A stretch of DNA of 64,000 bases from contig JAFRJK010000005.1 in NCBI GenBank assembly GCA_017432305.1, positions 1 through 64,000 on the forward strand. The letters run 5' to 3'. Position numbers and translations under genes: made by a program. The notes beneath the pieces are model-generated. The model saw only the letters and a list, made by a program, of their open reading frames with translations, searched no databases and was not told the DNA's origin. This DNA comes from Candidatus Saccharimonadota bacterium (GTDB lineage: Bacteria; Patescibacteriota; Saccharimonadia; Saccharimonadales; Saccharimonadaceae). Shown here in pieces: positions 1 through 64,000 of the stretch (positions within the stretch are counted from its first letter, which is position 1; each line of letters starts with the position of its first letter).

Positions 1-29
1 CGCTTTTTTCAATGGAAGATAAATTGGGT

Positions 30-236
30 TCAGTGCTTTTCTACGCAACGGATAGACCACCCCAAACCTCTACTATCAACGCCTAACGGCCAAACATAAA
101 CCGACGTACCCGCATTATAACTGACTGCATTTGCACTATTTGCATCAGGAGCATACGACGTCCACCCAGTACCGCGGTCCAAACGTGATACGATGTAGCC
201 ACGACTCCGCCAATAAACCCCACCCCTCCAAAAATA
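30..236 (-). pseudogene. Silent FISUMP-like C-terminal cassette A
   Basis: On the minus strand this reads as a 68-codon domain beginning FWRGGVYW and ending GWSIRCVEKH then stop. The pattern (Gly/Trp-rich start, aromatic middle, closing G-[FW]-S-x-R-C-V) resembles the FISUMP / C-type-lectin-like repeats of surface proteins. A stop codon (237-239) lies just before the conserved start and there is no start codon, RBS or promoter, so it cannot be expressed as it stands. It shares its first 16-17 bases with cassettes B and C. I infer a silent donor cassette or gene remnant; the family name rests on motif recognition only. Confidence 0.6.
219..235 (-). repeat. Cassette-start repeat, copy A
   Basis: Minus-strand copy of the sequence ATTTTTGGAGGGGTGGG that opens each cassette and encodes F-W-R-G-G. 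17 bases are identical to the copies at 289-309 and 660-680; just upstream this copy diverges (TTGAT instead of TTGG). Candidate recombination site. Confidence 0.7.
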
Positions 237-288
237 TCAACAGAGCAACTTTAAGTTTATAGGTAAACTTATCAGAAATAGTGTTCTC

Positions 289-309
289 TTGGATTTTTGG
301 AGGGGTGGG
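289..309 (+). repeat. Cassette-start repeat, copy B (inverted relative to C)
   Basis: 21-bp sequence containing TTTTTGGAGGGGTGGG, identical to the reverse complement of 660-680. Copies B and C thus form a perfect inverted repeat around 310-659, the arrangement expected of an invertible segment. Confidence 0.8.
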
Positions 310-498
310 TTTTATGCTTATTCTAATGGCTCAATTCATGACCGTTCAAATCGTGGATACTGGCAGGGGCGTGAAGCTACTACTAGCGACTTTAGCCATC
401 GTTTTAATACTGATATTAGCGATGGGCGTTCACATGTTTGGCCTACAGGTAACCAGCGTAGAGCTCATGGGATGGCTATCCGTGCGCAACGGAGTTGA
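289..498 (+). pseudogene. Silent FISUMP-like C-terminal cassette B
   Basis: Plus-strand reading frame of about 69 codons starting LDFWRGGFYAYSNG and ending GMAIRAQRS then TGA. Its shape matches cassettes A and C, but the conserved Cys of the closing R-C motif is replaced (R-A), because the end is fused tail-to-tail with cassette C. No convincing RBS or ATG start precedes it. A second frame (281-517) is open but has none of the domain's motifs. Interpretation as a silent cassette is inference. Confidence 0.55.
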
Positions 499-659
499 AA
501 ACCTTCGCCTCTACTGAAGGCGCCTGGATCATGGACATAGCCATAGCCACCAGCATTAGAACCAAAATTAACTGCCATACTACCACTAGTGGACCTACCA
601 GCCCAAAAATAGCTGAAGCCAGTACGAGTGACAACTCCACCACTGTTACGGGCATAATT

Positions 660-680
660 CCCACCCCTCCAAAAATCCAA
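660..680 (-). repeat. Cassette-start repeat, copy C
   Basis: 21-bp inverted partner of 289-309; marks the start of cassette C on the minus strand. It lies only 32 bp from the glf start codon, so recombination here would change the sequence immediately upstream of the glf promoter. Confidence 0.8.
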
Positions 681-699
681 CGGAGTAAAATAGCTATGA

Positions 700-705
700 T
701 ATAAT
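700..705 (+). promoter_or_regulatory. Extended -10 promoter of glf (leaderless)
   Basis: TATAAT preceded by TGA (TGnTATAAT). The glf ATG begins 7 bases after the hexamer, the expected transcription start, so the mRNA probably begins with the start codon. No RBS is visible. Confidence 0.65.
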
Positions 706-711
706 TTAGAC

Positions 712-1872
712 ATGGATTATACGAAGTTTGATTTAATTGTGGTGGGGGCGGGATTTTATGGAGCTACAGTCGCAGAACGTGCGGCTTCCGAGAACAAAAA
801 AGTTTTAGTAATTGACCGACGAGAGCATCTTGCGGGAAATGCGTATTCTTATAAAGACGAGAAAACTGGAATCGAAATCCATAAATATGGCTCACACATT
901 TTCCATACCGAAGATGAAGAAGTTTGGAATTATATTACAAAGTTTACCGAATTCAACGATTACATTCATACTGTACCAACACGCCACGCAGGAAAACTTT
1001 ATCCAATGCCGATTAACCTTGATACAATTAATTTGCTTTATGGAACGAACATGGACGCAGAGGAAGCAGAAAAGTTTGTAGCAAGCGAGGCAGAAAAAGC
1101 TGGGATAAAAAATCCGAAAAACTTTGAAGAAAAAGGGATTTCACTTGTTGGAGAAAAACTCTATACGACGTTTATTAAAAATTATTCCGAAAAACAATGG
1201 TCGACATCCGCAACGAATCTTTCGGCAGAGATTTTATCAAGAATTCCAGTTCGCTATTCGCATGATGATCGTTATTTCATGACCGCAAAACACCAAGGTA
1301 TTCCAGTTAATGGTTATGGAAAAATTGTTGAGAAAATGTTAGATAACGAAAACATCGAGGTAAAACTCGGAGTGGATTTCATCGCAATTATGGACGAAAT
1401 TCCAAACGATAAGCCAATCATCTATTGTGGGCAAGTTGATGAGTTGCTTGATTATGAACTAGGTGTGCTTCCTTATCGTTCCCTACGTTTTGAAGCAGAA
1501 TGGGTAGACGAAACAACTGAGGAAGGTGCAGATTCAAAACTTGGACATGCTGTTATCAATGAGGCTGATGCAGATGTCGCTTATACGAGAACGCATTTCT
1601 ATAAATATTATCAAATCCATGAACCAGAAGTGATTAAACAGCCAAAATCTTACGTCGTGCGTGAATATCCAGCAGATTTTAAGCGGGGTGGCGAGGCATA
1701 TTATCCGATTAACAATGAAGAAAATGAAAAATTATACAACGACTATGTTAAACTCTTAAGCGAGCGTTATCCAAGCATTATGCTTGGTGGTAGGCTTGGG
1801 GCTTATCAATATTGGGATATGGACAAAGCAATAAAGAACGCTCTCGAGTTTTATAAGAATCTAACAATTTAA
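712..1872 (+). CDS. glf: UDP-galactopyranose mutase
   Basis: Flavoenzyme that interconverts UDP-galactopyranose and UDP-galactofuranose in the cytoplasm, supplying Galf for surface glycans. The 386 residues fit the family (about 370-390). Visible are the FAD-binding start VVGAGFYGATVAE (residues 10-22), the second FAD segment R-R-E-x-L-A-G-N-A-Y near 36-45, and KYGSHIFHT (58-66) with the conserved His region. The start codon sits at the predicted transcription start of the promoter at 700-705. The next gene, a glycosyltransferase, starts 1 base after the stop, so the two are probably cotranscribed. With galE in the same region, a Galf-containing polymer is plausible. Confidence 0.95.
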   Translation: MDYTKFDLIVVGAGFYGATVAERAASENKKVLVIDRREHLAGNAYSYKDEKTGIEIHKYGSHIFHTEDEEVWNYITKFTEFNDYIHTVPTRHAGKLYPMPINLDTINLLYGTNMDAEEAEKFVASEAEKAGIKNPKNFEEKGISLVGEKLYTTFIKNYSEKQWSTSATNLSAEILSRIPVRYSHDDRYFMTAKHQGIPVNGYGKIVEKMLDNENIEVKLGVDFIAIMDEIPNDKPIIYCGQVDELLDYELGVLPYRSLRFEAEWVDETTEEGADSKLGHAVINEADADVAYTRTHFYKYYQIHEPEVIKQPKSYVVREYPADFKRGGEAYYPINNEENEKLYNDYVKLLSERYPSIMLGGRLGAYQYWDMDKAIKNALEFYKNLTI

Positions 1873-1873
1873 G

Positions 1874-2836
1874 ATGGCAAAAAAAGTTTTAATTTCCGTT
1901 ATTGTCCCAGTCTATAATCTTGAAAATGAGGCTTTAAAGTGTTTATGGTCTTTAGCTTTACAAAAGTTTAAAGATTTCGAAGTAGTCGTTATTGATGATG
2001 GTTCGACGGATAATTCCCTTTCAATTTTAAAGAAATTCGCAAAAAAGGATAAGAGATTTTTAGTTTTTCATAAGAAAAATGGCGGGCTATCGAGCGCTCG
2101 AAACTTTGGCTTAAAGAAAGCTCGGGGTGAGTTCATTTCTTTTGTAGATGGGGATGATAATGTCGATCCGGGCTTTTTAGAAGAGCTCTATAACTCGACA
2201 ATAAAAAACGGGGCCGAGGTTTCAATTTCGGGTTATACAAATTTCTTCAAGGAAAAAATGACTGATTTCGTTCCAAAAAGCGAAGTAATTTCGGGCGAGG
2301 AAGCAACGATTCGACTTTTGACTCGCCAAGAAAACATGGAAATTTTAACTTGGAATAAACTTTATAAAAAAGAGCTTTTTTCGAGGATAAAATTTCCAGA
2401 TGGAAAAATTTGCGAAGATAATTTAACAACTTATAAACTTTTAGCAAAAGCAAATAAGGTCGCCTACATAAACGGGAGCTTTTATAATTATTGTCGACGA
2501 GAAAATTCAATTAGTTTCAAAATGGATGATTTAGAACGTTTGAAAATTCGCGAGGAAGCGGCAAGAGAAGCAGAACAATTATTTAAAAATAATCTAAAAT
2601 TAAAGCAGGCGGCTGAGGCTTCGAAGCTTCTAGCATATTTTAAGTTTATCGATCATTCCCTATCTGGCCGGATATCTGAAAAATATTTTAAAACTTATCG
2701 AGAAAAAATTTTAAAAACAAGAGAAGCTTTCTCAAAAAATCCGATGGTTGATTCGAGACGAAAAAAATATGTCAAAATGATTTCAATAAAAAACGGTGGG
2801 TTTTATAAGCTTTATCGAAAAATAAAACATGATTAG
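1874..2836 (+). CDS. Family 2 glycosyltransferase (GT-A)
   Basis: 320 residues. The N-terminal half is a GT2 catalytic domain: SVIVPVYNLE near residue 10, DDGSTDNS around 41-48 (nucleotide binding) and the metal-binding acidic motif DGDDN near 95. The basic C-terminal part has no transmembrane span, so it probably works at the inner face of the membrane on a lipid-linked acceptor. It directly follows glf, so a galactofuranosyltransferase role is possible, but the donor cannot be read from the sequence. Its stop codon overlaps the convergent stop of the ABC ATPase. Confidence 0.9.
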   Translation: MAKKVLISVIVPVYNLENEALKCLWSLALQKFKDFEVVVIDDGSTDNSLSILKKFAKKDKRFLVFHKKNGGLSSARNFGLKKARGEFISFVDGDDNVDPGFLEELYNSTIKNGAEVSISGYTNFFKEKMTDFVPKSEVISGEEATIRLLTRQENMEILTWNKLYKKELFSRIKFPDGKICEDNLTTYKLLAKANKVAYINGSFYNYCRRENSISFKMDDLERLKIREEAAREAEQLFKNNLKLKQAAEASKLLAYFKFIDHSLSGRISEKYFKTYREKILKTREAFSKNPMVDSRRKKYVKMISIKNGGFYKLYRKIKHD

Positions 2837-3573
2837 TTTTTAAAAAGATCGAGATAGGCCTCGGCAACTTTTTCTGGATTTCCATCTTTTATTATTTCGC
2901 CGTTTTCAATTAGAATTGCACGGCTACAAAAACGTTTCACATTTTCCATATCATGAGTAACAATAATAACAGTCTGCTCACCTTTTAGACTCTTAAAGTA
3001 TTCGTTGCATTTTTCCTGAAATGCAGCGTCTCCAACAGCGAGAACTTCGTCGAGAATTAAAATATCTCCTTTTGCACGAATTGCAATTGAGAAGGCAAGG
3101 CGAATCTGCATACCACTTGAATAATTTTTTAGTTTTTGATTCATAAATGGTTCAAGCTCAGCAAACGAGACGATTTCATCATACATTTTATCAACTTCGG
3201 CATTAGAAAAACCGAGTAAGGCGCCGTTTAGATAAACGTTTTCTTTCCCCGTTAATTCTGGGTTAAAACCAACTCCAAGCTCAATAAATGGAACGAGGCT
3301 GCCATTTATTTTAATTTTTCCAGAATCTGGGACATAAATTTTTGATAAAACTTTTAGGAGTGTCGATTTTCCGGAACCATTACGTCCAACGATGCCAAGA
3401 AACTCACCTTTTTTAACGCGAAAACTAATGTTTTTTAAAACTTCTTGTTTAGTATAACCTTTTACTCCTTTCAGAGTATTGAAGAAAGCTTGTTTTAGAC
3501 CAGCAGCTTTCTCGGTTGGGAGTTTAAAAGATTTTTTAAGATTTTTTACTTCAATTGCGTAAGAACTTCTCAT
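2833..3573 (-). CDS. ABC transporter ATP-binding protein (Wzt/TagH type)
   Basis: 246-residue nucleotide-binding subunit of a polysaccharide or teichoic-acid exporter. It has Walker A GRNGSGKST, signature YSSGMQIRL, Walker B ILILDEVLAVGD and the switch histidine in VTHD. The G-S-L-V-P-F-I-E-L-G-V-G-F-N segment after Walker A is typical of the Wzt/TagH group. It lacks the extra C-terminal sugar-binding domain of some Wzt proteins. RBS GGAGG precedes the ATG. The cognate permease is immediately upstream with no gap, so the pair is one transcription unit. Confidence 0.92.
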   Translation of the reverse strand: MRSSYAIEVKNLKKSFKLPTEKAAGLKQAFFNTLKGVKGYTKQEVLKNISFRVKKGEFLGIVGRNGSGKSTLLKVLSKIYVPDSGKIKINGSLVPFIELGVGFNPELTGKENVYLNGALLGFSNAEVDKMYDEIVSFAELEPFMNQKLKNYSSGMQIRLAFSIAIRAKGDILILDEVLAVGDAAFQEKCNEYFKSLKGEQTVIIVTHDMENVKRFCSRAILIENGEIIKDGNPEKVAEAYLDLFKN

Positions 3574-4386
3574 TTAAATTTCCTCCGCAAAATATTTAGA
3601 CTTTTTATTAAAGACTTTTATGCCGAGGATTAAAATTCCAACAACGACTAGAAGTGGGATGAATTTTAAAAAGATATTTTCAATCAAAACCCAACCGGTC
3701 ATAGTGTCGGTTGTAATAAGACAAAAACGAATATCCTGGACTACTTGAGCGATGGGGTTTAACATTAAAACCTTAGCAGCAAAACCGCTTAAGGCGGTCA
3801 CCATGCCAAGTGGGTAGATAATCGGAACGGTATAAAATAAGGCTTGAATTAAAACTTCCCAGATACTTTGGATGTCACGATATTTTACGTTAATCGAGCC
3901 AAGAAAAAGTGCGAGCCCAAAAGATAAAAGATAGAGCTCAAAGATAAAAAACGGGACAAGAAGCCAGCTTAGATTAAATGATGCTCCAGAAATTAATGCA
4001 AAGATTACAACGATAATAAGGTTTATGCCAAGATTTATTAGAGCTGTGGTGGTGGCAGAAAGAACAATAATCCACTTTGGAAAAGCAATTTTTCGCATTA
4101 AGTCGGAGCGAATAATTAGAGACTGGATTCCTTGGTTTGTACACTCAACAAAGAAATTCCAAAGCACAATTCCAACAAGCAAGTAAACCGGGTAATGCGG
4201 GATATCGGTACCAAAACGCAAGAATTTTGCAAAGACGATATATAAAATTCCGAACATCAAAAGTGGACGAATTACCGCCCAAAGATAACCTAAAATCGAA
4301 CCTTGATAACGCAATTTAAAATCAGTCTTCGTTAACTCAGATAAAAGGATTTGGTTCTTTCGGTTTAGTACCTCCGACATTTTCAT
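3574..4386 (-). CDS. ABC-2 type polysaccharide export permease (Wzm/TagG type)
   Basis: 270 residues with about six hydrophobic spans, a short cytoplasmic N-terminus containing the family-typical F-K-L-R-Y-Q-G-S-I-L-G-Y-L-W-A, and the ABC2_membrane layout. It forms the channel for the ATPase encoded next. The start is ATG at 4384-4386, 7 bases after a TATACT hexamer, consistent with a leaderless mRNA; an in-frame ATG two codons later is the alternative. Context (Glf, glycosyltransferases, LCP ligase) says the cargo is a cell-wall glycan. Confidence 0.9.
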   Translation of the reverse strand: MKMSEVLNRKNQILLSELTKTDFKLRYQGSILGYLWAVIRPLLMFGILYIVFAKFLRFGTDIPHYPVYLLVGIVLWNFFVECTNQGIQSLIIRSDLMRKIAFPKWIIVLSATTTALINLGINLIIVVIFALISGASFNLSWLLVPFFIFELYLLSFGLALFLGSINVKYRDIQSIWEVLIQALFYTVPIIYPLGMVTALSGFAAKVLMLNPIAQVVQDIRFCLITTDTMTGWVLIENIFLKFIPLLVVVGILILGIKVFNKKSKYFAEEI

Positions 4387-4392
4387 AGTTTC

Positions 4393-4398
4393 AGTATA
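4393..4398 (-). promoter_or_regulatory. -10 element of the ABC exporter operon
   Basis: TATACT on the minus strand ends 7 bases before the permease ATG; no SD sequence lies between, so a leaderless transcript is likely. Confidence 0.5.
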
Positions 4399-4409
4399 TC
4401 CTTAAAACA

Positions 4410-4444
4410 AAAATCCCTCAAGGTTTGCCACCCGAGGGATTTTT
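4410..4444 (-). terminator. Intrinsic terminator of the Yip1-like gene
   Basis: AAAATCCCTC pairs with GAGGGATTTT and, on the minus strand, is followed by a T run. It separates the gene at 4454-5140 from the exporter promoter. Confidence 0.75.
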
Positions 4445-4453
4445 AATTAGCAA

Positions 4454-5140
4454 TTAAAGGCCAAAGCTAGAGAGGCCACCAAGAAGGCTGGTCTTTAAAA
4501 TATTTGTTAAAACGATATAAGCAATGATGTAGATAATAATAATAACGATTGAATGGAAGTAAATGTTTTTATCACCATCAAGCGAGACTTCTTTGTTTAC
4601 ACTAGAAATGATAATTGCGCCGCTATAAATTGTACCTGCGGCTGTAATAACTAAGCCGACTTCTGGAGCAAAGGTCGAAACGATTGCACCGATTAAGGAA
4701 ACGACAAGTGCCGGGACATAGCTAACAGCAACGATGCTGAGAAGTTTAGCATAGTTTGTAGTTTTCTTCATAACAAGAGCAACGATGTAGATAATTCCTG
4801 CAATGGCAGCGATTGCGATTGCGCCATAAAGAAGCCCTTGCCAAATAGCTTTGAAATAATCGACGTTGTTGAGATTTCCCCAGTCGATTTTAGTTTTAAT
4901 TGCACCACTAGTAAGGCTGTATGTTCTCGTAACAATCGCGGAAGCCATAGTAGTAAGAAGATTGATAATTGTTGAGATGATAACGATAAAAGCTGCTAAA
5001 ACGCCAGCAGATTTTAGATCGTCAAATTTCGATAATTTTTCAGCACCTTTCGAAGCTGGTTTTACAAAGATTGCTTTCATTGCATCAAAAGAATCTTTGA
5101 GTGTTGTTTTAAAATCAAAACTTGATTTATTTGTTGCCAT
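4454..5140 (-). CDS. Yip1-like integral membrane protein
   Basis: 228 residues: a polar N-terminus (about 45 residues) with FDAMKAIFVKPASKGAEKL, then five strongly hydrophobic spans. The F-D-A-M-x-x-I-F-V-K-P start followed by a multi-span region resembles the Yip1/DUF membrane family, but no catalytic motif is visible and I assign no function. It is a single-gene unit, with a TGATATAAT promoter just upstream (near 5170) and its own terminator. Its place inside the glycan cluster may be coincidental. Confidence 0.6.
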   Translation of the reverse strand: MATNKSSFDFKTTLKDSFDAMKAIFVKPASKGAEKLSKFDDLKSAGVLAAFIVIISTIINLLTTMASAIVTRTYSLTSGAIKTKIDWGNLNNVDYFKAIWQGLLYGAIAIAAIAGIIYIVALVMKKTTNYAKLLSIVAVSYVPALVVSLIGAIVSTFAPEVGLVITAAGTIYSGAIIISSVNKEVSLDGDKNIYFHSIVIIIIYIIAYIVLTNILKTSLLGGLSSFGL

Positions 5141-5172
5141 AATAACCCTTATTTAATATTAATTTCATTATA

Positions 5173-6210
5173 TCACTTATGGCAGATTTTTGCGACAAGT
5201 CGAAAGGTGCTGTTTTTCAATCTGAAGATGGGGCGGAGAAAAGTATAGATTTTAGGATGCTTCGTGCTAAATTTTAGTTCATGAGAACAGGAGTGGTGTT
5301 CTTTTACAAAATAATTTGGATTAAAGTTAGAATTTTTATAGTCAGATTTTGCAGTTTTTGAAAATTTTAGAGCCTCTTTAAATTTTAGGCGGTTTAAATT
5401 CCAATTATAACTTCTAAAACGACAGGCTTTTGCGATTTCTTTAAATTCTTCCCTGCCTTCTATAAAATTATCAATTTCGTCAAATTCAGTTTTTATAGCA
5501 AAGATTTTTTTGTCGCTTTTTACGCTAGATTTTTCATTATCACGACGGTAATAATAAAGCGGTTGTTCAAGACAGAAAATCGTTTTAGCTGAAGCAAAGG
5601 TTTTAAATTGAAAACCAGCATCCTGGTAACTAGCACCTGCGGTTTCGAGAAATTTAATCTTATTTTTTTCAAGCATTTCTTTTTTATAAATTGCAGACCA
5701 AATCGTTGGATCGGTGAGAAAAATTTTCTCGTTTTCTTTTGGTGATATTTCAGTACCATCTTTTGAAATGCGAGCGGTAGTTTTCACGCCATTTTTATTT
5801 TCGGTGATACGCAGCTCATGAAAAACTCGTTCTGGAAAAGTTTTCCAAGTTTTTCCATAAAAATTCATAAATCCACATTTTATAATATCGGATTTTTTTG
5901 ACATTAAAGTTTTATAAAAATCACGATGAAGAAAATCATCCGGCTCAACAATTCCGATATATTTCCCTTTTGCGAGTTTTAACCCATTATTTAAGCTTTT
6001 ACCATAGCCAAAATTTTTTTGATTTAAAATTTTAAATCTTTTATCGAGTTTAGCGTATTTTTCTAAAATTCTAAGAGAGCCATCGGTCGAACCATCATTA
6101 ATTAGAATACACTCAAAATCTTTAAAGCTCTGATTTATAATACTTTCTAAACAAAGCGGTAAAAATTCTTCGACATTATAAACCGGAACGAGGATTGATA
6201 GTTTCGGCAT
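5173..6210 (-). CDS. Family 2 glycosyltransferase
   Basis: 345 residues. GT2 motifs: LSILVPVYNVEEFLPLCLES at the start, NDGSTDGS near 39-46 and the acidic E-P-D-D-F near 92-96 in place of the usual DxD. The region with D-P-T-I-W-S-A-I-Y-K-K and G-A-S-Y-Q-D-A-G-F-Q is shared with the glycosyltransferase at 8275, so the two are paralogues. There is a basic C-terminus without a transmembrane helix. RBS GGAG precedes the ATG; it follows another glycosyltransferase in the galE operon with 1 base between. Confidence 0.9.
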   Translation of the reverse strand: MPKLSILVPVYNVEEFLPLCLESIINQSFKDFECILINDGSTDGSLRILEKYAKLDKRFKILNQKNFGYGKSLNNGLKLAKGKYIGIVEPDDFLHRDFYKTLMSKKSDIIKCGFMNFYGKTWKTFPERVFHELRITENKNGVKTTARISKDGTEISPKENEKIFLTDPTIWSAIYKKEMLEKNKIKFLETAGASYQDAGFQFKTFASAKTIFCLEQPLYYYRRDNEKSSVKSDKKIFAIKTEFDEIDNFIEGREEFKEIAKACRFRSYNWNLNRLKFKEALKFSKTAKSDYKNSNFNPNYFVKEHHSCSHELKFSTKHPKIYTFLRPIFRLKNSTFRLVAKICHK

Positions 6211-6211
6211 T

Positions 6212-7180
6212 TTATCTCCTAAATTTAACTATTATCTCCGCGGGAACAAGTTTGAAAAAAGAGACGTGTTGGCATTTATGCCCAAAAGACTGTTTACTTC
6301 TTGCAACGGCAAGTGCATGTGAAACTTTCCAGCGCATAAAAATTTTCTTTAAGTATTTTTTAGTGAGTTTTGTCGGTTTATTACCAGCGAATTTTTCAAA
6401 ATCACGATAACTTTTTAGCCAATTCCCCCAACTGAGAGACGAGTCGCCAACGATACTGGTTGGAGTGCCATAATTATAAAAATAGAGTGGTTCTAAGATG
6501 AATTCAATCCTAATATAATGAACACGATTTGCAAAATTTAGATAATTTAGAACGAATTTTGTATCTTCCGCGAAGGTCATCGATTCATCAAAAGTAACTT
6601 CAAAATGTTTTATAATGTCTGCTCGAAAAAGTTTATTTGTTACGGCATAAAGTCGACCGTCGGTATACATGAGTCTCAAAATAAAATCTTTAAAAGTTTC
6701 ATCCGGCATGCGGCCTTTAACTTTATTTAGATAAATATTTTTAGCATGTTTCGTGTTAATTCTAGTGTAATGAACGCCAGAAACAGCCAAAGCGCTTTTT
6801 AAATCTCGCGATTTTAAATTTTCGTAACGAGTGATTTCTTTATACATTTTTTCATAAAATTTTTCGTCGATACTATCGTCGGAATCAACAAAAGAAATAT
6901 ATTTTCCGGTCGCCTTAGAAATTCCGAGATTTCGAGCGGAAGAAACACCATTATTACTTTTCGTAAAGATTCGAATTTCAGGAACAGTTTTTCCTTTAAA
7001 TTTTATTTTATATTGGCGAGCAAACTCTTTTAGAAGTAATAATGAATCGTCGGTAGACCCGTCATCAACAACAATCAGCTCCAATTTTTTGTAGGTGCTT
7101 TTTGTGATTTTTAAAATCAATTTTATTGCACTTTTGCCAGTATTATAAACTGGGATGATGACGGAAATTTTATCGTGCAC
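6212..7180 (-). CDS. Family 2 glycosyltransferase
   Basis: 322 residues with GT2 landmarks ISVIIPVYNTG (5-15), DDGSTDDS (39-46), NNGVSSARNLGISKATGKY and the D-S-D-D-S metal motif. The start is GTG directly after the galE stop, with AAGGA in the end of galE as RBS, so it is translationally coupled to galE. The acceptor and donor are unknown; dependence on GalE suggests a galactose or GalNAc-type donor, as inference only. Confidence 0.9.
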   Translation of the reverse strand: MHDKISVIIPVYNTGKSAIKLILKITKSTYKKLELIVVDDGSTDDSLLLLKEFARQYKIKFKGKTVPEIRIFTKSNNGVSSARNLGISKATGKYISFVDSDDSIDEKFYEKMYKEITRYENLKSRDLKSALAVSGVHYTRINTKHAKNIYLNKVKGRMPDETFKDFILRLMYTDGRLYAVTNKLFRADIIKHFEVTFDESMTFAEDTKFVLNYLNFANRVHYIRIEFILEPLYFYNYGTPTSIVGDSSLSWGNWLKSYRDFEKFAGNKPTKLTKKYLKKIFMRWKVSHALAVARSKQSFGHKCQHVSFFKLVPAEIIVKFRR

Positions 7181-8179
7181 TTAATTATTCCTTAAAAAGT
7201 TTATTGTGTCACGCATTGCGTCTTCAACGGTTTTTTCAGCCTTCCAACCAAGTTCCCTTTCAGCTTTTTCAGGGTTTGCCGTTAGAGCCGGGAGATCGCC
7301 AGCACGACGGCCAACGACTTTATACGGTAATTTCTCGCCACTCGCTTTTTCAAAGGCATCAATCATTTCAAAGACAGTCGTTCCGGAGCCAGTTCCGAGA
7401 TTATAAATTGAAACGCCAGGTTTAATGTTTTCAAGAGCGAGAAGATGTCCTTTTGCAAGATCAACGACGTGGATATAGTCCCGAATGCATGAGCCATCAC
7501 GGGTGTTGTAGTCGTCGCCAAAAACGGAAAGTTCTGGAATTTCTTTTTTATAAACTTTCATAATGATTGGCATTAAGTTATTTGGAATACCATTTGGATC
7601 TTCGCCAATGAGGCCAGATTCGTCGTTCCCTACCGGATTAAAATAGCGTAAAATTGTGACGTTAAAATCTTTGTCAGCAACGGCATAATCTTTCAGGATT
7701 TCCTCAATCATATATTTTGTTTTTCCATAAGGATTCGTTAGTTTTTGACCGGTTGGGAGAGTTTCGACACAGACATCAGATTCTGGTTCACCATAAACAG
7801 TTGCCGAGGAGCTGAAAATAATTTTCTTTACGCCGTATTTTTTCATTGATTCTAAGATATTAAGCGTCCCGCCGATGTTTGTTTCATAATATTCAAGTGG
7901 CTTTTCAACCGACTCGCCAACAGCCTTAAGCCCGGCAAAATGAATTACAGCGGAAAAATTTCCATCCTCAAAAACTTTATCGACACCATTTTCATCTAGC
8001 ATGTCGATTTGATGAAACTTCGGACGAACGCCAGTTAAGTTTTCGATTTTGTCTAGGACTTCAATTTTTGAATTATAAAGATTATCTAAAATTTCAACTT
8101 CATAGCCCTTTTTAATTAGTTCAATTACAGTATGAGAGCCAATATAACCAGTTCCGCCAGTTGCCAAAATTTTTTCCAT
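7181..8179 (-). CDS. galE: UDP-glucose 4-epimerase
   Basis: Short-chain dehydrogenase family enzyme making UDP-galactose from UDP-glucose, the substrate of Glf. It has the NAD-binding G-G-T-G-Y-I-G-S-H near the N-terminus, S-S-S-A-T-V-Y-G, and the catalytic Y-x-x-x-K in NPYGKTK; about 332 residues is normal. I chose ATG at 8177-8179, because an upstream in-frame GTG (8191) is itself part of the GTGGAG ribosome-binding site. First gene of a galE-GT-GT operon, transcribed from the promoter at 8207-8212. Confidence 0.95.
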   Translation of the reverse strand: MEKILATGGTGYIGSHTVIELIKKGYEVEILDNLYNSKIEVLDKIENLTGVRPKFHQIDMLDENGVDKVFEDGNFSAVIHFAGLKAVGESVEKPLEYYETNIGGTLNILESMKKYGVKKIIFSSSATVYGEPESDVCVETLPTGQKLTNPYGKTKYMIEEILKDYAVADKDFNVTILRYFNPVGNDESGLIGEDPNGIPNNLMPIIMKVYKKEIPELSVFGDDYNTRDGSCIRDYIHVVDLAKGHLLALENIKPGVSIYNLGTGSGTTVFEMIDAFEKASGEKLPYKVVGRRAGDLPALTANPEKAERELGWKAEKTVEDAMRDTINFLRNN

Positions 8180-8206
8180 AAATTTCTCCACTTTTTCTTT
8201 TTTATT

Positions 8207-8212
8207 ATTATA
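8207..8212 (-). promoter_or_regulatory. galE promoter -10
   Basis: Minus-strand TATGGTATAAT; divergent from the promoter at 8237-8242. The short leader contains a GTGGAG RBS. Confidence 0.65.
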
Positions 8213-8236
8213 CCATATTTTCCCTTTTAACCGTGG

Positions 8237-8242
8237 TATAAT
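8237..8242 (+). promoter_or_regulatory. Promoter -10 of the 8275 glycosyltransferase
   Basis: GTGGTATAAT on the plus strand, about 30 bases before a full AAGGAGGT RBS (8263-8270) and a GTG start. This is one of the few transcripts here with a classical leader. Confidence 0.65.
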
Positions 8243-8274
8243 ATAGGTAACGTGGTGGGCTTAAGGAGGTAAAA

Positions 8275-9459
8275 GTGGCAAAAGCCCATCGTCTTTCAAA
8301 AAGACCTAAAGTTTCGATTGTAGTTCCAATTTATAAGGTTGAGAGATACCTTAGAGAATGTGTTGATAGTATTTTAAGGCAAACTCTAAAAGATATTGAA
8401 ATCATTTTGGTTGATGATGGTAGCCCAGATAATTGTGGGAAAATTATCGACGAATATGCAAGAAAAGATAAACGAATTGTCGCTGTCCACCAGAAAAATA
8501 GTGGCTATTCGAAGGCGGTTAATCGCGGGATTGACATGGCGCGCGGAGAATATATCGGGATTATTGAAAGCGATGACTGGATTGATGATGATATGTATGA
8601 GACGCTTTATCGAAATGCAAAAAAATACAAAACTGACGTTTCGAAGGGAATGTTTTACATTTATCGCTCGACCGCGGAAAGTGCAGCACAAAATGTAGTT
8701 TATCGAAATCCAAATGGAGTTGATTTAAGGTTAGCGCCAGATGGAGTGTTTAAGCCGACTGATTGGCCAAAAATTATGGCTTTTCATGCTTCGCTTTGGT
8801 CCTCAATTTATAAAGCAAGTTTTATCAAGAAAATAAAATTGCCAGAGACTGCTGGAGCAAGTTATCAAGATTTTCCATTTATCACAGAAGTATTTTGTAA
8901 AGCAAAGAAAATTTCAGTTGTAAAACGTCCATTTGTGCATTGGCGAAATGATGACGACCAAGGGAATTCGACTTCCGCTAAGGGCGAAAAATTGCTTTTT
9001 ATGGCGAAAAATTCAAAAACTGCACTTAAAATTTTAAAAAACTCTAAAAAATATGAAGATTTCAAAGAGGCATTTTTCGTGCATGTTTTTTGGGCAAATT
9101 ATGGGTTCTTTAACCGAATAGATTTAAGATATAAAAAGACGTATTTTAATGAGTTATCAGATATTTTTAAAGAAATTAAAGATGATCCGAATTTCCATTT
9201 TTCCCTTTTTACAAAATATGAAAAAAATAAAATAAAATTTTTCTTAACAAAGGGAGGATATAGAAAATTCTTATTAAAAGAGTTCGTTCATTCAGTTAAA
9301 ATTACTCTCATAAAAATTGCGACTTTTATTTTACCGACCTATAGAATGGCAAGATTTTTAAAAGACCAAAACTGGGATATCCTCCACCAAAATGAACTTT
9401 TGATGGAAGAAATCTTAGAACTTCATAGAGAGATTGAGAAATTAAAGAAGAGTCATTAA
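8275..9459 (+). CDS. Family 2 glycosyltransferase with C-terminal coiled coil
   Basis: 394 residues. GT2 domain: SIVVPIYKVERYLRECVDS (about 14-32), DDGSPDNCGK near 47-56 and E-S-D-D-W near 99-103. It has the paralogue signature G-A-S-Y-Q-D-F-P-F shared with the 5173 gene. The C-terminus has a hydrophobic stretch (KITLIKIATFILPTY) and ends in a Leu/Glu/Lys helix likely to form a coiled coil, suggesting membrane association and self-assembly. Starts with GTG, fixed by the strong RBS. Its end overlaps the convergent LGFP gene by 4 bases. Confidence 0.9.
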   Translation: MAKAHRLSKRPKVSIVVPIYKVERYLRECVDSILRQTLKDIEIILVDDGSPDNCGKIIDEYARKDKRIVAVHQKNSGYSKAVNRGIDMARGEYIGIIESDDWIDDDMYETLYRNAKKYKTDVSKGMFYIYRSTAESAAQNVVYRNPNGVDLRLAPDGVFKPTDWPKIMAFHASLWSSIYKASFIKKIKLPETAGASYQDFPFITEVFCKAKKISVVKRPFVHWRNDDDQGNSTSAKGEKLLFMAKNSKTALKILKNSKKYEDFKEAFFVHVFWANYGFFNRIDLRYKKTYFNELSDIFKEIKDDPNFHFSLFTKYEKNKIKFFLTKGGYRKFLLKEFVHSVKITLIKIATFILPTYRMARFLKDQNWDILHQNELLMEEILELHREIEKLKKSH

Positions 9460-11660
9460 TTACAGATTGTTCCGCCGGTATAGTTTTGGCAGTTTCCGCG
9501 AATATCACTAGTTGGCCAACCGTATCTACCAGATTCAAACCCACTATGTGCCCATTTGTTTCTAATATTTCCGCGAGATTCATACCAACCGCGGGAGTCA
9601 TTCCCGACTGCAACACCGCCAGTAAAGTTTTGCCATTGCATTCCAGTTGCATTATTTCTTTGGACGTCGCTAGTTGGCCAACCAAGTGCGCCGCCTTCAA
9701 AACCAGTACGAGACCAGACTGAACGAGCACCGCCATAGGAGATGAACCAGCCACGTTGGTCGTTCCCAACGACTGCACCATGTTCGTAATATTGCCATTG
9801 CATTCCAGTTGAACTATTCTTTTGGATATTCGAAGTTGGGAAACCTAAGACGCCACCTTCAAAGCCGTTTCTTTCCCAAACGGAGCGAGAACCGCCATAG
9901 GAGATGAACCAGCCCTTAGTGTCATTTCCGACAATTTTACCGCCAGTATAATCTTGCCACTCGATGCCAGTTGTAGAGTTTTTATGGAAGTCACTAGTTG
10001 GCCAACCAAGAACACCGCCTTCATATCCGTAGTTTGCCCAGACCGAGCGAGAACCGCCAACTGAAAGGAACCAACCGCGTTTATCATTTCCGACAATAAC
10101 GCCATTTTCGAAGTTTTGCCACTCCATCCCGGTGTAACTATTATTCTGCCAATCTGAAGTTGGGAGACCTAGTATTTTTTGATTATTGTCCCATTTTTCA
10201 TAAATTAATTGTTTTACTGCGTGATAACCTTTTTTATCATTTCCAATTACAACGCCATATTCACAGTCGAGAACCTTTAAACTACTATCGCTCTTCAAGG
10301 TTTTTACGTCACCTTCAGCTGAACCGAGCATATCACTATTATCAAGCCAAGTTGTGCGAAGTTTATCAGTGACAGTTTTAACGGTTGAGCCATTTCGCAT
10401 TGCATAGCCGTTTGTAAATTTAACCGCTTGATAAGTTACGCCATCAACATCCTTAACGGTTCTAACGGTGTCGACAACACTACCAAGGCTTTTAATTGTG
10501 TCTTTTGGAATTGCACGATAAACTTCCGAAGTGACCGGCGGAAGGAAGAATGCATCTTTCTCGGTCCTGACTAAATTATTGTCTACGACCGTAGTCCAAT
10601 AAAGTGTACCTTTGTCGAATTCTTGGTAACAGCTATAAGTTCCAGCTTTTGAAAGATCGGCAGTCGAACCACTAGAGGTTTTACAGACAGTACCGCCTTT
10701 TAGATTGCCAGTTGTAACTGGGCGGTCGTTATGATATCTTTGGGCGAAGGAATATTGAACAACCTGAGTAGAACCGAACCAATCGGTGAAATAAGCATAG
10801 AAGTTACGGTTTCCATAAGCACCACAATGAACACCACTACCATAACCTGCATTCAATGCACCTTGATTTGGTTGGTATGGGGTGTAGCGATAAAGTGCAC
10901 TGGTCGCGAGGTTTTCAACATAAACAGTCGAACCGCCACAAGAGCCGTCTGGGTTATAGCGAATATAGTTATTTCCTACTGGATAATTAGTCCAACCGCC
11001 AGAAAGCACAGTATTAAAGAGCGCGGCAGCATTTCGAACTTGGTTTTTAAAGCCATAATATTTCGTGTCACAAGCAGCAGTATCAGGACAGCCATAGCCA
11101 GTTGCAGAACGATATTGGAAACTGTTTGGATAAGTATCAGTAATAAGCCCTTGTTCTTTTTGTAATAGCACGATTAAAACTTGCGGGTTAATCTTATAAT
11201 CTTGGGCAGCTTGCCAAATAATATGCGCAGCGGTTTCACCATTTATTCTTTCATTTGCTATACAAATAAAAGTGCCGCTGTTCGCAGTACTAGTTACATG
11301 CCAAGTGGTTGGTGAAGTAGTTTCACGATATGATGTAACTAAATTACTCGTGTCCCATCTCCAGCTCTTCCAGGTCCCGACAGTCAAATTACAGGAGTTT
11401 TTTGATTGCAAAAAATTTTGGATTTCTCCCTCGGTCATTGAGGTATAATTTCGCATCACAGCATCGGACATAATATTGCCCGCTCTAAATTTTGATAAAT
11501 CTGCTGCGCTCGCATTATGAGCATTTCGAGTCCAGATAAAACTGAAGCTCGCTACTACCATGAAAATAAATAGGCCAAGAATAATATAACGCCGATCAAG
11601 ACGACGATTTTCGCCCTTGCCATTTATAATGCGGTAGATAACCTTATTATCTTCCTTCAT
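9456..11660 (-). CDS. Membrane-anchored LGFP-repeat surface protein
   Basis: 734 residues: one transmembrane anchor (about 26-45), then an extracellular domain (about 60-320) with the lysozyme-like pattern I-N-P-Q-V-L-I-V-L-L-Q-K-E-Q-G, including a possible catalytic Glu, a linker, and four 54-residue repeats (about 497-712) plus a partial fifth. Each repeat carries LG[WF]PTSD, N-x-T-G-x-x-W-Q, VGNDxRGW and RSVW, the LGFP signature. In Actinobacteria, LGFP repeats occur in proteins bound to the wall arabinogalactan. A Saccharibacterial epibiont could use them to bind its own or its host's wall; this is inference. Monocistronic. Confidence 0.85.
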   Translation of the reverse strand: MKEDNKVIYRIINGKGENRRLDRRYIILGLFIFMVVASFSFIWTRNAHNASAADLSKFRAGNIMSDAVMRNYTSMTEGEIQNFLQSKNSCNLTVGTWKSWRWDTSNLVTSYRETTSPTTWHVTSTANSGTFICIANERINGETAAHIIWQAAQDYKINPQVLIVLLQKEQGLITDTYPNSFQYRSATGYGCPDTAACDTKYYGFKNQVRNAAALFNTVLSGGWTNYPVGNNYIRYNPDGSCGGSTVYVENLATSALYRYTPYQPNQGALNAGYGSGVHCGAYGNRNFYAYFTDWFGSTQVVQYSFAQRYHNDRPVTTGNLKGGTVCKTSSGSTADLSKAGTYSCYQEFDKGTLYWTTVVDNNLVRTEKDAFFLPPVTSEVYRAIPKDTIKSLGSVVDTVRTVKDVDGVTYQAVKFTNGYAMRNGSTVKTVTDKLRTTWLDNSDMLGSAEGDVKTLKSDSSLKVLDCEYGVVIGNDKKGYHAVKQLIYEKWDNNQKILGLPTSDWQNNSYTGMEWQNFENGVIVGNDKRGWFLSVGGSRSVWANYGYEGGVLGWPTSDFHKNSTTGIEWQDYTGGKIVGNDTKGWFISYGGSRSVWERNGFEGGVLGFPTSNIQKNSSTGMQWQYYEHGAVVGNDQRGWFISYGGARSVWSRTGFEGGALGWPTSDVQRNNATGMQWQNFTGGVAVGNDSRGWYESRGNIRNKWAHSGFESGRYGWPTSDIRGNCQNYTGGTICN
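9459..10172 (-). repeat. Tandem LGFP-coding repeats
   Basis: Four 162-bp units and a partial fifth, clearly similar at DNA level (for example repeated segments encoding TGMQWQ and GNDxRGW). Such direct repeats can expand or contract by recombination. Confidence 0.8.
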
Positions 11661-11763
11661 TTTTTTCTCGCTGTTTAATTATATGTGCTATTTTGTGTTT
11701 TTATGTTTATAGTATATACACTTTTATCATATAACAAAAGCATAAGCTTTGTCAATATATTAG

Positions 11764-12321
11764 CTAGATTTTTATTGTACCGTCAACTTTTCCAGTATGT
11801 TTCCCAGAAGTAACGGTAATAGTAAAGCTATAGGCCCCAGAGGAAATTCCCTCGGTTTTAATATCAAACCCTTCACAAGAAGTAGAATCTGGACCAGCAT
11901 TAATTACTTTTGCAGAACGCTTAATGTAGTCGCCATTTGCCGACTTCATTTCGAGCTCGCAGGTGCCAGGCTCAGTTAAAATCTCATAGATTGTCACTCG
12001 AACTTGATATTTTCCGTCGACAACTTCGTTTTTCGTAATGCTCATATTCATGGAATTTGGATCGGTTTTTTTCATTCCAGTATCATCATACTGGCTCGGG
12101 GTTTTTGATTTTGCGGCATCGTCAGGATTATCAATATTATTATTTGTTTTAGTAGTATTTTCGTTTATCGCAGTGCTGAGTGTGTCATCCGTATTAGATT
12201 TTTTCGGTATGATTAGAGACAAAATTAGAAAAGTGATACCAGCGGCGAAAGCTAATATAAAAAAGATAACGCCGAAACTAATCCCACCGTCTTTTTTTGA
12301 CTTCTTTCTAGACTTATTCAT
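11764..12321 (-). CDS. Hypothetical single-span membrane protein
   Basis: 185 residues: a short basic cytoplasmic N-terminus, one transmembrane helix (about 17-38), a Ser/Thr/Asn-rich linker and an extracellular domain (about 90-185) with beta-strand-like alternation and two cysteines (CELEMKS and TSCEGFD) that could form a disulphide. The external domain looks Ig- or FixG-like. No family recognised with certainty. The neighbouring thioredoxin-like gene could serve its disulphide, as speculation. Confidence 0.65.
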   Translation of the reverse strand: MNKSRKKSKKDGGISFGVIFFILAFAAGITFLILSLIIPKKSNTDDTLSTAINENTTKTNNNIDNPDDAAKSKTPSQYDDTGMKKTDPNSMNMSITKNEVVDGKYQVRVTIYEILTEPGTCELEMKSANGDYIKRSAKVINAGPDSTSCEGFDIKTEGISSGAYSFTITVTSGKHTGKVDGTIKI

Positions 12322-12354
12322 ATTAAGTTCATAATAACATGTTTAAGATATTTT

Positions 12355-13413
12355 TCAATCTTTGTAGAGACCACCGTGTTTTCCGCCGTCGTAAATTAAG
12401 GTCGGAATAACTTTGGCGTGGATTTTTTCGTTCACGGTTTTCTCATTGTTTTCGAGAATATCTTTTATCTCATCCGAATTAGTTAGGTCTTTAATCGAAT
12501 TGATTTCGTCATCGGTTTTTCCGAGGTCTTTTAGCCAACCACTCAAGAGCTCAATTGTTTCATTTTCCTCAAAATCATTGTTTAGGCGATTTTGCCAACT
12601 AATATCCGAATCGTCATTTTCGGTAAATAGTTTATCAAGAAGTTTTGAAGCCGTATCGTCGTGATAATAGTATTCTGTTGCGAGGAGGAATTTTGTGGTG
12701 ATTAGAGAATTTTTAAAACGATAAGTTCCATCTGGATTTTTTATTGAGTAAAAAACTACATAGGTGTAATGTTTATCGAAGAATCCGGAAGATTTCTGAT
12801 TTTTATAAGAGCGCATACAAACTACACAACCTGGATCGATAATATCGTAAGCGTAGTTTTTCTTCTCCGAATTAATTGGGCTTAAAACGCTTAAATTTTT
12901 TGCATCTTTAAAATCTTCTTCATTCCAAGTTTTTAGGCGGTCTGGGATACCACCAAAGATTTCACCCCATTGACCAATATTTTGACCGATTTGTTCGAAG
13001 ATATTTTTTGGTTCTTCCGCATCAATACTACAAGATTCACTCGTTAGGCTACAAGCACTTGGTTTAGAAACGTTACAAGTTCCAAGCACCCAAAGAGCTA
13101 GAAGAGATTTTACCGCAATAATAATTGACCAAATTGTAATCGCAACAATTAAGACCGACAGGATTTCAATAATAACACTTAAAGGTTTTACCCATTTTGG
13201 GCGTTTTAGAATTACGCGTTTTAATATTGTATTTTTTACATCATCTTTAAAGTTAGTGTCGCACTTTTGGAGACGGACCTTCTTAAAAACACAATGCCAA
13301 GCTTTTTTAAAAACAGCGAGATATTTTTTACCAATTTCACGCTTAAAAATACTAAGGAAAGCAACAATAATGCCGACAATACAAAGTATAATAAATGCTG
13401 CTACACAAACCAT
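12355..13413 (-). CDS. Membrane-anchored thioredoxin-like protein (CVVC)
   Basis: 352 residues. Two hydrophobic spans (about 4-22 and 77-105) precede an external region. There D-P-G-C-V-V-C-M-R-S-Y supplies a CxxC active-site motif (about 195-205), followed by Y-T-Y-V-V-F-Y-S-I, a helical insertion, and K-V-I-P-T-L-I-Y-D, matching the cis-Pro loop of thioredoxin folds. I infer an extracytoplasmic thiol-disulphide oxidoreductase with a DsbA-like insertion. Extra cysteines lie at about 110-130. The ATG is 7 bases after a TGCTATAAT promoter, so it is leaderless. The family call rests on motif order. Confidence 0.55.
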   Translation of the reverse strand: MVCVAAFIILCIVGIIVAFLSIFKREIGKKYLAVFKKAWHCVFKKVRLQKCDTNFKDDVKNTILKRVILKRPKWVKPLSVIIEILSVLIVAITIWSIIIAVKSLLALWVLGTCNVSKPSACSLTSESCSIDAEEPKNIFEQIGQNIGQWGEIFGGIPDRLKTWNEEDFKDAKNLSVLSPINSEKKNYAYDIIDPGCVVCMRSYKNQKSSGFFDKHYTYVVFYSIKNPDGTYRFKNSLITTKFLLATEYYYHDDTASKLLDKLFTENDDSDISWQNRLNNDFEENETIELLSGWLKDLGKTDDEINSIKDLTNSDEIKDILENNEKTVNEKIHAKVIPTLIYDGGKHGGLYKD

Positions 13414-13419
13414 AAATAG

Positions 13420-13425
13420 ATTATA
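13420..13425 (-). promoter_or_regulatory. Leaderless promoter of the CVVC protein
   Basis: TGCTATAAT on the minus strand, overlapping the last codons of the upstream aminotransferase; the next ATG (13411-13413) lies at the expected transcription start. Confidence 0.6.
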
Positions 13426-14668
13426 GCACCTTCTCTAGCTCTTGTAATAATTTATCGATTTGTTCAGGAGTGTTTTGATAGCTAAGTGAAATGCGGACAA
13501 GTGGCGGAAAATGCATTTCGTGATCTAAATAATAATGGACACAGAAATAGCCAGTTCTAACCATAATTCCCTCTCCGGCTAGAGCTTCGCCGAGGAGATG
13601 GCTATCAAGACCATCAACATAAAAAGACATAGTCGAGGTTGGCTCATAGTTTAGAAGATGAAGTTTTGTTTTATGAGAACGACGGTCTTCAATATTTTTG
13701 TCAATTTCACCAGTTGTTCCGTGTTTCTCGAAAAATTCAAAGATTTTCTTTTCATTTTTTAACATTGTTTCTTTTGTTGTTTTCGGAATATTTTCAAGCC
13801 AAGAAATCGCCTCGCCAAGAGCGATAATTTCACCCCAAGCTTGGAGACCAGATTCAAATTTTGTATAAAGATGTTCCTTATTTTCGGAAGACAAAAGATA
13901 GGTTTCAAGATCAACATCATCAACCATCCCACCGCCAATGAAGCTAGTGTCGATATATTTTACAAAGTCTTTTCTTATAACCATTCCGCCGAGAGATGGG
14001 GCATACATTTTATGGGCAGAAAAACAAATTGCGTCAGCTTCGGCTTTTTCGAGAATTTCTTTACTGTGTGCCATGGCTTGGGCGGCATCGATAATAATGA
14101 AGCCACCTTTTTTATGGACGTCTTTTATTGCCTCTTTAATGTTTTTAAGCGTACGGCCATCAATATTACTAGTTGCGTTTAAAACGACGAGAGAATTCTT
14201 ATTAATGTCATTCAAGTTGATAGAACCGTCTGAATTTCGAGAAATAACTTTTCTCTTTAAATTATTTTTCTTTGCAAAGGTAATACTAGATAAAAATGGC
14301 GAGTTATGTTCGATATTCGAAGTAATGATTTCTTTTATTTTAGCCTTTTTAACGTCGAATTGGCTTAGAATTAAGTTTAGCCCATAGGTTGTGTTTAGCG
14401 TAAAAGAGACAAAATAATCTTTCTTCTTCAATTTTAAGTAATCTAAGACTTTTTCGCGGGTTAGGTTTACTTTTTCATCGGTAATCTTTCCCCACTTATA
14501 TTTCACACGTTCGCCACAAGAATTAAATTCTTTATAATATTTTTCAAGAGCAGAAATAACTGGTTCAGGGCGAAGACTTTGGCAAGCACTATCGAGATAA
14601 ATATTTTTCTCGTCTAGATAGCTAAAATCGTTTTTAAAATCCTTGTTTTCTTTTTTAAATAATTTCAT
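13421..14668 (-). CDS. Class V aminotransferase / cysteine desulfurase-like enzyme
   Basis: About 415 residues, PLP fold type I. It shows I-Y-L-D-S-A near the N-terminus, D-A-A-Q-A in the PLP-binding segment and the Schiff-base lysine in F-S-A-H-K-M-Y-A-P-S-L-G-G. Near the end, V-R-T-G-Y-F-C-V-H-Y-Y places a cysteine where SufS/CsdA carry the sulphur acceptor. Start chosen at ATG 14666-14668 (AAAGGGA upstream), not the TTG at 14689. No Suf scaffold genes lie nearby, so the role (Fe-S, tRNA thiolation or other) is open. GTTCGG repeats lie upstream. Confidence 0.8.
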   Translation of the reverse strand: MKLFKKENKDFKNDFSYLDEKNIYLDSACQSLRPEPVISALEKYYKEFNSCGERVKYKWGKITDEKVNLTREKVLDYLKLKKKDYFVSFTLNTTYGLNLILSQFDVKKAKIKEIITSNIEHNSPFLSSITFAKKNNLKRKVISRNSDGSINLNDINKNSLVVLNATSNIDGRTLKNIKEAIKDVHKKGGFIIIDAAQAMAHSKEILEKAEADAICFSAHKMYAPSLGGMVIRKDFVKYIDTSFIGGGMVDDVDLETYLLSSENKEHLYTKFESGLQAWGEIIALGEAISWLENIPKTTKETMLKNEKKIFEFFEKHGTTGEIDKNIEDRRSHKTKLHLLNYEPTSTMSFYVDGLDSHLLGEALAGEGIMVRTGYFCVHYYLDHEMHFPPLVRISLSYQNTPEQIDKLLQELEKVL

Positions 14669-14702
14669 ATTCCCTTTCGTTTTCCACAATAGTGGATTAG
14701 TT

Positions 14703-14740
14703 GTTCGGTTTTTTTGTTCGGGTTTTTAACTTCTGTTCGG
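14703..14740. promoter_or_regulatory. Triple GTTCGG (CCGAAC) direct repeats, possible operator
   Basis: GTTCGG occurs at 14703-14708, 14716-14721 and 14735-14740, each within a [TC]TGTTCGG context, in the 95-bp spacer between the LexA-type regulator and the aminotransferase. GAAC/GTTC half-sites are typical of Gram-positive LexA boxes. Direct rather than palindromic arrangement makes the assignment tentative. Confidence 0.35.
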
Positions 14741-14763
14741 TTTTATAGGGGTGGTACAATAAA

Positions 14764-15102
14764 TCACTCGTTTAAAACTCCTTCTAGGCCGAGAATTTTT
14801 GCGGCTTTTTTCAGGACTTCTTTTTCCTCTTCGGTAGCAATATAAAGGCGAGATTTAAAGAGGCTCGTCGTTTCTGGATAACTAATATCAACAACTTCTA
14901 GAGTTCGGGCAGAGCCATCATCAGCTTTCTTAAGAGCGCCGAGAGCAACGAGGTTATCAATATGCTCTGCAACGGAGGCAACAGACTTTAATTCTAAGCC
15001 GGCAGCAATTTCACGATAAGTCGGAGAGATACCATTTTTGTCAGTAAAATCAGAAATAAAATCTAAAATCCGTTGTTGTTTCTTTGTAATTTTTATTCCC
15101 AT
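14764..15102 (-). CDS. LexA-type winged-helix DNA-binding protein without peptidase domain
   Basis: 112 residues. Residues 1-70 match the LexA DNA-binding domain: K-K-Q-x-R-I-L-D-F-I-x-D, G-I-S-P-T-Y-R-E-I-A, L-K-S-V-A-S-V-A-E-H-I and an R-T-L-E hinge. Full LexA (about 200 residues) continues with an S24 Ser/Lys autoprotease; here only about 40 helical residues follow (E-E-E-K-E-V-L-K-K-A-A). It therefore cannot self-cleave and would need another way to release DNA. A TGATATAAT promoter lies at 15114-15119, with a leader of about 5 bases. Confidence 0.8.
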   Translation of the reverse strand: MGIKITKKQQRILDFISDFTDKNGISPTYREIAAGLELKSVASVAEHIDNLVALGALKKADDGSARTLEVVDISYPETTSLFKSRLYIATEEEKEVLKKAAKILGLEGVLNE

Positions 15103-15124
15103 AACCTATTAGTATTATATCACA

Positions 15125-16879
15125 CTAGTCGGCAGAATAACCGACGCCGAGAATGACGACAAAATCTACGCCCGAAGTGCTAATTCCGTTCGGGAGAAGA
15201 TCCTTACTAATTGCCTTTGTATTATAGTAGGTTTCGAGACGTTCACGAGTAGCGTTCTTCCCTCCTAAATCATAAAGATAAATTTTTTCAAAGTAGTTCC
15301 CAGACGGAGCATTCCCGACATTTACAACTCTGAAGCTCGACTTTTCTAATTCAGATTTCTCTTTTTCAGCCAGGCCTTCGACACCAGAACCATTTAAAAT
15401 GGTAATGCCAGCATTTTCAAGAATGATTGGGTTTGTTGTTAACGTGTTTTTAATATAGCCTTTAATGTCGGAATAATTACCGTCGCCCGCAGTTGGGTAA
15501 ACATAGGAGATGCCAGAAATATAACCCGTAGCAAAATACCTACTATCTTTGCCGATTAGTGGGACTTGGCGGATTGAGTCAAAATTCGTTTCGGTGAAAA
15601 GTTTTGCGCCGGAATAGATATTATCTGAGGTGAGGTCGGTACGGAGATTGTCGCCAAGAATGTTTGCAAAATTTACAAGATCTGGAATGCCGAAGTTTTT
15701 ATTTGAGATTTTATCTTTAATTGCAATGAGGATTTTTTGTTGAGAGGCGCCACGGGTGAAGTCGCCATTTTCGGTACCATGGCGAGCGCGAGCAAGACCG
15801 AGAGCTTGTTCCCCGTTAAGTGTGACTGGGACGCCAGCCTTAATATAGGTCTTTGTCCAATCGTCATTAATATTTTCGTCGATTGTAACAGTAATTCCGT
15901 CAAGTGCATTGACGACTTGGATGAGTGAGGTCCAGTTTAGATGGACATAATATTGAATTTCAATACCGAGAATATCTTGGACGCGGTCTTTAAGAGCATT
16001 CGCACCTTTTTTGTCGTCTTTTCCGTCTTTATTATTGCAATAATAAAGCTCATTAATTTTTCCAGTTGCGGTACAAGTATTAGTTTTTAGATCACGCGGA
16101 AGACTAATCATTGCGATATCTTTAGACTTTTGGTCGATTGAAACAACCATAATCGAGTCGGTAAGCTGAGCGCCGTCATGGACACCGTCAGCTTCGGTGC
16201 CCGCCATATCATATCCAGATGTCCCAAAAATTAAGAAGTTTGTTCTACCATCAGGACCAACACGGAGTTCAGAGCCGCCGGTTACGACCGAGCGGATAAA
16301 GTCCCAAAGGCCAGATTGGCCGTTGGTAATTTTAAGTAAAATCGAGTCGCCCCAGAAATAAACTACTAAGATAAGGACAAAAAGTGGGACGACGAGGAAA
16401 GAAAAGATTTTATGCCTTCTTATAAAGCTCTTTTTATGTTTTTTATTCTTTCGTCTTTCTTTCTTTGCTTTTTTTCTTGCGCGAGCGATGTCGTCTGAAT
16501 CGAGAGAAAGTTCATCATCCTCAATACCTAAAATATCACGGGCGTAAGAGCGTGGACGACTAGCCTCGACTAATCTTGTCGGGGTACGAGTAAAACTATC
16601 AGATTTGCTTCTTGAGGCAGCGGAAATTTTCGTGGAAATATTTGTAGTTTTTGCAATTTTTACCTTTTTTTCGGGGGTTTTTGGAGCCTTTTTATAGACG
16701 ACGCGTTCGGTTGTTGAGGAAATATTTTTTCGGCCCATACGATTTATAAGTGGGTCGCGAGAGCTAGATTCGTGACTAAAATAGCCAGAGGAAAAATGGC
16801 CTTTTCCAGAAACAAGTTTAGCTCGCTCCTTTTCAGAACGAGTTTGAAGACCGTCGATACTGGCGTTTTTGTTTAACAA
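15125..16879 (-). CDS. LytR-CpsA-Psr (LCP) family glycopolymer ligase
   Basis: 584 residues. A long, basic and Ser-rich cytoplasmic N-terminus (about 1-155, with RARKKAKKERRKNKKHKK before the membrane), one transmembrane helix (about 160-180), an LCP catalytic domain (about 210-470) with D-S-I-M-V-V-S-I-D, S-L-P-R-D and G-L-A-R-A-R-H, and a C-terminal LytR_C-like domain (about 490-584). LCP enzymes transfer lipid-linked glycans onto peptidoglycan, which fits the glycan genes at 712-9459. TTG start fixed by GGAGG 4-5 bases upstream. Confidence 0.9.
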   Translation of the reverse strand: MLNKNASIDGLQTRSEKERAKLVSGKGHFSSGYFSHESSSRDPLINRMGRKNISSTTERVVYKKAPKTPEKKVKIAKTTNISTKISAASRSKSDSFTRTPTRLVEASRPRSYARDILGIEDDELSLDSDDIARARKKAKKERRKNKKHKKSFIRRHKIFSFLVVPLFVLILVVYFWGDSILLKITNGQSGLWDFIRSVVTGGSELRVGPDGRTNFLIFGTSGYDMAGTEADGVHDGAQLTDSIMVVSIDQKSKDIAMISLPRDLKTNTCTATGKINELYYCNNKDGKDDKKGANALKDRVQDILGIEIQYYVHLNWTSLIQVVNALDGITVTIDENINDDWTKTYIKAGVPVTLNGEQALGLARARHGTENGDFTRGASQQKILIAIKDKISNKNFGIPDLVNFANILGDNLRTDLTSDNIYSGAKLFTETNFDSIRQVPLIGKDSRYFATGYISGISYVYPTAGDGNYSDIKGYIKNTLTTNPIILENAGITILNGSGVEGLAEKEKSELEKSSFRVVNVGNAPSGNYFEKIYLYDLGGKNATRERLETYYNTKAISKDLLPNGISTSGVDFVVILGVGYSAD

Positions 16880-16947
16880 ATTTCCTCCAATTTACATTAC
16901 TATTTTACCATATCCAGTATGGTTTTTACAGGGTAAGACACCTATGC

Positions 16948-16953
16948 TATAAT
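16948..16953 (+). promoter_or_regulatory. rnpA extended -10 promoter (leaderless)
   Basis: TGCTATAAT; the rnpA ATG begins 8 bases after the hexamer and no RBS is present. Confidence 0.65.
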
Positions 16954-16960
16954 ATTTTTA

Positions 16961-17296
16961 ATGTTAGCAAAAAAATATCGTTTTCACTCAAGAGGCGGAG
17001 TGCAATTTACCTATAAACACGGTAAAACTATTCGGATGCCAAAAATGTCTCTAGTTTTTAATAAAAACTCGCGTGGAAAACAGCGCTTTGCGGTTGTGAT
17101 TTCTAAAAAAGTGATAAAGTCTGCTGTAGGAAGAAATAGGGTGAGAAGACGAGTTTATGAAGCAATTCGTTTAATGCTTCCAGAATTTCCAGAGAAACGA
17201 GATTGTATTTTTATTGTATACTCAAAAGAAATAAAAGATCTTGAATTTACTCAATTACAAAAAATTGTGAAAAATCTTTTAGAACAAAGTAAATAA
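16961..17296 (+). CDS. rnpA: Ribonuclease P protein component
   Basis: 111 residues, family-typical. It carries the RNA-binding signature A-V-G-R-N-R-V-R-R-R-V-Y-E-A (about 50-63) and F-A-V-V-I-S-K-K-V. It binds RNase P RNA for tRNA 5'-end maturation. In most bacteria rnpA lies between rpmH and yidC on the same strand; here it is transcribed in the opposite direction on the far side of jag, with its own leaderless promoter. Confidence 0.93.
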   Translation: MLAKKYRFHSRGGVQFTYKHGKTIRMPKMSLVFNKNSRGKQRFAVVISKKVIKSAVGRNRVRRRVYEAIRLMLPEFPEKRDCIFIVYSKEIKDLEFTQLQKIVKNLLEQSK

Positions 17297-17302
17297 TAAT
17301 AA

Positions 17303-17776
17303 TTATTCTTCAGCTGGGATATCTTTTTTCGAGATAATAAGATGACGAGCACGGCCTTCGCCTTCGGAGTGGGTTTCAATATCCGAATAATCTTGAGCAA
17401 GTTTGTGGACGACACGACGGTCGGCAGCGTTAAGTTCGATTGTCATTGGCTCACCAGTTTCGCGAACTTTAGAAATCCAATTTTCAGCTTTTTGTTCAAT
17501 ACGATCGGCGCGTTGGCGTTTATAGTCAGCGACATCGACGTTTACGCGAGTGAGTTCAGCGTCACGAGCAACAAGGCTTTGGCTCACGATGTATTGGAGT
17601 GAGCGGAGATTATCAGCATTACGGCCAATTAAAAGTGAGTTAAGGCTCGTTGATGGAACACTAAGTTGAATAACGTCATCCTCAACGGTTGACCAAACAG
17701 CTACATTAATTCCGAAGAAGCTTAAAAGATCCTCAAGATATTTTGTTGCGAAACGGATAGATTCGTCACGATTCAT
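17303..17776 (-). CDS. khpB: Jag/KhpB-type KH-R3H RNA-binding protein
   Basis: 157 residues: a divergent KH domain (about 30-85, with L-I-G-R-N-A-D-N-L-R-S-L-Q corresponding to the GxxG loop as IGRN) followed by an R3H domain (about 95-155: M-T-I-E-L-N-A-A-D-R-R-V-V-H with the Arg and His). The Jag-N domain of Firmicutes homologues is missing. In Gram-positives this protein regulates cell elongation and division genes post-transcriptionally. It lies 20 bases downstream of yidC, the conserved arrangement. Confidence 0.85.
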   Translation of the reverse strand: MNRDESIRFATKYLEDLLSFFGINVAVWSTVEDDVIQLSVPSTSLNSLLIGRNADNLRSLQYIVSQSLVARDAELTRVNVDVADYKRQRADRIEQKAENWISKVRETGEPMTIELNAADRRVVHKLAQDYSDIETHSEGEGRARHLIISKKDIPAEE

Positions 17777-17795
17777 AATTTTCTCCTATTTTCTC

Positions 17796-18866
17796 CTAGC
17801 CCTTTCCGGACTGGGATTTTTTGGAGGTTTTGTTTTTGGTTTTTATATCTTTCGCTTTGATGCGAGTAATTTTAGTTCCAGTTTTCTTATTTTCGATAAC
17901 TTCGGCTTCTTGAATTTTCTTAGTCTTATCTTTTAACTCTTTAAGAATTGCACGGTCAGTGTTGTCGTCGAGTTCATCGTCAACTTTATTTAAGATGTGT
18001 CGTTGTTGGATAGTAGAGATTAAGTTCGAAAGCATGTAGTAAAAACAAAGCGCACCAGGAAGGTTGATCGTAATCATGAGCATCATTAAAGGCATCATGA
18101 AAGACATTTGGCCGGTGACCATTTCATTAAGGTCGTTTTGGTCTGGGTCTTTCCCTTCTTTTGCATCAGCAATCATCTTCTTCCAAGTAGATTTTCCGCC
18201 TTTTTTCTTGTTTTTTGCAAGTTGTTGTTTCGAGTTAAAGTATTGGATAATGGCAGCACCGACTGCAAAGGCAAGGACGATTAATTGGCTTGCGCTAGCA
18301 GTGCCCGGTTTAACAGATAGATCAACCGAGTTAAAGAGCATTGGTTTAAAGTCGTAAGCTGGGGCTTCTTCGCCCTCTTCGTGAGTTTCAGCTTTATCAT
18401 AAGCTTCCTTCTTCTCAAAATAGGTTTTTTGTTTTTCGGCTACCTCGTGAATACGATCAAGCGAAGCAATTGGAGCGTAAGCACGTTTTTCAAGATAATC
18501 ATTAGTGGTCGGGAGAGCCATCACACGAATTGCGGTAAACATACCGATGAAAATCGGGAGCTGGATAAGAATTGTCCAGAAAGAAGCCATCGGCTTAATA
18601 TTATTTTTCTTATAGAGATTCATCATCTCTATAGATTCCATTTGCTTATTACCATTACAGCGTTTTCGGATTTCCGTTAGCTCAGGTTGAATTTTTTTCA
18701 TGAGCTTTGTCTGATGAAGTTGTCTCTTCATAAGCGGCCAAGTTAGGAATTTAACTAGAATCGTAAAGATAATAATTGCAACACCAAAGTCACCAATAAA
18801 GTTATAAACGACAAAAAGAATGTTAACAATTGGATTGACAATTAAAAAATCGATTAACTCAAACAT
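17796..18866 (-). CDS. yidC: YidC/Oxa1 membrane protein insertase
   Basis: 356 residues, short Gram-positive type without the periplasmic beta domain. Hydrophobic spans lie at about 17-38, 85-105, 205-225 and 255-285. F-T-I-L-V-K-F-L-T-W-P-L near 35-46 holds the conserved basic groove residue, and M-K-K-I-Q-P-E-L-x-x-I is typical. A charged insertion (about 125-175) is present and the C-terminus is Lys-rich for ribosome binding. Leaderless start: -10 hexamer at 18873-18878. Confidence 0.92.
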   Translation of the reverse strand: MFELIDFLIVNPIVNILFVVYNFIGDFGVAIIIFTILVKFLTWPLMKRQLHQTKLMKKIQPELTEIRKRCNGNKQMESIEMMNLYKKNNIKPMASFWTILIQLPIFIGMFTAIRVMALPTTNDYLEKRAYAPIASLDRIHEVAEKQKTYFEKKEAYDKAETHEEGEEAPAYDFKPMLFNSVDLSVKPGTASASQLIVLAFAVGAAIIQYFNSKQQLAKNKKKGGKSTWKKMIADAKEGKDPDQNDLNEMVTGQMSFMMPLMMLMITINLPGALCFYYMLSNLISTIQQRHILNKVDDELDDNTDRAILKELKDKTKKIQEAEVIENKKTGTKITRIKAKDIKTKNKTSKKSQSGKG

Positions 18867-18872
18867 GTCTTA

Positions 18873-18878
18873 ATTATA
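18873..18878 (-). promoter_or_regulatory. yidC leaderless promoter
   Basis: AGTATAAT on the minus strand ends 7 bases before the yidC ATG; no RBS is visible. Confidence 0.6.
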
Positions 18879-18908
18879 CTATAGGGGTGGGAAAAACACA
18901 AATCGGTT

Positions 18909-20687
18909 TTATTTTTCAGAATTTTCAGAGGAGGAATCTGGAGTGTTAATAAAATCATCATTAACACTCGGGCGAGCAAAGGTAGCGGTTCGAAGCTCAC
19001 GATAGAGCGCAGATTTTTCGAAAACATCAGTATTAGTGCCTTTTGCGGAAATTTTACCATTATTTAGAACAATAACTTGGTCGGCAATTTCCATAATTTC
19101 TGGTTTATGAGTAATAATAATAACTGTATGGTCGGTTTTTAAGTCTTCAAAAATATTAATAATATCTTTAGTTGAGGCAGGATCGACATTTGAGGTGACT
19201 TCATCAAAGAGAAGAATCTCAGCCTTAGAAAGTAGCGCACGAGCAATGGCGAGTTTTTGGAGCTGGCCTTCGGTAAGGAGACAATGATCCGGATCGAGTG
19301 TAGTATTAAAGCCATAAGGGAGACGCTCGATATCTTTATAAATACCAACTCGTTTACAAGCTTCGATTTGGTTTTCAAGCTTTCCATCAACTAGCGCCAA
19401 GTTCTCACGAATACTCATTTTAAAGGCGAAAGTTTTTTGGAAAACGCCAGAGACATTTGATGAATAGACTCTTTCACTATAATTATAAATACTCTCGTCA
19501 TCGATTAAGATTGCACCGGCATTAATTCGATAGAGGCGATAAAGTAAGTTTATAATTGTCGTTTTTCCAGAACCAGGACGACCAACAATTACGGTAATCT
19601 CATTTGGACGAGCTTTAAAGGAGATATTGTTTAAGATTTGGCGATCTTTTAGTTTATAGTTTACTTTATCGAAAGTAACGACACCATTAATATAGTCGTT
19701 ATCGATGTCGCCGTAATCAATCTCCGAGTCGGTAGTATAACTTAAAATAGCCTTGATACGGTTAACACGAACGGTATAGTTGCTGAGATTTAGAAAGTCT
19801 TCAAGGAGAGTATCGGTGTTTGTAATGACAATTTCGTAGTATGAGATAAGAAGGACGAGTTTATCGAGCGAGATTTTTCCGTCTGTAGCGAGATAAGCAA
19901 GGAAAATGTAAAGAATAATTTTTCCAAGGTAGATAATCGCTGGAAGTTCACAATAGCGTTCGGTGAGTTTTCTTAATCTAGCGTTGGATTGTTCGGTCCA
20001 AGAACGACGAGTTGATTTTAGTTTTTTCTCGAGGTTCGGCATAATATTGAGAGATTTAACTTGACGCAAATTTGAGAGCATTTGGTTTAAGATGTCGATA
20101 ATTTTATCTTGATATTTTCTAGTTCCCTCGTAATGTTTTGCAACAGCTTTCGAATTTCTACTCATTAACCAGATATAGAAACCGTCGATTAGAAGTGCAA
20201 TTAGAGCAACAAAGATGTTATAGTAGCTAAAAATACAAAAGATAATCACAAGTTGGATTATTCCAGTTAGGCCATCGCAGGCCATATCAACAACATCAAC
20301 AAGATAACGGACATCCTCGGAGCAAGTTTCAGCAATCTTTCCTTTTGAAATTTTATTTAGAATCATTTCATCTTCAGCGACGTGATTAAAAATCATCTGT
20401 TGAACGCTATTATAATAGTAGTGGTGTAAGACGGTGTAGGTCCAATAGTTCCAAGCGTACATCCCAAAATAGATGGCGTAGAAAATAATATAGAGGATAA
20501 CATAAATCCAAATTGCGTTAAATTCACGGTTTTCAGTTATGACGGCAATAATCCCGGCGGTGGCAATCGGCGGTAAGAGATCTGCGGCATAGAGGAGAAT
20601 ATCAGAAATAAGCATCTGGAGAGCGATGAATTTTTTATCACCCGCAATGCTAAAGAGAGTCCTAATTGTGTCTAGATATCTTCTCAT
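18909..20687 (-). CDS. ABC exporter, fused membrane and ATPase domains
   Basis: 592 residues: a six-span exporter transmembrane domain (about 20-310) and a nucleotide-binding domain (about 340-560) with Walker A GRPGSGKT, Walker B I-L-L-F-D-E-V-T-S-N-V-D and the H-loop I-I-T-H-K. The signature is LTEGQ rather than LSGGQ, as in some heterodimeric exporters, but no partner is adjacent. Possible cargo: lipid, peptide or drug; not decidable. A TATGGTATAAT promoter precedes it. Confidence 0.85.
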   Translation of the reverse strand: MRRYLDTIRTLFSIAGDKKFIALQMLISDILLYAADLLPPIATAGIIAVITENREFNAIWIYVILYIIFYAIYFGMYAWNYWTYTVLHHYYYNSVQQMIFNHVAEDEMILNKISKGKIAETCSEDVRYLVDVVDMACDGLTGIIQLVIIFCIFSYYNIFVALIALLIDGFYIWLMSRNSKAVAKHYEGTRKYQDKIIDILNQMLSNLRQVKSLNIMPNLEKKLKSTRRSWTEQSNARLRKLTERYCELPAIIYLGKIILYIFLAYLATDGKISLDKLVLLISYYEIVITNTDTLLEDFLNLSNYTVRVNRIKAILSYTTDSEIDYGDIDNDYINGVVTFDKVNYKLKDRQILNNISFKARPNEITVIVGRPGSGKTTIINLLYRLYRINAGAILIDDESIYNYSERVYSSNVSGVFQKTFAFKMSIRENLALVDGKLENQIEACKRVGIYKDIERLPYGFNTTLDPDHCLLTEGQLQKLAIARALLSKAEILLFDEVTSNVDPASTKDIINIFEDLKTDHTVIIITHKPEIMEIADQVIVLNNGKISAKGTNTDVFEKSALYRELRTATFARPSVNDDFINTPDSSSENSEK

Positions 20688-20739
20688 TAAAATAAAACCT
20701 TTTGGTAAATTATACCATAAGAAGTTTAAAAAATAAAAA

Positions 20740-20755
20740 TAGCCCCGAAGGGCTA
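20740..20755 (-). terminator. Terminator of rpmH with UUCG tetraloop
   Basis: Minus strand TAGCCC-TTCG-GGGCTA hairpin followed by TTTTTATTTTTT. Confidence 0.85.
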
Positions 20756-20759
20756 GTTT

Positions 20760-20897
20760 TTAGTAAGTTAAGCGTGCGCGGCCTTTAATACGGCGGCGTT
20801 TTAGGACTTTTTGTCCATTTTTAGTTGCATTTCGCTTCATAAAGCCATGTTCTTGTTTGCGTTGGCGCCTATGTGGCTGATAAGTCCTCTTTGGCAT
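20760..20897 (-). CDS. rpmH: 50S ribosomal protein L34
   Basis: 45 residues beginning [19 protein letters not shown], continuing M-K-R-N-A-T and ending G-R-A-R-L-T-Y; the family core is unmistakable although the start is MPKRTYQP rather than the usual MKRTFQP. A component of the large ribosomal subunit. It lies beside dnaA as in most bacteria, but rnpA is not next to it. GGAAAGGGAAAT precedes the ATG, an acceptable RBS. Confidence 0.95.
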
Positions 20898-21146
20898 ATT
20901 TCCCTTTCCTTAATATAAATGTTTTATTATATTTGCAAATTACAATATATTATATCGTAGTTTTCCTCTTTTTTCAAGAAGTTTTCCACTACTCTTTTAG
21001 ATAAACGTCCGGTTTTGTGGAAAACACTACCCCTGTTTTTATTAAACATATTATAAAATATGAAAAATGTCGGTATTTTCTGTGGAAAACTTTAAAATAT
21101 TTGGTATAATAGCTAAGAAATAAAGGTCGCAAGAAGGAGGTTATAG
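20898..21146. other. rpmH-dnaA spacer with DnaA-box-like sites and dnaA promoter
   Basis: AT-rich 249-bp spacer between divergent rpmH and dnaA. DnaA-box-like TTTTCCACT is at 20982-20990 and the reverse form TGTGGAAAA at 21016-21024 and 21081-21089. The dnaA promoter TTGGTATAAT is at 21101-21110. Likely a region of dnaA autoregulation and possibly part of a bipartite origin. Confidence 0.6.
21105..21110 (+). promoter_or_regulatory. dnaA promoter -10
   Basis: TATAAT preceded by TTGG, 15 bases downstream of a DnaA-box-like site (21081-21089), which fits autorepression by DnaA. A strong AGAAGGAGGT RBS precedes dnaA. Confidence 0.65.
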
Positions 21147-22505
21147 ATGTTTGATGTATGGAAAAACGTGCTTGAACAAATAAAGCATCAGATTTCCAAC
21201 GAAAAGTTTGCGACCTATTTTAATAAGACATCCCTTGAGGGAGTGGAAAATGGAGTCGCAAAAATTGGGGTTCCAAACATCTTTATGCAAATTAATGTTC
21301 GAAAAAATTTTGACAAACTTATTCGAGCAGCTCTAAAGAATAATAATATTGATTTTTCTGACACGGAATATGTAATCACAAATAATGATAATAAGGTAAG
21401 AAAATCTCGAGAGATTTTTTCAACGTCGGAATTAAAGAATAAATCCGAAACAAAAAGATATCTAAGTAATTCCCCAAGAATCTCTTCAAATGGATTAATT
21501 CCAGAATATACTTTTGATAATTTTATTGTTGGGACAAATAATGACCTCGCAGTTTATACTGCAAAAGAGGTGGTTGATGATCCAGGTGGAAAAAGAAACC
21601 CATTTTTCCTTTATGGAAAATCTGGAGTTGGTAAAACTCATCTTATTCAAGCAATCGGAAATGAACTTTTAAAGAAAAATCCTAATCTTAAAATTTTATA
21701 CACACCAATTAACCACTTCTATTCAGATTTTATCTCGGCAATTCGTAGTAAAAATCCAGATTCATGGAAACCTAAATATATGAATCTTGATGTTTTAATT
21801 ATTGATGATTTCCAATTAATTGCTGAGAAGGATAAAAGTCAAATTGAATTCTTTAATATCTTTAATGATATGCATCTTTCTAAACGACAAATTATTGTCG
21901 CATCTGATAGGTTACCAGAAGAAATTAAAGAAGTTGATACCCGTCTTGCATCAAGATTAACCCAAAAAGGAGCTTATGATATTCAACTCCCTGGTTATGA
22001 AGAGAGATATGCGATTTTACAAGCAAAAGCAGAATATAATGGTGTGGAAATTGAGCCACAAGCAATTGAATATATTGCGGAAAATGTAAAAACGAATATT
22101 CGAGATCTTAACTCAGAATATGAAAAATTAATTGCGTTTGCAGAACTTAGGGGGATGACACCACTTGAAGTGATTAATTCTGGGTTTTCAAGACCATCAG
22201 TTTCTACATCTAGAAAAAATACCACAGCAAAGAAAATTATTGATAAGACTGCAAAATATTATGATATGACAACTGAGACCATGTTATCTAAGTCTAGGGT
22301 TGCACATATTAAAAATGCAAGGCAGGTCGCAATGTATCTTCTTCAAAATGAACTTGGACTTTCCACTACAAAAACTGCAACGGAACTTGGATTAAAAGAC
22401 CATACCACGGTTATGAATGGTGTAAAAAGAATTAAAAATGAAATGAAGATGAATTTTAAGCTTCGTGAAGATATAAATATTCTTCAGGAGAAAATTTATA
22501 GTTAA
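21147..22505 (+). CDS. dnaA: Chromosomal replication initiator protein DnaA
   Basis: 452 residues, the usual length. Domain I about 1-80, a short linker, AAA+ domain III (about 130-335) with Walker A G-K-S-G-V-G-K-T-H and Walker B D-V-L-I-I-D-D-F, and C-terminal domain IV with T-K-T-A-T-E-L-G-L-K-D-H-T-T-V (DnaA-box binding). Start fixed by AAGGAGG. Binds the boxes flanking its gene and opens the origin. dnaN and recF follow in the standard order. Confidence 0.97.
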   Translation: MFDVWKNVLEQIKHQISNEKFATYFNKTSLEGVENGVAKIGVPNIFMQINVRKNFDKLIRAALKNNNIDFSDTEYVITNNDNKVRKSREIFSTSELKNKSETKRYLSNSPRISSNGLIPEYTFDNFIVGTNNDLAVYTAKEVVDDPGGKRNPFFLYGKSGVGKTHLIQAIGNELLKKNPNLKILYTPINHFYSDFISAIRSKNPDSWKPKYMNLDVLIIDDFQLIAEKDKSQIEFFNIFNDMHLSKRQIIVASDRLPEEIKEVDTRLASRLTQKGAYDIQLPGYEERYAILQAKAEYNGVEIEPQAIEYIAENVKTNIRDLNSEYEKLIAFAELRGMTPLEVINSGFSRPSVSTSRKNTTAKKIIDKTAKYYDMTTETMLSKSRVAHIKNARQVAMYLLQNELGLSTTKTATELGLKDHTTVMNGVKRIKNEMKMNFKLREDINILQEKIYS

Positions 22506-22754
22506 TAAGGTGGAAAAAGTTGTGAATAAAGTTGCTAGAAAGTTGTGTAATAATGGCGGAAAAGTAGTGGTGGAAAAGACTAAAAATTCGAGTTTTCCAT
22601 ATAAATCCACACTTTTTTCTATTTTTTTCCAATCCAAAACCACAGTTAAATCCACAGGAAATTTTAATAATTTTTCCCTGTTAAATAACAGTTTTACACA
22701 TTATCCACATAGCTTATTATTACTATTATTAAATAAATAAGGAAAGGATTTTAA
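22506..22754. other. Probable replication origin (oriC) between dnaA and dnaN
   Basis: Non-coding, very AT-rich 249-bp spacer with a DnaA-box cluster: a perfect TTATCCACA at 22701-22709, AAATCCACA at 22603-22611 and 22648-22656, and weaker TTTTACACA (22692-22700), TTGTGAATA (22520-22528) and TTGTGTAAT (22543-22551). The run of A/T immediately before dnaN could be the unwinding element. Small open frames across it show no coding features. Confidence 0.75.
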
Positions 22755-23855
22755 ATGGAGTTAAAAGTAGATCAAAGTAAACTTAGTAAAGCTCTAGCTA
22801 TCGTTTCTAAAGTTGCAGCTAGTAGGGCTACCTTACCGATTTTAAATAATGTGCTCATAAAGGTGGTTAAAAATAAAGTAACTTTAACAGCAACAAATTT
22901 AGATATGGCGATCATTGATTATCTTCCAGTTTCTAGCTCAAAGGATGGGGAAATCACAGTTCCAGCAAGGCTACTTGCAGATTTTGTGGCTAATCTTCCA
23001 AAAGGTGATATAGAAATTTCTTCTAAGGATACAAAAGTAACAATCTCCTCTTCTAAATATCAATCTGTAATAAATGGAAGTGATGTGTCAGATTTCCCAG
23101 AACTCCCGGAAATAAATGAGAAAAAGGCAGTAATTTTTAAAGTTCCAGTTGAGGATTTTAAAAATGGAGTGTCGTCAGTTAAAATTGCGGCAAGTAATGA
23201 TATGACAAGGCCAGCTTTAACTGGAATTTATTTTAATACTAATGAATCAGTTTTATGTGTTGCGGCGACGGATGGATATAGATTAGCTGAGAAAAAATTA
23301 ATTTCAGATGTTAAATCGGAAGTTAAAGCAATTGTGCCAGCTTCAACAGTGACGGAAGTTTTATCTTCAATTTCAGAAGAAACAGAAGAAGTTGAGATTT
23401 TATTTGATGAAAGCCAAGTTTGTTTTAGAATGGGAGAAATTGAGGTTACATCAAAATATATTGATGGTTCGTTCCCTGATTATCGAAAATTAATCCCGGA
23501 AAATATGGAAGTAGATTTAAATCTTAAAAAATCAGAATTACTTCGAGTTACAAAGCTCGCAGCCTTATTTGCAAAGGAAGTCGGTGGATCGATTATTTTA
23601 GAAACTTCAAAATCAGACGGAGTTTTAAAAGTTTCATCAGTTATAAATGAATTCGGTGAAAATACTTCAGAAATCGAGGTGAAAGTATCACAAGATACGA
23701 AAGTGATTTTAAATTCAAGGTATCTACTTGATGCGCTAAATGTTTTAGATTCTGAGGATGTAAAGGTGGGAATTTCTGGAAATCTTCAACCAATAAAAAT
23801 TGAAAATAAAAAATCATTAGATTATGTTCATATTATAATGCCACTTAAGGGGTAG
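22755..23855 (+). CDS. dnaN: DNA polymerase III beta subunit (sliding clamp)
   Basis: 366 residues in three repeated clamp domains. Recognisable are L-P-I-L-N-N-V-L-I in domain 1, R-P-A-L-T-G-I-Y-F in domain 2, D-G-S-F-P-D-Y-R-K-L-I-P and the C-terminal Y-V-H-I-I-M-P-L. It forms the ring that tethers the replicative polymerase. AAGGAAAGG lies upstream as RBS; recF begins 3 bases after the stop. Confidence 0.96.
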   Translation: MELKVDQSKLSKALAIVSKVAASRATLPILNNVLIKVVKNKVTLTATNLDMAIIDYLPVSSSKDGEITVPARLLADFVANLPKGDIEISSKDTKVTISSSKYQSVINGSDVSDFPELPEINEKKAVIFKVPVEDFKNGVSSVKIAASNDMTRPALTGIYFNTNESVLCVAATDGYRLAEKKLISDVKSEVKAIVPASTVTEVLSSISEETEEVEILFDESQVCFRMGEIEVTSKYIDGSFPDYRKLIPENMEVDLNLKKSELLRVTKLAALFAKEVGGSIILETSKSDGVLKVSSVINEFGENTSEIEVKVSQDTKVILNSRYLLDALNVLDSEDVKVGISGNLQPIKIENKKSLDYVHIIMPLKG

Positions 23856-23857
23856 AT

Positions 23858-24889
23858 TTGATAATAAAATCAATTAAACTAAATAATTTTAGATGTCATG
23901 AGACATTTAGTTTTGAGTTTAAGAAAAAAACCTCAGTAATTATTGGAAAAAATGGAAGTGGAAAAACTTCAATACTTGAAGCAATTTATGAAGCACTTCG
24001 AGGAAAATCTTTTCGCGCAACAGATTTAGATATTTTAAAGAGAGACAGTGATTTTTATCGAGTTGAGGTCTTGTTTTTTAATGGTGAAAAAGTAGTAGTA
24101 GCTTTTGGAGAGCTTGAACCGGGGGTAGTGAATAAAAAACAATTTTTAGTTGGCGGTAAAAAATATCTTAGACTTCCAAAAAAATATCGATATCCAATTG
24201 TTTTATTTTTACCAGATGACTTACATTTAATCTCTTCTTCCCCAACAAGAAAACGGGATTTTTTCGATCGAATTTTATCAGAATTAGACGATAGTTATTC
24301 TTCAATTTTAGCTAAATATGAAAAAGCTTTAAAACAAAGAAATGACCTTTTAAAACAGTGTGTGGAATATAATATTGAAGTAGTTTCACAAATGATTTTT
24401 TCTTGGAATTTATTACTTTCAAAATATGGGGTTGAAATTCGAGGAAAACGAGAAAAATTAATAAAAGAGATTAACTCTAGACTCACTAAAACCTATCATT
24501 CGATTGCAAAAAATGATGATAAGATTTTAATAAATTATGAAATTTTTGGTGAAAAAATAGGTGAAAGTGAATATTTAAAAAGATTAGAAAACGAGTTAAA
24601 CCGAGATTTAATTTTAGGACATACAGGTTTTGGGGTACACCGAGATAATTATAACTTTTTATTTAATAATTCTGATGCGGATGGTTCAGCGAGCCGAGGA
24701 GAAGTACGTTCAATTATTTTAGCTTTAAAATTTATTGAGGCAGAAATGATTTATGAAAAAACAAATAAAAAACCAATTATTTTACTTGATGATGTTTTTT
24801 CAGAACTTGATGAAACAAGACAAAAAAGTTTAACGAGGAATTTTAAAGAAAACCAAGTAATTATTACTAGCGTAGAAATAAATGAATAG
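23858..24889 (+). CDS. recF: DNA replication and repair protein RecF
   Basis: 343-residue SMC-like ATPase that loads RecA at gaps. It has N-terminal L-N-N-F-R-C-H, Walker A G-K-N-G-S-G-K-T-S, the family segment S-S-P-x-x-R-R/K-x-F-F-D, signature S-R-G-E-V-R-S and Walker B I-I-L-L-D-D-V-F-S-E-L-D. The start is TTG right after the dnaN stop, consistent with translational coupling. Ends one base before the convergent gene at 24890. Confidence 0.93.
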   Translation: MIIKSIKLNNFRCHETFSFEFKKKTSVIIGKNGSGKTSILEAIYEALRGKSFRATDLDILKRDSDFYRVEVLFFNGEKVVVAFGELEPGVVNKKQFLVGGKKYLRLPKKYRYPIVLFLPDDLHLISSSPTRKRDFFDRILSELDDSYSSILAKYEKALKQRNDLLKQCVEYNIEVVSQMIFSWNLLLSKYGVEIRGKREKLIKEINSRLTKTYHSIAKNDDKILINYEIFGEKIGESEYLKRLENELNRDLILGHTGFGVHRDNYNFLFNNSDADGSASRGEVRSIILALKFIEAEMIYEKTNKKPIILLDDVFSELDETRQKSLTRNFKENQVIITSVEINE

Positions 24890-25615
24890 CTATTCTTCCT
24901 TACTGCGATAAGAAGTACAAGTGTCGGTAGCTTCAATTTTATAATCATTTAAATCTATACCAAGAGACTTTAGATAAGATTTTGTTTTTTCTTCAGCTTC
25001 TTCCATTGGAGAGTCAAATCCACAAGCGTCGACATAAATATTAATTTGGATTTTTCCATCATTTTCAAAATTATACCCCTCTCGGACTTCGAAAGTTTTC
25101 CCACTAATTAAGCTGGACTTAAAAGGAATATAAAGATTAATTGAAGAAAAATCATTATACATACCCTGGCATTCTTCGTCTGGATATTTTGAATCGGTTT
25201 TCTTTGGACAGTTTATAATAATTCCATCAACAACTTCTTCAGTTTTAGACCAAGAGAAAGTGACACTATAGGTTCTTTTGATTGAATCAATATCAAGTAG
25301 AAAAGTTGCTGTATTAACACCTTTATACAGAGTCTCTTTATAAGAATTTTCACGAATTAATGCATCTTGGATATAGGTCTTCTCTTTATCAACACTATTA
25401 ACTGTTTCAGAAACTAGGCTCCAGGCGACATCTTCAAGGCCTTTTTTACTATTTACTGGAACATCTTTAAGGTAGGAATTAAAGTTTTTAATAGTAAAAT
25501 GTGAACGATTATTATAGGCGAAAATAGCAATTATAATAGAGCCTATAATAATAAAAAGAGCGATAAGAATAATTAAGACTTTTTGTTTTTTATTAAGATT
25601 GGAATTTTTAAACAT
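24890..25615 (-). CDS. Hypothetical single-span membrane protein of the secretion operon
   Basis: 241 residues: N-terminal transmembrane helix (about 13-33) and an external domain containing cysteines in I-N-C-P-K-K, D-E-E-C-Q-G, D-A-C-G-F and T-D-T-C-T. The last part (E-K-T-K-S-Y-L-K-S-L-G-I-D-L-N-D-Y-K-I) resembles the end of the PEGA protein at 27035 (Q-K-A-L-S-Y-L-E-E-N-K-I-N-L-K-N-Y-T-I), so the two may share a C-terminal domain. Last gene of the minus-strand operon, 1 base after the hydrolase. Function unknown. Confidence 0.7.
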   Translation of the reverse strand: MFKNSNLNKKQKVLIILIALFIIIGSIIIAIFAYNNRSHFTIKNFNSYLKDVPVNSKKGLEDVAWSLVSETVNSVDKEKTYIQDALIRENSYKETLYKGVNTATFLLDIDSIKRTYSVTFSWSKTEEVVDGIIINCPKKTDSKYPDEECQGMYNDFSSINLYIPFKSSLISGKTFEVREGYNFENDGKIQINIYVDACGFDSPMEEAEEKTKSYLKSLGIDLNDYKIEATDTCTSYRSKEE

Positions 25616-25616
25616 T

Positions 25617-27002
25617 TTAGAGCCCCTTTATAATATTATCAGTATAAGCGTAGGTAATATGAGGATTATTAGTGTATTTAGAAAGATCATATTCTTTTGC
25701 GCGAGGGTAGCCATTTAAGCCGTTGTGATAGCTTGCTTCACCAATAATGATTTTATTACGTTCTTTATCAATACCGAGAACAACACCAGTGTGGTTTGGG
25801 CTATTATTTGAGAAAATTGCGTAGACTTTTGGAGTGTGTCCACCGTTAACATAGCCACGTCCTAAGCTGAGGAGACGACTAACTGTAGCTGAACCTTGGT
25901 AGAGCCCAACAGTTGCGGCGGAAGTATAGCGATTTGAGAACCATTGTGAGAAAGCGGAACAGTTATTTAAGGTTCCGTCTTTTGGTGCGCCGCCACTAGG
26001 CTGGTTGACAGTTGCGCCGTCGAAATTAACAGTTCCCTTTTCGCGAAGTTTTGCACGGTTAATATATGGTTGCATAAATTCTTGGGCTTGTTGTAAATTC
26101 ATGCCGCCACTAACTAGTTCTCCACCGGTACCGGTTGAACCACCCTCATTTTCATCAAGACAATAGTTTGTGTCGCCGCCATCGCTGTCACCGTCGTCTC
26201 CGCCGCCACCGCCGCCACCAGGGACGTTCCCGCCGATTGGATAGTCACCACCGATGCCGATATTTTGTTGTTTTGCGAGTTCAGCGGAACTTGGCCAGCC
26301 CATTTCTTGACGGACTTGGCGGATGGTACCATTAATATAGCCTTCAACTTTATTGATATAGTTTGCTACATCATTTCCATCGCTAGCTGGAGCATAAATA
26401 CTAATCATTTTCTTTAAGAAATTGTGAAGATCGTAGTTATTTGGATCGAGATATTGGAAGGCGGCATTATAATAACCGTTTCGAAGAACTTTTCGGCCAG
26501 CCCAAGCATCCATCATAGCTTCTAGACTAGAGAATTTTGCCCATTTTCGGCATTCGGAACATTTTTTATAATAACCAGCGTCGCCAGTACCAGTGATACC
26601 AAGCCAGTTGTTTGTTGCGCCACTAACAGCAACACCGAGCGTACCCATTGAAGATTCGTGTTGCATTTGGGCAAAGATTACTTCCCAAGGCGTACCATAT
26701 TTTTTCTGGAGGCTCATGGCGTAAGAACCAAGTTTTTTAGTGTATTCGTAAAGACGGGAGCCACCACTTAGGCCACCACCGCCACTTTCACTACCATTAT
26801 CTTCACCACTATTACCACCAGCGTTTCCACTCCAGACGCAGTTACTGCCATTTGGATTATAGAAATTATAGCCTTGTTCCCACCATTCAATTTCACGGCC
26901 TTTCGGATAGCCTTTTCCAGAAACCGATGAGCTACTAATAAAAATTAAACCAAAAATCAGAAAGAGAAAACTAAAGAATTTTAGGTGTTTTTTGACCTTC
27001 AT
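25617..27002 (-). CDS. Two-domain wall hydrolase: glucosaminidase plus CHAP-like amidase
   Basis: 461 residues. Signal peptide (about 9-30); a glucosaminidase-type domain (about 85-235) with P-W-E-V-I-F-A-Q-M-Q-H-E-S-S-M-G, where the Glu is the candidate catalytic residue; a Gly-rich linker (about 260-285, six or more consecutive Gly); and a CHAP/NlpC-like domain (about 340-461) with N-N-C-S-A-F (Cys) and N-H-T-G-V-V-L-G-I (His). It cuts peptidoglycan outside the cell, locally opening the wall for the secretion apparatus or for a host wall. Co-transcribed with VirB-like genes. Confidence 0.82.
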   Translation of the reverse strand: MKVKKHLKFFSFLFLIFGLIFISSSSVSGKGYPKGREIEWWEQGYNFYNPNGSNCVWSGNAGGNSGEDNGSESGGGGLSGGSRLYEYTKKLGSYAMSLQKKYGTPWEVIFAQMQHESSMGTLGVAVSGATNNWLGITGTGDAGYYKKCSECRKWAKFSSLEAMMDAWAGRKVLRNGYYNAAFQYLDPNNYDLHNFLKKMISIYAPASDGNDVANYINKVEGYINGTIRQVRQEMGWPSSAELAKQQNIGIGGDYPIGGNVPGGGGGGGDDGDSDGGDTNYCLDENEGGSTGTGGELVSGGMNLQQAQEFMQPYINRAKLREKGTVNFDGATVNQPSGGAPKDGTLNNCSAFSQWFSNRYTSAATVGLYQGSATVSRLLSLGRGYVNGGHTPKVYAIFSNNSPNHTGVVLGIDKERNKIIIGEASYHNGLNGYPRAKEYDLSKYTNNPHITYAYTDNIIKGL

Positions 27003-27034
27003 ACTCTTTAATTATAGCACAAGCGTTAACGGTT

Positions 27035-27694
27035 TTAGCAATTGCTGAATTTTATAGTGTAATTTTTTAAATTAATTTTATTTTCTTCAAGATAACTTAA
27101 AGCTTTTTGTTTTAGATTTGGAATATCTTCGTCGATACAAGTTAAAAGATAGGTTTTTATAATAATATTATCATTTTCTTTTTCGGCGGTGATTTTTAGC
27201 CCCTCTTTATAATTATAATAAGGGGTAATATTCCAGATTGGATCAGTGCCAGTATAATTTTGGTGGAAGATGTCGGCGTTAAGGTCGGAAATACGCTGAG
27301 CGATTAAATTTTCTTTCTCATTATCCTTATAGAAGGTGCCATTTTCATTTTCTTCGTTTAAATATTCATAGAGATAAGAGGTTTCACTGTCGTTTGCTTT
27401 AATAGAACCATGGTAAGAAATGAAGCCAGGTTTTTCAATTTTTACATTATAAGTGCCAGGTTTAATTTTAATTGTTGAGTCGGTTTTATAAGTGTTACCA
27501 TCAATCGTTACGGTCGAATCGGAAGGAGCAACAAGAATTCTAATTTCGCTGGTTTTATCAATATTAATAATTGTATTTACGACAAAGAAAATAATAATAC
27601 CAAGAAAAATGATAATAAAACTAATTATAGAATATCGAAAAATGCGTTTTTGTTTTTCGTTTGAATTAAACCTAAATAAACTAGTGTCGGTCAT
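27035..27694 (-). CDS. PEGA-domain membrane protein
   Basis: 219 residues. Transmembrane helix about 22-42, then a PEGA-type beta domain (about 50-110): I-L-V-A-P-S-D-S-T-V-T-I-D-G, I-K-I-K-P-G-T-Y-N-V-K-I-E-K-P-G-F. The rest is an extracellular domain with two cysteines and a C-terminus similar to that of the 24890 gene. PEGA domains usually occur in surface proteins and bind wall or protein partners; the role here is not known. The stop overlaps no neighbour; the upstream hydrolase ends 1 base before its start. Confidence 0.75.
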   Translation of the reverse strand: MTDTSLFRFNSNEKQKRIFRYSIISFIIIFLGIIIFFVVNTIINIDKTSEIRILVAPSDSTVTIDGNTYKTDSTIKIKPGTYNVKIEKPGFISYHGSIKANDSETSYLYEYLNEENENGTFYKDNEKENLIAQRISDLNADIFHQNYTGTDPIWNITPYYNYKEGLKITAEKENDNIIIKTYLLTCIDEDIPNLKQKALSYLEENKINLKNYTIKFSNC

Positions 27695-28945
27695 TTAATT
27701 CCCCTTCCATCGATAGGCTTTAAATGTTGCGGAGTTGTCGTAGAATGTGCCAATTTCGCCAGTACGTTCACCATAGGAAGCGCTGGCGATTTTTCCGACG
27801 CCGTTTACTTCGATATACATTTCAATATGGCCCTCGGAGAGACGAATATCGCCAGGTTTAAGCGAACCAGCACGGTTTGGGACTTCCTCAAATTTACCGG
27901 AATTAGTTACATAATTCCAGGTTGCACCGTGGCCTCTAATGCCACAACAAGTGAAGTTTGGATCGACGCCGGAATATCTAAAGACGGTTGCGACAAAAGC
28001 ATCACAGGATGCACCAATACGGGCGTATGGATCGCCGTAAGTGCTGAGCCCAACGTCGGAGAGAGCGGTTTTATAAGTGTCGCGAGCAGTTAAGCCATGC
28101 CCATATTCTGGCCAAGCGAGATTGATTGCCGTCTGGTTTAGGTTGCCATTTCCAGAACCATTATTACTACAGCTAGAATATCCAGAGCTGCCGCCAAGAG
28201 CAGAATAAACAACGAAGGAGCCAGGCTGGAGATTTGCGGTCGTCATTGGCCCGTTGTCGGTTTTAATTTGTTTCCAATTAGGGTTGTTTCTTGCATCTCG
28301 TTTTTCATCGGCGAGGTTCATAACGTATGGTGAGCCTTCGCCGCGATTTGCTTCAGCTTCAGAAAAACCAAGGCTACGAGCTTGGGCGATATATGCGTTT
28401 GCAACGCCATTGTAGCGGAAAAAGAGAGTTTTTACGCCATCATCAGTATTAAGATTTAATCCAGCGCCATACTTTTCTTTGGTTAATTTTGCAGCAAGTT
28501 CGGTTTGGCGTTCAAATTCTGCTTCCGAAACTTCGCCAGCTGGGAGGAAGGCGTTTTCATTAGAACCACCACCGGTATAGGAATAAAGCTGGTAAATACC
28601 TTGCCCATTGGCTGGATTAAAACGACGAAGCCTAGTTTCTCGAAAATGCATAACGGCAATTACTTGCCAAGGAATACCGTAGTTATTTGCAGCCCTTTCG
28701 TAGATTGGGCGATTTTCAGCAAGTCTATTTTGGTCGTCGGCGGTAAAAATTGTTTCACCGTTATAAAGAGTGTTTTCGCCAGAAACAACTGAGCCGGAGC
28801 TTGGAGTACATTTTTCACCATCTGGATCATAGTAATAAATATGTTCTAAATCAAAGATGTCCCAAACCTTTTCTTTTAGAGCGAAAGCGTTTGCTGTTGG
28901 GGTAAGAATTAGAATTGAAACTAAAAATAATGCTAACTTTTTCAT
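27695..28945 (-). CDS. Secreted wall hydrolase: lysozyme-like plus NlpC/P60-like domain (VirB1-type)
   Basis: 416 residues with signal peptide (about 1-22, A-N-A-F-A). A transglycosylase-like domain (about 80-205) has P-W-Q-V-I-A-V-M-H-F-R-E-T-R and G-I-Y-Q-L-Y, Glu as candidate acid. A C-terminal NlpC/P60/CHAP-like domain (about 295-416) has A-S-C-D-A-F-V-A-T-V and E-G-H-I-E-M-Y-I. Such bifunctional enzymes accompany type IV secretion in Gram-positives. Its ATG overlaps the TGA of the 922-residue protein (ATGA), so the two are translationally coupled. Confidence 0.82.
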   Translation of the reverse strand: MKKLALFLVSILILTPTANAFALKEKVWDIFDLEHIYYYDPDGEKCTPSSGSVVSGENTLYNGETIFTADDQNRLAENRPIYERAANNYGIPWQVIAVMHFRETRLRRFNPANGQGIYQLYSYTGGGSNENAFLPAGEVSEAEFERQTELAAKLTKEKYGAGLNLNTDDGVKTLFFRYNGVANAYIAQARSLGFSEAEANRGEGSPYVMNLADEKRDARNNPNWKQIKTDNGPMTTANLQPGSFVVYSALGGSSGYSSCSNNGSGNGNLNQTAINLAWPEYGHGLTARDTYKTALSDVGLSTYGDPYARIGASCDAFVATVFRYSGVDPNFTCCGIRGHGATWNYVTNSGKFEEVPNRAGSLKPGDIRLSEGHIEMYIEVNGVGKIASASYGERTGEIGTFYDNSATFKAYRWKGN

Positions 28946-31710
28946 GCGGCAAAACTCCTAGTTCTTAAATCGGCATATTCGGATTTATGCATAATGTTAG
29001 TAAAGAAATCAACAAATTCAGAAGTCTTAAAGGAAATAATTTCTTCTTCTTTTTCTTCAGTTGGAGGGGTGTAGTTTGCGAGATAATCATAATATTCAAT
29101 TAAGGCAATAAAGTCTTCAGCGTCCTTTTTTGTCGTGCCGGTGTAGCGAGCAAGGAGACCGGCGGTTGAAGTGTCGATCGGATTAATTTCATACCAAGCT
29201 TCTTTATAGGCGAGGGTTGGATTTTTAACGATACCATCATCTCCACGAACTTCGTCGAGTTCAAGCTGGGTAGCGATACGAGCGTTTTCGTTGTAATGCT
29301 GGAGATAAAGAAGTTCTTCATAATATGGGTTAGTCGAGGCGTTCATCACACAATAAGCCCCAGTTGCCCAGCCTTCGGTTTCTGGACTCATTTCTTCAAC
29401 AGCATTCACAAGATCGATTACGTCGTTTAAAACCGGAATGTTGTCAGCAAAGCCAAGACTGGTTTGGAAAGCGTTCGCAATATTAGCGTCATAAACTCCA
29501 AAAGGCGAATCACGTTCATCACAGAACATAGTTTTATGGGCAAGGAGAGAGTTTGGTTTAACTTCACGAGTGCCATCGGATTTTAGAGCTGTATTTTTAT
29601 TAATAATGCTGAGATATTTTGGATCGTCGCTTGAAACGGTCATAATGTCTGGATCGACAGCTGGGATTTCTTCTCCATAAGTTCCGCAAGCTGCGCCGAT
29701 ACTTGTAAGTCTTTCACAGGTTGACTCGTCCGAGAAAACATCAAGATAGTCAGTACCAGCGAGCTCGACGTCGGTTTCGAAACCAGGATCGGAAATACTA
29801 GTTGCAAGAGCACTAGCACCACGATTAAGAATCGAGGCGAGAGAATTTTTTGTAATATTACTAAACGAACTGATTGATTTTAAGAATGAATTCCCACTAG
29901 AGATAGTCGAAAGTTTTATTACAATACTGCCGAGGAAAGTGTCAGGATTACTTGCGTCGAAGGCGTCGGCGTTTCTACGATTTAATTCGGCTTCGCTTGC
30001 GTTTGCAATTTTTGTTTGAGTATTATAAGAGATTGCAGTTTCTTTATCGGCGAGGAGTTGGCCGTTTGAGCTACGAGCGACCTTTTTATTATTTAAGGCA
30101 GCACCTTTTACGAAAGTTTCACCAGCTGGAATTCCAGAGAGAGTTTCGGCGGTATTTTCAAAGAGAGATTGGGCGATTCTCGGAATTAAAGCACTTAGGA
30201 TGGTCATAATTCCTTGTTGGAGAGCAAAGTTAATAAGAGTGGTTTTTGCAAGACTGACAACAGATTTGACGATGCCACCGCCAAAAATTCCAACAGCAAT
30301 AGAGGCGACGGCACCAACTGCGCGCATTCCTCCACAAAGTTGATTATTTGCAGTTGAAAGACCGATAGCAAATCCGGAAGTTAGGAAAGCTGATTCGACA
30401 GAATAATTCCTAGTCTTTTTTAGGTCTGGGGTGGTGCCAGTTAGGGCGTTAGCAAAGCCTTCAGCTTCAATCGGAGCACCGATAACTTCTTTTTCTTCAC
30501 CACTTTCGACATCGACGTATTTTGATGTGACAGGTTCGCTTAAGAAATTTAAGAATTGATTCATTGCGGTAGCACTGCCCTCGCCATTTTTCGTTTTTCC
30601 AACAGTTTCAATATTATAAAGGAAATAGTGGATAGCTTGGTAGATTTCGGCGGAAGCAACGGCGACAGAAACCATGTTTGCAACTTTTAGAGCGGCACAA
30701 CTAACACTAGTGATATCGGCAACACGGCCAGCATTATCCATTAAGAAACTACGTGCTTTCGAGGTAGAATTTCCATCCATAGAATTTACAATATCATCGC
30801 CGGATTTAGCTTTTTCATAAACAGGATTTCCATCACTGTCGGTAATTGGTTTTCCGTTTTCGTCAGTTTTTTGACGTTCAGTTACGGTATTCGTACGGAC
30901 ATTTGTGCCATTATCAAAAAGATCGGAACCAACTTTTTTATAATTCTTTGTATCGACGTTATTATCTCCAGTTTGGCGATAATTTCGATAGAGGTTTCGG
31001 CTTGCTCCGATACGTGTAAAGGCGAACATGGCGCTTTTGTCATAAAAATTTGAAGTGCGCCCACGTTTTGCTTTAGTGAAGGCTTCGCGAAAGGCAATAT
31101 CATTTTTAAAGGTGTCGCGGAAATTTTCGCTATCGATGGAATTTCCATCCCAGCCTAAAGTATAGCCAGAGTGAGAGCCATTGACAGTGATACCTTGAGC
31201 CTCAAGGCGTTCTTCAAAATATTCCGGGAAGTTTCCACGCTTTCCAGCAAGTAGCTCTTCAGTTGTGCGCAAAGTGTTCTCGGAATAAGAGCCAAACATT
31301 GTGTCAGTTGCGCGAGTAATCAAAAGTTCAATTTGGTTCCCGAGCGAACCGATTGATGCAAACATGAAAAATACGGCAACAATAATCGCGCCAAGAATTG
31401 CAAAAAGTGGAAGCCCCTTTTTCAATCTGCTATTTTTTAAGCTTTTTGCGGTTTTCTTTCCTTCGCGAATGCGGTCGGCGACAGATTTTCCGGAGCCAGT
31501 ATATTTAAAATTATCTTCGAGATTTTTAGTCTTTTCTTTACTGGTGATTTTTTCGGAGTTTTCAGGATTTTTCTTTTCGGCAGTTTCCTCGAGGTTTTTT
31601 AGAGCATTTTTTGCGACTTTTTCGCGATAGATTTTTTCACTGTCGTCTTTTTCGGGGTTTAAGAAATCAGGCGTAATATCCCCTTTCCCGAAATAGACCT
31701 TCTCACTCAT
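28942..31710 (-). CDS. Large unknown membrane protein of the type IV secretion cluster
   Basis: 922 residues, not recognised. The N-terminal 100 residues are charged and Lys/Glu-rich, followed by a transmembrane helix (about 101-122), a long external-looking region (about 130-330), hydrophobic stretches around 335-360 and 440-520 (for example A-V-G-A-V-A-S-I-A-V-G-I-F-G-G-G), and a hydrophilic C-terminal half with several cysteines. Size and gene order (between VirB4 and a VirB1-like hydrolase) suggest a structural or effector component of the machine. A TGATATAAT promoter lies just upstream, so it can be transcribed separately from virB4. Confidence 0.7.
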   Translation of the reverse strand: MSEKVYFGKGDITPDFLNPEKDDSEKIYREKVAKNALKNLEETAEKKNPENSEKITSKEKTKNLEDNFKYTGSGKSVADRIREGKKTAKSLKNSRLKKGLPLFAILGAIIVAVFFMFASIGSLGNQIELLITRATDTMFGSYSENTLRTTEELLAGKRGNFPEYFEERLEAQGITVNGSHSGYTLGWDGNSIDSENFRDTFKNDIAFREAFTKAKRGRTSNFYDKSAMFAFTRIGASRNLYRNYRQTGDNNVDTKNYKKVGSDLFDNGTNVRTNTVTERQKTDENGKPITDSDGNPVYEKAKSGDDIVNSMDGNSTSKARSFLMDNAGRVADITSVSCAALKVANMVSVAVASAEIYQAIHYFLYNIETVGKTKNGEGSATAMNQFLNFLSEPVTSKYVDVESGEEKEVIGAPIEAEGFANALTGTTPDLKKTRNYSVESAFLTSGFAIGLSTANNQLCGGMRAVGAVASIAVGIFGGGIVKSVVSLAKTTLINFALQQGIMTILSALIPRIAQSLFENTAETLSGIPAGETFVKGAALNNKKVARSSNGQLLADKETAISYNTQTKIANASEAELNRRNADAFDASNPDTFLGSIVIKLSTISSGNSFLKSISSFSNITKNSLASILNRGASALATSISDPGFETDVELAGTDYLDVFSDESTCERLTSIGAACGTYGEEIPAVDPDIMTVSSDDPKYLSIINKNTALKSDGTREVKPNSLLAHKTMFCDERDSPFGVYDANIANAFQTSLGFADNIPVLNDVIDLVNAVEEMSPETEGWATGAYCVMNASTNPYYEELLYLQHYNENARIATQLELDEVRGDDGIVKNPTLAYKEAWYEINPIDTSTAGLLARYTGTTKKDAEDFIALIEYYDYLANYTPPTEEKEEEIISFKTSEFVDFFTNIMHKSEYADLRTRSFAA

Positions 31711-31775
31711 AATAATAAAAGATTAAATTATGCCTTAATTATATCATTTTTAAGGTGTTTTATAAAGCATGAGCG

Positions 31776-33590
31776 TTATTGCTGTTGAGGAGTAGTGGAA
31801 ATAAGACCTTCTTCAGTTTCGGAGGCAATAACTTGGATATGGACGTGGTTTTGACCGGCAAAGAATAGGCCTTGGCCAACTGGGAAGTTTGAAAGACGCT
31901 TCTTCTCTTCTTCGGTAAGTTTGAAGACGTCGGAAAGCACATCAACTGCTGCCGCGGACTGCTTTAAGAGGAGTTGGAGCGAAGAGTTATGAACGATAGC
32001 GCGTCCCATTTTATTGCTCATAAAGTCTTCAACGTCTTGAGTGACAGTAGTGAGACCAAGGTAATATTTACGAGCACGTTTTGCGAGACTAAAGAGGAAG
32101 TTTGCGGAGTCGTCGTATTTCATAAGTTGCCATGCCTCATCAACGATAAGAAGGCGGCGTCTTTGGTCGGCGCGAACAACATTCCAAATGTGGGAAAGAA
32201 CGATATACATTGCGACTGGGCGAAGTTCGTCTTCAAGGTCGCGGATGTTAAAGACTACCATTTGGTTGTTAATGTCGATGTTGCTTTGTTGAGAAAAGAT
32301 GCCGGCAAAAGTACCAGTAGTATATTTGCGAAGGCGTTGTGCAAGTTGTGGTCCAGTTCCGCCCATGTGAAGGAGAGTATCGTAGAGGTTAATAATGGTT
32401 GGAGGAGTGGACTGATGAGTTAGTGGATCAGAAGTGATGCCAGCACGAGCGTAAGTGTCGATTAGAGCTTGGTCAAGATCAGCTTCTTCATTTGGGGAGA
32501 GAGCCGGCATGGTTTGGCCGTTTGGACCGAGTTGAGTACCGCCAAGCATCAGACGGAAAAGACCATGTAAAGTCACGAGATTAGCTCGTAATGCATCGGA
32601 AGCATCTTCGGAATCAATCACTTTTGGAAGGTCGAATGGGTTGATACGAACGTCAGAGTTAAGCGAAAGGCGGACATAAGAGCCACCAACGGCGTCGCAG
32701 AGTTTTTGATATTCGTTTTCTGGATCAATAATGATAATTTCGGAGCCGAGCATCATGGAGCGTAAGGCTTCGAGTTTAACAGTAAAGGATTTACCAGCAC
32801 CAGACTTAGCGAAGACAACCATGTTAGCGTTTTCAAGTGTGAAACGGTCGAAGATAACAAGGCCGTTGTTGTGCATATTAATACCATATAATATACCGCG
32901 TTCTTGGGTAAGATCGGCAGAAGTGAACGGGAAGGAAGTTGAAATTGCGCCAGTGTTCATATTACGACGAATTTGGAGTTGGTCGGTACACATCGGCATA
33001 GTTGAATTCATTCCCTGCTCTTGTTGGGAAGTTGCGACTTTTGAGAAGACCATTTGTTGGCCGAAGAGAGTTTCGATCTTATGTTGAACGAAGTTTAATT
33101 CATCAAGCGAATCAGCCCAAATCGTTACGTAGAGACCGAAGCGGAAGAATCTTTCAGCACCAACTTGGAGAGCGTCGCGAAGTTCTTCGGCGTCTTGGAT
33201 GGCGGCGTCGGTTTCAGGATTTCTAACACGGCCTTTTTCGGCGTTTAAGGAAATGTCGGCTTCGAGCTGAGTAACTTTTTTTCGAAGGTTTTTCATCACG
33301 ACAGCAGTTTCGACTGGGTAAATATACATTGAAATGTCGAGCACCTCATCAATATTAATTAGAGGGCTAAGCCAGCCAGTAAAGAGGACGCGAGGATAGC
33401 CATAGACGTAAATTGTGCGACCATATTTAGTGCCGAGACGGAAATAAGAGGAATGAATTTCGATTGAGCTAGGCGAAATTAAATCACGGAGAGTAGTAAT
33501 ACCTTGCTCGAAAGCGCGCTGGATTTCAGCGTCTTCCATGGTTTGAGCTTGAGCTGCAAGCTCGGCTGCGGTAAGTTTTTTCTTTCTCAT
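31776..33590 (-). CDS. virB4: VirB4-type secretion ATPase, catalytic part
   Basis: 604 residues. The N-terminal third contains a VirB4/TraC-like linker; the RecA-like ATPase core has Walker A F-A-K-S-G-A-G-K-S-F-T, I-I-D-P-E-N-E-Y, Walker B R-L-L-I-V-D-E-A-W and T-Q-D-V-E-D-F. It powers pilus assembly and substrate transfer at the inner face of the membrane. Canonical VirB4 is about 800 residues; the missing N-terminal part is the next gene upstream, whose stop overlaps this ATG by 1 base. No VirD4 coupling protein is seen in the window. Confidence 0.9.
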   Translation of the reverse strand: MRKKKLTAAELAAQAQTMEDAEIQRAFEQGITTLRDLISPSSIEIHSSYFRLGTKYGRTIYVYGYPRVLFTGWLSPLINIDEVLDISMYIYPVETAVVMKNLRKKVTQLEADISLNAEKGRVRNPETDAAIQDAEELRDALQVGAERFFRFGLYVTIWADSLDELNFVQHKIETLFGQQMVFSKVATSQQEQGMNSTMPMCTDQLQIRRNMNTGAISTSFPFTSADLTQERGILYGINMHNNGLVIFDRFTLENANMVVFAKSGAGKSFTVKLEALRSMMLGSEIIIIDPENEYQKLCDAVGGSYVRLSLNSDVRINPFDLPKVIDSEDASDALRANLVTLHGLFRLMLGGTQLGPNGQTMPALSPNEEADLDQALIDTYARAGITSDPLTHQSTPPTIINLYDTLLHMGGTGPQLAQRLRKYTTGTFAGIFSQQSNIDINNQMVVFNIRDLEDELRPVAMYIVLSHIWNVVRADQRRRLLIVDEAWQLMKYDDSANFLFSLAKRARKYYLGLTTVTQDVEDFMSNKMGRAIVHNSSLQLLLKQSAAAVDVLSDVFKLTEEEKKRLSNFPVGQGLFFAGQNHVHIQVIASETEEGLISTTPQQQ

Positions 33591-34414
33591 TATTGTTGTC
33601 CTCCCTGTGCTGGTTTTTCACCTTTTTTCACATAAGTCGTTGCCATCTTACTAAAATCAATGAATGGTTCGCGAACGGCGGTATCTGGGTTATTAAAGTT
33701 ATAATAAAGCTCGGAAAGCTCTTTTGTGTTTAGACGGACAGAGTGAATGCCGATTTGGAAAAGTCCGGAGATAACAGCTTCAACGCGGTTATTAATTTCG
33801 GTAACAGCTTTGTCATAAGTGATACGATCGATTTTTGTGACGGTCGGGCCCTTACTGCCACCAAAGGCACTAGCGAAGATATTTTTCGTTTGAGTGAGAG
33901 CTTTTTCAGCATCAGCAGAAGTATAATATGGAATAACGATGAAGAAAGATTTATCCATAATATTAGCTTCTTGGGAGAGAATATCGATAAAGTTGATGTA
34001 ATCGTCCATAAGTACACCGAGGAGCATGTTGTCGGTGTTGCGGCGGATATCAGAAAGGCGTTCGAGATATGGGCCGATATCGACACGTTGGGAACGAATC
34101 ATAATTTGGGTAGTGAAGTTTAGAGAGTTGATGAATCCTTGATAAGCATATTCGACAGCTTCACGTTCTGTTTCGGACATGAGGTCGAAGTTGATTGATT
34201 TACAAGCAATAACAGCACGGAAAGAACCGTCCTTCATAATTACCATACCGTCGCGAAGTTCGGAAATTAGAAGAGTGGTCTGGGTTGAGACATTACTGTC
34301 TTCGGTTGGGAGATTACTTGCGGTGGCCTCTGGCATAGCGGTTGCAACGCTATTTGGCGCTTGAGGCTGGGGCGAGTTCCCGTAGTTTTGTGGTTGTTGT
34401 TGTGGATTCATCAT
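33590..34414 (-). CDS. Detached VirB4/TraC N-terminal domain protein
   Basis: 274 residues: a Pro/Gln-rich start (about 1-45), then L-R-D-G-M-V-I-M-K-D-G-S-F-R-A-V-I, which matches the N-terminal domain of VirB4/TraC ATPases, and E-L-S-E-L-Y-Y-N-F-N-N-P near the end, corresponding to the stretch just before the ATPase core. It overlaps virB4 by 1 base. I infer a VirB4 split into two chains that act together. No ATPase motif is present. Confidence 0.78.
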   Translation of the reverse strand: MMNPQQQPQNYGNSPQPQAPNSVATAMPEATASNLPTEDSNVSTQTTLLISELRDGMVIMKDGSFRAVIACKSINFDLMSETEREAVEYAYQGFINSLNFTTQIMIRSQRVDIGPYLERLSDIRRNTDNMLLGVLMDDYINFIDILSQEANIMDKSFFIVIPYYTSADAEKALTQTKNIFASAFGGSKGPTVTKIDRITYDKAVTEINNRVEAVISGLFQIGIHSVRLNTKELSELYYNFNNPDTAVREPFIDFSKMATTYVKKGEKPAQGGQQ

Positions 34415-34425
34415 TTTCTCCTTTA

Positions 34426-35526
34426 CTAGCTAAATATTGCAGTTGGTGGGCCGTAGAGATCTGGACGATCGTTTGGCTTTTTAGTTTCTTCTTCGGTCTG
34501 GATTGGTCGGTAATGTCCAGGTTGAGATTCGTGTGGGAGTGGAGTTGACATTGGCGTAAATTCAGGCGGGGTGAGACCAGCGACAGTTGGTGGCATCATT
34601 GAATCAAAAGTAGATTGATTTTGGACAATAGACGGAGTCCGAATAGCTTGTCTAAAGTTTTCTTCGAATTGGCGTTCAGAGCGGAGAGTTGGGTCGAGAA
34701 CCGGTTGCGGTGCTGGGGTTGGTTGTGGAGCTGGTTGAGACATAGGTTGTGGCGGGAGTTGCATTGTATTTGCCGGTTGTTGAGCAGGCTGTTGAATTTG
34801 CTGTTGCTGGGCCTGTTGTTGGATACGATTTGCTTGATTTGCAATGGTTTGGACGGAGAAAGTGTCATTATTTGCGAGATTAGTAAATTGTTGTCTTACG
34901 GTAGCCTCGGTCATAGGAGGTTGAGATGTAGTTAAAGCTTCTGCACGACTTACAGCAGTTTGCATTTCGCGAGCTAATTCCCTTTTCCGATTAGTTTGTT
35001 CTTGTTCGATGATACGATCAATTACTGGGTTTTCAGTATCAAGCACATCTTCAACAGCATTTGCTTCGGCGGCGTATTCTTCACGCATCGACGAATTTCC
35101 GTTTTCACGGATAGCATAACCTTCAGTATCGACGATATTCGCGAGGAAGGAGAGGCGGTGAGTTGCCTCGTCTTCGGTGATGTTGCGAGTACGAGATTTC
35201 TCGACTTGTTTTGGAGCGGTAATTAAGATGGTCGATTCGCGTTGGCCAGGGAGCCAAACACGGCGGTTTGGTTTTAAGTAGAAACTAACGACAGCAGCAA
35301 GATAGGTTTCCATTGGTTGATCTTTTTTAAGTGGAAGAGCAAGAACACCGAAAAAGATCACAAAAGGAAGCGGGATTAATGCTAAGAGTGGAAAGAGTTG
35401 AAAAAGTCCCCACGCCCCAGCAATCCCGGCCGCTGCAATAAGGAGATAAATAAACTGTCGAAAGGTGAACGGCCCTAACAGTTTATCCTCTGCCTCAACA
35501 TCTTGAGGAACCTTATATCGAGCCAT
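34426..35526 (-). CDS. PrgI/VirB3-like membrane protein with long Gln/Pro-rich tail
   Basis: 366 residues. The first 100 match PrgI-family inner-membrane components: Y-K-V-P-Q-D-V-E-A-E-D-K-L-L-G-P-F-T-F-R-Q, two transmembrane helices (about 27-68), and F-Y-L-K-P-N-R-R-V-W. The remaining 260 residues are polar and low complexity, with many Gln and Pro repeats (about 225-290), probably cytoplasmic and disordered. PrgI/VirB3 always goes with VirB4, encoded just downstream. Starts 82 bp after the VirB6-like gene terminator. Confidence 0.85.
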   Translation of the reverse strand: MARYKVPQDVEAEDKLLGPFTFRQFIYLLIAAAGIAGAWGLFQLFPLLALIPLPFVIFFGVLALPLKKDQPMETYLAAVVSFYLKPNRRVWLPGQRESTILITAPKQVEKSRTRNITEDEATHRLSFLANIVDTEGYAIRENGNSSMREEYAAEANAVEDVLDTENPVIDRIIEQEQTNRKRELAREMQTAVSRAEALTTSQPPMTEATVRQQFTNLANNDTFSVQTIANQANRIQQQAQQQQIQQPAQQPANTMQLPPQPMSQPAPQPTPAPQPVLDPTLRSERQFEENFRQAIRTPSIVQNQSTFDSMMPPTVAGLTPPEFTPMSTPLPHESQPGHYRPIQTEEETKKPNDRPDLYGPPTAIFS

Positions 35527-35569
35527 AGATAGTTATATTTTAACATAAACAGTATAAAATAGCCATAAA

Positions 35570-35605
35570 AAATCGCGGTAATAATAGGTAAGATTACCGC
35601 GATTT
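35570..35605 (-). terminator. Terminator of the VirB6-like gene
   Basis: 13-bp stem AAATCGCGGTAAT/ATTACCGCGATTT followed by a T run on the minus strand; it separates the VirB6-like gene from the prgI-virB4 operon. Confidence 0.85.
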
Positions 35606-35608
35606 CTA

Positions 35609-38600
35609 TTAATTTGTTGGATTAAATGGATCATCTGGGTTCATGGCATCGACAACTGGGCGTTCGCCATTTTGAACCTCTTGACCATTAGTGTGGCCGT
35701 TGCGACGGTTTGCAGCACGACGCTGATTCCAAACTTCTTCACGGCGTTCGCCAATTCTAAGAGCGTTGTAAATTTTCTCTCTCATCATATCAACGTTCAT
35801 GTTACCCTCAGCAAGTTTCGCAACACGGGTTTCGAGGTGCTTTCTCAAAACTTCATGAGCAGCTTCTTCAGCTTCTTTTTGAAGAGCCTCGTTTAGCATG
35901 ACGTCATCACTTTCTGGGTTATAGCCTTGGCTGACAAGATAGTCATAAGAGTAGCGTGAGACAAGACCATTCCAAGTATCAGTCTTCATATTAATGAGGT
36001 CACGCACGGTGAGAGATTTAAGATAAGTTGCAGTTGTGTAATCAGTGATAGCGCGGTCGACTTCACCGTTAGCGCCAGTACGAATAGTATTCTTCCAACG
36101 ACCAGTTTTCGAATCGTATTTCATACCAACAAGGTGACCAACCATTGAGCGGATTTGTTCAGAGCCAGAAGCAAAGGTTGGGAGGGCAGAAATTTCTTGT
36201 GGCATCATAGCAGTTTCAACTTCAAGACGGCCAGTATAGGCTTGTTTGATTGCCTTCTTTCTGTCTTCGGCACTCATGTTCTTAATATTATCTTCGTTAA
36301 GGTCGAATTGAGTAATCATAGCATCATTCACGCCGTAAGCCGTACGATCAATACCATTTAGCCTTGTACCTTCGAGACCAGTTGCCATCTTGATTTTTGT
36401 GGTGTAGTCAACTAGCTGGCCTTTTTCGTTTCTATGATCGCCCTTAATTGTACCGGTGACATATTGTTCCATCGTAATTTCTTTCGTCTTGCGTTTACCA
36501 TCGGTATAGGCCCAGGTTTCCATGTTCATAAATTTACCGAGACGAGCAAGGGCCGGAGCGGAATCTTTCATGCCAAGGAAGTTAAGCGCAAGGACGTTTG
36601 CGGCATCTTCGCCGAGTTTAATCTTGCCGGAATTCATGTAATCACGCATGTGCTCGGCGATCTTGTCGTAATCACCACGCATCGAGAGGACGTTATGAGC
36701 GGCAATAATACCATCGATGTTGTCATATTTAATCATATCCTCATATTGGCGAACAACTTCTTTTGTGACTTGTTTACCCATGTAGGTTTCAAAGCGTTTA
36801 ATATTCCCAGCACGTTGAGCCTCATTACGGGAGTAGGCATCACCAATAACGTTAACGGCAGCTTGTTCGGCAAGGCGTTTCCCTTCGGCTGTTCTTTGGT
36901 TAATATTATAACCTTGAGAACCAAGAGCACCCTTAACAAGACGGTTGTAAGCAGCCTGGTCTTTAATATCGCCAGCTTTATATGCACCGTTTTCATCGTC
37001 GAATTCATAACGTTCGGCGGCTTGCATGACGGACTCATTATAGTAGCGTTCATCAGCCTCATCATTACGTTGTTTAGCAGTCATTTGAGTACGGAGAGAC
37101 TTATAGTGCTCACCCATTCTCGAGGCATTTTTAGTTGCACGGCCTTTCTTAATACCATGTTCTTTTTGGTAATCACCAAGACTACCATAGGCGTTTTCGA
37201 CCGCAAGGTTATCAGCTTGGAGGCGAAGATCAACTTCACGAGCTTCGGCCTCGGCATCCATGTACTTATTAGATTTGCCGTTTCTGAATGGAACTTGAGT
37301 ATAAATTGGCTGGTTATTTTTATCATAGCCAATAATACGTTGATTACGTCGAAGTGCATTTAGTTGTTCAGCTTGGAGATTAGACTGGGTTTTATCGGCT
37401 TGGTCTTGGCGGAATTTAATATTAGTTTGTTGCTTTTTCGCAGCAGCACGCCAAGAAGCTCCAGAGAGTGGATTGAACGGTTTTTGCATTGCACGGTTAA
37501 GGGATTGTTGTTTTGCAAGATTCTTGTATGGATCGGTTGCAGTACGGATACCAGAGTTGGCTCTTTGACCGAGACGATCGAGACCACTCGAGACTTTGCC
37601 AAGGATAGAACCAGACATCTTTAAGAGATTGAGCGCGAGGAAGAGTGGAGCAACTTGAATAGCGAGACCGAGAATAACGCCAAGCATTGAGTTTGCACTA
37701 GAGATAAGAATCCAAGAGGCAAGCTTAGAGGCCCCAAAGAGGAGGGCGAATAATGGGTAGAAGAAGAGCATTTGGGAGAAAATATCAGTCCACTTTTTAA
37801 AGTATTTTTCGGTGTTTGGTAAGAGGTAGGCGACAAAGGCGAGTGGGGCGATAGTGACAAGAAGAATTATGACAGCTTGACGGAGGGCAATAGTGACAAA
37901 GGCAATGATAATTGAAATAATACCAGAGAGAATGACTGGGATAAGTGAGAGAAGAAGCCCAAGCGGACCACCAGAAAGGCCGACTGCAAGGCTACCAATT
38001 ACGCCACCAGCAGCGACAGCGGTGAAGACGCTATAGAACGAGACTGAGGCGGTGCCACCTTCGATACCGCCAGAGAGAAAACCGTTTGCGAGGGCATCGT
38101 TGGCAACGCTGTTTAGAAAGTCGTAGAGGGATTTTCCGATGATATTACTTAAGTCGACGGCGATGGCGCAGATAATGAAAGAGAGGTTAACAAGGATGGC
38201 AGCGACAATTAAGCGTGGGAGGGCCTTCTTAATTCCGTAGTTGCTGATACCAAAACCGGTGATTTGGGAATAGATAATGAAGAGGAAGAAGAGAATAAAG
38301 ACGATGTTTGTGATATTTCGGACATAAACCCAGATTGTGAAGACAGGGGAATTTTCCTCCATTGAGATTGGTTCAACAACGAGAAAGTCTTCGATTACGC
38401 CATAGATAGTATCAATGGTTTTAGAGAGGAAGGCCATTGCTGGACAGAGAATATAACCGAGGCCACCGACTTGAGAATAACAGGTTGCGCCTTCAGTTTT
38501 ATCACCATCTTCTTCCCCTTCTTCGGCAGGAGTTTCTGGATCGTCAGAAGGAGTTTCAGGGGTAGTTTCACTAGGGGTGTTTGGGACTTCAGGAACTTCG

Positions 38601-38731
38601 GTTGTAACAGTGGTAGTGTTTTCAACTGGTTCGGCATAAACAGGGGTAGAAGGATTGAGAGCAGAAGTGGCAAAAAGTAATCCAACCAATGGAAATAGTA
38701 ATGCCCTTTTTAACTTCTTCAATATACTCAT
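35609..38731 (-). CDS. VirB6/TrbL-like polytopic membrane protein with large C-terminal domain
   Basis: 1040 residues from ATG 38729-38731 (GAGAG upstream; a TTG at 38746 is the longer alternative). Signal peptide with T-P-V-Y-A-E-P cleavage region, an acidic Pro/Thr linker (about 40-85), then about six to seven transmembrane spans (about 95-390) with the Gly/Ser-rich loop of VirB6. The remaining 650 residues are hydrophilic and highly charged (Arg/Lys/Glu-rich), without a recognisable enzyme motif. VirB6 forms the inner-membrane channel; the huge tail is far longer than in classical VirB6. A TGCTATAAT promoter lies at 38761-38766. Confidence 0.82.
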   Translation of the reverse strand: MSILKKLKRALLFPLVGLLFATSALNPSTPVYAEPVENTTTVTTEVPEVPNTPSETTPETPSDDPETPAEEGEEDGDKTEGATCYSQVGGLGYILCPAMAFLSKTIDTIYGVIEDFLVVEPISMEENSPVFTIWVYVRNITNIVFILFFLFIIYSQITGFGISNYGIKKALPRLIVAAILVNLSFIICAIAVDLSNIIGKSLYDFLNSVANDALANGFLSGGIEGGTASVSFYSVFTAVAAGGVIGSLAVGLSGGPLGLLLSLIPVILSGIISIIIAFVTIALRQAVIILLVTIAPLAFVAYLLPNTEKYFKKWTDIFSQMLFFYPLFALLFGASKLASWILISSANSMLGVILGLAIQVAPLFLALNLLKMSGSILGKVSSGLDRLGQRANSGIRTATDPYKNLAKQQSLNRAMQKPFNPLSGASWRAAAKKQQTNIKFRQDQADKTQSNLQAEQLNALRRNQRIIGYDKNNQPIYTQVPFRNGKSNKYMDAEAEAREVDLRLQADNLAVENAYGSLGDYQKEHGIKKGRATKNASRMGEHYKSLRTQMTAKQRNDEADERYYNESVMQAAERYEFDDENGAYKAGDIKDQAAYNRLVKGALGSQGYNINQRTAEGKRLAEQAAVNVIGDAYSRNEAQRAGNIKRFETYMGKQVTKEVVRQYEDMIKYDNIDGIIAAHNVLSMRGDYDKIAEHMRDYMNSGKIKLGEDAANVLALNFLGMKDSAPALARLGKFMNMETWAYTDGKRKTKEITMEQYVTGTIKGDHRNEKGQLVDYTTKIKMATGLEGTRLNGIDRTAYGVNDAMITQFDLNEDNIKNMSAEDRKKAIKQAYTGRLEVETAMMPQEISALPTFASGSEQIRSMVGHLVGMKYDSKTGRWKNTIRTGANGEVDRAITDYTTATYLKSLTVRDLINMKTDTWNGLVSRYSYDYLVSQGYNPESDDVMLNEALQKEAEEAAHEVLRKHLETRVAKLAEGNMNVDMMREKIYNALRIGERREEVWNQRRAANRRNGHTNGQEVQNGERPVVDAMNPDDPFNPTN

Positions 38732-38813
38732 AAAATAAGCTCTCAATTAAGCTTATCTTTATTATAGCACACATAGCGAAAAATGTCAATGCTTAAAACA
38801 GGGGTTAAGAAAA

Positions 38814-38863
38814 GCTTATGTTAGGCTATAATATGTTGTAATATGTAAGTAGCCAGCATAAGC
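38814..38863. other. Palindromic spacer between divergent VirB6-like and pilin genes
   Basis: GCTTATG (38814-38820) pairs with CATAAGC (38857-38863) and GGCTA (38824-38828) with TAGCC (38850-38854), enclosing a TATAAT-containing AT-rich loop. It lies between the two divergent promoters, so an operator, attenuator or small RNA is possible. No evidence of expression. Confidence 0.4.
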
Positions 38864-38901
38864 ATAAAAAAGGGATTTTTGCCGAAAAAATTTAGGTGTG
38901 G

Positions 38902-38907
38902 TATGAT
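38902..38907 (+). promoter_or_regulatory. Leaderless promoter of the first pilin gene
   Basis: TGGTATGAT; the hexamer ends 7 bases before the ATG at 38914. An upstream in-frame GTG (38896) lies before the expected transcription start and is rejected. Confidence 0.6.
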
Positions 38908-38913
38908 AAAGTT

Positions 38914-39363
38914 ATGAAAAAGATTCTTAGTTTTATCTTTGCGGTTGCTCTTGGGGCGACAGTCACAGTGGCAACGTTCCCAGTTGGGAGTGCATTCGCG
39001 GCGGATGATGGATGTTCGAACACATTTATTGGGCTAAGGCCTTGGTATATGGGGTTAGCAAAAAAAGCTGACGGGACTTGTATTATCAAGACTCCAACAG
39101 AGGTCGGGAGTGAGGCAAAGTTTGTTTGGACAATTATTCTTAACATTTCAGCGGACCTTTCCCTCTTAGTTGGGTACGCGGCTTTGATTTTTGTGATTTA
39201 TGGTGGTTTTAAATACATTCTTTCAACTGGTGAGCCGGGGAAAGTGGCGACGGCAAAAATGATTATTACGAACGCTTTAATCGGTTTAGTGATTGCGATT
39301 CTTGCAACGGTGATTGTTAACACAATTTTGGCGGTTCTAGGCGGAAGCGCCTCAGGAGGATAA
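38914..39363 (+). CDS. VirB2-like pilin 1
   Basis: 149 residues. Signal peptide ending S-A-F-A before A-D-D-G-C, a short polar region with two cysteines, then two hydrophobic helices joined by the loop G-G-F-K-Y-I-L-S-T-G-E-P-G-K-V-A-T-A-K, the pattern of Saccharibacterial TrbC/VirB2-type pilins (GGxxYxxSxGDPGKxxxAK). It would form or cap an extracellular pilus. Start set by the leaderless promoter. First gene of a five-gene pilin array. Confidence 0.8.
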   Translation: MKKILSFIFAVALGATVTVATFPVGSAFAADDGCSNTFIGLRPWYMGLAKKADGTCIIKTPTEVGSEAKFVWTIILNISADLSLLVGYAALIFVIYGGFKYILSTGEPGKVATAKMIITNALIGLVIAILATVIVNTILAVLGGSASGG

Positions 39364-39364
39364 A

Positions 39365-39661
39365 ATGAACGTTTTAAAGATAGCAGCGGATATGAAAGGT
39401 AGCATCCAAGATGCAACACAAAATATCCCAAAGAACACAGATATTGATATAACGGCAGTTTTAAACTGGGTTTACGCTTTTGCGGGACTAGTTGCGGCTG
39501 GATTTATTGTTTATGGGGCAGTAAATTATGCAACAGCACAAGGTGATCCTGGGAAATTAAAACAAGCTAGCCAGACGCTTGCGTTTGCGATTATCGGGTT
39601 AATTGTAGTTCTGCTTGCGGCGGCGATTACAAACTTTGTAGCGGGGACAGCGTCATCATGA
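39365..39661 (+). CDS. VirB2-like pilin 2, without signal peptide
   Basis: 98 residues. Two hydrophobic helices with Y-G-A-V-N-Y-A-T-A-Q-G-D-P-G-K-L-K-Q-A between them, as in the neighbours, but the first 30 residues are polar and lack a signal peptide. It probably inserts directly, or the polar start is a short exposed segment. RBS AGGAGGA precedes the ATG; its TGA overlaps the next ATG (ATGA). Confidence 0.75.
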   Translation: MNVLKIAADMKGSIQDATQNIPKNTDIDITAVLNWVYAFAGLVAAGFIVYGAVNYATAQGDPGKLKQASQTLAFAIIGLIVVLLAAAITNFVAGTASS

Positions 39662-40092
39662 GATTAAGGAATATTTTAGTGGCGGGGGCGATTGCGATTT
39701 CAGGGGTGTTCTCGGCAGTTTTAGTGACCGAACCAGTGAGCGCAGCTGATAAGATTTGTGAAGATACCTCGATTGATGAGCAACTACGAGAGGCGGCTGG
39801 ATGTAATGTGGGGGCAGATAATAAAGCAGCGAATCATGTAGTAAATATTATCAATGTTGCGATTGGGTTTGTTACACTGATAGCGGTGATTATGATTGTG
39901 ATTGGCGGACAAAGATACGTAGTATCGGCGGGCGATCCTGGGAAATTAAAACAAGCAAAAGACATGATTGTATATTCGGTCGTGGCGATTGTGGTCGCGG
40001 TTTTAGCATTCGCAATTGTTAGCTTTGTTTCGGGGGCGATTACGTCGGACGCAAATACAGGTGGAAGTTCAAGTGAGACAAACAACGAGTAA
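39658..40092 (+). CDS. VirB2-like pilin 3
   Basis: 144 residues: signal peptide with V-S-A-A-D cleavage region, a 40-residue acidic segment with two cysteines (K-I-C-E-D, A-G-C-N-V), then two transmembrane helices around G-G-Q-R-Y-V-V-S-A-G-D-P-G-K-L-K-Q-A-K. Translationally coupled to pilin 2. The Ser/Thr/Asn tail could be exposed. The organisation suggests pilins 1-3 form one transcript of minor subunits. Confidence 0.78.
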   Translation: MRLRNILVAGAIAISGVFSAVLVTEPVSAADKICEDTSIDEQLREAAGCNVGADNKAANHVVNIINVAIGFVTLIAVIMIVIGGQRYVVSAGDPGKLKQAKDMIVYSVVAIVVAVLAFAIVSFVSGAITSDANTGGSSSETNNE

Positions 40093-40123
40093 TTTTCCCT
40101 CTTGCGAGTATATCTTAATATGG

Positions 40124-40129
40124 TATAAT
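40124..40129 (+). promoter_or_regulatory. Promoter -10 of pilin 4
   Basis: ATGGTATAAT, about 30 bases before the ATG, with an AAAGGAA RBS. This gene has a separate promoter and terminator. Confidence 0.65.
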
Positions 40130-40160
40130 AACATTAAAATAAGTAAAGGAAATTTAATAA

Positions 40161-40574
40161 ATGAAGATTTCTAATAAAATTAAAACCATTGCGGCTGGTT
40201 CTTCTGCCGTAATTTTAAGTGGTCTTAATGCTAGTGCCGCATTCGCTGATGGTGAAAAAGCGGTCGTTCGTTGTCCAGATGGAACTAAAGCTACTGATTT
40301 GACAAAATGTAAAGGTGTTGATAGCGAGAATAATACAAACAACCTTACTGGTATCATTGTTACAATTATCAACGTTATTATCGGTGTAATTGGCTTTGTT
40401 GCTGTGCTTATGATTATCCTTGGTGGTGTTCAATACACAACTTCAGCTGGTGATCCAGGAAAAGTTAAGAAAGCTAAAGACACGATTCTTTATGGTATCG
40501 TTGGTCTCGTGATTGCACTTCTTGCATTCGCAATCGTGAACTTCGTTCTCGGCGCAATCGGTGGCGGAAAATAA
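40161..40574 (+). CDS. VirB2-like pilin 4, probable major subunit
   Basis: 137 residues: signal peptide ending A-A-F-A before D-G-E-K, a short region with C-P-D-G and K-C-K-G cysteines, and two helices around G-G-V-Q-Y-T-T-S-A-G-D-P-G-K-V-K-K-A-K. It has its own promoter and a perfect terminator. The codon choice is visibly more uniform (for example repeated GGT, GTT, CTT, ATC) than in pilins 1-3, as expected of a highly expressed gene. 133 bp are identical to pilin 5. I infer the main pilus subunit. Confidence 0.78.
   Translation: MKISNKIKTIAAGSSAVILSGLNASAAFADGEKAVVRCPDGTKATDLTKCKGVDSENNTNNLTGIIVTIINVIIGVIGFVAVLMIILGGVQYTTSAGDPGKVKKAKDTILYGIVGLVIALLAFAIVNFVLGAIGGGK
40414..40546 (+). repeat. 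133-bp identical segment, copy 1 (pilin 4)
   Basis: Identical base for base to 40886-41018, including third positions, while the flanking parts of the two genes differ strongly. This points to recent gene conversion or duplication limited to the transmembrane region. Confidence 0.9.
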
Positions 40575-40583
40575 TAGTCTTTT

Positions 40584-40610
40584 AAAGAGCCCTTTAAAGG
40601 GCTCTTTTTT
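40584..40610 (+). terminator. Terminator of pilin 4
   Basis: Perfect 12-bp palindromic stem AAAGAGCCCTTT/AAAGGGCTCTTT followed by TTT. Confidence 0.9.
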
Positions 40611-40662
40611 GTGGCTTTCGAGGGTTTTATGGTAAAATAGAAACAGAATTCAAGGAGAAAAT

Positions 40663-41097
40663 ATGAAAATTAGAAACATTTTAGCAGCGGCGGTAGTAGT
40701 CGTTTCGGGATGCCTGATTACGGAGCCGACTTTTGCTACGGTGAATTGCCCGAAAGATTCACGAAGAACCACGGCGAATACACTCGCAGAATGTAACCTC
40801 GAAGAAGATAATAGCTTAATTCCGACAATCACAAACATTGTTAATGTGATTATTGGGTTCCTTGGGTTTGCGGCAGTAATTGTGGTTATCCTTGGTGGTG
40901 TTCAATACACAACTTCAGCTGGTGATCCAGGAAAAGTTAAGAAAGCTAAAGACACGATTCTTTATGGTATCGTTGGTCTCGTGATTGCACTTCTTGCATT
41001 CGCAATCGTGAACTTCGTAATGTCTTCACTCAGTGGTTCTGGTGGTGAAGACGATAACAAAGAAGATACGGACGCGATAGTTTATCAAATTGGATAA
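40663..41097 (+). CDS. VirB2-like pilin 5
   Basis: 144 residues: a short hydrophobic signal with S-G-C-L-I-T-E-P (a possible lipobox-like LxxC, V-V-S-G-C), cysteines at N-C-P-K and E-C-N-L, then the same two-helix core as pilin 4 and an acidic tail (G-G-E-D-D-N-K-E-D). AAGGAG RBS. The N-terminal part differs from pilin 4 while the core is DNA-identical. It could be an alternative or anchoring subunit. Confidence 0.78.
   Translation: MKIRNILAAAVVVVSGCLITEPTFATVNCPKDSRRTTANTLAECNLEEDNSLIPTITNIVNVIIGFLGFAAVIVVILGGVQYTTSAGDPGKVKKAKDTILYGIVGLVIALLAFAIVNFVMSSLSGSGGEDDNKEDTDAIVYQIG
40886..41018 (+). repeat. 133-bp identical segment, copy 2 (pilin 5)
   Basis: Second copy of 40414-40546 at an offset of 472 bp. 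Confidence 0.9.
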
Positions 41098-41100
41098 AGT

Positions 41101-41133
41101 TCAGAAAATCCCCAAACTTAGGGGATTTTCTGA
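41101..41133. terminator. Bidirectional terminator after the pilin array
   Basis: TCAGAAAATCCCC pairs with GGGGATTTTCTGA around a 7-base loop. Confidence 0.8.
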
Positions 41134-41202
41134 TGAGCTAAAGTGGTTAAGGTTGCATTTTTAAAGTGGTTTTTTATAATGAAAACAGTATACCTTATCT
41201 TA

Positions 41203-41231
41203 AAAAATCTCCCACCGAGGCAGGAGATTTA
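41203..41231 (-). terminator. Terminator of the Hsp20 gene
   Basis: Minus strand AAATCTCC...GGGAGATTTTTT hairpin with T tail, just after the Hsp20 stop. Confidence 0.75.
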
Positions 41232-41244
41232 TTAGCTTTAGAAA

Positions 41245-41727
41245 CTATTGGACAGTGATTTTTGTTGGAGCTTCAACCTTCTCTTTTTCGAAGGTAATGG
41301 TAAGAACACCATCTTTTAGCTCAGCTTTCACGGTTCCTTCGTCTTCGCGAACCTGGACTGGAAGAGCGATTGTGCGAGAGAACTCACCCCAATAACACTC
41401 TTGGATATGCCAACGTGTGGTTTGTTCGTCTTCGCCACCACTAAGAACACCAGAGATAGTAAGAATATTATCACTAATCGTAACGTCGAGATCGTTTTTC
41501 GAGATTCCAGCAGTACGAGCCTTAACAACGAGCTTGTCTGCGGTTTCGTAAACGTCTACGGCTAATTGACCTGGGAAGTCCTCAGGTTCATCCCACTCTT
41601 CAACTTCCTCTGCAGGAGATTCATCAACAGCAACGTTTTTAGCATCAGCTTCCTCAGAAGCGTCATCCAAAAAGGCAGCAGCTAATTCGTCTTCCATAAG
41701 CATATCGTCGTCGTTTGAACGAGCCAT
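41245..41727 (-). CDS. Hsp20/alpha-crystallin small heat-shock protein
   Basis: 160 residues. An acidic, disordered N-terminus (about 1-50) precedes an alpha-crystallin domain (about 52-150) beginning P-G-Q-L-A-V-D-V-Y-E-T-A-D-K-L-V-V-K-A and ending A-E-L-K-D-G-V-L-T-I-T. The C-terminal I-T-V-Q replaces the usual I-x-I. An ATP-independent holdase that binds unfolding proteins. No CIRCE operator is seen upstream, unlike groES. Monocistronic. Confidence 0.9.
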   Translation of the reverse strand: MARSNDDDMLMEDELAAAFLDDASEEADAKNVAVDESPAEEVEEWDEPEDFPGQLAVDVYETADKLVVKARTAGISKNDLDVTISDNILTISGVLSGGEDEQTTRWHIQECYWGEFSRTIALPVQVREDEGTVKAELKDGVLTITFEKEKVEAPTKITVQ

Positions 41728-41801
41728 TTGCTTTCCTCCACTTTAAAAAACTATTGTTACGCTTATTATAAAAAATATTTAGTTAAAACACAAGGGTTTT
41801 T

Positions 41802-42530
41802 ATGAAAAATTCAGTAAAAATTACAACATTTAGTCGGATTTTGGACCTATTTTACCCCTGTTATTGTAAGGGATGCGGAAAATTTGGTTACGTTTTTTGT
41901 CATCGTTGTTATTTTTACAACAGCCGCTATAATCCGCCTTTTTCAACAAAAAATGACGAAGATTTTAACCAGATTTTAGTCTCGGGATTGAAGGAGGGGG
42001 TGCTTGAAGAACTCGTGAAAGACTACAAATATCACTCGAGAAGACACTACGCGCCAGTTTTTGGAGGGATTTTAAATGAGACCATAAAAAGAGTTGGAGA
42101 GTTAGGAGAGAAAACTGTAATAGTTCCCTTGCCAACGGCGTTAAAACATATTCGGCTGAGGGGGTTTGATCATATCGATGCGATTGCGAGAGAGTTTTCG
42201 CGACTTTCGGGATTTCCAGTTCTCAAGGTTTTAGAGCGGGCTTTCGATACAGTTCAGGTTGGGAGTTCAAACGAGGAGAGGAAGAAACAAGCAAGGAGAG
42301 CTTACCGAGTTTCGCGGGAGGATTTTGAGAGATTTTTGGATAATTTTTCAGAGGTGGATTTAAGAAAAACACACTTTCTTTTAGTCGATGATGTTTGGAC
42401 AACAGGGGCTTCGATGCGAGCGGCGGGAAAGGTTTTAAAGGGGGAGTTGATACGGCGAGGGATAAAATTAAAAGATATAAAAATATCCGCTATTGTCATT
42501 TTGAAGAATAACGGATATGAATTTAACTAA
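41802..42530 (+). CDS. comF: ComF family phosphoribosyltransferase-like protein
   Basis: 242 residues. N-terminal zinc ribbon with C-Y-C-K-G-C-G and F-C-H-R-C, then a PRTase domain with V-P-L-P-T, R-G-F-D-H-I (family R-G-F-N-Q) and the PRPP loop F-L-L-V-D-D-V-W-T-T-G-A-S. In competent bacteria ComF takes part in uptake of single-stranded DNA. Placed beside pilins and a VirB-like machine, a DNA-uptake role is plausible. Its stop abuts the convergent pilin 6 stop. Confidence 0.88.
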   Translation: MKNSVKITTFSRILDLFYPCYCKGCGKFGYVFCHRCYFYNSRYNPPFSTKNDEDFNQILVSGLKEGVLEELVKDYKYHSRRHYAPVFGGILNETIKRVGELGEKTVIVPLPTALKHIRLRGFDHIDAIAREFSRLSGFPVLKVLERAFDTVQVGSSNEERKKQARRAYRVSREDFERFLDNFSEVDLRKTHFLLVDDVWTTGASMRAAGKVLKGELIRRGIKLKDIKISAIVILKNNGYEFN

Positions 42531-42941
42531 TTATTGTTGAATATAATTTACGCCGACAACAGAGGTTAAGACGAAGTTGACGATTGCATAAGCAAGGAGC
42601 GAGATAATAAGACCGATAATTGCGTAAAGGATAGTGTTTTTCGCATCGGTGACCTTTTTCGAATCACCACCAGACAAAATATAGCGAAGACCGCCATAGA
42701 TGAGCATAACAACAGAGATAATACCGACAATAAGGAGAATTACATTCGTAATACGACCGAAGACGCCATTATCACCGATTAATTCGGAAGGCATTCCGGT
42801 TGCACGAGCAGCTTCCGCACCTTTTTCGACTGCGGTTTTTTCTTCCTCAGCATAAACAGTTAGAGCTTTTCCGGTCCATAAACAAATAGCAGCCCCAGTG
42901 CCAGTGAGGATTTGAGAAATATTTTTAACGATTTTTTTCAT
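42531..42941 (-). CDS. VirB2-like pilin 6 (detached copy)
   Basis: 136 residues. Signal-like hydrophobic start (A-I-C-L-W-T-G-K-A-L-T-V-Y-A-E), a 45-residue polar part without paired cysteines, then two helices around G-G-L-R-Y-I-L-S-G-G-D-S-K-K-V-T-D-A-K, where the usual G-D-P-G-K is G-D-S-K-K. The most divergent member and on the other strand from pilins 1-5. Possibly a pilin of a second assembly or an adaptor subunit. Confidence 0.75.
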   Translation of the reverse strand: MKKIVKNISQILTGTGAAICLWTGKALTVYAEEEKTAVEKGAEAARATGMPSELIGDNGVFGRITNVILLIVGIISVVMLIYGGLRYILSGGDSKKVTDAKNTILYAIIGLIISLLAYAIVNFVLTSVVGVNYIQQ

Positions 42942-43046
42942 AATAAAGTTTTTAATCTCGCAATTAGATTACTTCTCTATTATACCATTATGAAGATTTT
43001 ATGCAAGTTTAAAGATTAAGGGGTGGCGGTCGTTGGCGATTTGTGG

Positions 43047-43052
43047 TAGAAT
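43047..43052 (+). promoter_or_regulatory. tRNA-Ser(GCU) promoter -10
   Basis: TGTGGTAGAAT; the tRNA begins 11 bases after the hexamer. Confidence 0.5.
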
Positions 43053-43062
43053 AAGTGGTATT

Positions 43063-43155
43063 GGAGGGATACCCAAGTGGCTGAAGGGGACGGTTTGCTA
43101 AATCGTTAGTCTGGGGAAACCTGGAGCGGGAGTTCGAATCTCCCTCCCTCCGCCA
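43063..43155 (+). tRNA. tRNA-Ser(GCU)
   Basis: 93 nt class II tRNA: acceptor GGAGGGA/TCCCTCC, loop TTGCTAA (anticodon GCT), long variable arm with TCTGGGGAAACCTGGA, T-loop TTCGAAT and an encoded CCA. Followed by a terminator hairpin. Confidence 0.93.
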
Positions 43156-43161
43156 GGTAAG

Positions 43162-43193
43162 AAAAAAGACCCACTAAATTGTGAGCCTTTTTT
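43162..43193. terminator. Shared terminator of tRNA-Ser and the OMP decarboxylase-like gene
   Basis: A run, then GACCCAC/GTGAGCC stem with G-U pairs, then a T run; it can work in both directions. Confidence 0.65.
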
Positions 43194-43205
43194 GTTATCT
43201 TTCAT

Positions 43206-44000
43206 TTAGGCAGTTCGGACTGTTTCGACCGTTCTTAAGGTGCTGTGGTTCTTTACTGCAAAAACATTATTCATGATTCTCTGGTAGTTAAACTTTACCC
43301 GATGGGCGATGTCGCCGTCGCCATTTATCAGCTCGTGGCCGATGATAAGGCGATTTGCGCCGTTTACGAACGCGTCAAACGGCGTCGCAATACGCTGTTG
43401 GGTTCCGGAGTCCGAATTCGGAAGACGAACGCCGGGGGTGTTAATTGTCATATCGTCGTAGGCGAGCTCCTTTCTAATTGCGCTCGCTTCGTTCGGGCTA
43501 CAGGCGATATCTGTGAAACCTGCCCGATAGAGGAGATCAGCGTATTTTAACACCTGGTCCTCCGGGCTGGAAGAAAACTCGTGTGCGCAAAGCTCCTCGC
43601 TTTTACTCGTAAGGATTGTTGCGCCACAACTCTTCGTTCCGGCCTTTTCGCACTCGTCCGCAAAACGCCTTAATGTGTCAATCTTTTCCGGGTCTTCATC
43701 TTCCCAGATACCTGTGCTACAAGATCCAGCCATGATATTAAGCATAAACGGCTTGTATTTCAGGTAAATCTGCGAAATTGCGATTGCCTTTTCCGGTACC
43801 TCGACGATTTTCACGTCGCAAAATACCGGATAGCCAGCATCCTGGCAGAAAAGAATGAAATCCTTTCGATTTGTCTCGAAGAAGAAGCGATCGAGTTTTA
43901 TGATCGTTCCCTTCGGAAGAGCCTCGTTTATAATGACGGATTCGATATCTTCTCTCGAAACGTCGGCGGCCCAAATTATCATGTCTTCTTTGAAAATCAT
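43206..44000 (-). CDS. pyrF: Orotidine 5'-phosphate decarboxylase-like protein
   Basis: 264 residues with the OMPDC barrel pattern: I-I-W-A-A-D at the first strand, K-L-D-R-F-F-F-E, F-C-D-V-K-I-V-E-V-P at the active site, and T-P-G-V-R-L-P...Q-R-I-A-T-P-F-D-A with G-A-N-R-L-I-I-G-H. The canonical D-x-K-x-x-D is D-V-K-I-V-E here (last Asp to Glu). It would make UMP, but no other pyrimidine gene is present. Codon use is visibly more G/C-ending than the neighbours, suggesting transfer. RBS AGGGGGG before the ATG. Confidence 0.75.
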   Translation of the reverse strand: MIFKEDMIIWAADVSREDIESVIINEALPKGTIIKLDRFFFETNRKDFILFCQDAGYPVFCDVKIVEVPEKAIAISQIYLKYKPFMLNIMAGSCSTGIWEDEDPEKIDTLRRFADECEKAGTKSCGATILTSKSEELCAHEFSSSPEDQVLKYADLLYRAGFTDIACSPNEASAIRKELAYDDMTINTPGVRLPNSDSGTQQRIATPFDAFVNGANRLIIGHELINGDGDIAHRVKFNYQRIMNNVFAVKNHSTLRTVETVRTA

Positions 44001-44142
44001 ATAATTCCCCCCTTCGGTGAAAGATTTTAGTGTATATGTAGTGTGCTTTAGAGATATTAAAAAAATATCTCAACTTGTTAATTCTAACACGTTTCAAAGG
44101 AAAAGTAAAGAGATTGGGCTAGACAAAAACGATAAAATGTGG

Positions 44143-44148
44143 TATAAT
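44143..44148 (+). promoter_or_regulatory. Promoter -10 of the small membrane protein gene
   Basis: TGTGGTATAAT, about 30 bases before the ATG at 44179; the leader has GAGAGTG as a possible weak RBS. Confidence 0.55.
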
Positions 44149-44178
44149 AAAAGTATAAGTTATTGAGAGTGTGAACTT

Positions 44179-44391
44179 ATGAAAAAATTTAACCTAGTTT
44201 CAAATATTGTCTTAGTTATTTTAGCCCTCGTGGCGGTTTTAATGGTGGGGTATGTTTTATTCGTATTTTTTGGAATAGAGGTCGCCTTAACGGCGCTTAG
44301 ACGAATTTTCTATATGGTTGCGCCAATAGTAGTGATTATTGCAATCATTAAGAACCATAAGAAGACAAAGGGTGTGGCTACGAAGAAATAA
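44179..44391 (+). CDS. Small membrane protein, unknown
   Basis: 70 residues with two hydrophobic helices (about 8-32 and 44-58) separated by A-L-R-R, and a Lys-rich tail (K-N-H-K-K-T-K-G). Its own promoter and a strong terminator argue for a real gene. No family recognised. Confidence 0.65.
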   Translation: MKKFNLVSNIVLVILALVAVLMVGYVLFVFFGIEVALTALRRIFYMVAPIVVIIAIIKNHKKTKGVATKK

Positions 44392-44393
44392 CT

Positions 44394-44420
44394 AAAAAAT
44401 CGCCTTCGGGCGATTTTTTG
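44394..44420 (+). terminator. Terminator with UUCG loop
   Basis: AAAAAATCGCC-TTCG-GGCGATTTTTTG, ending the small membrane protein gene; symmetrical, so it may also stop transcription of the minus-strand tRNAs. Confidence 0.88.
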
Positions 44421-44452
44421 TACATCTTCTAGATATGGTAAGCTTGCTTTCG

Positions 44453-44527
44453 TGGTAGGGCAGGTTGGAATCGAACCAGCATTGTATCCTTAGAGGGGAT
44501 ATGTCCTATCCGTTGAACGACTGCCCC
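44453..44527 (-). tRNA. tRNA-Arg(UCU)
   Basis: 75 nt. Acceptor GGGGCAG/CTGCCCT (first pair G-U), D-stem GTTC/GGAC, anticodon stem TATCC/GGATA with loop CCTCTAA (anticodon TCT), T-loop TTCGATT and encoded CCA. Unusual: position 33 is C instead of the near-universal U, and the T stem has a C-A mismatch (GCTGG/CCAAC). Confidence 0.82.
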
Positions 44528-44575
44528 ATAATGGTAAATTTCCTCGCTCACTAGCTCGCGAGTCTGCCTTTCTTT

Positions 44576-44652
44576 TGGTGACCCGGGCGGGAGTTGAACC
44601 CACAACCTTCTCCTTAGGACGGAGCTGCTCTATCCAATTGAGCTACCAGGCC
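44576..44652 (-). tRNA. tRNA-Arg(CCU)
   Basis: 77 nt. Acceptor GGCCTGG/CCGGGTC, D-stem GCTC/GAGC, anticodon loop GTCCTAA (anticodon CCT), T-arm GTGGG-TTCAACT-CCCGC, encoded CCA. The first anticodon-stem pair is a G-A mismatch. Confidence 0.88.
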
Positions 44653-44726
44653 GTTAAGAAGAAGATGTACGTGTTGTCCCAGCAATTAAAAATGCAAGCA
44701 TTTTTGCTTGCTGGTCTCTTAGTCTT

Positions 44727-44746
44727 TTGGTGATCTCGGCGGGAGT
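44727..44746 (-). repeat. tRNA-Glu 3'-end fragment
   Basis: 20 bases identical to 44805-44824, the 3' end (CCA, acceptor and start of T arm) of tRNA-Glu. The rest does not fold as a tRNA; TTGGTGA here pairs with TCACCAA at 44773-44779. A tRNA remnant or recombination scar. Confidence 0.7.
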
Positions 44747-44805
44747 AGACCTGCGGTCTTCTCCGCTTCTCGTCACCAACTGAATCGACCTAACGGTCTA
44801 TTCGT

Positions 44806-44880
44806 TGGTGATCTCGGCGGGAGTCGAACCCGCGTTGACGGGATGAAAACCCGTTGTACTAACCGTTATACTACGAGACC
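44806..44880 (-). tRNA. tRNA-Glu(UUC)
   Basis: 75 nt. Acceptor GGTCTCG/CGAGATC, anticodon stem ACGGG/CCCGT with loop TTTTCAT (anticodon TTC), T-arm GCGGG-TTCGACT-CCCGC, encoded CCA. Standard fold. Confidence 0.95.
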
Positions 44881-44927
44881 GGCTAAACACGTGTTTATAT
44901 TATATCAAAAAAATCAGAATTTTCAAG

Positions 44928-45878
44928 CTAACTCAAATATTTCTTCTTGATGTAGGGCTTTTCTTCGTATTGTTTGTCTTTTGAGAAGTTTAGCGTCATG
45001 AAATAACTAGGGTAGAGAGCGTTTAATTTATGGAGTGGGCCACTACACTCATGCCAAGTTGTCACAGCGCCAGCGATAATGAGTTTTTCTTCGACAGTTT
45101 TTCTTGTCGTTCGAATATTTCTCGGGAGCATGTTGCGAGTTGGAGAGACAAAACCGGTGCTACTGCGCCAAAGTTCATCAATGATTGGCGGGACAATTCC
45201 ATTATGCATATGTCCAGAGATAAAGTAATCAAATTCGGTTAACTCAGCCTTAACTCGGTAGTCGGTTAAGAGGACTGGGGAGTGAATGAGGACAAATTTT
45301 AATTTATTCTTCGGGAGTTTTGTGATTAGTCTTTGGTCGATGTCGTCGAGTTCTTTTAGAATTTCGTTTAGTTTTTCATGGGCTGGGTGGACGACGGAAG
45401 GACGTTGGTCGAGGAGGTTGTAATAATCTGGACTAAGCGTTAGGCCGAGAACGTAGATTTTCGAGTCCTCGTATTTCTCATTGTTAAGATAGAAGACGTT
45501 TTCTAGGGCGTTTACTTTTTTCATGAATTCGGGATTTTCATAGACTTCCCATTCGCCGCTAATACGATGGCGGTCAGTCGGTTTTCTGCAAATATCGTGG
45601 TTCCCTACCGAAAGAATAACTTTTGCGATTTCTCCTAGATTTTTAAGCCAAGAGAGTAAGCGGTTTTCTTCGTCTTTATCAAAAATCATGTCGTTAGAGT
45701 CAATTAAGTCGCCAGGGATGAAAATGTAATCCGGGCTTAATTCGCGCATTTTTTCGAGAATCAAATCAAGACGAGCATCTTTGACCTGATAAGAGAAATG
45801 AATATCAGAAAGAACGCAAATTTTCGGTTGGGCAACCTTTGAGTAGAGATTAATTCTTGTTTCGTGTAGTAGTTTCAA
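44928..45878 (-). CDS. Calcineurin-like metallophosphoesterase
   Basis: 316 residues with the five metal-binding blocks: L-S-D-I-H (about 22-26), G-D-L-I-D (56-60), G-N-H-D (94-97), I-H-S-P and S-G-H-M-H-N-G (about 235). A dinuclear-metal hydrolase. Related membrane-type proteins act on lipid phosphates or nucleotides, but no membrane anchor is visible here and the substrate is unknown. A methyltransferase gene lies 16 bases upstream on the same strand. Confidence 0.88.
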   Translation of the reverse strand: MKLLHETRINLYSKVAQPKICVLSDIHFSYQVKDARLDLILEKMRELSPDYIFIPGDLIDSNDMIFDKDEENRLLSWLKNLGEIAKVILSVGNHDICRKPTDRHRISGEWEVYENPEFMKKVNALENVFYLNNEKYEDSKIYVLGLTLSPDYYNLLDQRPSVVHPAHEKLNEILKELDDIDQRLITKLPKNKLKFVLIHSPVLLTDYRVKAELTEFDYFISGHMHNGIVPPIIDELWRSSTGFVSPTRNMLPRNIRTTRKTVEEKLIIAGAVTTWHECSGPLHKLNALYPSYFMTLNFSKDKQYEEKPYIKKKYLS

Positions 45879-45894
45879 AATTTTCTCCGGAGAG

Positions 45895-46659
45895 TTATTT
45901 TCCCGATTTATCCAATTTTACAAGTTTGTAATAAATACTTGGGGCGAAACGGACGTAAGATAAAGGTTTTTGGGCTGCCTTTTCCATTTTTACAAGAGTT
46001 TTCGTCTTAAACATTTTCTTTAGACGTTGGCTACGGAAGTTCGAGACAGAAAGTACGTCGAGGATTTCGAAATTCTGTTTTTTAAAGAGGTCTTCAATAT
46101 ATTTCGGGTGATAATTAAAGAATCCATCGCCGTTTAGTTCTTTTAAGTTGCTCGGTTTTTTATCAAATGGGTTAACTTTAGATTTTTTGAACCAATAGCG
46201 GAACATTTTCGGGAGAGTTCTTTTATTTGCGACTTCAATCACTAAAATTCCACCAGGTTTCAAAACACGGTTTAATTCGCTCATCACTTTTTTCATATCT
46301 TTAAAATGATGGGTTGCGCGGACCATAATCATACCGTCGAAAGTGTTGTCTTTAAAAGGGAGATTGTAAATGTCGCCTTGTTTTGTCGAGATACGGTCGC
46401 CAAATTCTTTTTTCGCATCGGCAAGTTCGGTTTTCGAATAGTCAAAAATCGTCACTTTCTCAGCGCGGTTCAAGTATTCTTTCGCAAGACGGCCATAGCC
46501 ACCAGCGATATCGACAAAGTTCTTCATTTTTTTCGGGAGTAATTTGCGGATTGCAAGACGATCTGCCATATCTTCGTATTTTCGGTCGGCGTCTTCCCAA
46601 AAGATTTTTTTATAATCGTAACCGTTGTAGTCGGAAACAACTTTTTCTGCTTTTTTCAT
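45895..46659 (-). CDS. Class I SAM-dependent methyltransferase
   Basis: 254 residues. SAM-binding motif V-D-I-A-G-G-Y-G-R-L, then T-I-F-D-Y-S-K, F-K-D-N-T-F-D-G-M-I-M-V-R-A-T-H-H and R-V-L-K-P-G-G-I-L-V-I-E, the Methyltransf_11 order. The substrate is unknown. An ATG at 46668 lies inside the TATAAT box, so I take ATG 46657-46659, close to the expected transcription start (leaderless). Confidence 0.87.
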   Translation of the reverse strand: MKKAEKVVSDYNGYDYKKIFWEDADRKYEDMADRLAIRKLLPKKMKNFVDIAGGYGRLAKEYLNRAEKVTIFDYSKTELADAKKEFGDRISTKQGDIYNLPFKDNTFDGMIMVRATHHFKDMKKVMSELNRVLKPGGILVIEVANKRTLPKMFRYWFKKSKVNPFDKKPSNLKELNGDGFFNYHPKYIEDLFKKQNFEILDVLSVSNFRSQRLKKMFKTKTLVKMEKAAQKPLSYVRFAPSIYYKLVKLDKSGK

Positions 46660-46728
46660 AAAATACATTATATCATAAGAGAAGCTAAACGAAAAACGCC
46701 ATAACTATTTTGTTTATTCCGTTTATGG

Positions 46729-46734
46729 TATAAT
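46729..46734 (+). promoter_or_regulatory. Promoter -10 of the Pro/Gln-rich protein
   Basis: ATGGTATAAT, 11 bases before the ATG at 46745; no room for an SD sequence. Confidence 0.6.
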
Positions 46735-46744
46735 TTAAGTAATT

Positions 46745-47500
46745 ATGGAACCAAATCAACAACCAGAACAGCCAGTTCAGCCGGTGCAACCGACGCCACA
46801 GCAGCCTGTGCCGCAACAAGCTACGCCACAACAACCCATGTCGAAGCAGTCTGCACAAGAACAACCTGCGCCAGAGCAGGTGACTCCGCAAAATGATTTT
46901 TTGGCGAGGATGGATACGACGATGACGCCGGTTAATCCAATACCAGAAAAGAAGGGTTTGTCCAGGACAGCGCTAATTGGGATTATTGCGGGAGCAGTTG
47001 CGGTAGTTGCTATAGTTGTGATTGTGTTGATAAATATATTCTCGAAACCGGCAACTCAGCCAGTTTCGCCGACTCCGAATTATCCGGACGAACCGGAAGT
47101 TTCGGAGGAGATTAAAACTCGAAATGAGCTTAGGACAAATGATCTTGTGAAATTAAAAGAGGCAGTAGTTTCGTTCCAAAGCAAAAACGGCGGAGCGCTT
47201 CCGGGTTCGGAAATTGCGAATTGGAACTTTATGATTCAACAATATATCCCAGGTGGAATAACAGATGGCGCGACGGGTGAAATTTATCAAATTGCGGGGC
47301 TTTGTAAGTTTGGTGAGGCTTGCGTTAATATTGACGAGCTAAGCTGGGAAATGAACCATCATCAGATTTATGTGCTATTAAACGCAACTTGTAATGGTAA
47401 TACAAAGACGAATGTAGTTGTTTCGAGTACGAAAAAACGCCAAGCGGCGATGTTTACGATTCTTGAAGATTCAAAAACTTTCCTTTGTGTTGCGAACTAG
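46745..47500 (+). CDS. Pro/Gln-rich membrane protein with pseudopilin-like external domain
   Basis: 251 residues. A cytoplasmic N-terminus of short P-Q-Q-P and P-E-Q-P repeats (about 1-55), a transmembrane helix (about 78-100), a Pro linker, then a domain (about 118-251) starting R-N-E-L-R-T-N-D-L-V-K-L-K-E-A-V-V-S-F-Q and N-G-G-A-L-P. That pattern recalls the region after the helix of type II/IV pseudopilins, but the helix is internal, not N-terminal. Four cysteines. Function not assigned. Confidence 0.65.
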   Translation: MEPNQQPEQPVQPVQPTPQQPVPQQATPQQPMSKQSAQEQPAPEQVTPQNDFLARMDTTMTPVNPIPEKKGLSRTALIGIIAGAVAVVAIVVIVLINIFSKPATQPVSPTPNYPDEPEVSEEIKTRNELRTNDLVKLKEAVVSFQSKNGGALPGSEIANWNFMIQQYIPGGITDGATGEIYQIAGLCKFGEACVNIDELSWEMNHHQIYVLLNATCNGNTKTNVVVSSTKKRQAAMFTILEDSKTFLCVAN

Positions 47501-49120
47501 TTAACGGCCTTTTTGTAATTCTTTAATTTTCTTCAAGATTTCGGCGGTTTTTTCTTCATCATCACCAGCGGTTTCAAGTTCTTTTGTTAATTTCTCAATT
47601 TCAACTTTTTCAAGCTCTTTTTTATAGCGCTTCATTAAATCAGAAGCCTCTTTTATAAGAGATTCTTCGGAGAATTTTGAGTAGTTATGCTCGTAGATTA
47701 ATTCAAGTTCGGAAAGGCGGGTTTCATTTTCTGGGATTTCGAGATTGATTTTACTGCCGGCTTTTCCGCCATAAACAAGGATGGATTCAAGAGAATCTTT
47801 TAGACGATTTATAGTTTCGGCGGACTTTTCGTTTATGGTTTTGATTGATTTTAGAAAGACTTTTTTCTCTGGTAATTTTTTTGCTAGGAGATCTTCAACC
47901 GAGACATCGAGTTTCCTCGCGACGAGTTTCTCGTAGTGACTTTTTTCGACAGCATCGGGAATTTGGCTGATCATTTTCATAGCAATGTCGGAGTAAGTTT
48001 TCTTTCCGGGACCAGTCGAAAGATCGAGATTCATTTCGTATTTTTTGAGTAGCCAATCGATTGCCGGTTCACATTTTTCAACGCATTTTTGCCACAATTT
48101 CGGATCTTTTTTAATTAGTTCGTCCGGATCTTTCGCGCCGTGGTAATCGGAAACGACCTTTAAGGAAATTCCGAGATCGTTTGCAAGGCTAATTGCACGT
48201 TCGGCAGCTTTTACGCCAGCTTCGTCACCGTCGTAGGCGAGGCGAATATCATCAGTTAAACGAGACAAGATTTTTAGGTGGTTTTCGGTCATGGCGGTGC
48301 CGGAAGTTGCGACGGCTTCTTTTACGCCAGCTTGGTGGGAAGAAATCACGTCCATGTTCCCCTCGACAATTACAACGTAACCAGAGCGACGAATTGCTTC
48401 TTTAGCTTGGGTGAGACCAAAAATGAAACGGCCTTTATTAAAGAGAATAGTTTCGGGAGTGTTTAAGTATTTCGGTTCGCCTTCGCCGAGGATACGACCG
48501 GTAAAGCCAATAATATCGCCGGTGTTATCGAAAAAAGGAATCATCATTCTTCCGCGGAAGAGATCGCGTCCGTATTGGTTTAAGAGACCAGTTTCTCTTA
48601 GTTCGGAGAGTTTAAAACCTTTTCCAGTTAAGAATTTTATTAGTTGGTCTTTCCCACTTGGAGCATAACCAATGCGAAATTCAACAACGGTTTTTCGGTC
48701 CAGATTTCGTTTATAGAAAACATATTCACAAACAGATTTATTTTTCGAAAGGCAAAACTGGTAGTATTTACAAGCGAGCTCGACGGCGGCTTTATAACGA
48801 CGACGCTTTTCAGCATTTTTCTTATCATCGCGGTTATAGCGTTTTAGTTCGACGCCAGCTTGGGTAGCTAACTTTTCGAAAGCTTCTTTAAAACTGATTC
48901 CCTCAACTTCCATAATAAAAGTAAAAATGTCACCACCTTTATTAGCGGAGAAATCGTGCCAAATCCCTTTTTCTGGAGATACCATAAAGCTAGGGGTTTT
49001 ATCAACTCCCCAAGGCGAATGCCCCTTTAAAGTTCGGCCGGCGCGTTTTAATTCAATATATTGAGAAACAACGTCTTCGACCGGGAGCCTAGCTTTTATT
49101 TCCTCCTTTGCGTCTTGCAT
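47501..49120 (-). CDS. dnaG: DNA primase with degenerate zinc ribbon
   Basis: 539 residues. The N-terminal zinc-binding domain is recognisable by K-T-P-S-F-M-V-S-P-E-K and G-G-D-I-F-T-F, but its metal ligands are missing: the usual C-P-F-H is S-P-W-G and the C-F-G-C pair is D-F-S-A. The catalytic TOPRIM part is intact (V-I-V-E-G-N-M-D-V and A-Y-D-G-D-E-A-G). It makes primers at the replication fork. The C-terminal helicase-binding region (about 430-539) is Lys/Glu-rich and divergent. Confidence 0.93.
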   Translation of the reverse strand: MQDAKEEIKARLPVEDVVSQYIELKRAGRTLKGHSPWGVDKTPSFMVSPEKGIWHDFSANKGGDIFTFIMEVEGISFKEAFEKLATQAGVELKRYNRDDKKNAEKRRRYKAAVELACKYYQFCLSKNKSVCEYVFYKRNLDRKTVVEFRIGYAPSGKDQLIKFLTGKGFKLSELRETGLLNQYGRDLFRGRMMIPFFDNTGDIIGFTGRILGEGEPKYLNTPETILFNKGRFIFGLTQAKEAIRRSGYVVIVEGNMDVISSHQAGVKEAVATSGTAMTENHLKILSRLTDDIRLAYDGDEAGVKAAERAISLANDLGISLKVVSDYHGAKDPDELIKKDPKLWQKCVEKCEPAIDWLLKKYEMNLDLSTGPGKKTYSDIAMKMISQIPDAVEKSHYEKLVARKLDVSVEDLLAKKLPEKKVFLKSIKTINEKSAETINRLKDSLESILVYGGKAGSKINLEIPENETRLSELELIYEHNYSKFSEESLIKEASDLMKRYKKELEKVEIEKLTKELETAGDDEEKTAEILKKIKELQKGR

Positions 49121-49195
49121 TTTAACTCCTTAAAATAATTATACCATCTCTATTAAAGAATTGGCGATTTTATCACTTTGGGGCTCAATGTGTGA

Positions 49196-49201
49196 TACAA
49201 T
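49196..49201 (+). promoter_or_regulatory. Leaderless promoter of the 49208 gene
   Basis: TGTGATACAAT; the hexamer ends 7 bases before the ATG. Confidence 0.6.
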
Positions 49202-49207
49202 AAGCTT

Positions 49208-49855
49208 ATGGATAATATGGCTTATCTCCAACAGATTGCGACGCCAGCTGGTGGCGGTACTAAGCAACCGGAGACGACGGGAAAAGGTTTTTTCTCGAAG
49301 ATTTTTAACGTTTGGACTGCGCTGATTTTTGGGGTAGTTATCATTTTCCTTATTATTGTGATAGTGCTTTCGACAGTTTTTTCAAAAGTTGATTCGAAAG
49401 ATAGAGACTTAATGACGAGGAGTTATTTTGCGGCGCAATATCTTATAGACGGGACGTTTAGGGACTATGCGGATGAGGTGAAAAATTCAGATATTCGAAA
49501 TATGACAGCTTCGCTTAAGGGGGTTTTAAACGAAATTATACTTAATGAATCGAGTTTAATGCTTTCGGTTTATGGGGTGGAAATGAGAGATTTAGAAGAG
49601 AGCGGAATTGCGCTTGATGAAAAAGAGAAAAACAGCGATTTAAATATTGAACTTGAAAACGGAAGGTTAAACGGACTCTTAGACCGAACTTTCCTCCGAG
49701 AGGTCACGATGCAAATTGCATATTTGATTTCGTATCAATCTGAATGTAGTGCAAGGACAAAAAATAAAGATATTGAGAATTTCTCGGTTAAGGCCGAATC
49801 AAACTTAAAAAATATTTACGAACAATTTTATAATTTTAAGAGTCCAACGATTTAA
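49208..49855 (+). CDS. Hypothetical single-span membrane protein
   Basis: 215 residues: polar N-terminus (about 30), transmembrane helix (about 35-58), and a mainly helical external domain with D-L-M-T-R-S-Y-F-A-A-Q-Y-L and one late cysteine. No family recognised. It starts directly at the expected transcription start and is followed 18 bases later by another membrane protein gene with its own promoter. Confidence 0.65.
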   Translation: MDNMAYLQQIATPAGGGTKQPETTGKGFFSKIFNVWTALIFGVVIIFLIIVIVLSTVFSKVDSKDRDLMTRSYFAAQYLIDGTFRDYADEVKNSDIRNMTASLKGVLNEIILNESSLMLSVYGVEMRDLEESGIALDEKEKNSDLNIELENGRLNGLLDRTFLREVTMQIAYLISYQSECSARTKNKDIENFSVKAESNLKNIYEQFYNFKSPTI

Positions 49856-49873
49856 GGTATAATAGGGGAAGAA

Positions 49874-50344
49874 ATGGCAGACGAAAAAACGAGTACAGTA
49901 CGCTGGGAAGCAGAAGAATATATCCAACATGATAAAAATGCGGGGTGGTATATCGGGCTAGTGATGATCGGGCTAGTTTTAGTTGCACTTTCAGTGTGGC
50001 TGAGATGGTGGTCTTTTACAGCACTAGTAGTGCTTGCGTTCATCTCCCTTTTAATTTACGTTTTGCGTCCGCCAAGGAAAATTAAATATTCGCTTAATTC
50101 AAAAGGTTTAACCGAAGGCGAGAAGCTTTATGTTTTCGAGGATTATCGAGCGTTTGGAATTTTACAAGACGATACAAATTTCGCGATTGTTTTAATGCCG
50201 AGAAAGAGATTTTCGCCGGCAGTGACGATTTACTTCCCGAAAGAAAAAGGCGAAGAGATTGTCGATATGTTTGGTGCGAGACTTCCGATGGAAGAAGTGA
50301 AGCTTGATGCGATTGATAAAATCGTTCGAAAACTTCGAATTTAG
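49874..50344 (+). CDS. Hypothetical two-span membrane protein
   Basis: 156 residues. W-E-A-E-E-Y-I-Q-H-D-K-N-A-G-W-Y precedes two adjacent transmembrane helices (about 24-64), then a cytoplasmic domain with Y-S-L-N-S-K-G-L-T-E-G and alternating strands that resembles a PH-like (bPH) fold. No catalytic motif. The promoter GGTATAAT at 49857-49862 leaves a leader of about 5 bases. Unknown function. Confidence 0.65.
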   Translation: MADEKTSTVRWEAEEYIQHDKNAGWYIGLVMIGLVLVALSVWLRWWSFTALVVLAFISLLIYVLRPPRKIKYSLNSKGLTEGEKLYVFEDYRAFGILQDDTNFAIVLMPRKRFSPAVTIYFPKEKGEEIVDMFGARLPMEEVKLDAIDKIVRKLRI

Positions 50345-50432
50345 GGATTTTATTTGCGATTTTATTTTGCTTATGGTATACTGGGGGCAGATATTAGGTA
50401 TTTGAAAATTAAATAAAGAGAAAGAGGTGGGT

Positions 50433-50963
50433 ATGGACGCAGGTCAGAACGACGATTTGCAGAATGCTATAAATGGTATTGTTGATTCCGGAGTGCCGGA
50501 ACTCGTGCCGACTCCAACTGACGTTGAAACGACGCCAGATTTTGGGGTGCCGCCAGCTCCTGATGCAGCAGCTGTGGCGCCGGAATTTATGGAAATGCCA
50601 ACGGAACAACCAGTTGAAACTGTTCCAGCAGAGCAACCGACACAAGAAGCGGTTGATGCAGTAGCTGAGAGTGTAATGAATGTGCCGGCAGAGCCAATCA
50701 CGGCAGAAGCTCCAGTTGAAGCACCAGCTCCAGTTGGTGAACTTTCGGATGTAAAACAAAACATGATTCAAGACCTAATCCCACTTATGAACCAAGTTTC
50801 GTCGATTGATGAGACCGAAAAATACAGACTCTATAAAGAAGCAATTGAAAACACCCACGATAAATCAATTATTCCAGCAGCTTATGAGGCAGCAAAAGGT
50901 ATTGCTAACGAAGCAGCAAGAGCAGAGGCGCTTCTTTATCTCATCAAAGAGGCGGAAGGTTAA
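50433..50963 (+). CDS. Acidic Pro/Ala-rich protein with helical C-terminus
   Basis: 176 residues from ATG 50433 (AGAGGTGG upstream; an in-frame GTG at 50427 is part of that RBS). Residues 1-100 are low-complexity Pro/Ala/Glu/Val, likely disordered; residues 105-176 form an amphipathic helical domain (D-V-K-Q-N-M-I-Q-D-L-I-P-L-M). No signal peptide or membrane span, so cytoplasmic. Unknown function. Confidence 0.6.
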   Translation: MDAGQNDDLQNAINGIVDSGVPELVPTPTDVETTPDFGVPPAPDAAAVAPEFMEMPTEQPVETVPAEQPTQEAVDAVAESVMNVPAEPITAEAPVEAPAPVGELSDVKQNMIQDLIPLMNQVSSIDETEKYRLYKEAIENTHDKSIIPAAYEAAKGIANEAARAEALLYLIKEAEG

Positions 50964-51003
50964 TCCTTTACTTCGTAAAGTCTTTCTGGCGGGCGGCGCC
51001 TCT

Positions 51004-51036
51004 AAAAAACGAACTCCTTGGAGCTCGTTTTTTATC
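51004..51036 (+). terminator. Terminator after the acidic protein gene
   Basis: AAAACGAACTCC-TT-GGAGCTCGTTTTTT hairpin with one mismatch and a T tail. Confidence 0.75.
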
Positions 51037-51066
51037 GGACTTCTATGCCGGTAATCTTTAAATAGA

Positions 51067-52680
51067 TTAATACATCATGCTGTCGTCGGATGGGGTGGAC
51101 GGTTTCGGGTCAGGAATATTGACGATAATTGCACCCATTGTGATTGTTGTAGCGGCGATAGAAACGGCGTTTTGGATGGCTTCACGAGTAACGCGAGCTG
51201 GATCGATGATGCCGGCTTTCTTCATGTCGACGAGACCTTTTTCGGGTGCCATTACGTTAATTCCGAAGCCATCTTTCGCATTTTCAACTTCAGCAAGGAG
51301 AGCTTGGGAGTTTAGGCCAGCATTCTCGAGAATGTGAAGGAGCGGAGTTTTTAAGGCGTTTTTCACGATTTTTGTTCCGTCGTCGTCCCCTTTCAAAGTC
51401 TTCGCAAGATTGACGAGCGTGACACCGCCGCCGGCAACGATTCCCTCGGCGAGAGCGGCGCGAGTAGCGGAAACAGCGTCATCAACGCGATATTTCTTTT
51501 CGTCAATTTCCGGTTCGGTTGCACCACCAACTTTAATTACGGCAACTTTTCCGGACAGAGCGGCTTTGCGTTTCTCAAATTCATCGCGTTCATAATCGGA
51601 ATTACTAGTGGCAGCTTGGGACTCAATGAGAAGAATACGTTCTTTTACGGCTTTAGCTGAGCCAGCGCCTTTAATGATGGTCGAGTCGTCTTTTGTTGCG
51701 ATAACTTTTCCAGCACTACCTAAGACTTCAAGACCAGCTTCTTCAAGCTTCATGCCTTTATCTTCAGATACAACAGTCGCGTCGGTTAGAACGGCGATAT
51801 CTTCCATGATTTCTTTTCTGCGATCGCCAAAGGCTGGAGCTTTAAGAACGATTGTATTAAAGACACCTTTTAATTTATTTAGAACGAGAAGCGAGAGAGC
51901 TTCGCCAGAAACTTCTTCAGCAATAATTACGAGGTCTTTTTTACCGCTTTGAGCAACCTTTTCGAGAAGTGGGAGGATGTCCGAGCTAGCAGTGAGTTTT
52001 TTATCGGTTAGGAGAATGAGAGGCTTATCCATAATCGCTTCTTGGCGGTTTACGTCGGTAACAAAGAAAGCAGAAGCGTAGCCTTTATCATAGTTAAAGC
52101 CTTCGACGATTTCTTCTTCCATATCGAGGCCTTGGCCAGCTTCGACGGTAACGACACCATCTTTACCAATTTTCGAGATAACATCGGCGATAAGTTTTCC
52201 GATTTCTTCATCGCCAGCGGAGATAGTAGCGACTTCAGCAACTTTTTTATTATCACCTTCGATTTTTTCGGAGAGATTATCGATTTTCTTCACGAGTTCA
52301 CGGCCGGCTTTTTCAATTCCCTTTCGTAGTTCCATCGGGTTCACACCAGCAGCAATAAGTTTGTTCGCTTCAGCGAGAATATTATAAGTAAGGACTGTAA
52401 CGGTTGTTGTACCATCACCGGCGACTTTGTTCAATTTTTGAGCAGCGGCTTTGATTAAGTTTGCGCCGACTTTTTCGCCAGAGTTTTCTTTTGTTGAACC
52501 TAGATCGACGGCTTCAGCGACAGTAACGCCGTCATGAGTGATAACCGGAGCGCCATATTCTTTTTCAATTACAACGTTTTGGCCTTTTGGACCGTAGGTG
52601 ACTTTTACAGCATCATAGAGTTTTTTTGCACCAGATAAAACTTTTTCTCTTGCTTCTTGTTCGTAGAAAATATCTTTCAT
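51067..52680 (-). CDS. groL: Chaperonin GroEL
   Basis: 537 residues, near the usual length. V-K-V-T-Y-G-P-K-G-Q-N-V-V near the start, G-D-G-T-T-T-V-T-V-L for ATP binding, and A-G-G-G-V-T-L in the late equatorial domain. The C-terminus ends S-T-P-S-D-D-S-M-M-Y instead of the Gly-Gly-Met tail. Folds proteins in an ATP-driven double ring with GroES encoded just upstream, both under the CIRCE element. Confidence 0.97.
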   Translation of the reverse strand: MKDIFYEQEAREKVLSGAKKLYDAVKVTYGPKGQNVVIEKEYGAPVITHDGVTVAEAVDLGSTKENSGEKVGANLIKAAAQKLNKVAGDGTTTVTVLTYNILAEANKLIAAGVNPMELRKGIEKAGRELVKKIDNLSEKIEGDNKKVAEVATISAGDEEIGKLIADVISKIGKDGVVTVEAGQGLDMEEEIVEGFNYDKGYASAFFVTDVNRQEAIMDKPLILLTDKKLTASSDILPLLEKVAQSGKKDLVIIAEEVSGEALSLLVLNKLKGVFNTIVLKAPAFGDRRKEIMEDIAVLTDATVVSEDKGMKLEEAGLEVLGSAGKVIATKDDSTIIKGAGSAKAVKERILLIESQAATSNSDYERDEFEKRKAALSGKVAVIKVGGATEPEIDEKKYRVDDAVSATRAALAEGIVAGGGVTLVNLAKTLKGDDDGTKIVKNALKTPLLHILENAGLNSQALLAEVENAKDGFGINVMAPEKGLVDMKKAGIIDPARVTREAIQNAVSIAATTITMGAIIVNIPDPKPSTPSDDSMMY

Positions 52681-52697
52681 TTTTAGTCCTTTCTCTT

Positions 52698-52955
52698 CTA
52701 GAGAGTTGCGAGAATATCTTTTTCTTCGACAATAATATAATCAACGTTTTCGAGTTTCACGTTCGTGGTTGAATATTCTTTATAGATGATTTTATCGTTT
52801 TTCTTAATGTTTTTTACGTCAGGGCCGACCGATTCGACGACGGCGTAGGCAGTTTCCTCTTTATTTGTGTCTGGGAGAAGAATCCCGGAAGTGGTTTTTT
52901 TCGTCGGAGCATCTTTTTTCGCGACGACATGATTTGTCAGTGGTTTTAGTGCCAT
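52698..52955 (-). CDS. groS: Co-chaperonin GroES
   Basis: 85 residues starting MALKPLTNHVVAKKD (AAAGGAG RBS just upstream; a longer frame to 52985 would begin before the transcription start). It contains T-S-G-I-L-L-P-D-T, part of the mobile loop that contacts GroEL, and a Y-x-I-V-E-E-x-D-I-L-A end typical of the family. First gene of the groSL operon. Confidence 0.96.
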   Translation of the reverse strand: MALKPLTNHVVAKKDAPTKKTTSGILLPDTNKEETAYAVVESVGPDVKNIKKNDKIIYKEYSTTNVKLENVDYIIVEEKDILATL

Positions 52956-52973
52956 ATTAACTCCTTTTTCTCT

Positions 52974-52979
52974 ATTGTA
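52974..52979 (-). promoter_or_regulatory. groSL promoter -10
   Basis: TACAAT on the minus strand with a possible -35 TTGCAA at 52996-53001 inside the CIRCE spacer; spacing 16 bp. Confidence 0.6.
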
Positions 52980-52988
52980 GCACAAAAA

Positions 52989-53015
52989 TTAGCACTTGCA
53001 AGTGTAGAGTGCCAA
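52989..53015. promoter_or_regulatory. CIRCE heat-shock operator
   Basis: TTAGCACTT-N9-GAGTGCCAA matches the HrcA operator consensus TTAGCACTC-N9-GAGTGCTAA at 16 of 18 arm positions. It overlaps the groSL promoter and lies just upstream of the divergent murE promoter. Implies an HrcA repressor encoded elsewhere. Confidence 0.88.
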
Positions 53016-53029
53016 TATTAGAGTTGTGA

Positions 53030-53035
53030 TATAAT
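53030..53035 (+). promoter_or_regulatory. murE leaderless promoter
   Basis: TGTGATATAAT; the ATG at 53042 lies 7 bases after the hexamer. An ATG at 53036 directly abuts the hexamer and is too early. Confidence 0.62.
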
Positions 53036-53041
53036 ATGGAT

Positions 53042-54358
53042 ATGAGTATAAAAGACAAGGTTACAGATCATATTCCAGGGTATAATAAGGCGATTTTGCC
53101 GTACCATCTTTTAAAGGCGGAGGTTTCGGGGGTAAAATACGGATTTCCAGGTAAGAAAATGACGGTGATTGGGGTAACAGGAACAAACGGAAAGACTTCG
53201 ACCTCGTTTATGATTTGGAAGATGCTTAATAATTCTGGGCGAAAGACTGGATTGATGACAACGGTAGCTTGGGGTGGACTTTCGGAAATGGTTGGGAAGC
53301 CGGGGGATTCGGGTTCGAGAGAGGGCGATAAAGACGGTTTACATAAGCAATTAAAACACATGACGACGGTTGACTCGATGACGCTTAACCGAAGGATGAA
53401 AACGATTTTAGAGACGGGTGCGGAGTACTTAGTTTTAGAAGTGACATCGCACGCGATGGTGCAATTTAGGACGCTTGGGATTCCGATTGAGATTGCGGTG
53501 ATGACGAATGTGACGCATGAACACTTAGACTATCACAAGACGTTTGAAAATTATCGTGACGCAAAAGTTAAGTTATTCAAGAAAGCAAAATATGGAATCG
53601 CGAATGCGGACGACAGGAGCTCAACGTTTTTCATGAATGCAGTTTCGGACGGGACAACTTACGGAATTAATAGAGGTAGGCTTAAGGCGGAGAATATTGA
53701 ACTTTCGGCCGAGGGGGTGAGTTATGATGTCCAGGATATGAGAATTAAAACGAGAATTCCGGGAAAGTTTATGGTCTATAACTCGCTCGCGGCAGTTGCG
53801 GTTGGGCAAAGACTAGGCTTAAGCGAACAAGAGATTTGTGACGGAATTTATGCGCTTGAGTCGGTCGAGGGGAGGATGAATCGAGTTGAAGTTGGGCAAG
53901 ATTTTATGGCGATTGTTGATTATGCACACACGCCGGATGCGTTTTTAAAGGTTTACGAGTCGGTTGCGCCAAATAAAAACGGGCGGATTATCTCGCTGTT
54001 TGGAGGGGCGGGGAGACGTGACGAGACGACGCGGGATGAACGCGGAGAGATTGCGGCGAAATATTCGGATGTTTGTATCATTACGGAAGATGATTCGAGA
54101 GACGAGGATCCGGAGAAAATTGCGAAAATGTTCTTAGTTGGGTGCGAGAGAGAAGGTATGAAACTGGGCGAGGACGTTTTTATTGAGATTGACCGAAAGA
54201 AGGCAATCGAAAAGGCAGTTTCGCTCGCAAAGAAGGGGGATATAGTTTTAATTTTAGGTAAAGGGCATGAAAAAACGATTCTTCGAGACGATGGGCCACA
54301 CCCGTTTGAGGATTTGGTGGAGACGGAGAAGGCGATTAGGAAAGTGCTAGAGAAATAA
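53042..54358 (+). CDS. murE: UDP-MurNAc-tripeptide synthetase (MurE)
   Basis: 438 residues. Adds the third amino acid to the peptidoglycan precursor. ATP loop V-T-G-T-N-G-K-T-S, M-T-N-V-T-H-E-H-L-D-Y-H, E-G-R-M-N-R-V-E and D-Y-A-H-T-P-D-A are all present. The residue-selecting motif DNPR of meso-DAP enzymes is D-D-S-R-D-E-D-P here, so substrate choice is uncertain. The N-terminal UDP-binding domain is shortened. Sits divergent from groSL and is followed by a bidirectional terminator. Confidence 0.93.
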   Translation: MSIKDKVTDHIPGYNKAILPYHLLKAEVSGVKYGFPGKKMTVIGVTGTNGKTSTSFMIWKMLNNSGRKTGLMTTVAWGGLSEMVGKPGDSGSREGDKDGLHKQLKHMTTVDSMTLNRRMKTILETGAEYLVLEVTSHAMVQFRTLGIPIEIAVMTNVTHEHLDYHKTFENYRDAKVKLFKKAKYGIANADDRSSTFFMNAVSDGTTYGINRGRLKAENIELSAEGVSYDVQDMRIKTRIPGKFMVYNSLAAVAVGQRLGLSEQEICDGIYALESVEGRMNRVEVGQDFMAIVDYAHTPDAFLKVYESVAPNKNGRIISLFGGAGRRDETTRDERGEIAAKYSDVCIITEDDSRDEDPEKIAKMFLVGCEREGMKLGEDVFIEIDRKKAIEKAVSLAKKGDIVLILGKGHEKTILRDDGPHPFEDLVETEKAIRKVLEK

Positions 54359-54360
54359 AA

Positions 54361-54388
54361 AAATAAGCTCCCTCGGAGCTTATTTTTT
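54361..54388. terminator. Bidirectional terminator between murE and the Mur-ligase-like gene
   Basis: AAATAAGCTCC-CTC-GGAGCTTATTT with flanking A and T runs. Confidence 0.88.
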
Positions 54389-54389
54389 A

Positions 54390-55211
54390 TTACATTTCGG
54401 TTGGTTCGAAGCTTGCGATGCCGTTTGCGATATTTTCAGAGAGGATGCCGAGGCTGAGCGCAAGAGCAGCAGCACAGGCCATATAAGAAATAGTTGTTTC
54501 GCCGGAGAGGAAACTTGCAACGGTGAAGCTACGACCGTCGAATTTAAGATTTGCTTCAGAACCTTTTTTATAGAGTTTTGAGGATTCAATGATTACGTCA
54601 GAGTCACGATTCGAACCATAGGTAATTGTTCCCTGTTCACCTTTGAAAGTTTTCTTAAATTCGTCGTAGTGTTTATCGTCATGGTTTAAGACAACAAGTT
54701 CCGGGCCCATGTCGAAGAGAGTGTCGTCAGCAGCTTCATATTCTTTTGCATCAACATCGCCGAGACGAGATGGGATATAGTCGGTTAGAACTGCAGCATA
54801 AACACTAAGTTCAGCAAACAAGTCGTCTTCGAGAGAGCTTGCCGGAGCGGTTACAATGACATAGTTTGCGCCAGCTTTCCAAGCGTCACTTAAGAATTTA
54901 TGGAGGACGCCAGATTTAATTTCAGTTTCAGAAGCGAGAACGGCAGAACGTTCTCCGGCTTCATTTAGGATTCCATGAATAAAGTGAGCAACAGTAGTTT
55001 TCCCAGTCATGCCAGTAATACAAATTAGTTTCATATCGCGAGCTGGGTGACCATAGTAAGTCCCAAGAAGTTTCGCCTTAAGACGGTTTTTTGTCATTTT
55101 TTTCTTAGACTTTTTTTCGGATTTCTTCTTCGGTTTTTTCTCTTTTTTCGGGGTTTCAGAAATCGCCTGGTTATCATAGATGTTCGCGATATCAGTTTTT
55201 TCCTCTGGCAT
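54390..55211 (-). CDS. Truncated Mur ligase-like protein
   Basis: 273 residues. A Lys-rich N-terminus (about 20-45), then a Mur-ligase central domain: C-I-T-G-M-T-G-K-T-T-V-A-H-F (P-loop), G-A-N-Y-V-I-V-T-A-P-A-S-S and V-L-T-D-Y-I-P-S-R-L-G-D. The typical E-V-T-S-H and T-N-(I/L)-x-x-D-H-L-D catalytic residues are altered (T-A-P-A-S-S, T-D-Y-I-P-S-R-L) and the C-terminal substrate domain is absent. It lies beside murE, so it may be a diverged paralogue with a binding or regulatory role. Confidence 0.75.
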   Translation of the reverse strand: MPEEKTDIANIYDNQAISETPKKEKKPKKKSEKKSKKKMTKNRLKAKLLGTYYGHPARDMKLICITGMTGKTTVAHFIHGILNEAGERSAVLASETEIKSGVLHKFLSDAWKAGANYVIVTAPASSLEDDLFAELSVYAAVLTDYIPSRLGDVDAKEYEAADDTLFDMGPELVVLNHDDKHYDEFKKTFKGEQGTITYGSNRDSDVIIESSKLYKKGSEANLKFDGRSFTVASFLSGETTISYMACAAALALSLGILSENIANGIASFEPTEM

Positions 55212-55271
55212 AATTACTCCTCACTTTCTCTTACTTCACTATACCACAGATTAGGGGTTTTGACAAAAAAC

Positions 55272-55294
55272 GGGCTCGATAAGTTATCGAGCCC
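55272..55294 (-). terminator. Terminator of the 81-residue gene
   Basis: Perfect 11-bp stem GGGCTCGATAA/TTATCGAGCCC followed by GTTTTTTG on the minus strand. Confidence 0.85.
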
Positions 55295-55308
55295 TAAAGT
55301 GCGCCTAC

Positions 55309-55554
55309 TTAAGCGTTTCCGCTAACACGACTATTTATCGCAACGACGAGATAGTGCAACATTTCAGAACTATTCGTGTAGGTCTCCGGGATACCGAAGT
55401 TTTTACATTGTGCTGCGAAAGTTGCTATGACGACAGGATCTTTGCAGGGTTCAGCGAGGAACTGATAGAAGTCGCCACTGTCTTTAAGCGGACGAATCTT
55501 ACTGAATTCTGTATAATCTAAACTGTCGATGTAGGACTTTGCTGTCTTTGTCAT
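55309..55554 (-). CDS. Small protein, unknown
   Basis: 81 residues, soluble, with D-Y-T-E-F-S-K-I-R-P-L-K-D-S-G-D-F-Y-Q-F-L and two cysteines (P-C-K-D, Q-C-K-N). Excellent RBS AAAAGGAGGG before the ATG and a perfect terminator support a real gene. Base and codon use look like the OMP decarboxylase-like and DUF1704 genes rather than the chromosome around it. No family recognised. Confidence 0.6.
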   Translation of the reverse strand: MTKTAKSYIDSLDYTEFSKIRPLKDSGDFYQFLAEPCKDPVVIATFAAQCKNFGIPETYTNSSEMLHYLVVAINSRVSGNA

Positions 55555-55681
55555 AGTGATTCCCTCCTTTTCACTAGAACCTCGAGATACAACAGATAGA
55601 TTTTAGCATAGAGGTAGGGATTTTTCAAGAGAGGACAAGAGAGGCTTTATTTTAAGGCAGTTTTATGATAAGATAAGAGAC

Positions 55682-55769
55682 GGAGATGTGGCCGAGTGGT
55701 TGAAGGCGCACGACTCGAAATCGTGTGGGCCGAAAGGTCTCGGGGGTTCGAATCCCTTCATCTCCGCCA
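55682..55769 (+). tRNA. tRNA-Ser(CGA)
   Basis: 88 nt class II tRNA: acceptor GGAGATG/CATCTCC, anticodon stem CACGA/TCGTG with loop CTCGAAA (anticodon CGA), long variable arm, T-loop TTCGAAT, encoded CCA. Confidence 0.94.
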
Positions 55770-55809
55770 GATAATAAAAATGAGGCTTTAGCCTCTATTT
55801 TTATTATCT
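55769..55809 (+). terminator. Long inverted-repeat terminator of tRNA-Ser
   Basis: AGATAATAAAAAT-GAGGCT-TT-AGCCTC and the reverse ATTTTTATTATCT form a long stem directly after the CCA. Confidence 0.75.
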
Positions 55810-55812
55810 GAT

Positions 55813-56118
55813 GCGAGAGGATGAGAACCGTAGGTTCGACCGGACGACGAAGCGAGCGAAAATCTAAAATTTATTTTAGATTTTTTGAGCAAGGAGGAAC
55901 GGAAAACTTTTGCGAAGCAAAAGTTTAATCCCTTCATCTCCGCCAAGTTATGAAAGAGTGGCAGAAACGCGTAGCGTTTCTAAAGACCGCAGAAATTGAA
56001 AATACAGAGCTTGCTCTGTTATTTTTAATTTCTAAAGTATTTATAGAGACGAAGTCTCTGCCACTCGATCCTAATCTGGAGGCTCTAAGCACTGAGGATG
56101 TTGCAGTCATCCTCTCGC
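55813..56118. other. Densely palindromic element with tRNA-Ser 3'-end copy
   Basis: About 300 bp without a plausible gene, bounded by 12-bp inverted repeats (55813-55824 and 56107-56118). Inside is a chain of hairpins, mostly with G-N-A loops: GAACC-GTA-GGTTC, an AAATCTAAAA stem, AAACTTTTGC-GAA-GCAAAAGTTT, AGAAACGC-GTA-GCGTTTCT, a CAGAGC-TT-GCTCTG stem and AGAGAC-GAA-GTCTCT, plus GAGTGGCAGA (55956-55965) pairing with TCTGCCACTC (56057-56066). A copy of the tRNA-Ser 3' end is at 55927-55945. Could be a structured RNA or a miniature mobile element. Confidence 0.6.
55927..55945 (+). repeat. tRNA-Ser 3'-end direct repeat
   Basis: 19 bases (AATCCCTTCATCTCCGCCA) identical to 55751-55769, the end of tRNA-Ser(CGA). 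Duplicated tRNA 3' ends are typical of integrase target sites or tRNA duplication remnants. Confidence 0.8.
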
Positions 56119-56135
56119 CTCCTTAATTACATGAA

Positions 56136-56161
56136 AAAAGACCGAGTACTCCGGTCTTTTA
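56136..56161 (-). terminator. Terminator of the 66-residue gene
   Basis: AAAGACCG/CGGTCTTT stem, T run on the minus strand. Confidence 0.75.
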
Positions 56162-56165
56162 TTGG

Positions 56166-56366
56166 TTAAAGTATTGGCAGTGAATTTCTCGAGTAAACTT
56201 CACTCAGCATGCGCATCCTGTCGTTTTCGGCACACTTTAGAGCAATGCTCTTTTCTAATTCCAGGTAAGATTGAGGTGTAGGTCTCCGGTGAGGGGGAAC
56301 TTTCTCAATGTTTATTTCGAGTCCAAATTCTTTAAACATGCTCGCAATTTCTTCGTTATAGTTCAT
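56166..56366 (-). CDS. Small protein, unknown
   Basis: 66 residues: M-N-Y-N-E-E-I-A-S-M-F-K-E-F-G-L, a P-P-H-R-R-P-T-P-Q-S linker and a helical segment. Soluble, no family. GGAAAGGTGGTG RBS and a terminator support expression. Same composition style as the 55309 gene. Confidence 0.5.
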   Translation of the reverse strand: MNYNEEIASMFKEFGLEINIEKVPPHRRPTPQSYLELEKSIALKCAENDRMRMLSEVYSRNSLPIL

Positions 56367-56428
56367 TTTATCACCACCTTTCCAAAGGGCTTAGCCTAGC
56401 TATTGATGTAATTATAACACAATCAGCG

Positions 56429-56457
56429 TTGTTCGAACTTCGTCCAGACGCTTCCGC
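56429..56457 (+). repeat. 29-bp direct repeat, copy 1 (right after the transporter gene)
   Basis: Begins TTGTTCGAACTTCG and ends CCAGACGCTTCCGC; identical to 57674-57702. Contains the palindrome GTTCGAAC. Confidence 0.85.
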
Positions 56458-56462
56458 TAGGG

Positions 56463-57641
56463 TTACTTATTCTTTAATCCGCTCTCGAGTCTCTGTAATA
56501 GATAAGCGTGGAGTACGAAGAAGACCATAAGAACGACAATAATCACAGCAAAAACATCTTTGCTATAGAAATAATTATAAGCAAGAAAGGCTATCAAAAC
56601 CCCAACTAAATTACCGAGTGTCAGAAAAACATTCCAGGTAAATTGATGCTCCCTTGTGTAGGTAATCATTTTTTCTTTTTTGCCGATAGCGTAAATCATG
56701 CTAGCTGATTCAGTCTGAAGAAGTTTACCGCCAGTTTTAATAGTAAAATAGAAAATTAGAATTGTAGAGACATTAAAATTAGACACCATCACAATAGCGC
56801 TAGCAAGGCAAAGTAGCGCTAATGGGAGATAAAAACGTTTCTTGAAACTTTTTTTATTAGCAATCCTCACCACTTCTAACAAAATAATATATCCTATAGA
56901 AAATAAGCTATCATAACTTCCGGCACTAAATTCTGTGCCAAGAGCCAAGAACAATAATATTGGGATTAAATATTCTAATATACCGTCTGGGCCAGAAAGT
57001 CTTTTCAAAAATGTGGTCAAGTAAGACTTTCTCATGTTTTTGTTTTTAATAGCTTTGCCCCAATATTTTAATAGGTGAAAATCGCTGGTAATAACTGTAA
57101 AATTAGTCCTTGTAGCAATAAACATTGATACGACAGCGTCAATTAACACAAGGCCCATAACGATATAATAGGAATAATCTGTAATTAAAAATCCCATCAA
57201 AGCTGGAGCAATTAATGATATTATGGTGGCTAGTATGTTTACCCCTGCCACATAACTACTGATGCTGTCCTTTTTAGCGGAACCTATTAATGTAGTCTCA
57301 TAAACAGCATAGTATGATGATTTCGCATAGCGATTGATTAGCAAAAACACCCATATGACACTCAGAAGATTTTCTTTAAATATAATTAGCATCAAAATAG
57401 AAATAATTTCACAGATATAACTTGATTTAAAAATGAAATTAGCGTTTTTTGGGGAGATATATCGCATCAAAAAATATCCAAAGACACATCCCGCTACAGC
57501 ATAGACTGCAGCATAGAGCAGAATAAAGTTAAAATCACCATCTACAAGTTTAAATAGATAGATGTTGAGAAAGAAGTTAGAAAAAATTTCAATGATTTTT
57601 CTAAGTAGGCTGATGAAGACTAGCTGTTTTTTATTTTTCAT
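56463..57641 (-). CDS. MFS-like membrane transporter
   Basis: 392 residues with about 12 hydrophobic spans in two halves and short loops (R-Y-A-K-S-S-Y-Y-A, T-R-T-N-F). The overall layout is that of the major facilitator superfamily, but the usual loop 2-3 motif (GxxxDRxGRR) is not clear, so the subfamily and substrate are unknown. The gene is strongly A/T-rich and, with its TGGTATAAT promoter (57657-57662), lies exactly between two 29-bp direct repeats. A recently acquired unit is likely. Confidence 0.75.
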   Translation of the reverse strand: MKNKKQLVFISLLRKIIEIFSNFFLNIYLFKLVDGDFNFILLYAAVYAVAGCVFGYFLMRYISPKNANFIFKSSYICEIISILMLIIFKENLLSVIWVFLLINRYAKSSYYAVYETTLIGSAKKDSISSYVAGVNILATIISLIAPALMGFLITDYSYYIVMGLVLIDAVVSMFIATRTNFTVITSDFHLLKYWGKAIKNKNMRKSYLTTFLKRLSGPDGILEYLIPILLFLALGTEFSAGSYDSLFSIGYIILLEVVRIANKKSFKKRFYLPLALLCLASAIVMVSNFNVSTILIFYFTIKTGGKLLQTESASMIYAIGKKEKMITYTREHQFTWNVFLTLGNLVGVLIAFLAYNYFYSKDVFAVIIVVLMVFFVLHAYLLQRLESGLKNK

Positions 57642-57673
57642 AGTTTAGCTAGTTGTATTATACCACATTAATT

Positions 57674-57702
57674 TTGTTCGAACTTCGTCCAGACGCTTCC
57701 GC
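57674..57702 (+). repeat. 29-bp direct repeat, copy 2 (upstream of the transporter promoter)
   Basis: Identical to 56429-56457. Directly followed by CA and then a hairpin AAGCCC/GGGCTT with a T run (57704-57725), which looks like a terminator without a gene before it. Confidence 0.85.
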
Positions 57703-57739
57703 CAAGCCCTGGTGGGCTTTATTTTTTGCTAAAAAATAC

Positions 57740-57745
57740 TATAAT
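57740..57745 (+). promoter_or_regulatory. Promoter -10 of the homing-endonuclease-repeat gene
   Basis: TACTATAAT; a full AAAGGAGGTG RBS follows at 57773-57782, which decides for the TTG start at 57789. Confidence 0.55.
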
Positions 57746-57788
57746 ATTAGTAACTATTCAGAGATTCCACCTAAAGGAGGTGTTTTTA

Positions 57789-58244
57789 TTGGATAAGAAG
57801 TACCTTTCTAATGAGGAAATTATCGCGATGTTAAGGGCGCTCGCTGAGCAACTTGGAAAAACTCCGACACAACTTGATGTGGAGGCGGAAGAAAGCGTAT
57901 TAACTGTCCCGAAGATTTGTAAGAGTTTTGGATCGTATAATAATGCGCTCATCGCAGCTGGACTGAAACCGAACAAAGTGTTTGGTGGAGGAAGAAAGCC
58001 TAGACAGGCTAAGGGCAGGGAGACGAGGTTTAATAAAGACGAATTGATTAAACTAATAAAATTGAAGGCTGAAGAACTTGGCTATACCCCGACTTGGAGT
58101 CAGATTACGCTCGACAAGCGGTTCCCCAGTCCGGCGACACTCGCGAGATTGTTCGGAGGAACATATAACCAGGCAATGATTGCCGCAGGATTAACGCCAC
58201 ATGGTTTTCGAGAACGTCCTCATCGCAAAAAAGCTCCCAAGTAG
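57789..58244 (+). CDS. Homing-endonuclease-associated repeat protein
   Basis: 151 residues with two copies of a repeat of about 55-60 residues: Y-L-S-N-E-E-I-I-A-M-L...L-G-K-T-P-T...S-F-G-S-Y-N-N-A-L-I-A-A-G-L and the second with K-D-E-L-I-K-L-I-K...L-G-Y-T-P-T...L-F-G-G-T-Y-N-Q-A-M-I-A-A-G-L. This is the DNA-binding HNH_repeat family often attached to homing endonucleases; no HNH nuclease is present. The tail is very basic. A stand-alone DNA-binding protein, possibly a nuclease remnant or regulator. Confidence 0.75.
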   Translation: MDKKYLSNEEIIAMLRALAEQLGKTPTQLDVEAEESVLTVPKICKSFGSYNNALIAAGLKPNKVFGGGRKPRQAKGRETRFNKDELIKLIKLKAEELGYTPTWSQITLDKRFPSPATLARLFGGTYNQAMIAAGLTPHGFRERPHRKKAPK

Positions 58245-58256
58245 TGGGGGCTTTTA
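58229..58256 (+). terminator. Terminator overlapping the end of the 57789 gene
   Basis: AAGCTCCC/GGGGGCTT stem with TTTTATT tail; the stop codon is inside. A second small hairpin AATCCC-AAA-GGGATT with a T run follows at 58272-58293. Confidence 0.7.
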
Positions 58257-58296
58257 TTATAAATAAAAAACAATCCCAAAGGGATTCTTTTTATTA

Positions 58297-58373
58297 TGGT
58301 ATGCCCGACAGGATTCGAACCTACGACCTTTTGCTCCGCAAGCAAACGCTCTATCCAGCTGAGCTACGGGCAC
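58297..58373 (-). tRNA. tRNA-Arg(GCG)
   Basis: 77 nt. Acceptor GTGCCCG/CGGGCAT (first pair G-U), D-stem GCTC/GAGC, anticodon stem TTTGC/GCAAA with loop TTGCGGA (anticodon GCG), T-loop TTCGAAT, encoded CCA. Most bacteria read CGN with an ACG anticodon edited to ICG; an unedited GCG is unusual. Confidence 0.88.
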
Positions 58374-58634
58374 AAGTAAGTGTGGTGCGCGAAGCCGATA
58401 GGCTACGGGCACAATGTAACTCATTTTTCATGGTGTGGATATCGCTACAATATAAGTTTAAAAGCTTAAAATTTATAGCGACTCCACCTAGAAATTAAAT
58501 GAGCATCGTAGAGACTACGACATCTCATATTCTATCATATTTTTGTAATTTTTACAACGGCGAAATTTTTTCACCTCTTTAAATTTCATGAAAAAACCAC
58601 CTAAAATTAAGGTGGTTTTCTCAATGTACTACTT
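58374..58634. other. Spacer without recognised genes
   Basis: Holds a 13-bp copy (58402-58414) of the 5' end of tRNA-Arg(GCG) (GCTACGGGCACAA), a small hairpin CGTAG/CTACG near 58507 and an A/T-rich stretch ending in the terminator of the DUF1704 gene. I see no gene here. Confidence 0.5.
58591..58619 (-). terminator. Terminator of the DUF1704 gene
   Basis: AAACCACCT/AGGTGGTTT stem, T run on the minus strand. Confidence 0.8.
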
Positions 58635-59705
58635 TTAAGCTGTGGGGACCGGAAGATCGTCGTCCTGGGAGTTCTTGATATATTTCAAGATTTTCCCGAT
58701 GGCCTGATGTTGGATGTGCTTATCCATCAGGATCGCAGACTGTTCCAGATCGTACGGGCTTGTCATCTCGATTAAGTCCTTTATCGTTAGCCGGTCGAGG
58801 CCAAACGAAAGGTATTCGAAATATCCGTGCCGATCTAATGCCTTTGCATACAAATAGCCTTCAAAATAAGCGCGGTCCTTCGTGAATGCATAACCATCGA
58901 GATTCAGGGTATTCGAGATCCCGCGGTAAGCCCGATAGGTGTTATTCCAGGCTTTTGTAACCAGATTCGGTTCTTTCCTCGGCAGAAGATGGAAAATACG
59001 TTCGCTCGTCTCGGCAAAAGACTTGTAATCGAGTGCGAGAGACTCCGCAATGATGTAATACGGGGTCGGGGTCGCATCCTTCTTCAGATAATACTTATCA
59101 AAGAGATTGTCTTTTACCTTCGCCAATCCTTCGTAGGCGAGCTCATCATCGAGCTTCAGAGCGCCGATCAATTCCGCGTTCACGGAATTTCTCCAGTGGC
59201 ACTCGATCTCGTGGCCGATTAATTCGGCAAGCTTAAACCCGTTTACTTCCCTGCTCGCCGGAATTGCGATAACCGGATGGCCGTAGGAACTTTTGTCGCG
59301 AACGTCAATCGCCGAGCAATTCTCCTCGATGATAACCGGCCAAGCGAGGCGATCGTCATAGCGGTTCATTGCCCATTCAAAGAAATATTTAATCTCTTCG
59401 GCATTGAGCATGAACTCGACGAGAAGGCGCTCGTCTTCCGGGTCCTCAAACTCGTAGGATTTCCCTTCGAACTCCTCGGCAATGGTTCCGCGCCGCCTGA
59501 TTTCTTCGGCAACCTTTTCGGCTTCCTTCACGATTTCCTTAGTTGGAAGTCCGTATTTGCTACGGATTGCTTCGCCGGCAGCCTCGTCGTCCTTATCTAA
59601 CATCGCAATCGCAAGGTCGACCGTGTCGAGCCCGTTGTTTACTGCTTTAAAAAGCAGTTTCCAGACGAATTTCTCAATCTCATCCTCTGGTGCTGAGTGC
59701 ATCAT
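58635..59705 (-). CDS. DUF1704-type (MATCAP-like) metallopeptidase, main part
   Basis: 356 residues. Metal site L-I-G-H-E-I-E-C-H-W-R (H-E-x-x-x-H) and, about 30 residues on, L-A-Y-E-G-L-A, matching HEIxxH...EEGLA of the DUF1704/tyrosine-carboxypeptidase family. The N-terminal part of the family domain is in the upstream frame (59702-59956); fusing the frames at the A6 run gives continuous family-like sequence, so this gene is frameshifted. The internal start ATGATG has GGGAG nearby, so separate translation is possible. Codon use is richer in G/C than the surroundings. Confidence 0.72.
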   Translation of the reverse strand: MMHSAPEDEIEKFVWKLLFKAVNNGLDTVDLAIAMLDKDDEAAGEAIRSKYGLPTKEIVKEAEKVAEEIRRRGTIAEEFEGKSYEFEDPEDERLLVEFMLNAEEIKYFFEWAMNRYDDRLAWPVIIEENCSAIDVRDKSSYGHPVIAIPASREVNGFKLAELIGHEIECHWRNSVNAELIGALKLDDELAYEGLAKVKDNLFDKYYLKKDATPTPYYIIAESLALDYKSFAETSERIFHLLPRKEPNLVTKAWNNTYRAYRGISNTLNLDGYAFTKDRAYFEGYLYAKALDRHGYFEYLSFGLDRLTIKDLIEMTSPYDLEQSAILMDKHIQHQAIGKILKYIKNSQDDDLPVPTA

Positions 59706-59956
59706 TTTCTCCCGAATATCGTAGAGTGGATCGAGATGGTCGGCGGTTTTTTGAGTTTTTCCCGATCATAAATAAAGTTCGGGTTTCCGAAATAACCACC
59801 CTTCACGTTCTCAATCCACTTCTTTTTCTCCTCGACTAAATTCAGAGGAGTTACGAGCTCTACCGGGTTGAGCGTAGCGATTTCTCGCCTGATTTCTTCC
59901 CGTACGCTATGAAATTTTTCGGCTGCGATTTGCAGTTCTTTAAATGTCGTCTTCAA
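59702..59956 (-). CDS. N-terminal fragment of the DUF1704-type peptidase
   Basis: 84 residues ending at a TGA that overlaps the next ATG. T-P-L-N-L-V-E-E-K-K-K-W and N-P-N-F-I-Y match the N-terminal segment of DUF1704 proteins. A -1 shift at six A residues (plus strand 59747-59752) would continue into T-A-D-H-L-D-P-L-Y-D-I-R-E-K joined to the 58635 frame. TTG start with AGGGGGTGAT upstream. Indel, sequencing error or programmed frameshift. Confidence 0.65.
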   Translation of the reverse strand: MKTTFKELQIAAEKFHSVREEIRREIATLNPVELVTPLNLVEEKKKWIENVKGGYFGNPNFIYDREKLKKPPTISIHSTIFGRK

Positions 59957-60089
59957 TCATATCACCCCCTGGTCCATATAGAAGACAGCTTGTGGTTTTT
60001 AAAGGGCTTAAAAAACTAACCCAAAGTTACTTTATACTTATATTATAGCACAAAAAGGCGAAAAAGTCAATAAATAACAGTGGTGAAAA

Positions 60090-60464
60090 TTAGAGAGAAA
60101 GAATTTTTTGAATCTCTTTAAACTCGTCTTCGGAGAGTTCTAAAGTTTTTCCGTATTTCCAGTTTTCGTCTAACGGAGTGAGGTGGACGTGGGCGTGAGG
60201 AACGTCAGTTCCGACGACTTTCCAGAGAGTGCGAGCGCCGAGCTTTTCTTCCATGTTTTTGCTCAATTTCTTACAAACTGACATTAAGTGTTCGAAAACG
60301 TCGTCTGGGAGATCGTAGATTTTGTCGACTTCGATCTTCGGGATGACGAGGGTGTGGCCGCGAGTTTCGGGATGGATGTCGAGAAAGGCGAGAACAGTTT
60401 CGTCTTCATAAACTTTATAACATGGGATTTCTCCGCTGACGATTTTAGCAAAAATACTTGCCAT
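60090..60464 (-). CDS. HIT family nucleotide hydrolase
   Basis: 124 residues. The histidine triad is in P-H-A-H-V-H-L-T-P (H-x-H-x-H), preceded by V-L-A-F-L-D-I-H-P and H-T-L-V-I-P-K. HIT proteins hydrolyse adenosine-5'-phosphoramidates or dinucleoside polyphosphates. AAAGGAG RBS, TGATACAAT promoter upstream. Monocistronic. Confidence 0.93.
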   Translation of the reverse strand: MASIFAKIVSGEIPCYKVYEDETVLAFLDIHPETRGHTLVIPKIEVDKIYDLPDDVFEHLMSVCKKLSKNMEEKLGARTLWKVVGTDVPHAHVHLTPLDENWKYGKTLELSEDEFKEIQKILSL

Positions 60465-60541
60465 AAAACTCCTTTAAACACTACTAATTATCTACTTAAA
60501 ATATTGTATCATAAAGTCGATTCTATCGGGGGATGGTGTGT

Positions 60542-60547
60542 TATAAT
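60542..60547 (+). promoter_or_regulatory. Promoter -10 of the sugar transferase gene
   Basis: TGTTATAAT; the ATG at 60558 follows after 10 bases, leaving little or no leader. Confidence 0.6.
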
Positions 60548-60557
60548 AGAGGTAGAA

Positions 60558-62036
60558 ATGTTTAAAAATAGAATCGGGACGTTTATTTCGAATATTATTG
60601 CGATTGGGGTGGCGTTTTTGATTGCTTATACTTTTCGATTTGGATGGGAGACGGACGATACTTTTAGGAATATTAACGATGCATTAGTTTTATCTTACCT
60701 TGTTCTCTGTTATGTGGCGGTTTTTGTGTTTTATCGTGGTTCGAGTGTAATGGGGAGGCGAGGGCTCTTACATCTCTTTAAAGACGCATTTTTAACTACG
60801 CTTTTTGTTGCGGGGCTATTTGCGGCGATTGTTTATATGACACACATTTCTGAGTCAATTCCAAGGCTCTTCTTTGGGTATTTCTTTAGCCTTTATTTCA
60901 TTTTTAGCCTAATTTTCACAGGGATTACGCACGCAATTCTTCGTTCAATCCAGGCACATCATAAAAGACAGACAGTAGTGTTTACAGACCGAGAAGACAA
61001 GAAGGCGGTCGTGAAAAATTTACTCAAAAACGGGGCGGACGACTTCGAAGTGATTGGGGTGGCAGAGCTCGATTCGAAGGGTAAAAGCACATTTTATCGC
61101 TTAAAAACGGAGAAGCCAGATAAGTTAGCATCAAAAGCGGCGGAAGCGGGGCTAGTTTTGATTGATCCAGATGAGCTGATTTATGAGTTTGAGAGAGATA
61201 AATCAGACGCAGTGACGTTCTTAAAGAGACATAACGTTAACCTCGTGATTATTGCGGTGGATCATCTTGATAAGGAAAGAATGGCGAATATCATCGATAT
61301 TGTTGGGGAGATGGGGATTGACTCGATGGTGACGCTTGACTCGTTTGCGATGGAGACGTTCGATTCGAAACTCGAGGATTTTGGAACGCTCGAAGTCGTT
61401 AGATTTGCACCGAGGATTTTCTCAGATATGGCGCTCTTTATTAAGAGAGTTCTAGATATTGTTGGGGCGTTAGTTGGATGTATTTTTACGTTACTTATCG
61501 GGATTTTCATTGCGCCGGCGATTTTAATCGAGGATGGAGGACCGGTAATTTTCAAGCAAAAACGGGTTGGAAAGAACGGAAAATACTTCTATATCTATAA
61601 GTTTAGGTCGATGTACAACGACGCAGAAGAGAGACGAAAGAAACTCGTAAATTCGGGCGAAAATGAGATGGACGGATTGATGTTTAAGATGAAAGACGAT
61701 CCGAGAATTACGAAAGTTGGGCGATTTATTAGGAAGACTTCGCTTGACGAATTCCCGCAATTCTTTAACGTTTTAAAGGGAGATATGTCACTTGTTGGGA
61801 CGAGACCGCCGATGGTTGATGAGTACCAACAATATTCGAGTCATCATAAGAGAAGACTATCTCTAAAACCGGGGATTACAGGGCTTTGGCAGACTTCGGG
61901 ACGTTCGAAAATTACAGATTTTGAAGAGGTGGTTAGGCTTGATTGCTACTATATTGACCATTGGTCGGTATTGTTTGATGTGAAAATACTACTGATGACG
62001 GTATTTGCGGTAATTACAGGTAAAGGAAGCGAGTAA
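60558..62036 (+). CDS. Polyprenyl-phosphate sugar phosphotransferase (WcaJ/WbaP type)
   Basis: 492 residues; the frame is open further upstream (60288), but the promoter at 60542 fixes this ATG. Four to five N-terminal transmembrane spans (about 8-125), a Rossmann-like middle domain (about 140-295) and the catalytic bacterial sugar transferase domain (about 300-492) with K-R-V-L-D-I-V-G, K-F-R-S-M-Y, T-S-L-D-E-F-P-Q-F-F-N-V-L and L-V-G-T-R-P-P. It starts glycan synthesis by loading a sugar-1-phosphate on undecaprenyl phosphate, the likely first step for the polymer made by the 712-9459 genes. Confidence 0.92.
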   Translation: MFKNRIGTFISNIIAIGVAFLIAYTFRFGWETDDTFRNINDALVLSYLVLCYVAVFVFYRGSSVMGRRGLLHLFKDAFLTTLFVAGLFAAIVYMTHISESIPRLFFGYFFSLYFIFSLIFTGITHAILRSIQAHHKRQTVVFTDREDKKAVVKNLLKNGADDFEVIGVAELDSKGKSTFYRLKTEKPDKLASKAAEAGLVLIDPDELIYEFERDKSDAVTFLKRHNVNLVIIAVDHLDKERMANIIDIVGEMGIDSMVTLDSFAMETFDSKLEDFGTLEVVRFAPRIFSDMALFIKRVLDIVGALVGCIFTLLIGIFIAPAILIEDGGPVIFKQKRVGKNGKYFYIYKFRSMYNDAEERRKKLVNSGENEMDGLMFKMKDDPRITKVGRFIRKTSLDEFPQFFNVLKGDMSLVGTRPPMVDEYQQYSSHHKRRLSLKPGITGLWQTSGRSKITDFEEVVRLDCYYIDHWSVLFDVKILLMTVFAVITGKGSE

Positions 62037-62062
62037 GAGGTTTAAAGAGGAAGGAAGAGAAA

Positions 62063-64000
62063 ATGGGAGAAAAAATGAAATTTAGCAGTAGTTACGAACC
62101 TGGGGATTTCGAGACAGATATTTATGCGGCTTGGGAAGCAGCTGGGAAGTTTTTGCCAAAAAGTGGGGTTAAAGACGCGTCAGAAATGGCCGTAGAAGGC
62201 TCTGAGAATAGCCATAAGCGCTTTTCAATCGTAATGCCTCCTCCTAACGCGAACGGGAATCTACACATCGGACACGGGCTTACAGTGGCTCTAGAGGACA
62301 GTTTAACGAGGTATTATAGGCTTCGTGGAGAGAAATCTTGGTATATTCCAGGGGCGGACCATGCTGGGTTTGAAACTTGGGTGGTTTACGAGAGGACGCT
62401 CGAAAAAGAGGGGCACACGAGGTTTGAGTTTAGCCAAAGTGAACTTTACGCGAGAGTTTGGGACTTTGTTGAGCAGCAGAGGGGGAATATGGAGTTACAA
62501 CTTCGCGCACTTGGAGCAAGCTGTTCATGGGAAGATTTAACCTTTACGCTAGATGAGAATGTTGTTCGTCGCGTTTATTCCACTTTCGAAAAGATGTGGA
62601 AGGACGGGATGATTTATAGGGGCGAGAAACTCGTTAATTTCTGTACGAAGCACCAGACGGCGTTTGCGGATATTGAGGTGGAACATAAAGATGAGCCAGG
62701 ATTTTTGTGGGATATAGGTTATGAATTAACTGAACCAACGGGTGATTTAACAGAGATAGTGGTGTCAACAACAAGGCCGGAGACGCTTTTCGGAGATACG
62801 GCGGTTGCGGTGAACCCGGAAGATGCGCGATATAAAGAGGTGATTGGGAAGACAGTTAAATTACCGCTTACAAAACGTGAAATTCCGGTCGTGGCAGATG
62901 AACACGCGGACCCGGAGTATGGGACAGGGGCGGTGAAGATTACGCCGGCACACGATACGGATGATTTCGAAGTTGGACTCAGACACGATTTACCGAGAGT
63001 TACAGTGATTGGGTTTGACGGGAAGATGTTACCGGAGGCTGGTGAGGAATATGCTGGTTTAACCACTGAGGAATGTCGAAAGAAAGTCCTAAAAGATTTG
63101 GAAGAACAAGGACTACTTCGAGGCGAGAAGAAGATTACGCACTCGGTTTCACATTGTTATAAGTGCGATACGGTGATTGAGCCACTCCTAAAGGAACAAT
63201 GGTTTATTGATACGGAGAAATTAGCAGCGGTTGCAATTGAGCACCTCGAGAAAGACGAAATTAAATTCCATCCAGAGAATAAGAAGAAAGTCTTAATTAA
63301 CTACCTCAAGGGACTGAAGGATTGGAATATTAGTCGTCAGATTCCTTGGGGGATTGCGATTCCGATGTTTAGGAAGATGGATGATTCAACGGCTTCGCCG
63401 GCGGTTGATCCAAGTAATGCGCCAGAGTGGATTTTCGATACTAGGACAAATTTGGATGAAATTGAAATTTCGGGCGTGAAATATCGCCGTGATGAGGATA
63501 CTTTCGATACTTGGTTCTCGTCGAGCCATTGGCCGATTGTTTGTACGGACTGGGAAGAGGGAATTCCGAATGAATTCTATCCACTTAACGTAATGGAGAC
63601 AGGGGCGGATATTCTCTTCGCTTGGGTGGCGAGAATGATTATGATGGGGCTTTATGTGACTGGAGAAGTGCCATTTAAGGAAGTTTATCTTCACGGGTTA
63701 GTGCTTGATGAGCACGGGAAGAAGATGAGCAAGTCGAAGGGGAACGTGATTAACCCAATGGATCTCGTTTCGAAATATGGTTCGGATGCGTTTAGACTTG
63801 GAATTTTACGTGGCCGTTCGGCGGGGATGAATCAGGCATTCTCGGAAAATTCAGTTATTTCAGGACAAAAACTTTGTAATAAGCTTTGGAACATTTCGAG
63901 ATTTATTCAGGGGATTGTTGATGAGGAAGTCGAGGAAAAAGGGTTTTCTTATGCAAATGTTGATGTGGTGCTTGAGAACGAAGGTTCGGGCGGAGTTACA
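62063..64000 (+). CDS. valS: Valyl-tRNA synthetase, 5' part (runs off the window)
   Basis: The frame is open from ATG 62063 (AGGAAG upstream; ATG 62075 with GGGAG is the alternative) to the window end, about 646 residues. It has the class I signature N-G-N-L-H-I-G-H-G, the editing-domain motif S-T-T-R-P-E-T-L-F-G-D-T-A-V-A-V diagnostic of ValRS, and K-M-S-K-S-K-G-N. It charges tRNA-Val. Normal length is about 850-900 residues, so roughly a quarter lies outside the window. It follows the sugar transferase by 26 bases and may be cotranscribed. Confidence 0.96.
   Translation, partial: MGEKMKFSSSYEPGDFETDIYAAWEAAGKFLPKSGVKDASEMAVEGSENSHKRFSIVMPPPNANGNLHIGHGLTVALEDSLTRYYRLRGEKSWYIPGADHAGFETWVVYERTLEKEGHTRFEFSQSELYARVWDFVEQQRGNMELQLRALGASCSWEDLTFTLDENVVRRVYSTFEKMWKDGMIYRGEKLVNFCTKHQTAFADIEVEHKDEPGFLWDIGYELTEPTGDLTEIVVSTTRPETLFGDTAVAVNPEDARYKEVIGKTVKLPLTKREIPVVADEHADPEYGTGAVKITPAHDTDDFEVGLRHDLPRVTVIGFDGKMLPEAGEEYAGLTTEECRKKVLKDLEEQGLLRGEKKITHSVSHCYKCDTVIEPLLKEQWFIDTEKLAAVAIEHLEKDEIKFHPENKKKVLINYLKGLKDWNISRQIPWGIAIPMFRKMDDSTASPAVDPSNAPEWIFDTRTNLDEIEISGVKYRRDEDTFDTWFSSSHWPIVCTDWEEGIPNEFYPLNVMETGADILFAWVARMIMMGLYVTGEVPFKEVYLHGLVLDEHGKKMSKSKGNVINPMDLVSKYGSDAFRLGILRGRSAGMNQAFSENSVISGQKLCNKLWNISRFIQGIVDEEVEEKGFSYANVDVVLENEGSGGVT

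Follow-up and report, generated by a model that had tools for sequence, protein, structure and literature searches.

What are three short, headless reading frames doing side by side on alternating strands at the left edge of a Saccharibacteria contig, all beginning at the same repeat? The stretch analysed here (the window, 64,000 nucleotides) makes up the opening 64 kb of contig C2 in a rumen-type genome of eight contigs that is 93% complete. The original prediction regarded the frames as versions of a single C-terminal domain with a common F-W-R-G-G start, and this was confirmed, as frames and positions were all found again (Table 1). The repeat TTTTTGGAGGGGTGGG lies at 219-234 (-), 294-309 (+), and 660-675 (-), and F-W-R-G-G is its in-frame translation in cassettes A, B, and C. 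The inverted 21-bp identity between B (289-309) and C (660-680) is perfect, as described, with 29-nt arms that are 93% complementary, and A does carry 17 of these bases (ATTTTTGGAGGGGTGGG). The stop reported right before the repeat of A is a TGA one codon ahead of it. The statement that no cassette has a credible start needs one small correction: an ATG in frame with cassette C stands 13 codons ahead of it (near 711-713), with no ribosome-binding site visible. B and C meet tail to tail at 486 with a one-base overlap, where B ends in I-R-A and C in L-R-C. Window position 1 is the first base of contig C2, and the array is therefore truncated on the left. The ordinary gene that bounds it on the right has an orthologue in the related genome G027 (C3:288215-289384).

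Table 1. Coordinates of the window array, its right-hand neighbour, and the full-length gene with the same junction (window positions, except where a locus is named)
Feature	Position	Strand	Description
Cassette A	30..234	-	FWRGGVYWRSRGY...IRCVEKH, 67 codons, stop at end
Frozen 5' core, cassette A	218..235	-	ATTTTTGGAGGGGTGGG
A/B head-to-head spacer	235..293	.	one of a 4-member spacer family
Cassette B	294..498	+	FWRGGFYAYSNGS...IRAQRS
Frozen 5' core, cassette B	293..309	+	
B/C tail-to-tail centre	477..495	.	3' palindrome ATCCGTTGC/GCAACGGAT minus one base
Cassette C	about 467-675	-	FWRGGNYARNSGG...LRCARIAIP
Frozen 5' core, cassette C	660..676	-	
Ordinary gene bounding the array on the right	712..1872	+	UDP-galactopyranose mutase-like by inspection
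Full-length gene with the junction	L056:9291-10856, end of contig C8		522 residues; hydrophobic N-terminal stretch

The cassettes belong to a repeat-bounded system that is larger than the window, as had been proposed. The 748-kb genome contains 103 exact copies of TTTTTGGAGGGGTGGG and 120 copies with at most two mismatches (60 per strand). The reversed pattern, used as a control in the same genome with the same tolerance, gave no matches, which confirms that the repeat is far beyond chance. Among 149 relatives from the genus and order, 89 of them from the same genus, no genome carries TTTTTGGAGGGGTGGG. A fourth match in the window, at 53997 with two mismatches, lies within an ordinary reading frame and was taken as chance.

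In the stretches examined, 113 silent cassettes start at the repeat, and 109 of them are open from F-W-R-G-G to an I/L-R-C end. Four are broken, and one further cassette has a decayed repeat (L041:14800-15012). The silent cassettes are headless, measure 60-71 codons, and form an archive of at least 113 members in about 27 places. Neighbouring cassettes are arranged head-to-head (n=40), tail-to-tail (n=34), or, rarely, in direct orientation (n=5). The last codons of tail-to-tail pairs abut exactly or overlap by one base in 31 of the 34 cases, around the palindrome ATCCGTTGC/GCAACGGAT. At ten of these 34 centres (window 486 and nine others) one base is missing, which changes the final Cys of one cassette to Ala (I-R-A-Q-R). 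The frame upstream of the exact sites extends over 1-97 codons and lacks a credible start, with a lone exception of 502 codons. Only one of the 120 repeat sites lies in a long frame. The proposal that the cassettes represent silent alternative versions of a single C-terminal domain is supported. In this reading, the three window cassettes mark one end of a silent archive of alternative C-terminal FISUMP-like domains that extends over the genome. Strong hairpins 3' of the cassette end occur in a minority of the 41 unpaired cassettes, and the hairpin was rejected as a general cassette feature. A viral-contig scan gave no match.

Ends and interiors of the cassettes differ in how they are conserved. 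Median pairwise DNA identity is 53%, and the interiors are saturated. The frozen 5' core is 17 nt long. At the inner edge, conservation falls from 0.91 to 0.41, and upstream of the core the similarity to the expressed gene dwindles across about 12 nt; the frozen 3' end measures roughly 9 nt. FWRGG is encoded by one codon per residue almost without exception, and IRC nearly so, whereas the conserved interior residues Gly12, Arg17, Arg56, and Gly57 use all of their codons (entropy 1.3-2.15 bits). This codon use points to a constraint on the DNA at the ends and on the protein in the interiors. When 45% of interior sites were randomised in a simulation without indels, 16% of cassettes stayed open. 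The observed proportion of open cassettes, despite saturated interiors, thus supports selection for intact frames.

The prediction also called for a full-length gene with exactly the same junction, and such a gene was found at the end of contig C8. The prediction had placed it to the left of the window. It is the sole full-length gene that has the junction, lies on this different contig, and has no cassette array of its own. The gene reads into N-G-A-P-L-D-F-W-R-G-G and matches the cassettes over 16-29 nt at the junction. Its last 72 bases are identical to the first 72 bases of contig C5, onto which it appears to continue, the join being an overlap of two contigs rather than one assembled contig. 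It encodes a surface-type protein and is the single expression site of the archive. Among the nearest named relatives, identified via the expressed protein, are Saccharibacteria genomes from goat duodenum and from the rumen of roe deer. The expressed C-terminal region seems to be FISUMP-related but divergent, with scores below the profile cut-offs: 23.1 bits for Pfam PF09603 (cut-off 33.9), in an alignment that reaches the profile end, and 36.5 bits for TIGR02145 with the C8 part (cut-off 41.65). A Pfam search of single cassettes gave no match. The cassette domains are probably ligand-binding domains of the C-type-lectin fold, an assignment drawn solely from the similarity to FISUMP, as the structure model of the G027 target protein reached a mean pLDDT of 29 (four sequences only). 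A separate gene of 944 codons on contig C1 near 96-98 kb (L066:3800-6631) has two FISUMP matches and lacks the repeat junction.

A diversity-generating retroelement (DGR) follows the expressed gene. Contig C5 contains the remainder of the variable region, an ORF of 331 residues, and a reverse transcriptase, with an AAC-rich template on the opposite strand. The reverse transcriptase matches RVT_1 (37 bits) and the phrog_1423 reverse transcriptase family (E=2e-76), and its closest solved relative is 8ub7_A (E=4e-24), which we take to be the BPP-1 DGR enzyme. All 17 differences between the bodies of the template and the expressed copy are at template adenines, and the remaining differences are at the two repeat ends. 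Reverse transcriptase and adenine-restricted changes together support a DGR at this locus, of which the expressed copy is a pure product. The 331-residue ORF occupies the place expected for an Avd-type accessory protein and has no family match. The same order of target gene and reverse transcriptase is found in G027 (RGIG2239), where the template is located behind the reverse transcriptase, and in RGIG5046. A second copy of the variable region, which is headless and retains 76 bp of the gene sequence upstream, reaches the ends of contigs C6 and C8. The 3' ends of all cassettes are of the type of the expressed copy, the recipient (ATCCGTTGC), and not of the template type (ATTCGTTGT). Between reverse transcriptase and template on C5, an orphan structured DGR tail (GGCGCCGGCCCTAGGGTCC...) with the last variable-region bases and no body was observed (L064:2355-2435); four copies of this tail were found in total.

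Traces of the DGR can be recognized in the cassettes themselves. Variability in the cassettes is highest where the template has AAC or AAT (mean entropy of 3.69 vs 2.26 bits). Some cassette codons at these positions are unreachable by A-mutagenesis of AAC/AAT, so ordinary substitution acted too. Two cassettes near C7:66.5 kb are recently related to the template, with A as the site of 19 of 28 differences in one and of 29 of 46 in the other. They are the only ones among the 109 that resemble the present template, and the remainder are too old to tell. A derivation of all cassettes from the present template by A-mutagenesis alone was rejected, as two fit and the others differ at all bases. Six headless cassettes of the sister species G011 have 22-31 of the template's 56 adenines changed, together with 0-7 of its 142 other bases; one sister-species example has 26 of 56 adenines and none of the 142 other bases changed. 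The cassettes of G071 and G022 range from almost pure adenine change to saturation. A DGR-type origin is thus demonstrated for cassettes in these three sister species and for two cassettes here. In G071, the cassettes follow one another in direct tandem at intervals of about 45 nt (L119:2574-3832, L120:1853-2678), and some frames there traverse several cassettes (up to about 360 codons), making multi-domain products conceivable.

Genome G030 combines about 117 cassettes with one full-length gene (780 residues), and of 95 copies scanned, 88 contain no stop. A reverse transcriptase of any kind was sought in G030 and not found, which indicates that an archive can persist without a DGR. Its silent copies and expressed gene have about 60 bp in common just 5' of the variable part. 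The expressed variable part has no match of at least 18 nt to the silent copies compared, which are a subset of the G030 cassettes. Other genomes of the genus also give many profile matches, and G027 gives just five. Since the matches in G055 are partly full-length genes, match counts alone do not prove an archive.

The reading that we cautiously favour is a DGR-fed silent library of variable domains, from which recombination at the frozen ends would bring variants into the expressed gene. The linked DGR would write new variants by adenine mutagenesis from one template, and copies of its products would become headless cassettes between genes. Occasional exchange of cassettes into the expressed gene would then keep the frames open. 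The recombination would depend on homology and take place at the frozen start (17-29 nt) and the frozen end (about 9-20 nt). Archive and DGR are backed by the data above, and we infer the transfer from archive to gene. A single expression site together with multiple silent partial copies is found here and likewise in G030. The frozen ends are different DNA in each species, which disfavours one fixed-site invertase: homology to the species' own expressed gene predicts such species-specific ends, while conservation of a single site would be the likelier outcome with a fixed-site recombinase. Against a read-out of the archive, the shared ends are short for RecA-type exchange. No expressed allele with an archived cassette was seen in the present genome (G000) or in G030, with one assembly per species. 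It is possible, although we hold this more tentatively, that the whole is a write-and-store system. A retroelement would hypermutate one surface domain, its products would be banked as more than 100 heritable headless cassettes, and the bank, which could outlive the retroelement as in G030, would sustain variation driven by recombination.

The DGR could also write mutated copies into headless recipient sites that have the same 3' mark and 5' start, without any storage function, and the arrays would then be by-products, decoys, or the result of selfish spread. Such ectopic retrohoming would account for the recipient-type 3' ends, for the nearly pure DGR products in G011, and for the two cassettes derived from the present template. 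We regard it as unlikely, as old and saturated cassettes are still open with a conserved framework, G030 retains its mostly stop-free cassettes without the enzyme, and so few cassettes here resemble the present template.

Cassettes and spacers have moved, and the core is where they were reassorted. Head-to-head spacers form families of 21, 7, 4, 3, 3, and 2 members, which are mostly common to different loci and attached to unrelated cassettes. The A/B spacer, for instance, has members of ~97-98% identity in the C1, C2:66 kb, and C5 arrays. A copy of cassette A at the end of contig C5 is 99.5% identical and has a different spacer, the identity beginning at the core. For the two cassettes L042_8695 and L048_8323, the likeness is limited to the 3' two thirds. 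A 130-bp spacer family has perfect internal palindromes (AAAAAGTAAGTTTACTTACTTTTT; CCGTCTA...TAGACGG) and was seen at L038:6746-6878, L042:9170-9298, and L048:7736-7866. In comparison with G027, arrays are cleanly inserted at some sites, such as six cassettes between genes that are about 1 bp apart. With rows in which the cassette itself had been taken as a gene set aside (15 vs 8 arrays), 15 of 23 testable arrays are at synteny breaks, the corresponding figure for other gene neighbours being 45 of 209 (p=3e-5). Measured against wide intergenic gaps (>=150 bp; 19 of 50, p=0.04), the association is only suggestive.

These breaks would suit a shufflon-like inversion, in which a recombinase acting on the 17-bp cores flips tail-to-tail segments and the array of the expressed gene is lost, unassembled, or transient. 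The sharp core and the 34 convergent pairs with inverted cores on their flanks, in shufflon fashion, also favour it. The original prediction of this kind placed partner gene and recombinase to the left of the window, which the data do not support: no expressed constant part is joined to an array, and no recombinase recognizable as a dedicated one is linked to an array. The four recombinases of the genome resemble a Xer protein and mobile-element integrases, and none was recognized as a dedicated array invertase in this 93% complete genome. The core also differs in each sister species, and the G071 arrays are chiefly direct repeats, which leaves inversion distinctly improbable. Two large serine recombinases (L051:5208-6920, L067:5738-7384) are beside helicase- or primase-like genes and look like integrated mobile elements; one of them has an array about 1 kb away. 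Gene ends in decay or an artefact of assembly, to which several contig ends within cassettes and two contig-end pairs with exactly 141 common bases (as k-mer overlaps would have) could point, are very improbable in view of the intact frames, the frozen ends, the clean six-cassette insertion, and the matching design of sister genomes that were assembled independently.

If the library reading is correct, an ultra-small bacterium with a reduced genome devotes some 3-4% of its DNA (about 113 cassettes, each of 200 nt, and their spacers) to a library for one domain. The library looks like a means of changing a surface protein and presumably serves attachment to changing hosts. It would also mark a path from retroelement hypermutation to cassette-based variation. 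This path is testable across the genus, which includes species whose archives are fresh, species whose archives are old, and an archive-bearing species that has no retroelement. As the prediction had stated for Saccharibacteria, no description of such an archive in this group, or of one coupled to a DGR, was found in the open-access literature, to which the search was confined.

Archives for antigenic variation have been described in pathogens, and DGRs in phages as well as in many microbes. The R64-type shufflon (Rci) is similar in that short inverted repeats head convergent alternative C-terminal segments. In the present system, the expressed gene is not adjacent, the arrays have no Rci-like gene, and they are dispersed over the chromosome. 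The DGRs of Patescibacteria are known to form a separate clade (PMC8144416). DGRs of the BPP-1 type and of Patescibacteria DGR clade 2 (PMC8144416) share with the present one the reverse transcriptase, the AAC-rich template, the adenine-only changes in an expressed C-terminal segment, and the recipient/template difference at the 3' end. Here, tens to more than 100 headless copies of the variable region exist besides the expressed one. Neisseria pilE/pilS, Borrelia vlsE, Treponema tprK, and Anaplasma msp2 likewise have many partial, promoterless, open copies with shared conserved ends and one expression site. Cassette interiors are far more diverse here than in vls, where cassettes are about 90% identical (PMC11499132). 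The Saccharibacteria archive further differs from these silent-cassette systems in its more than 110 cassettes at about 27 dispersed loci, in their strict head/tail alternation, and in a DGR that acts on the same segment.
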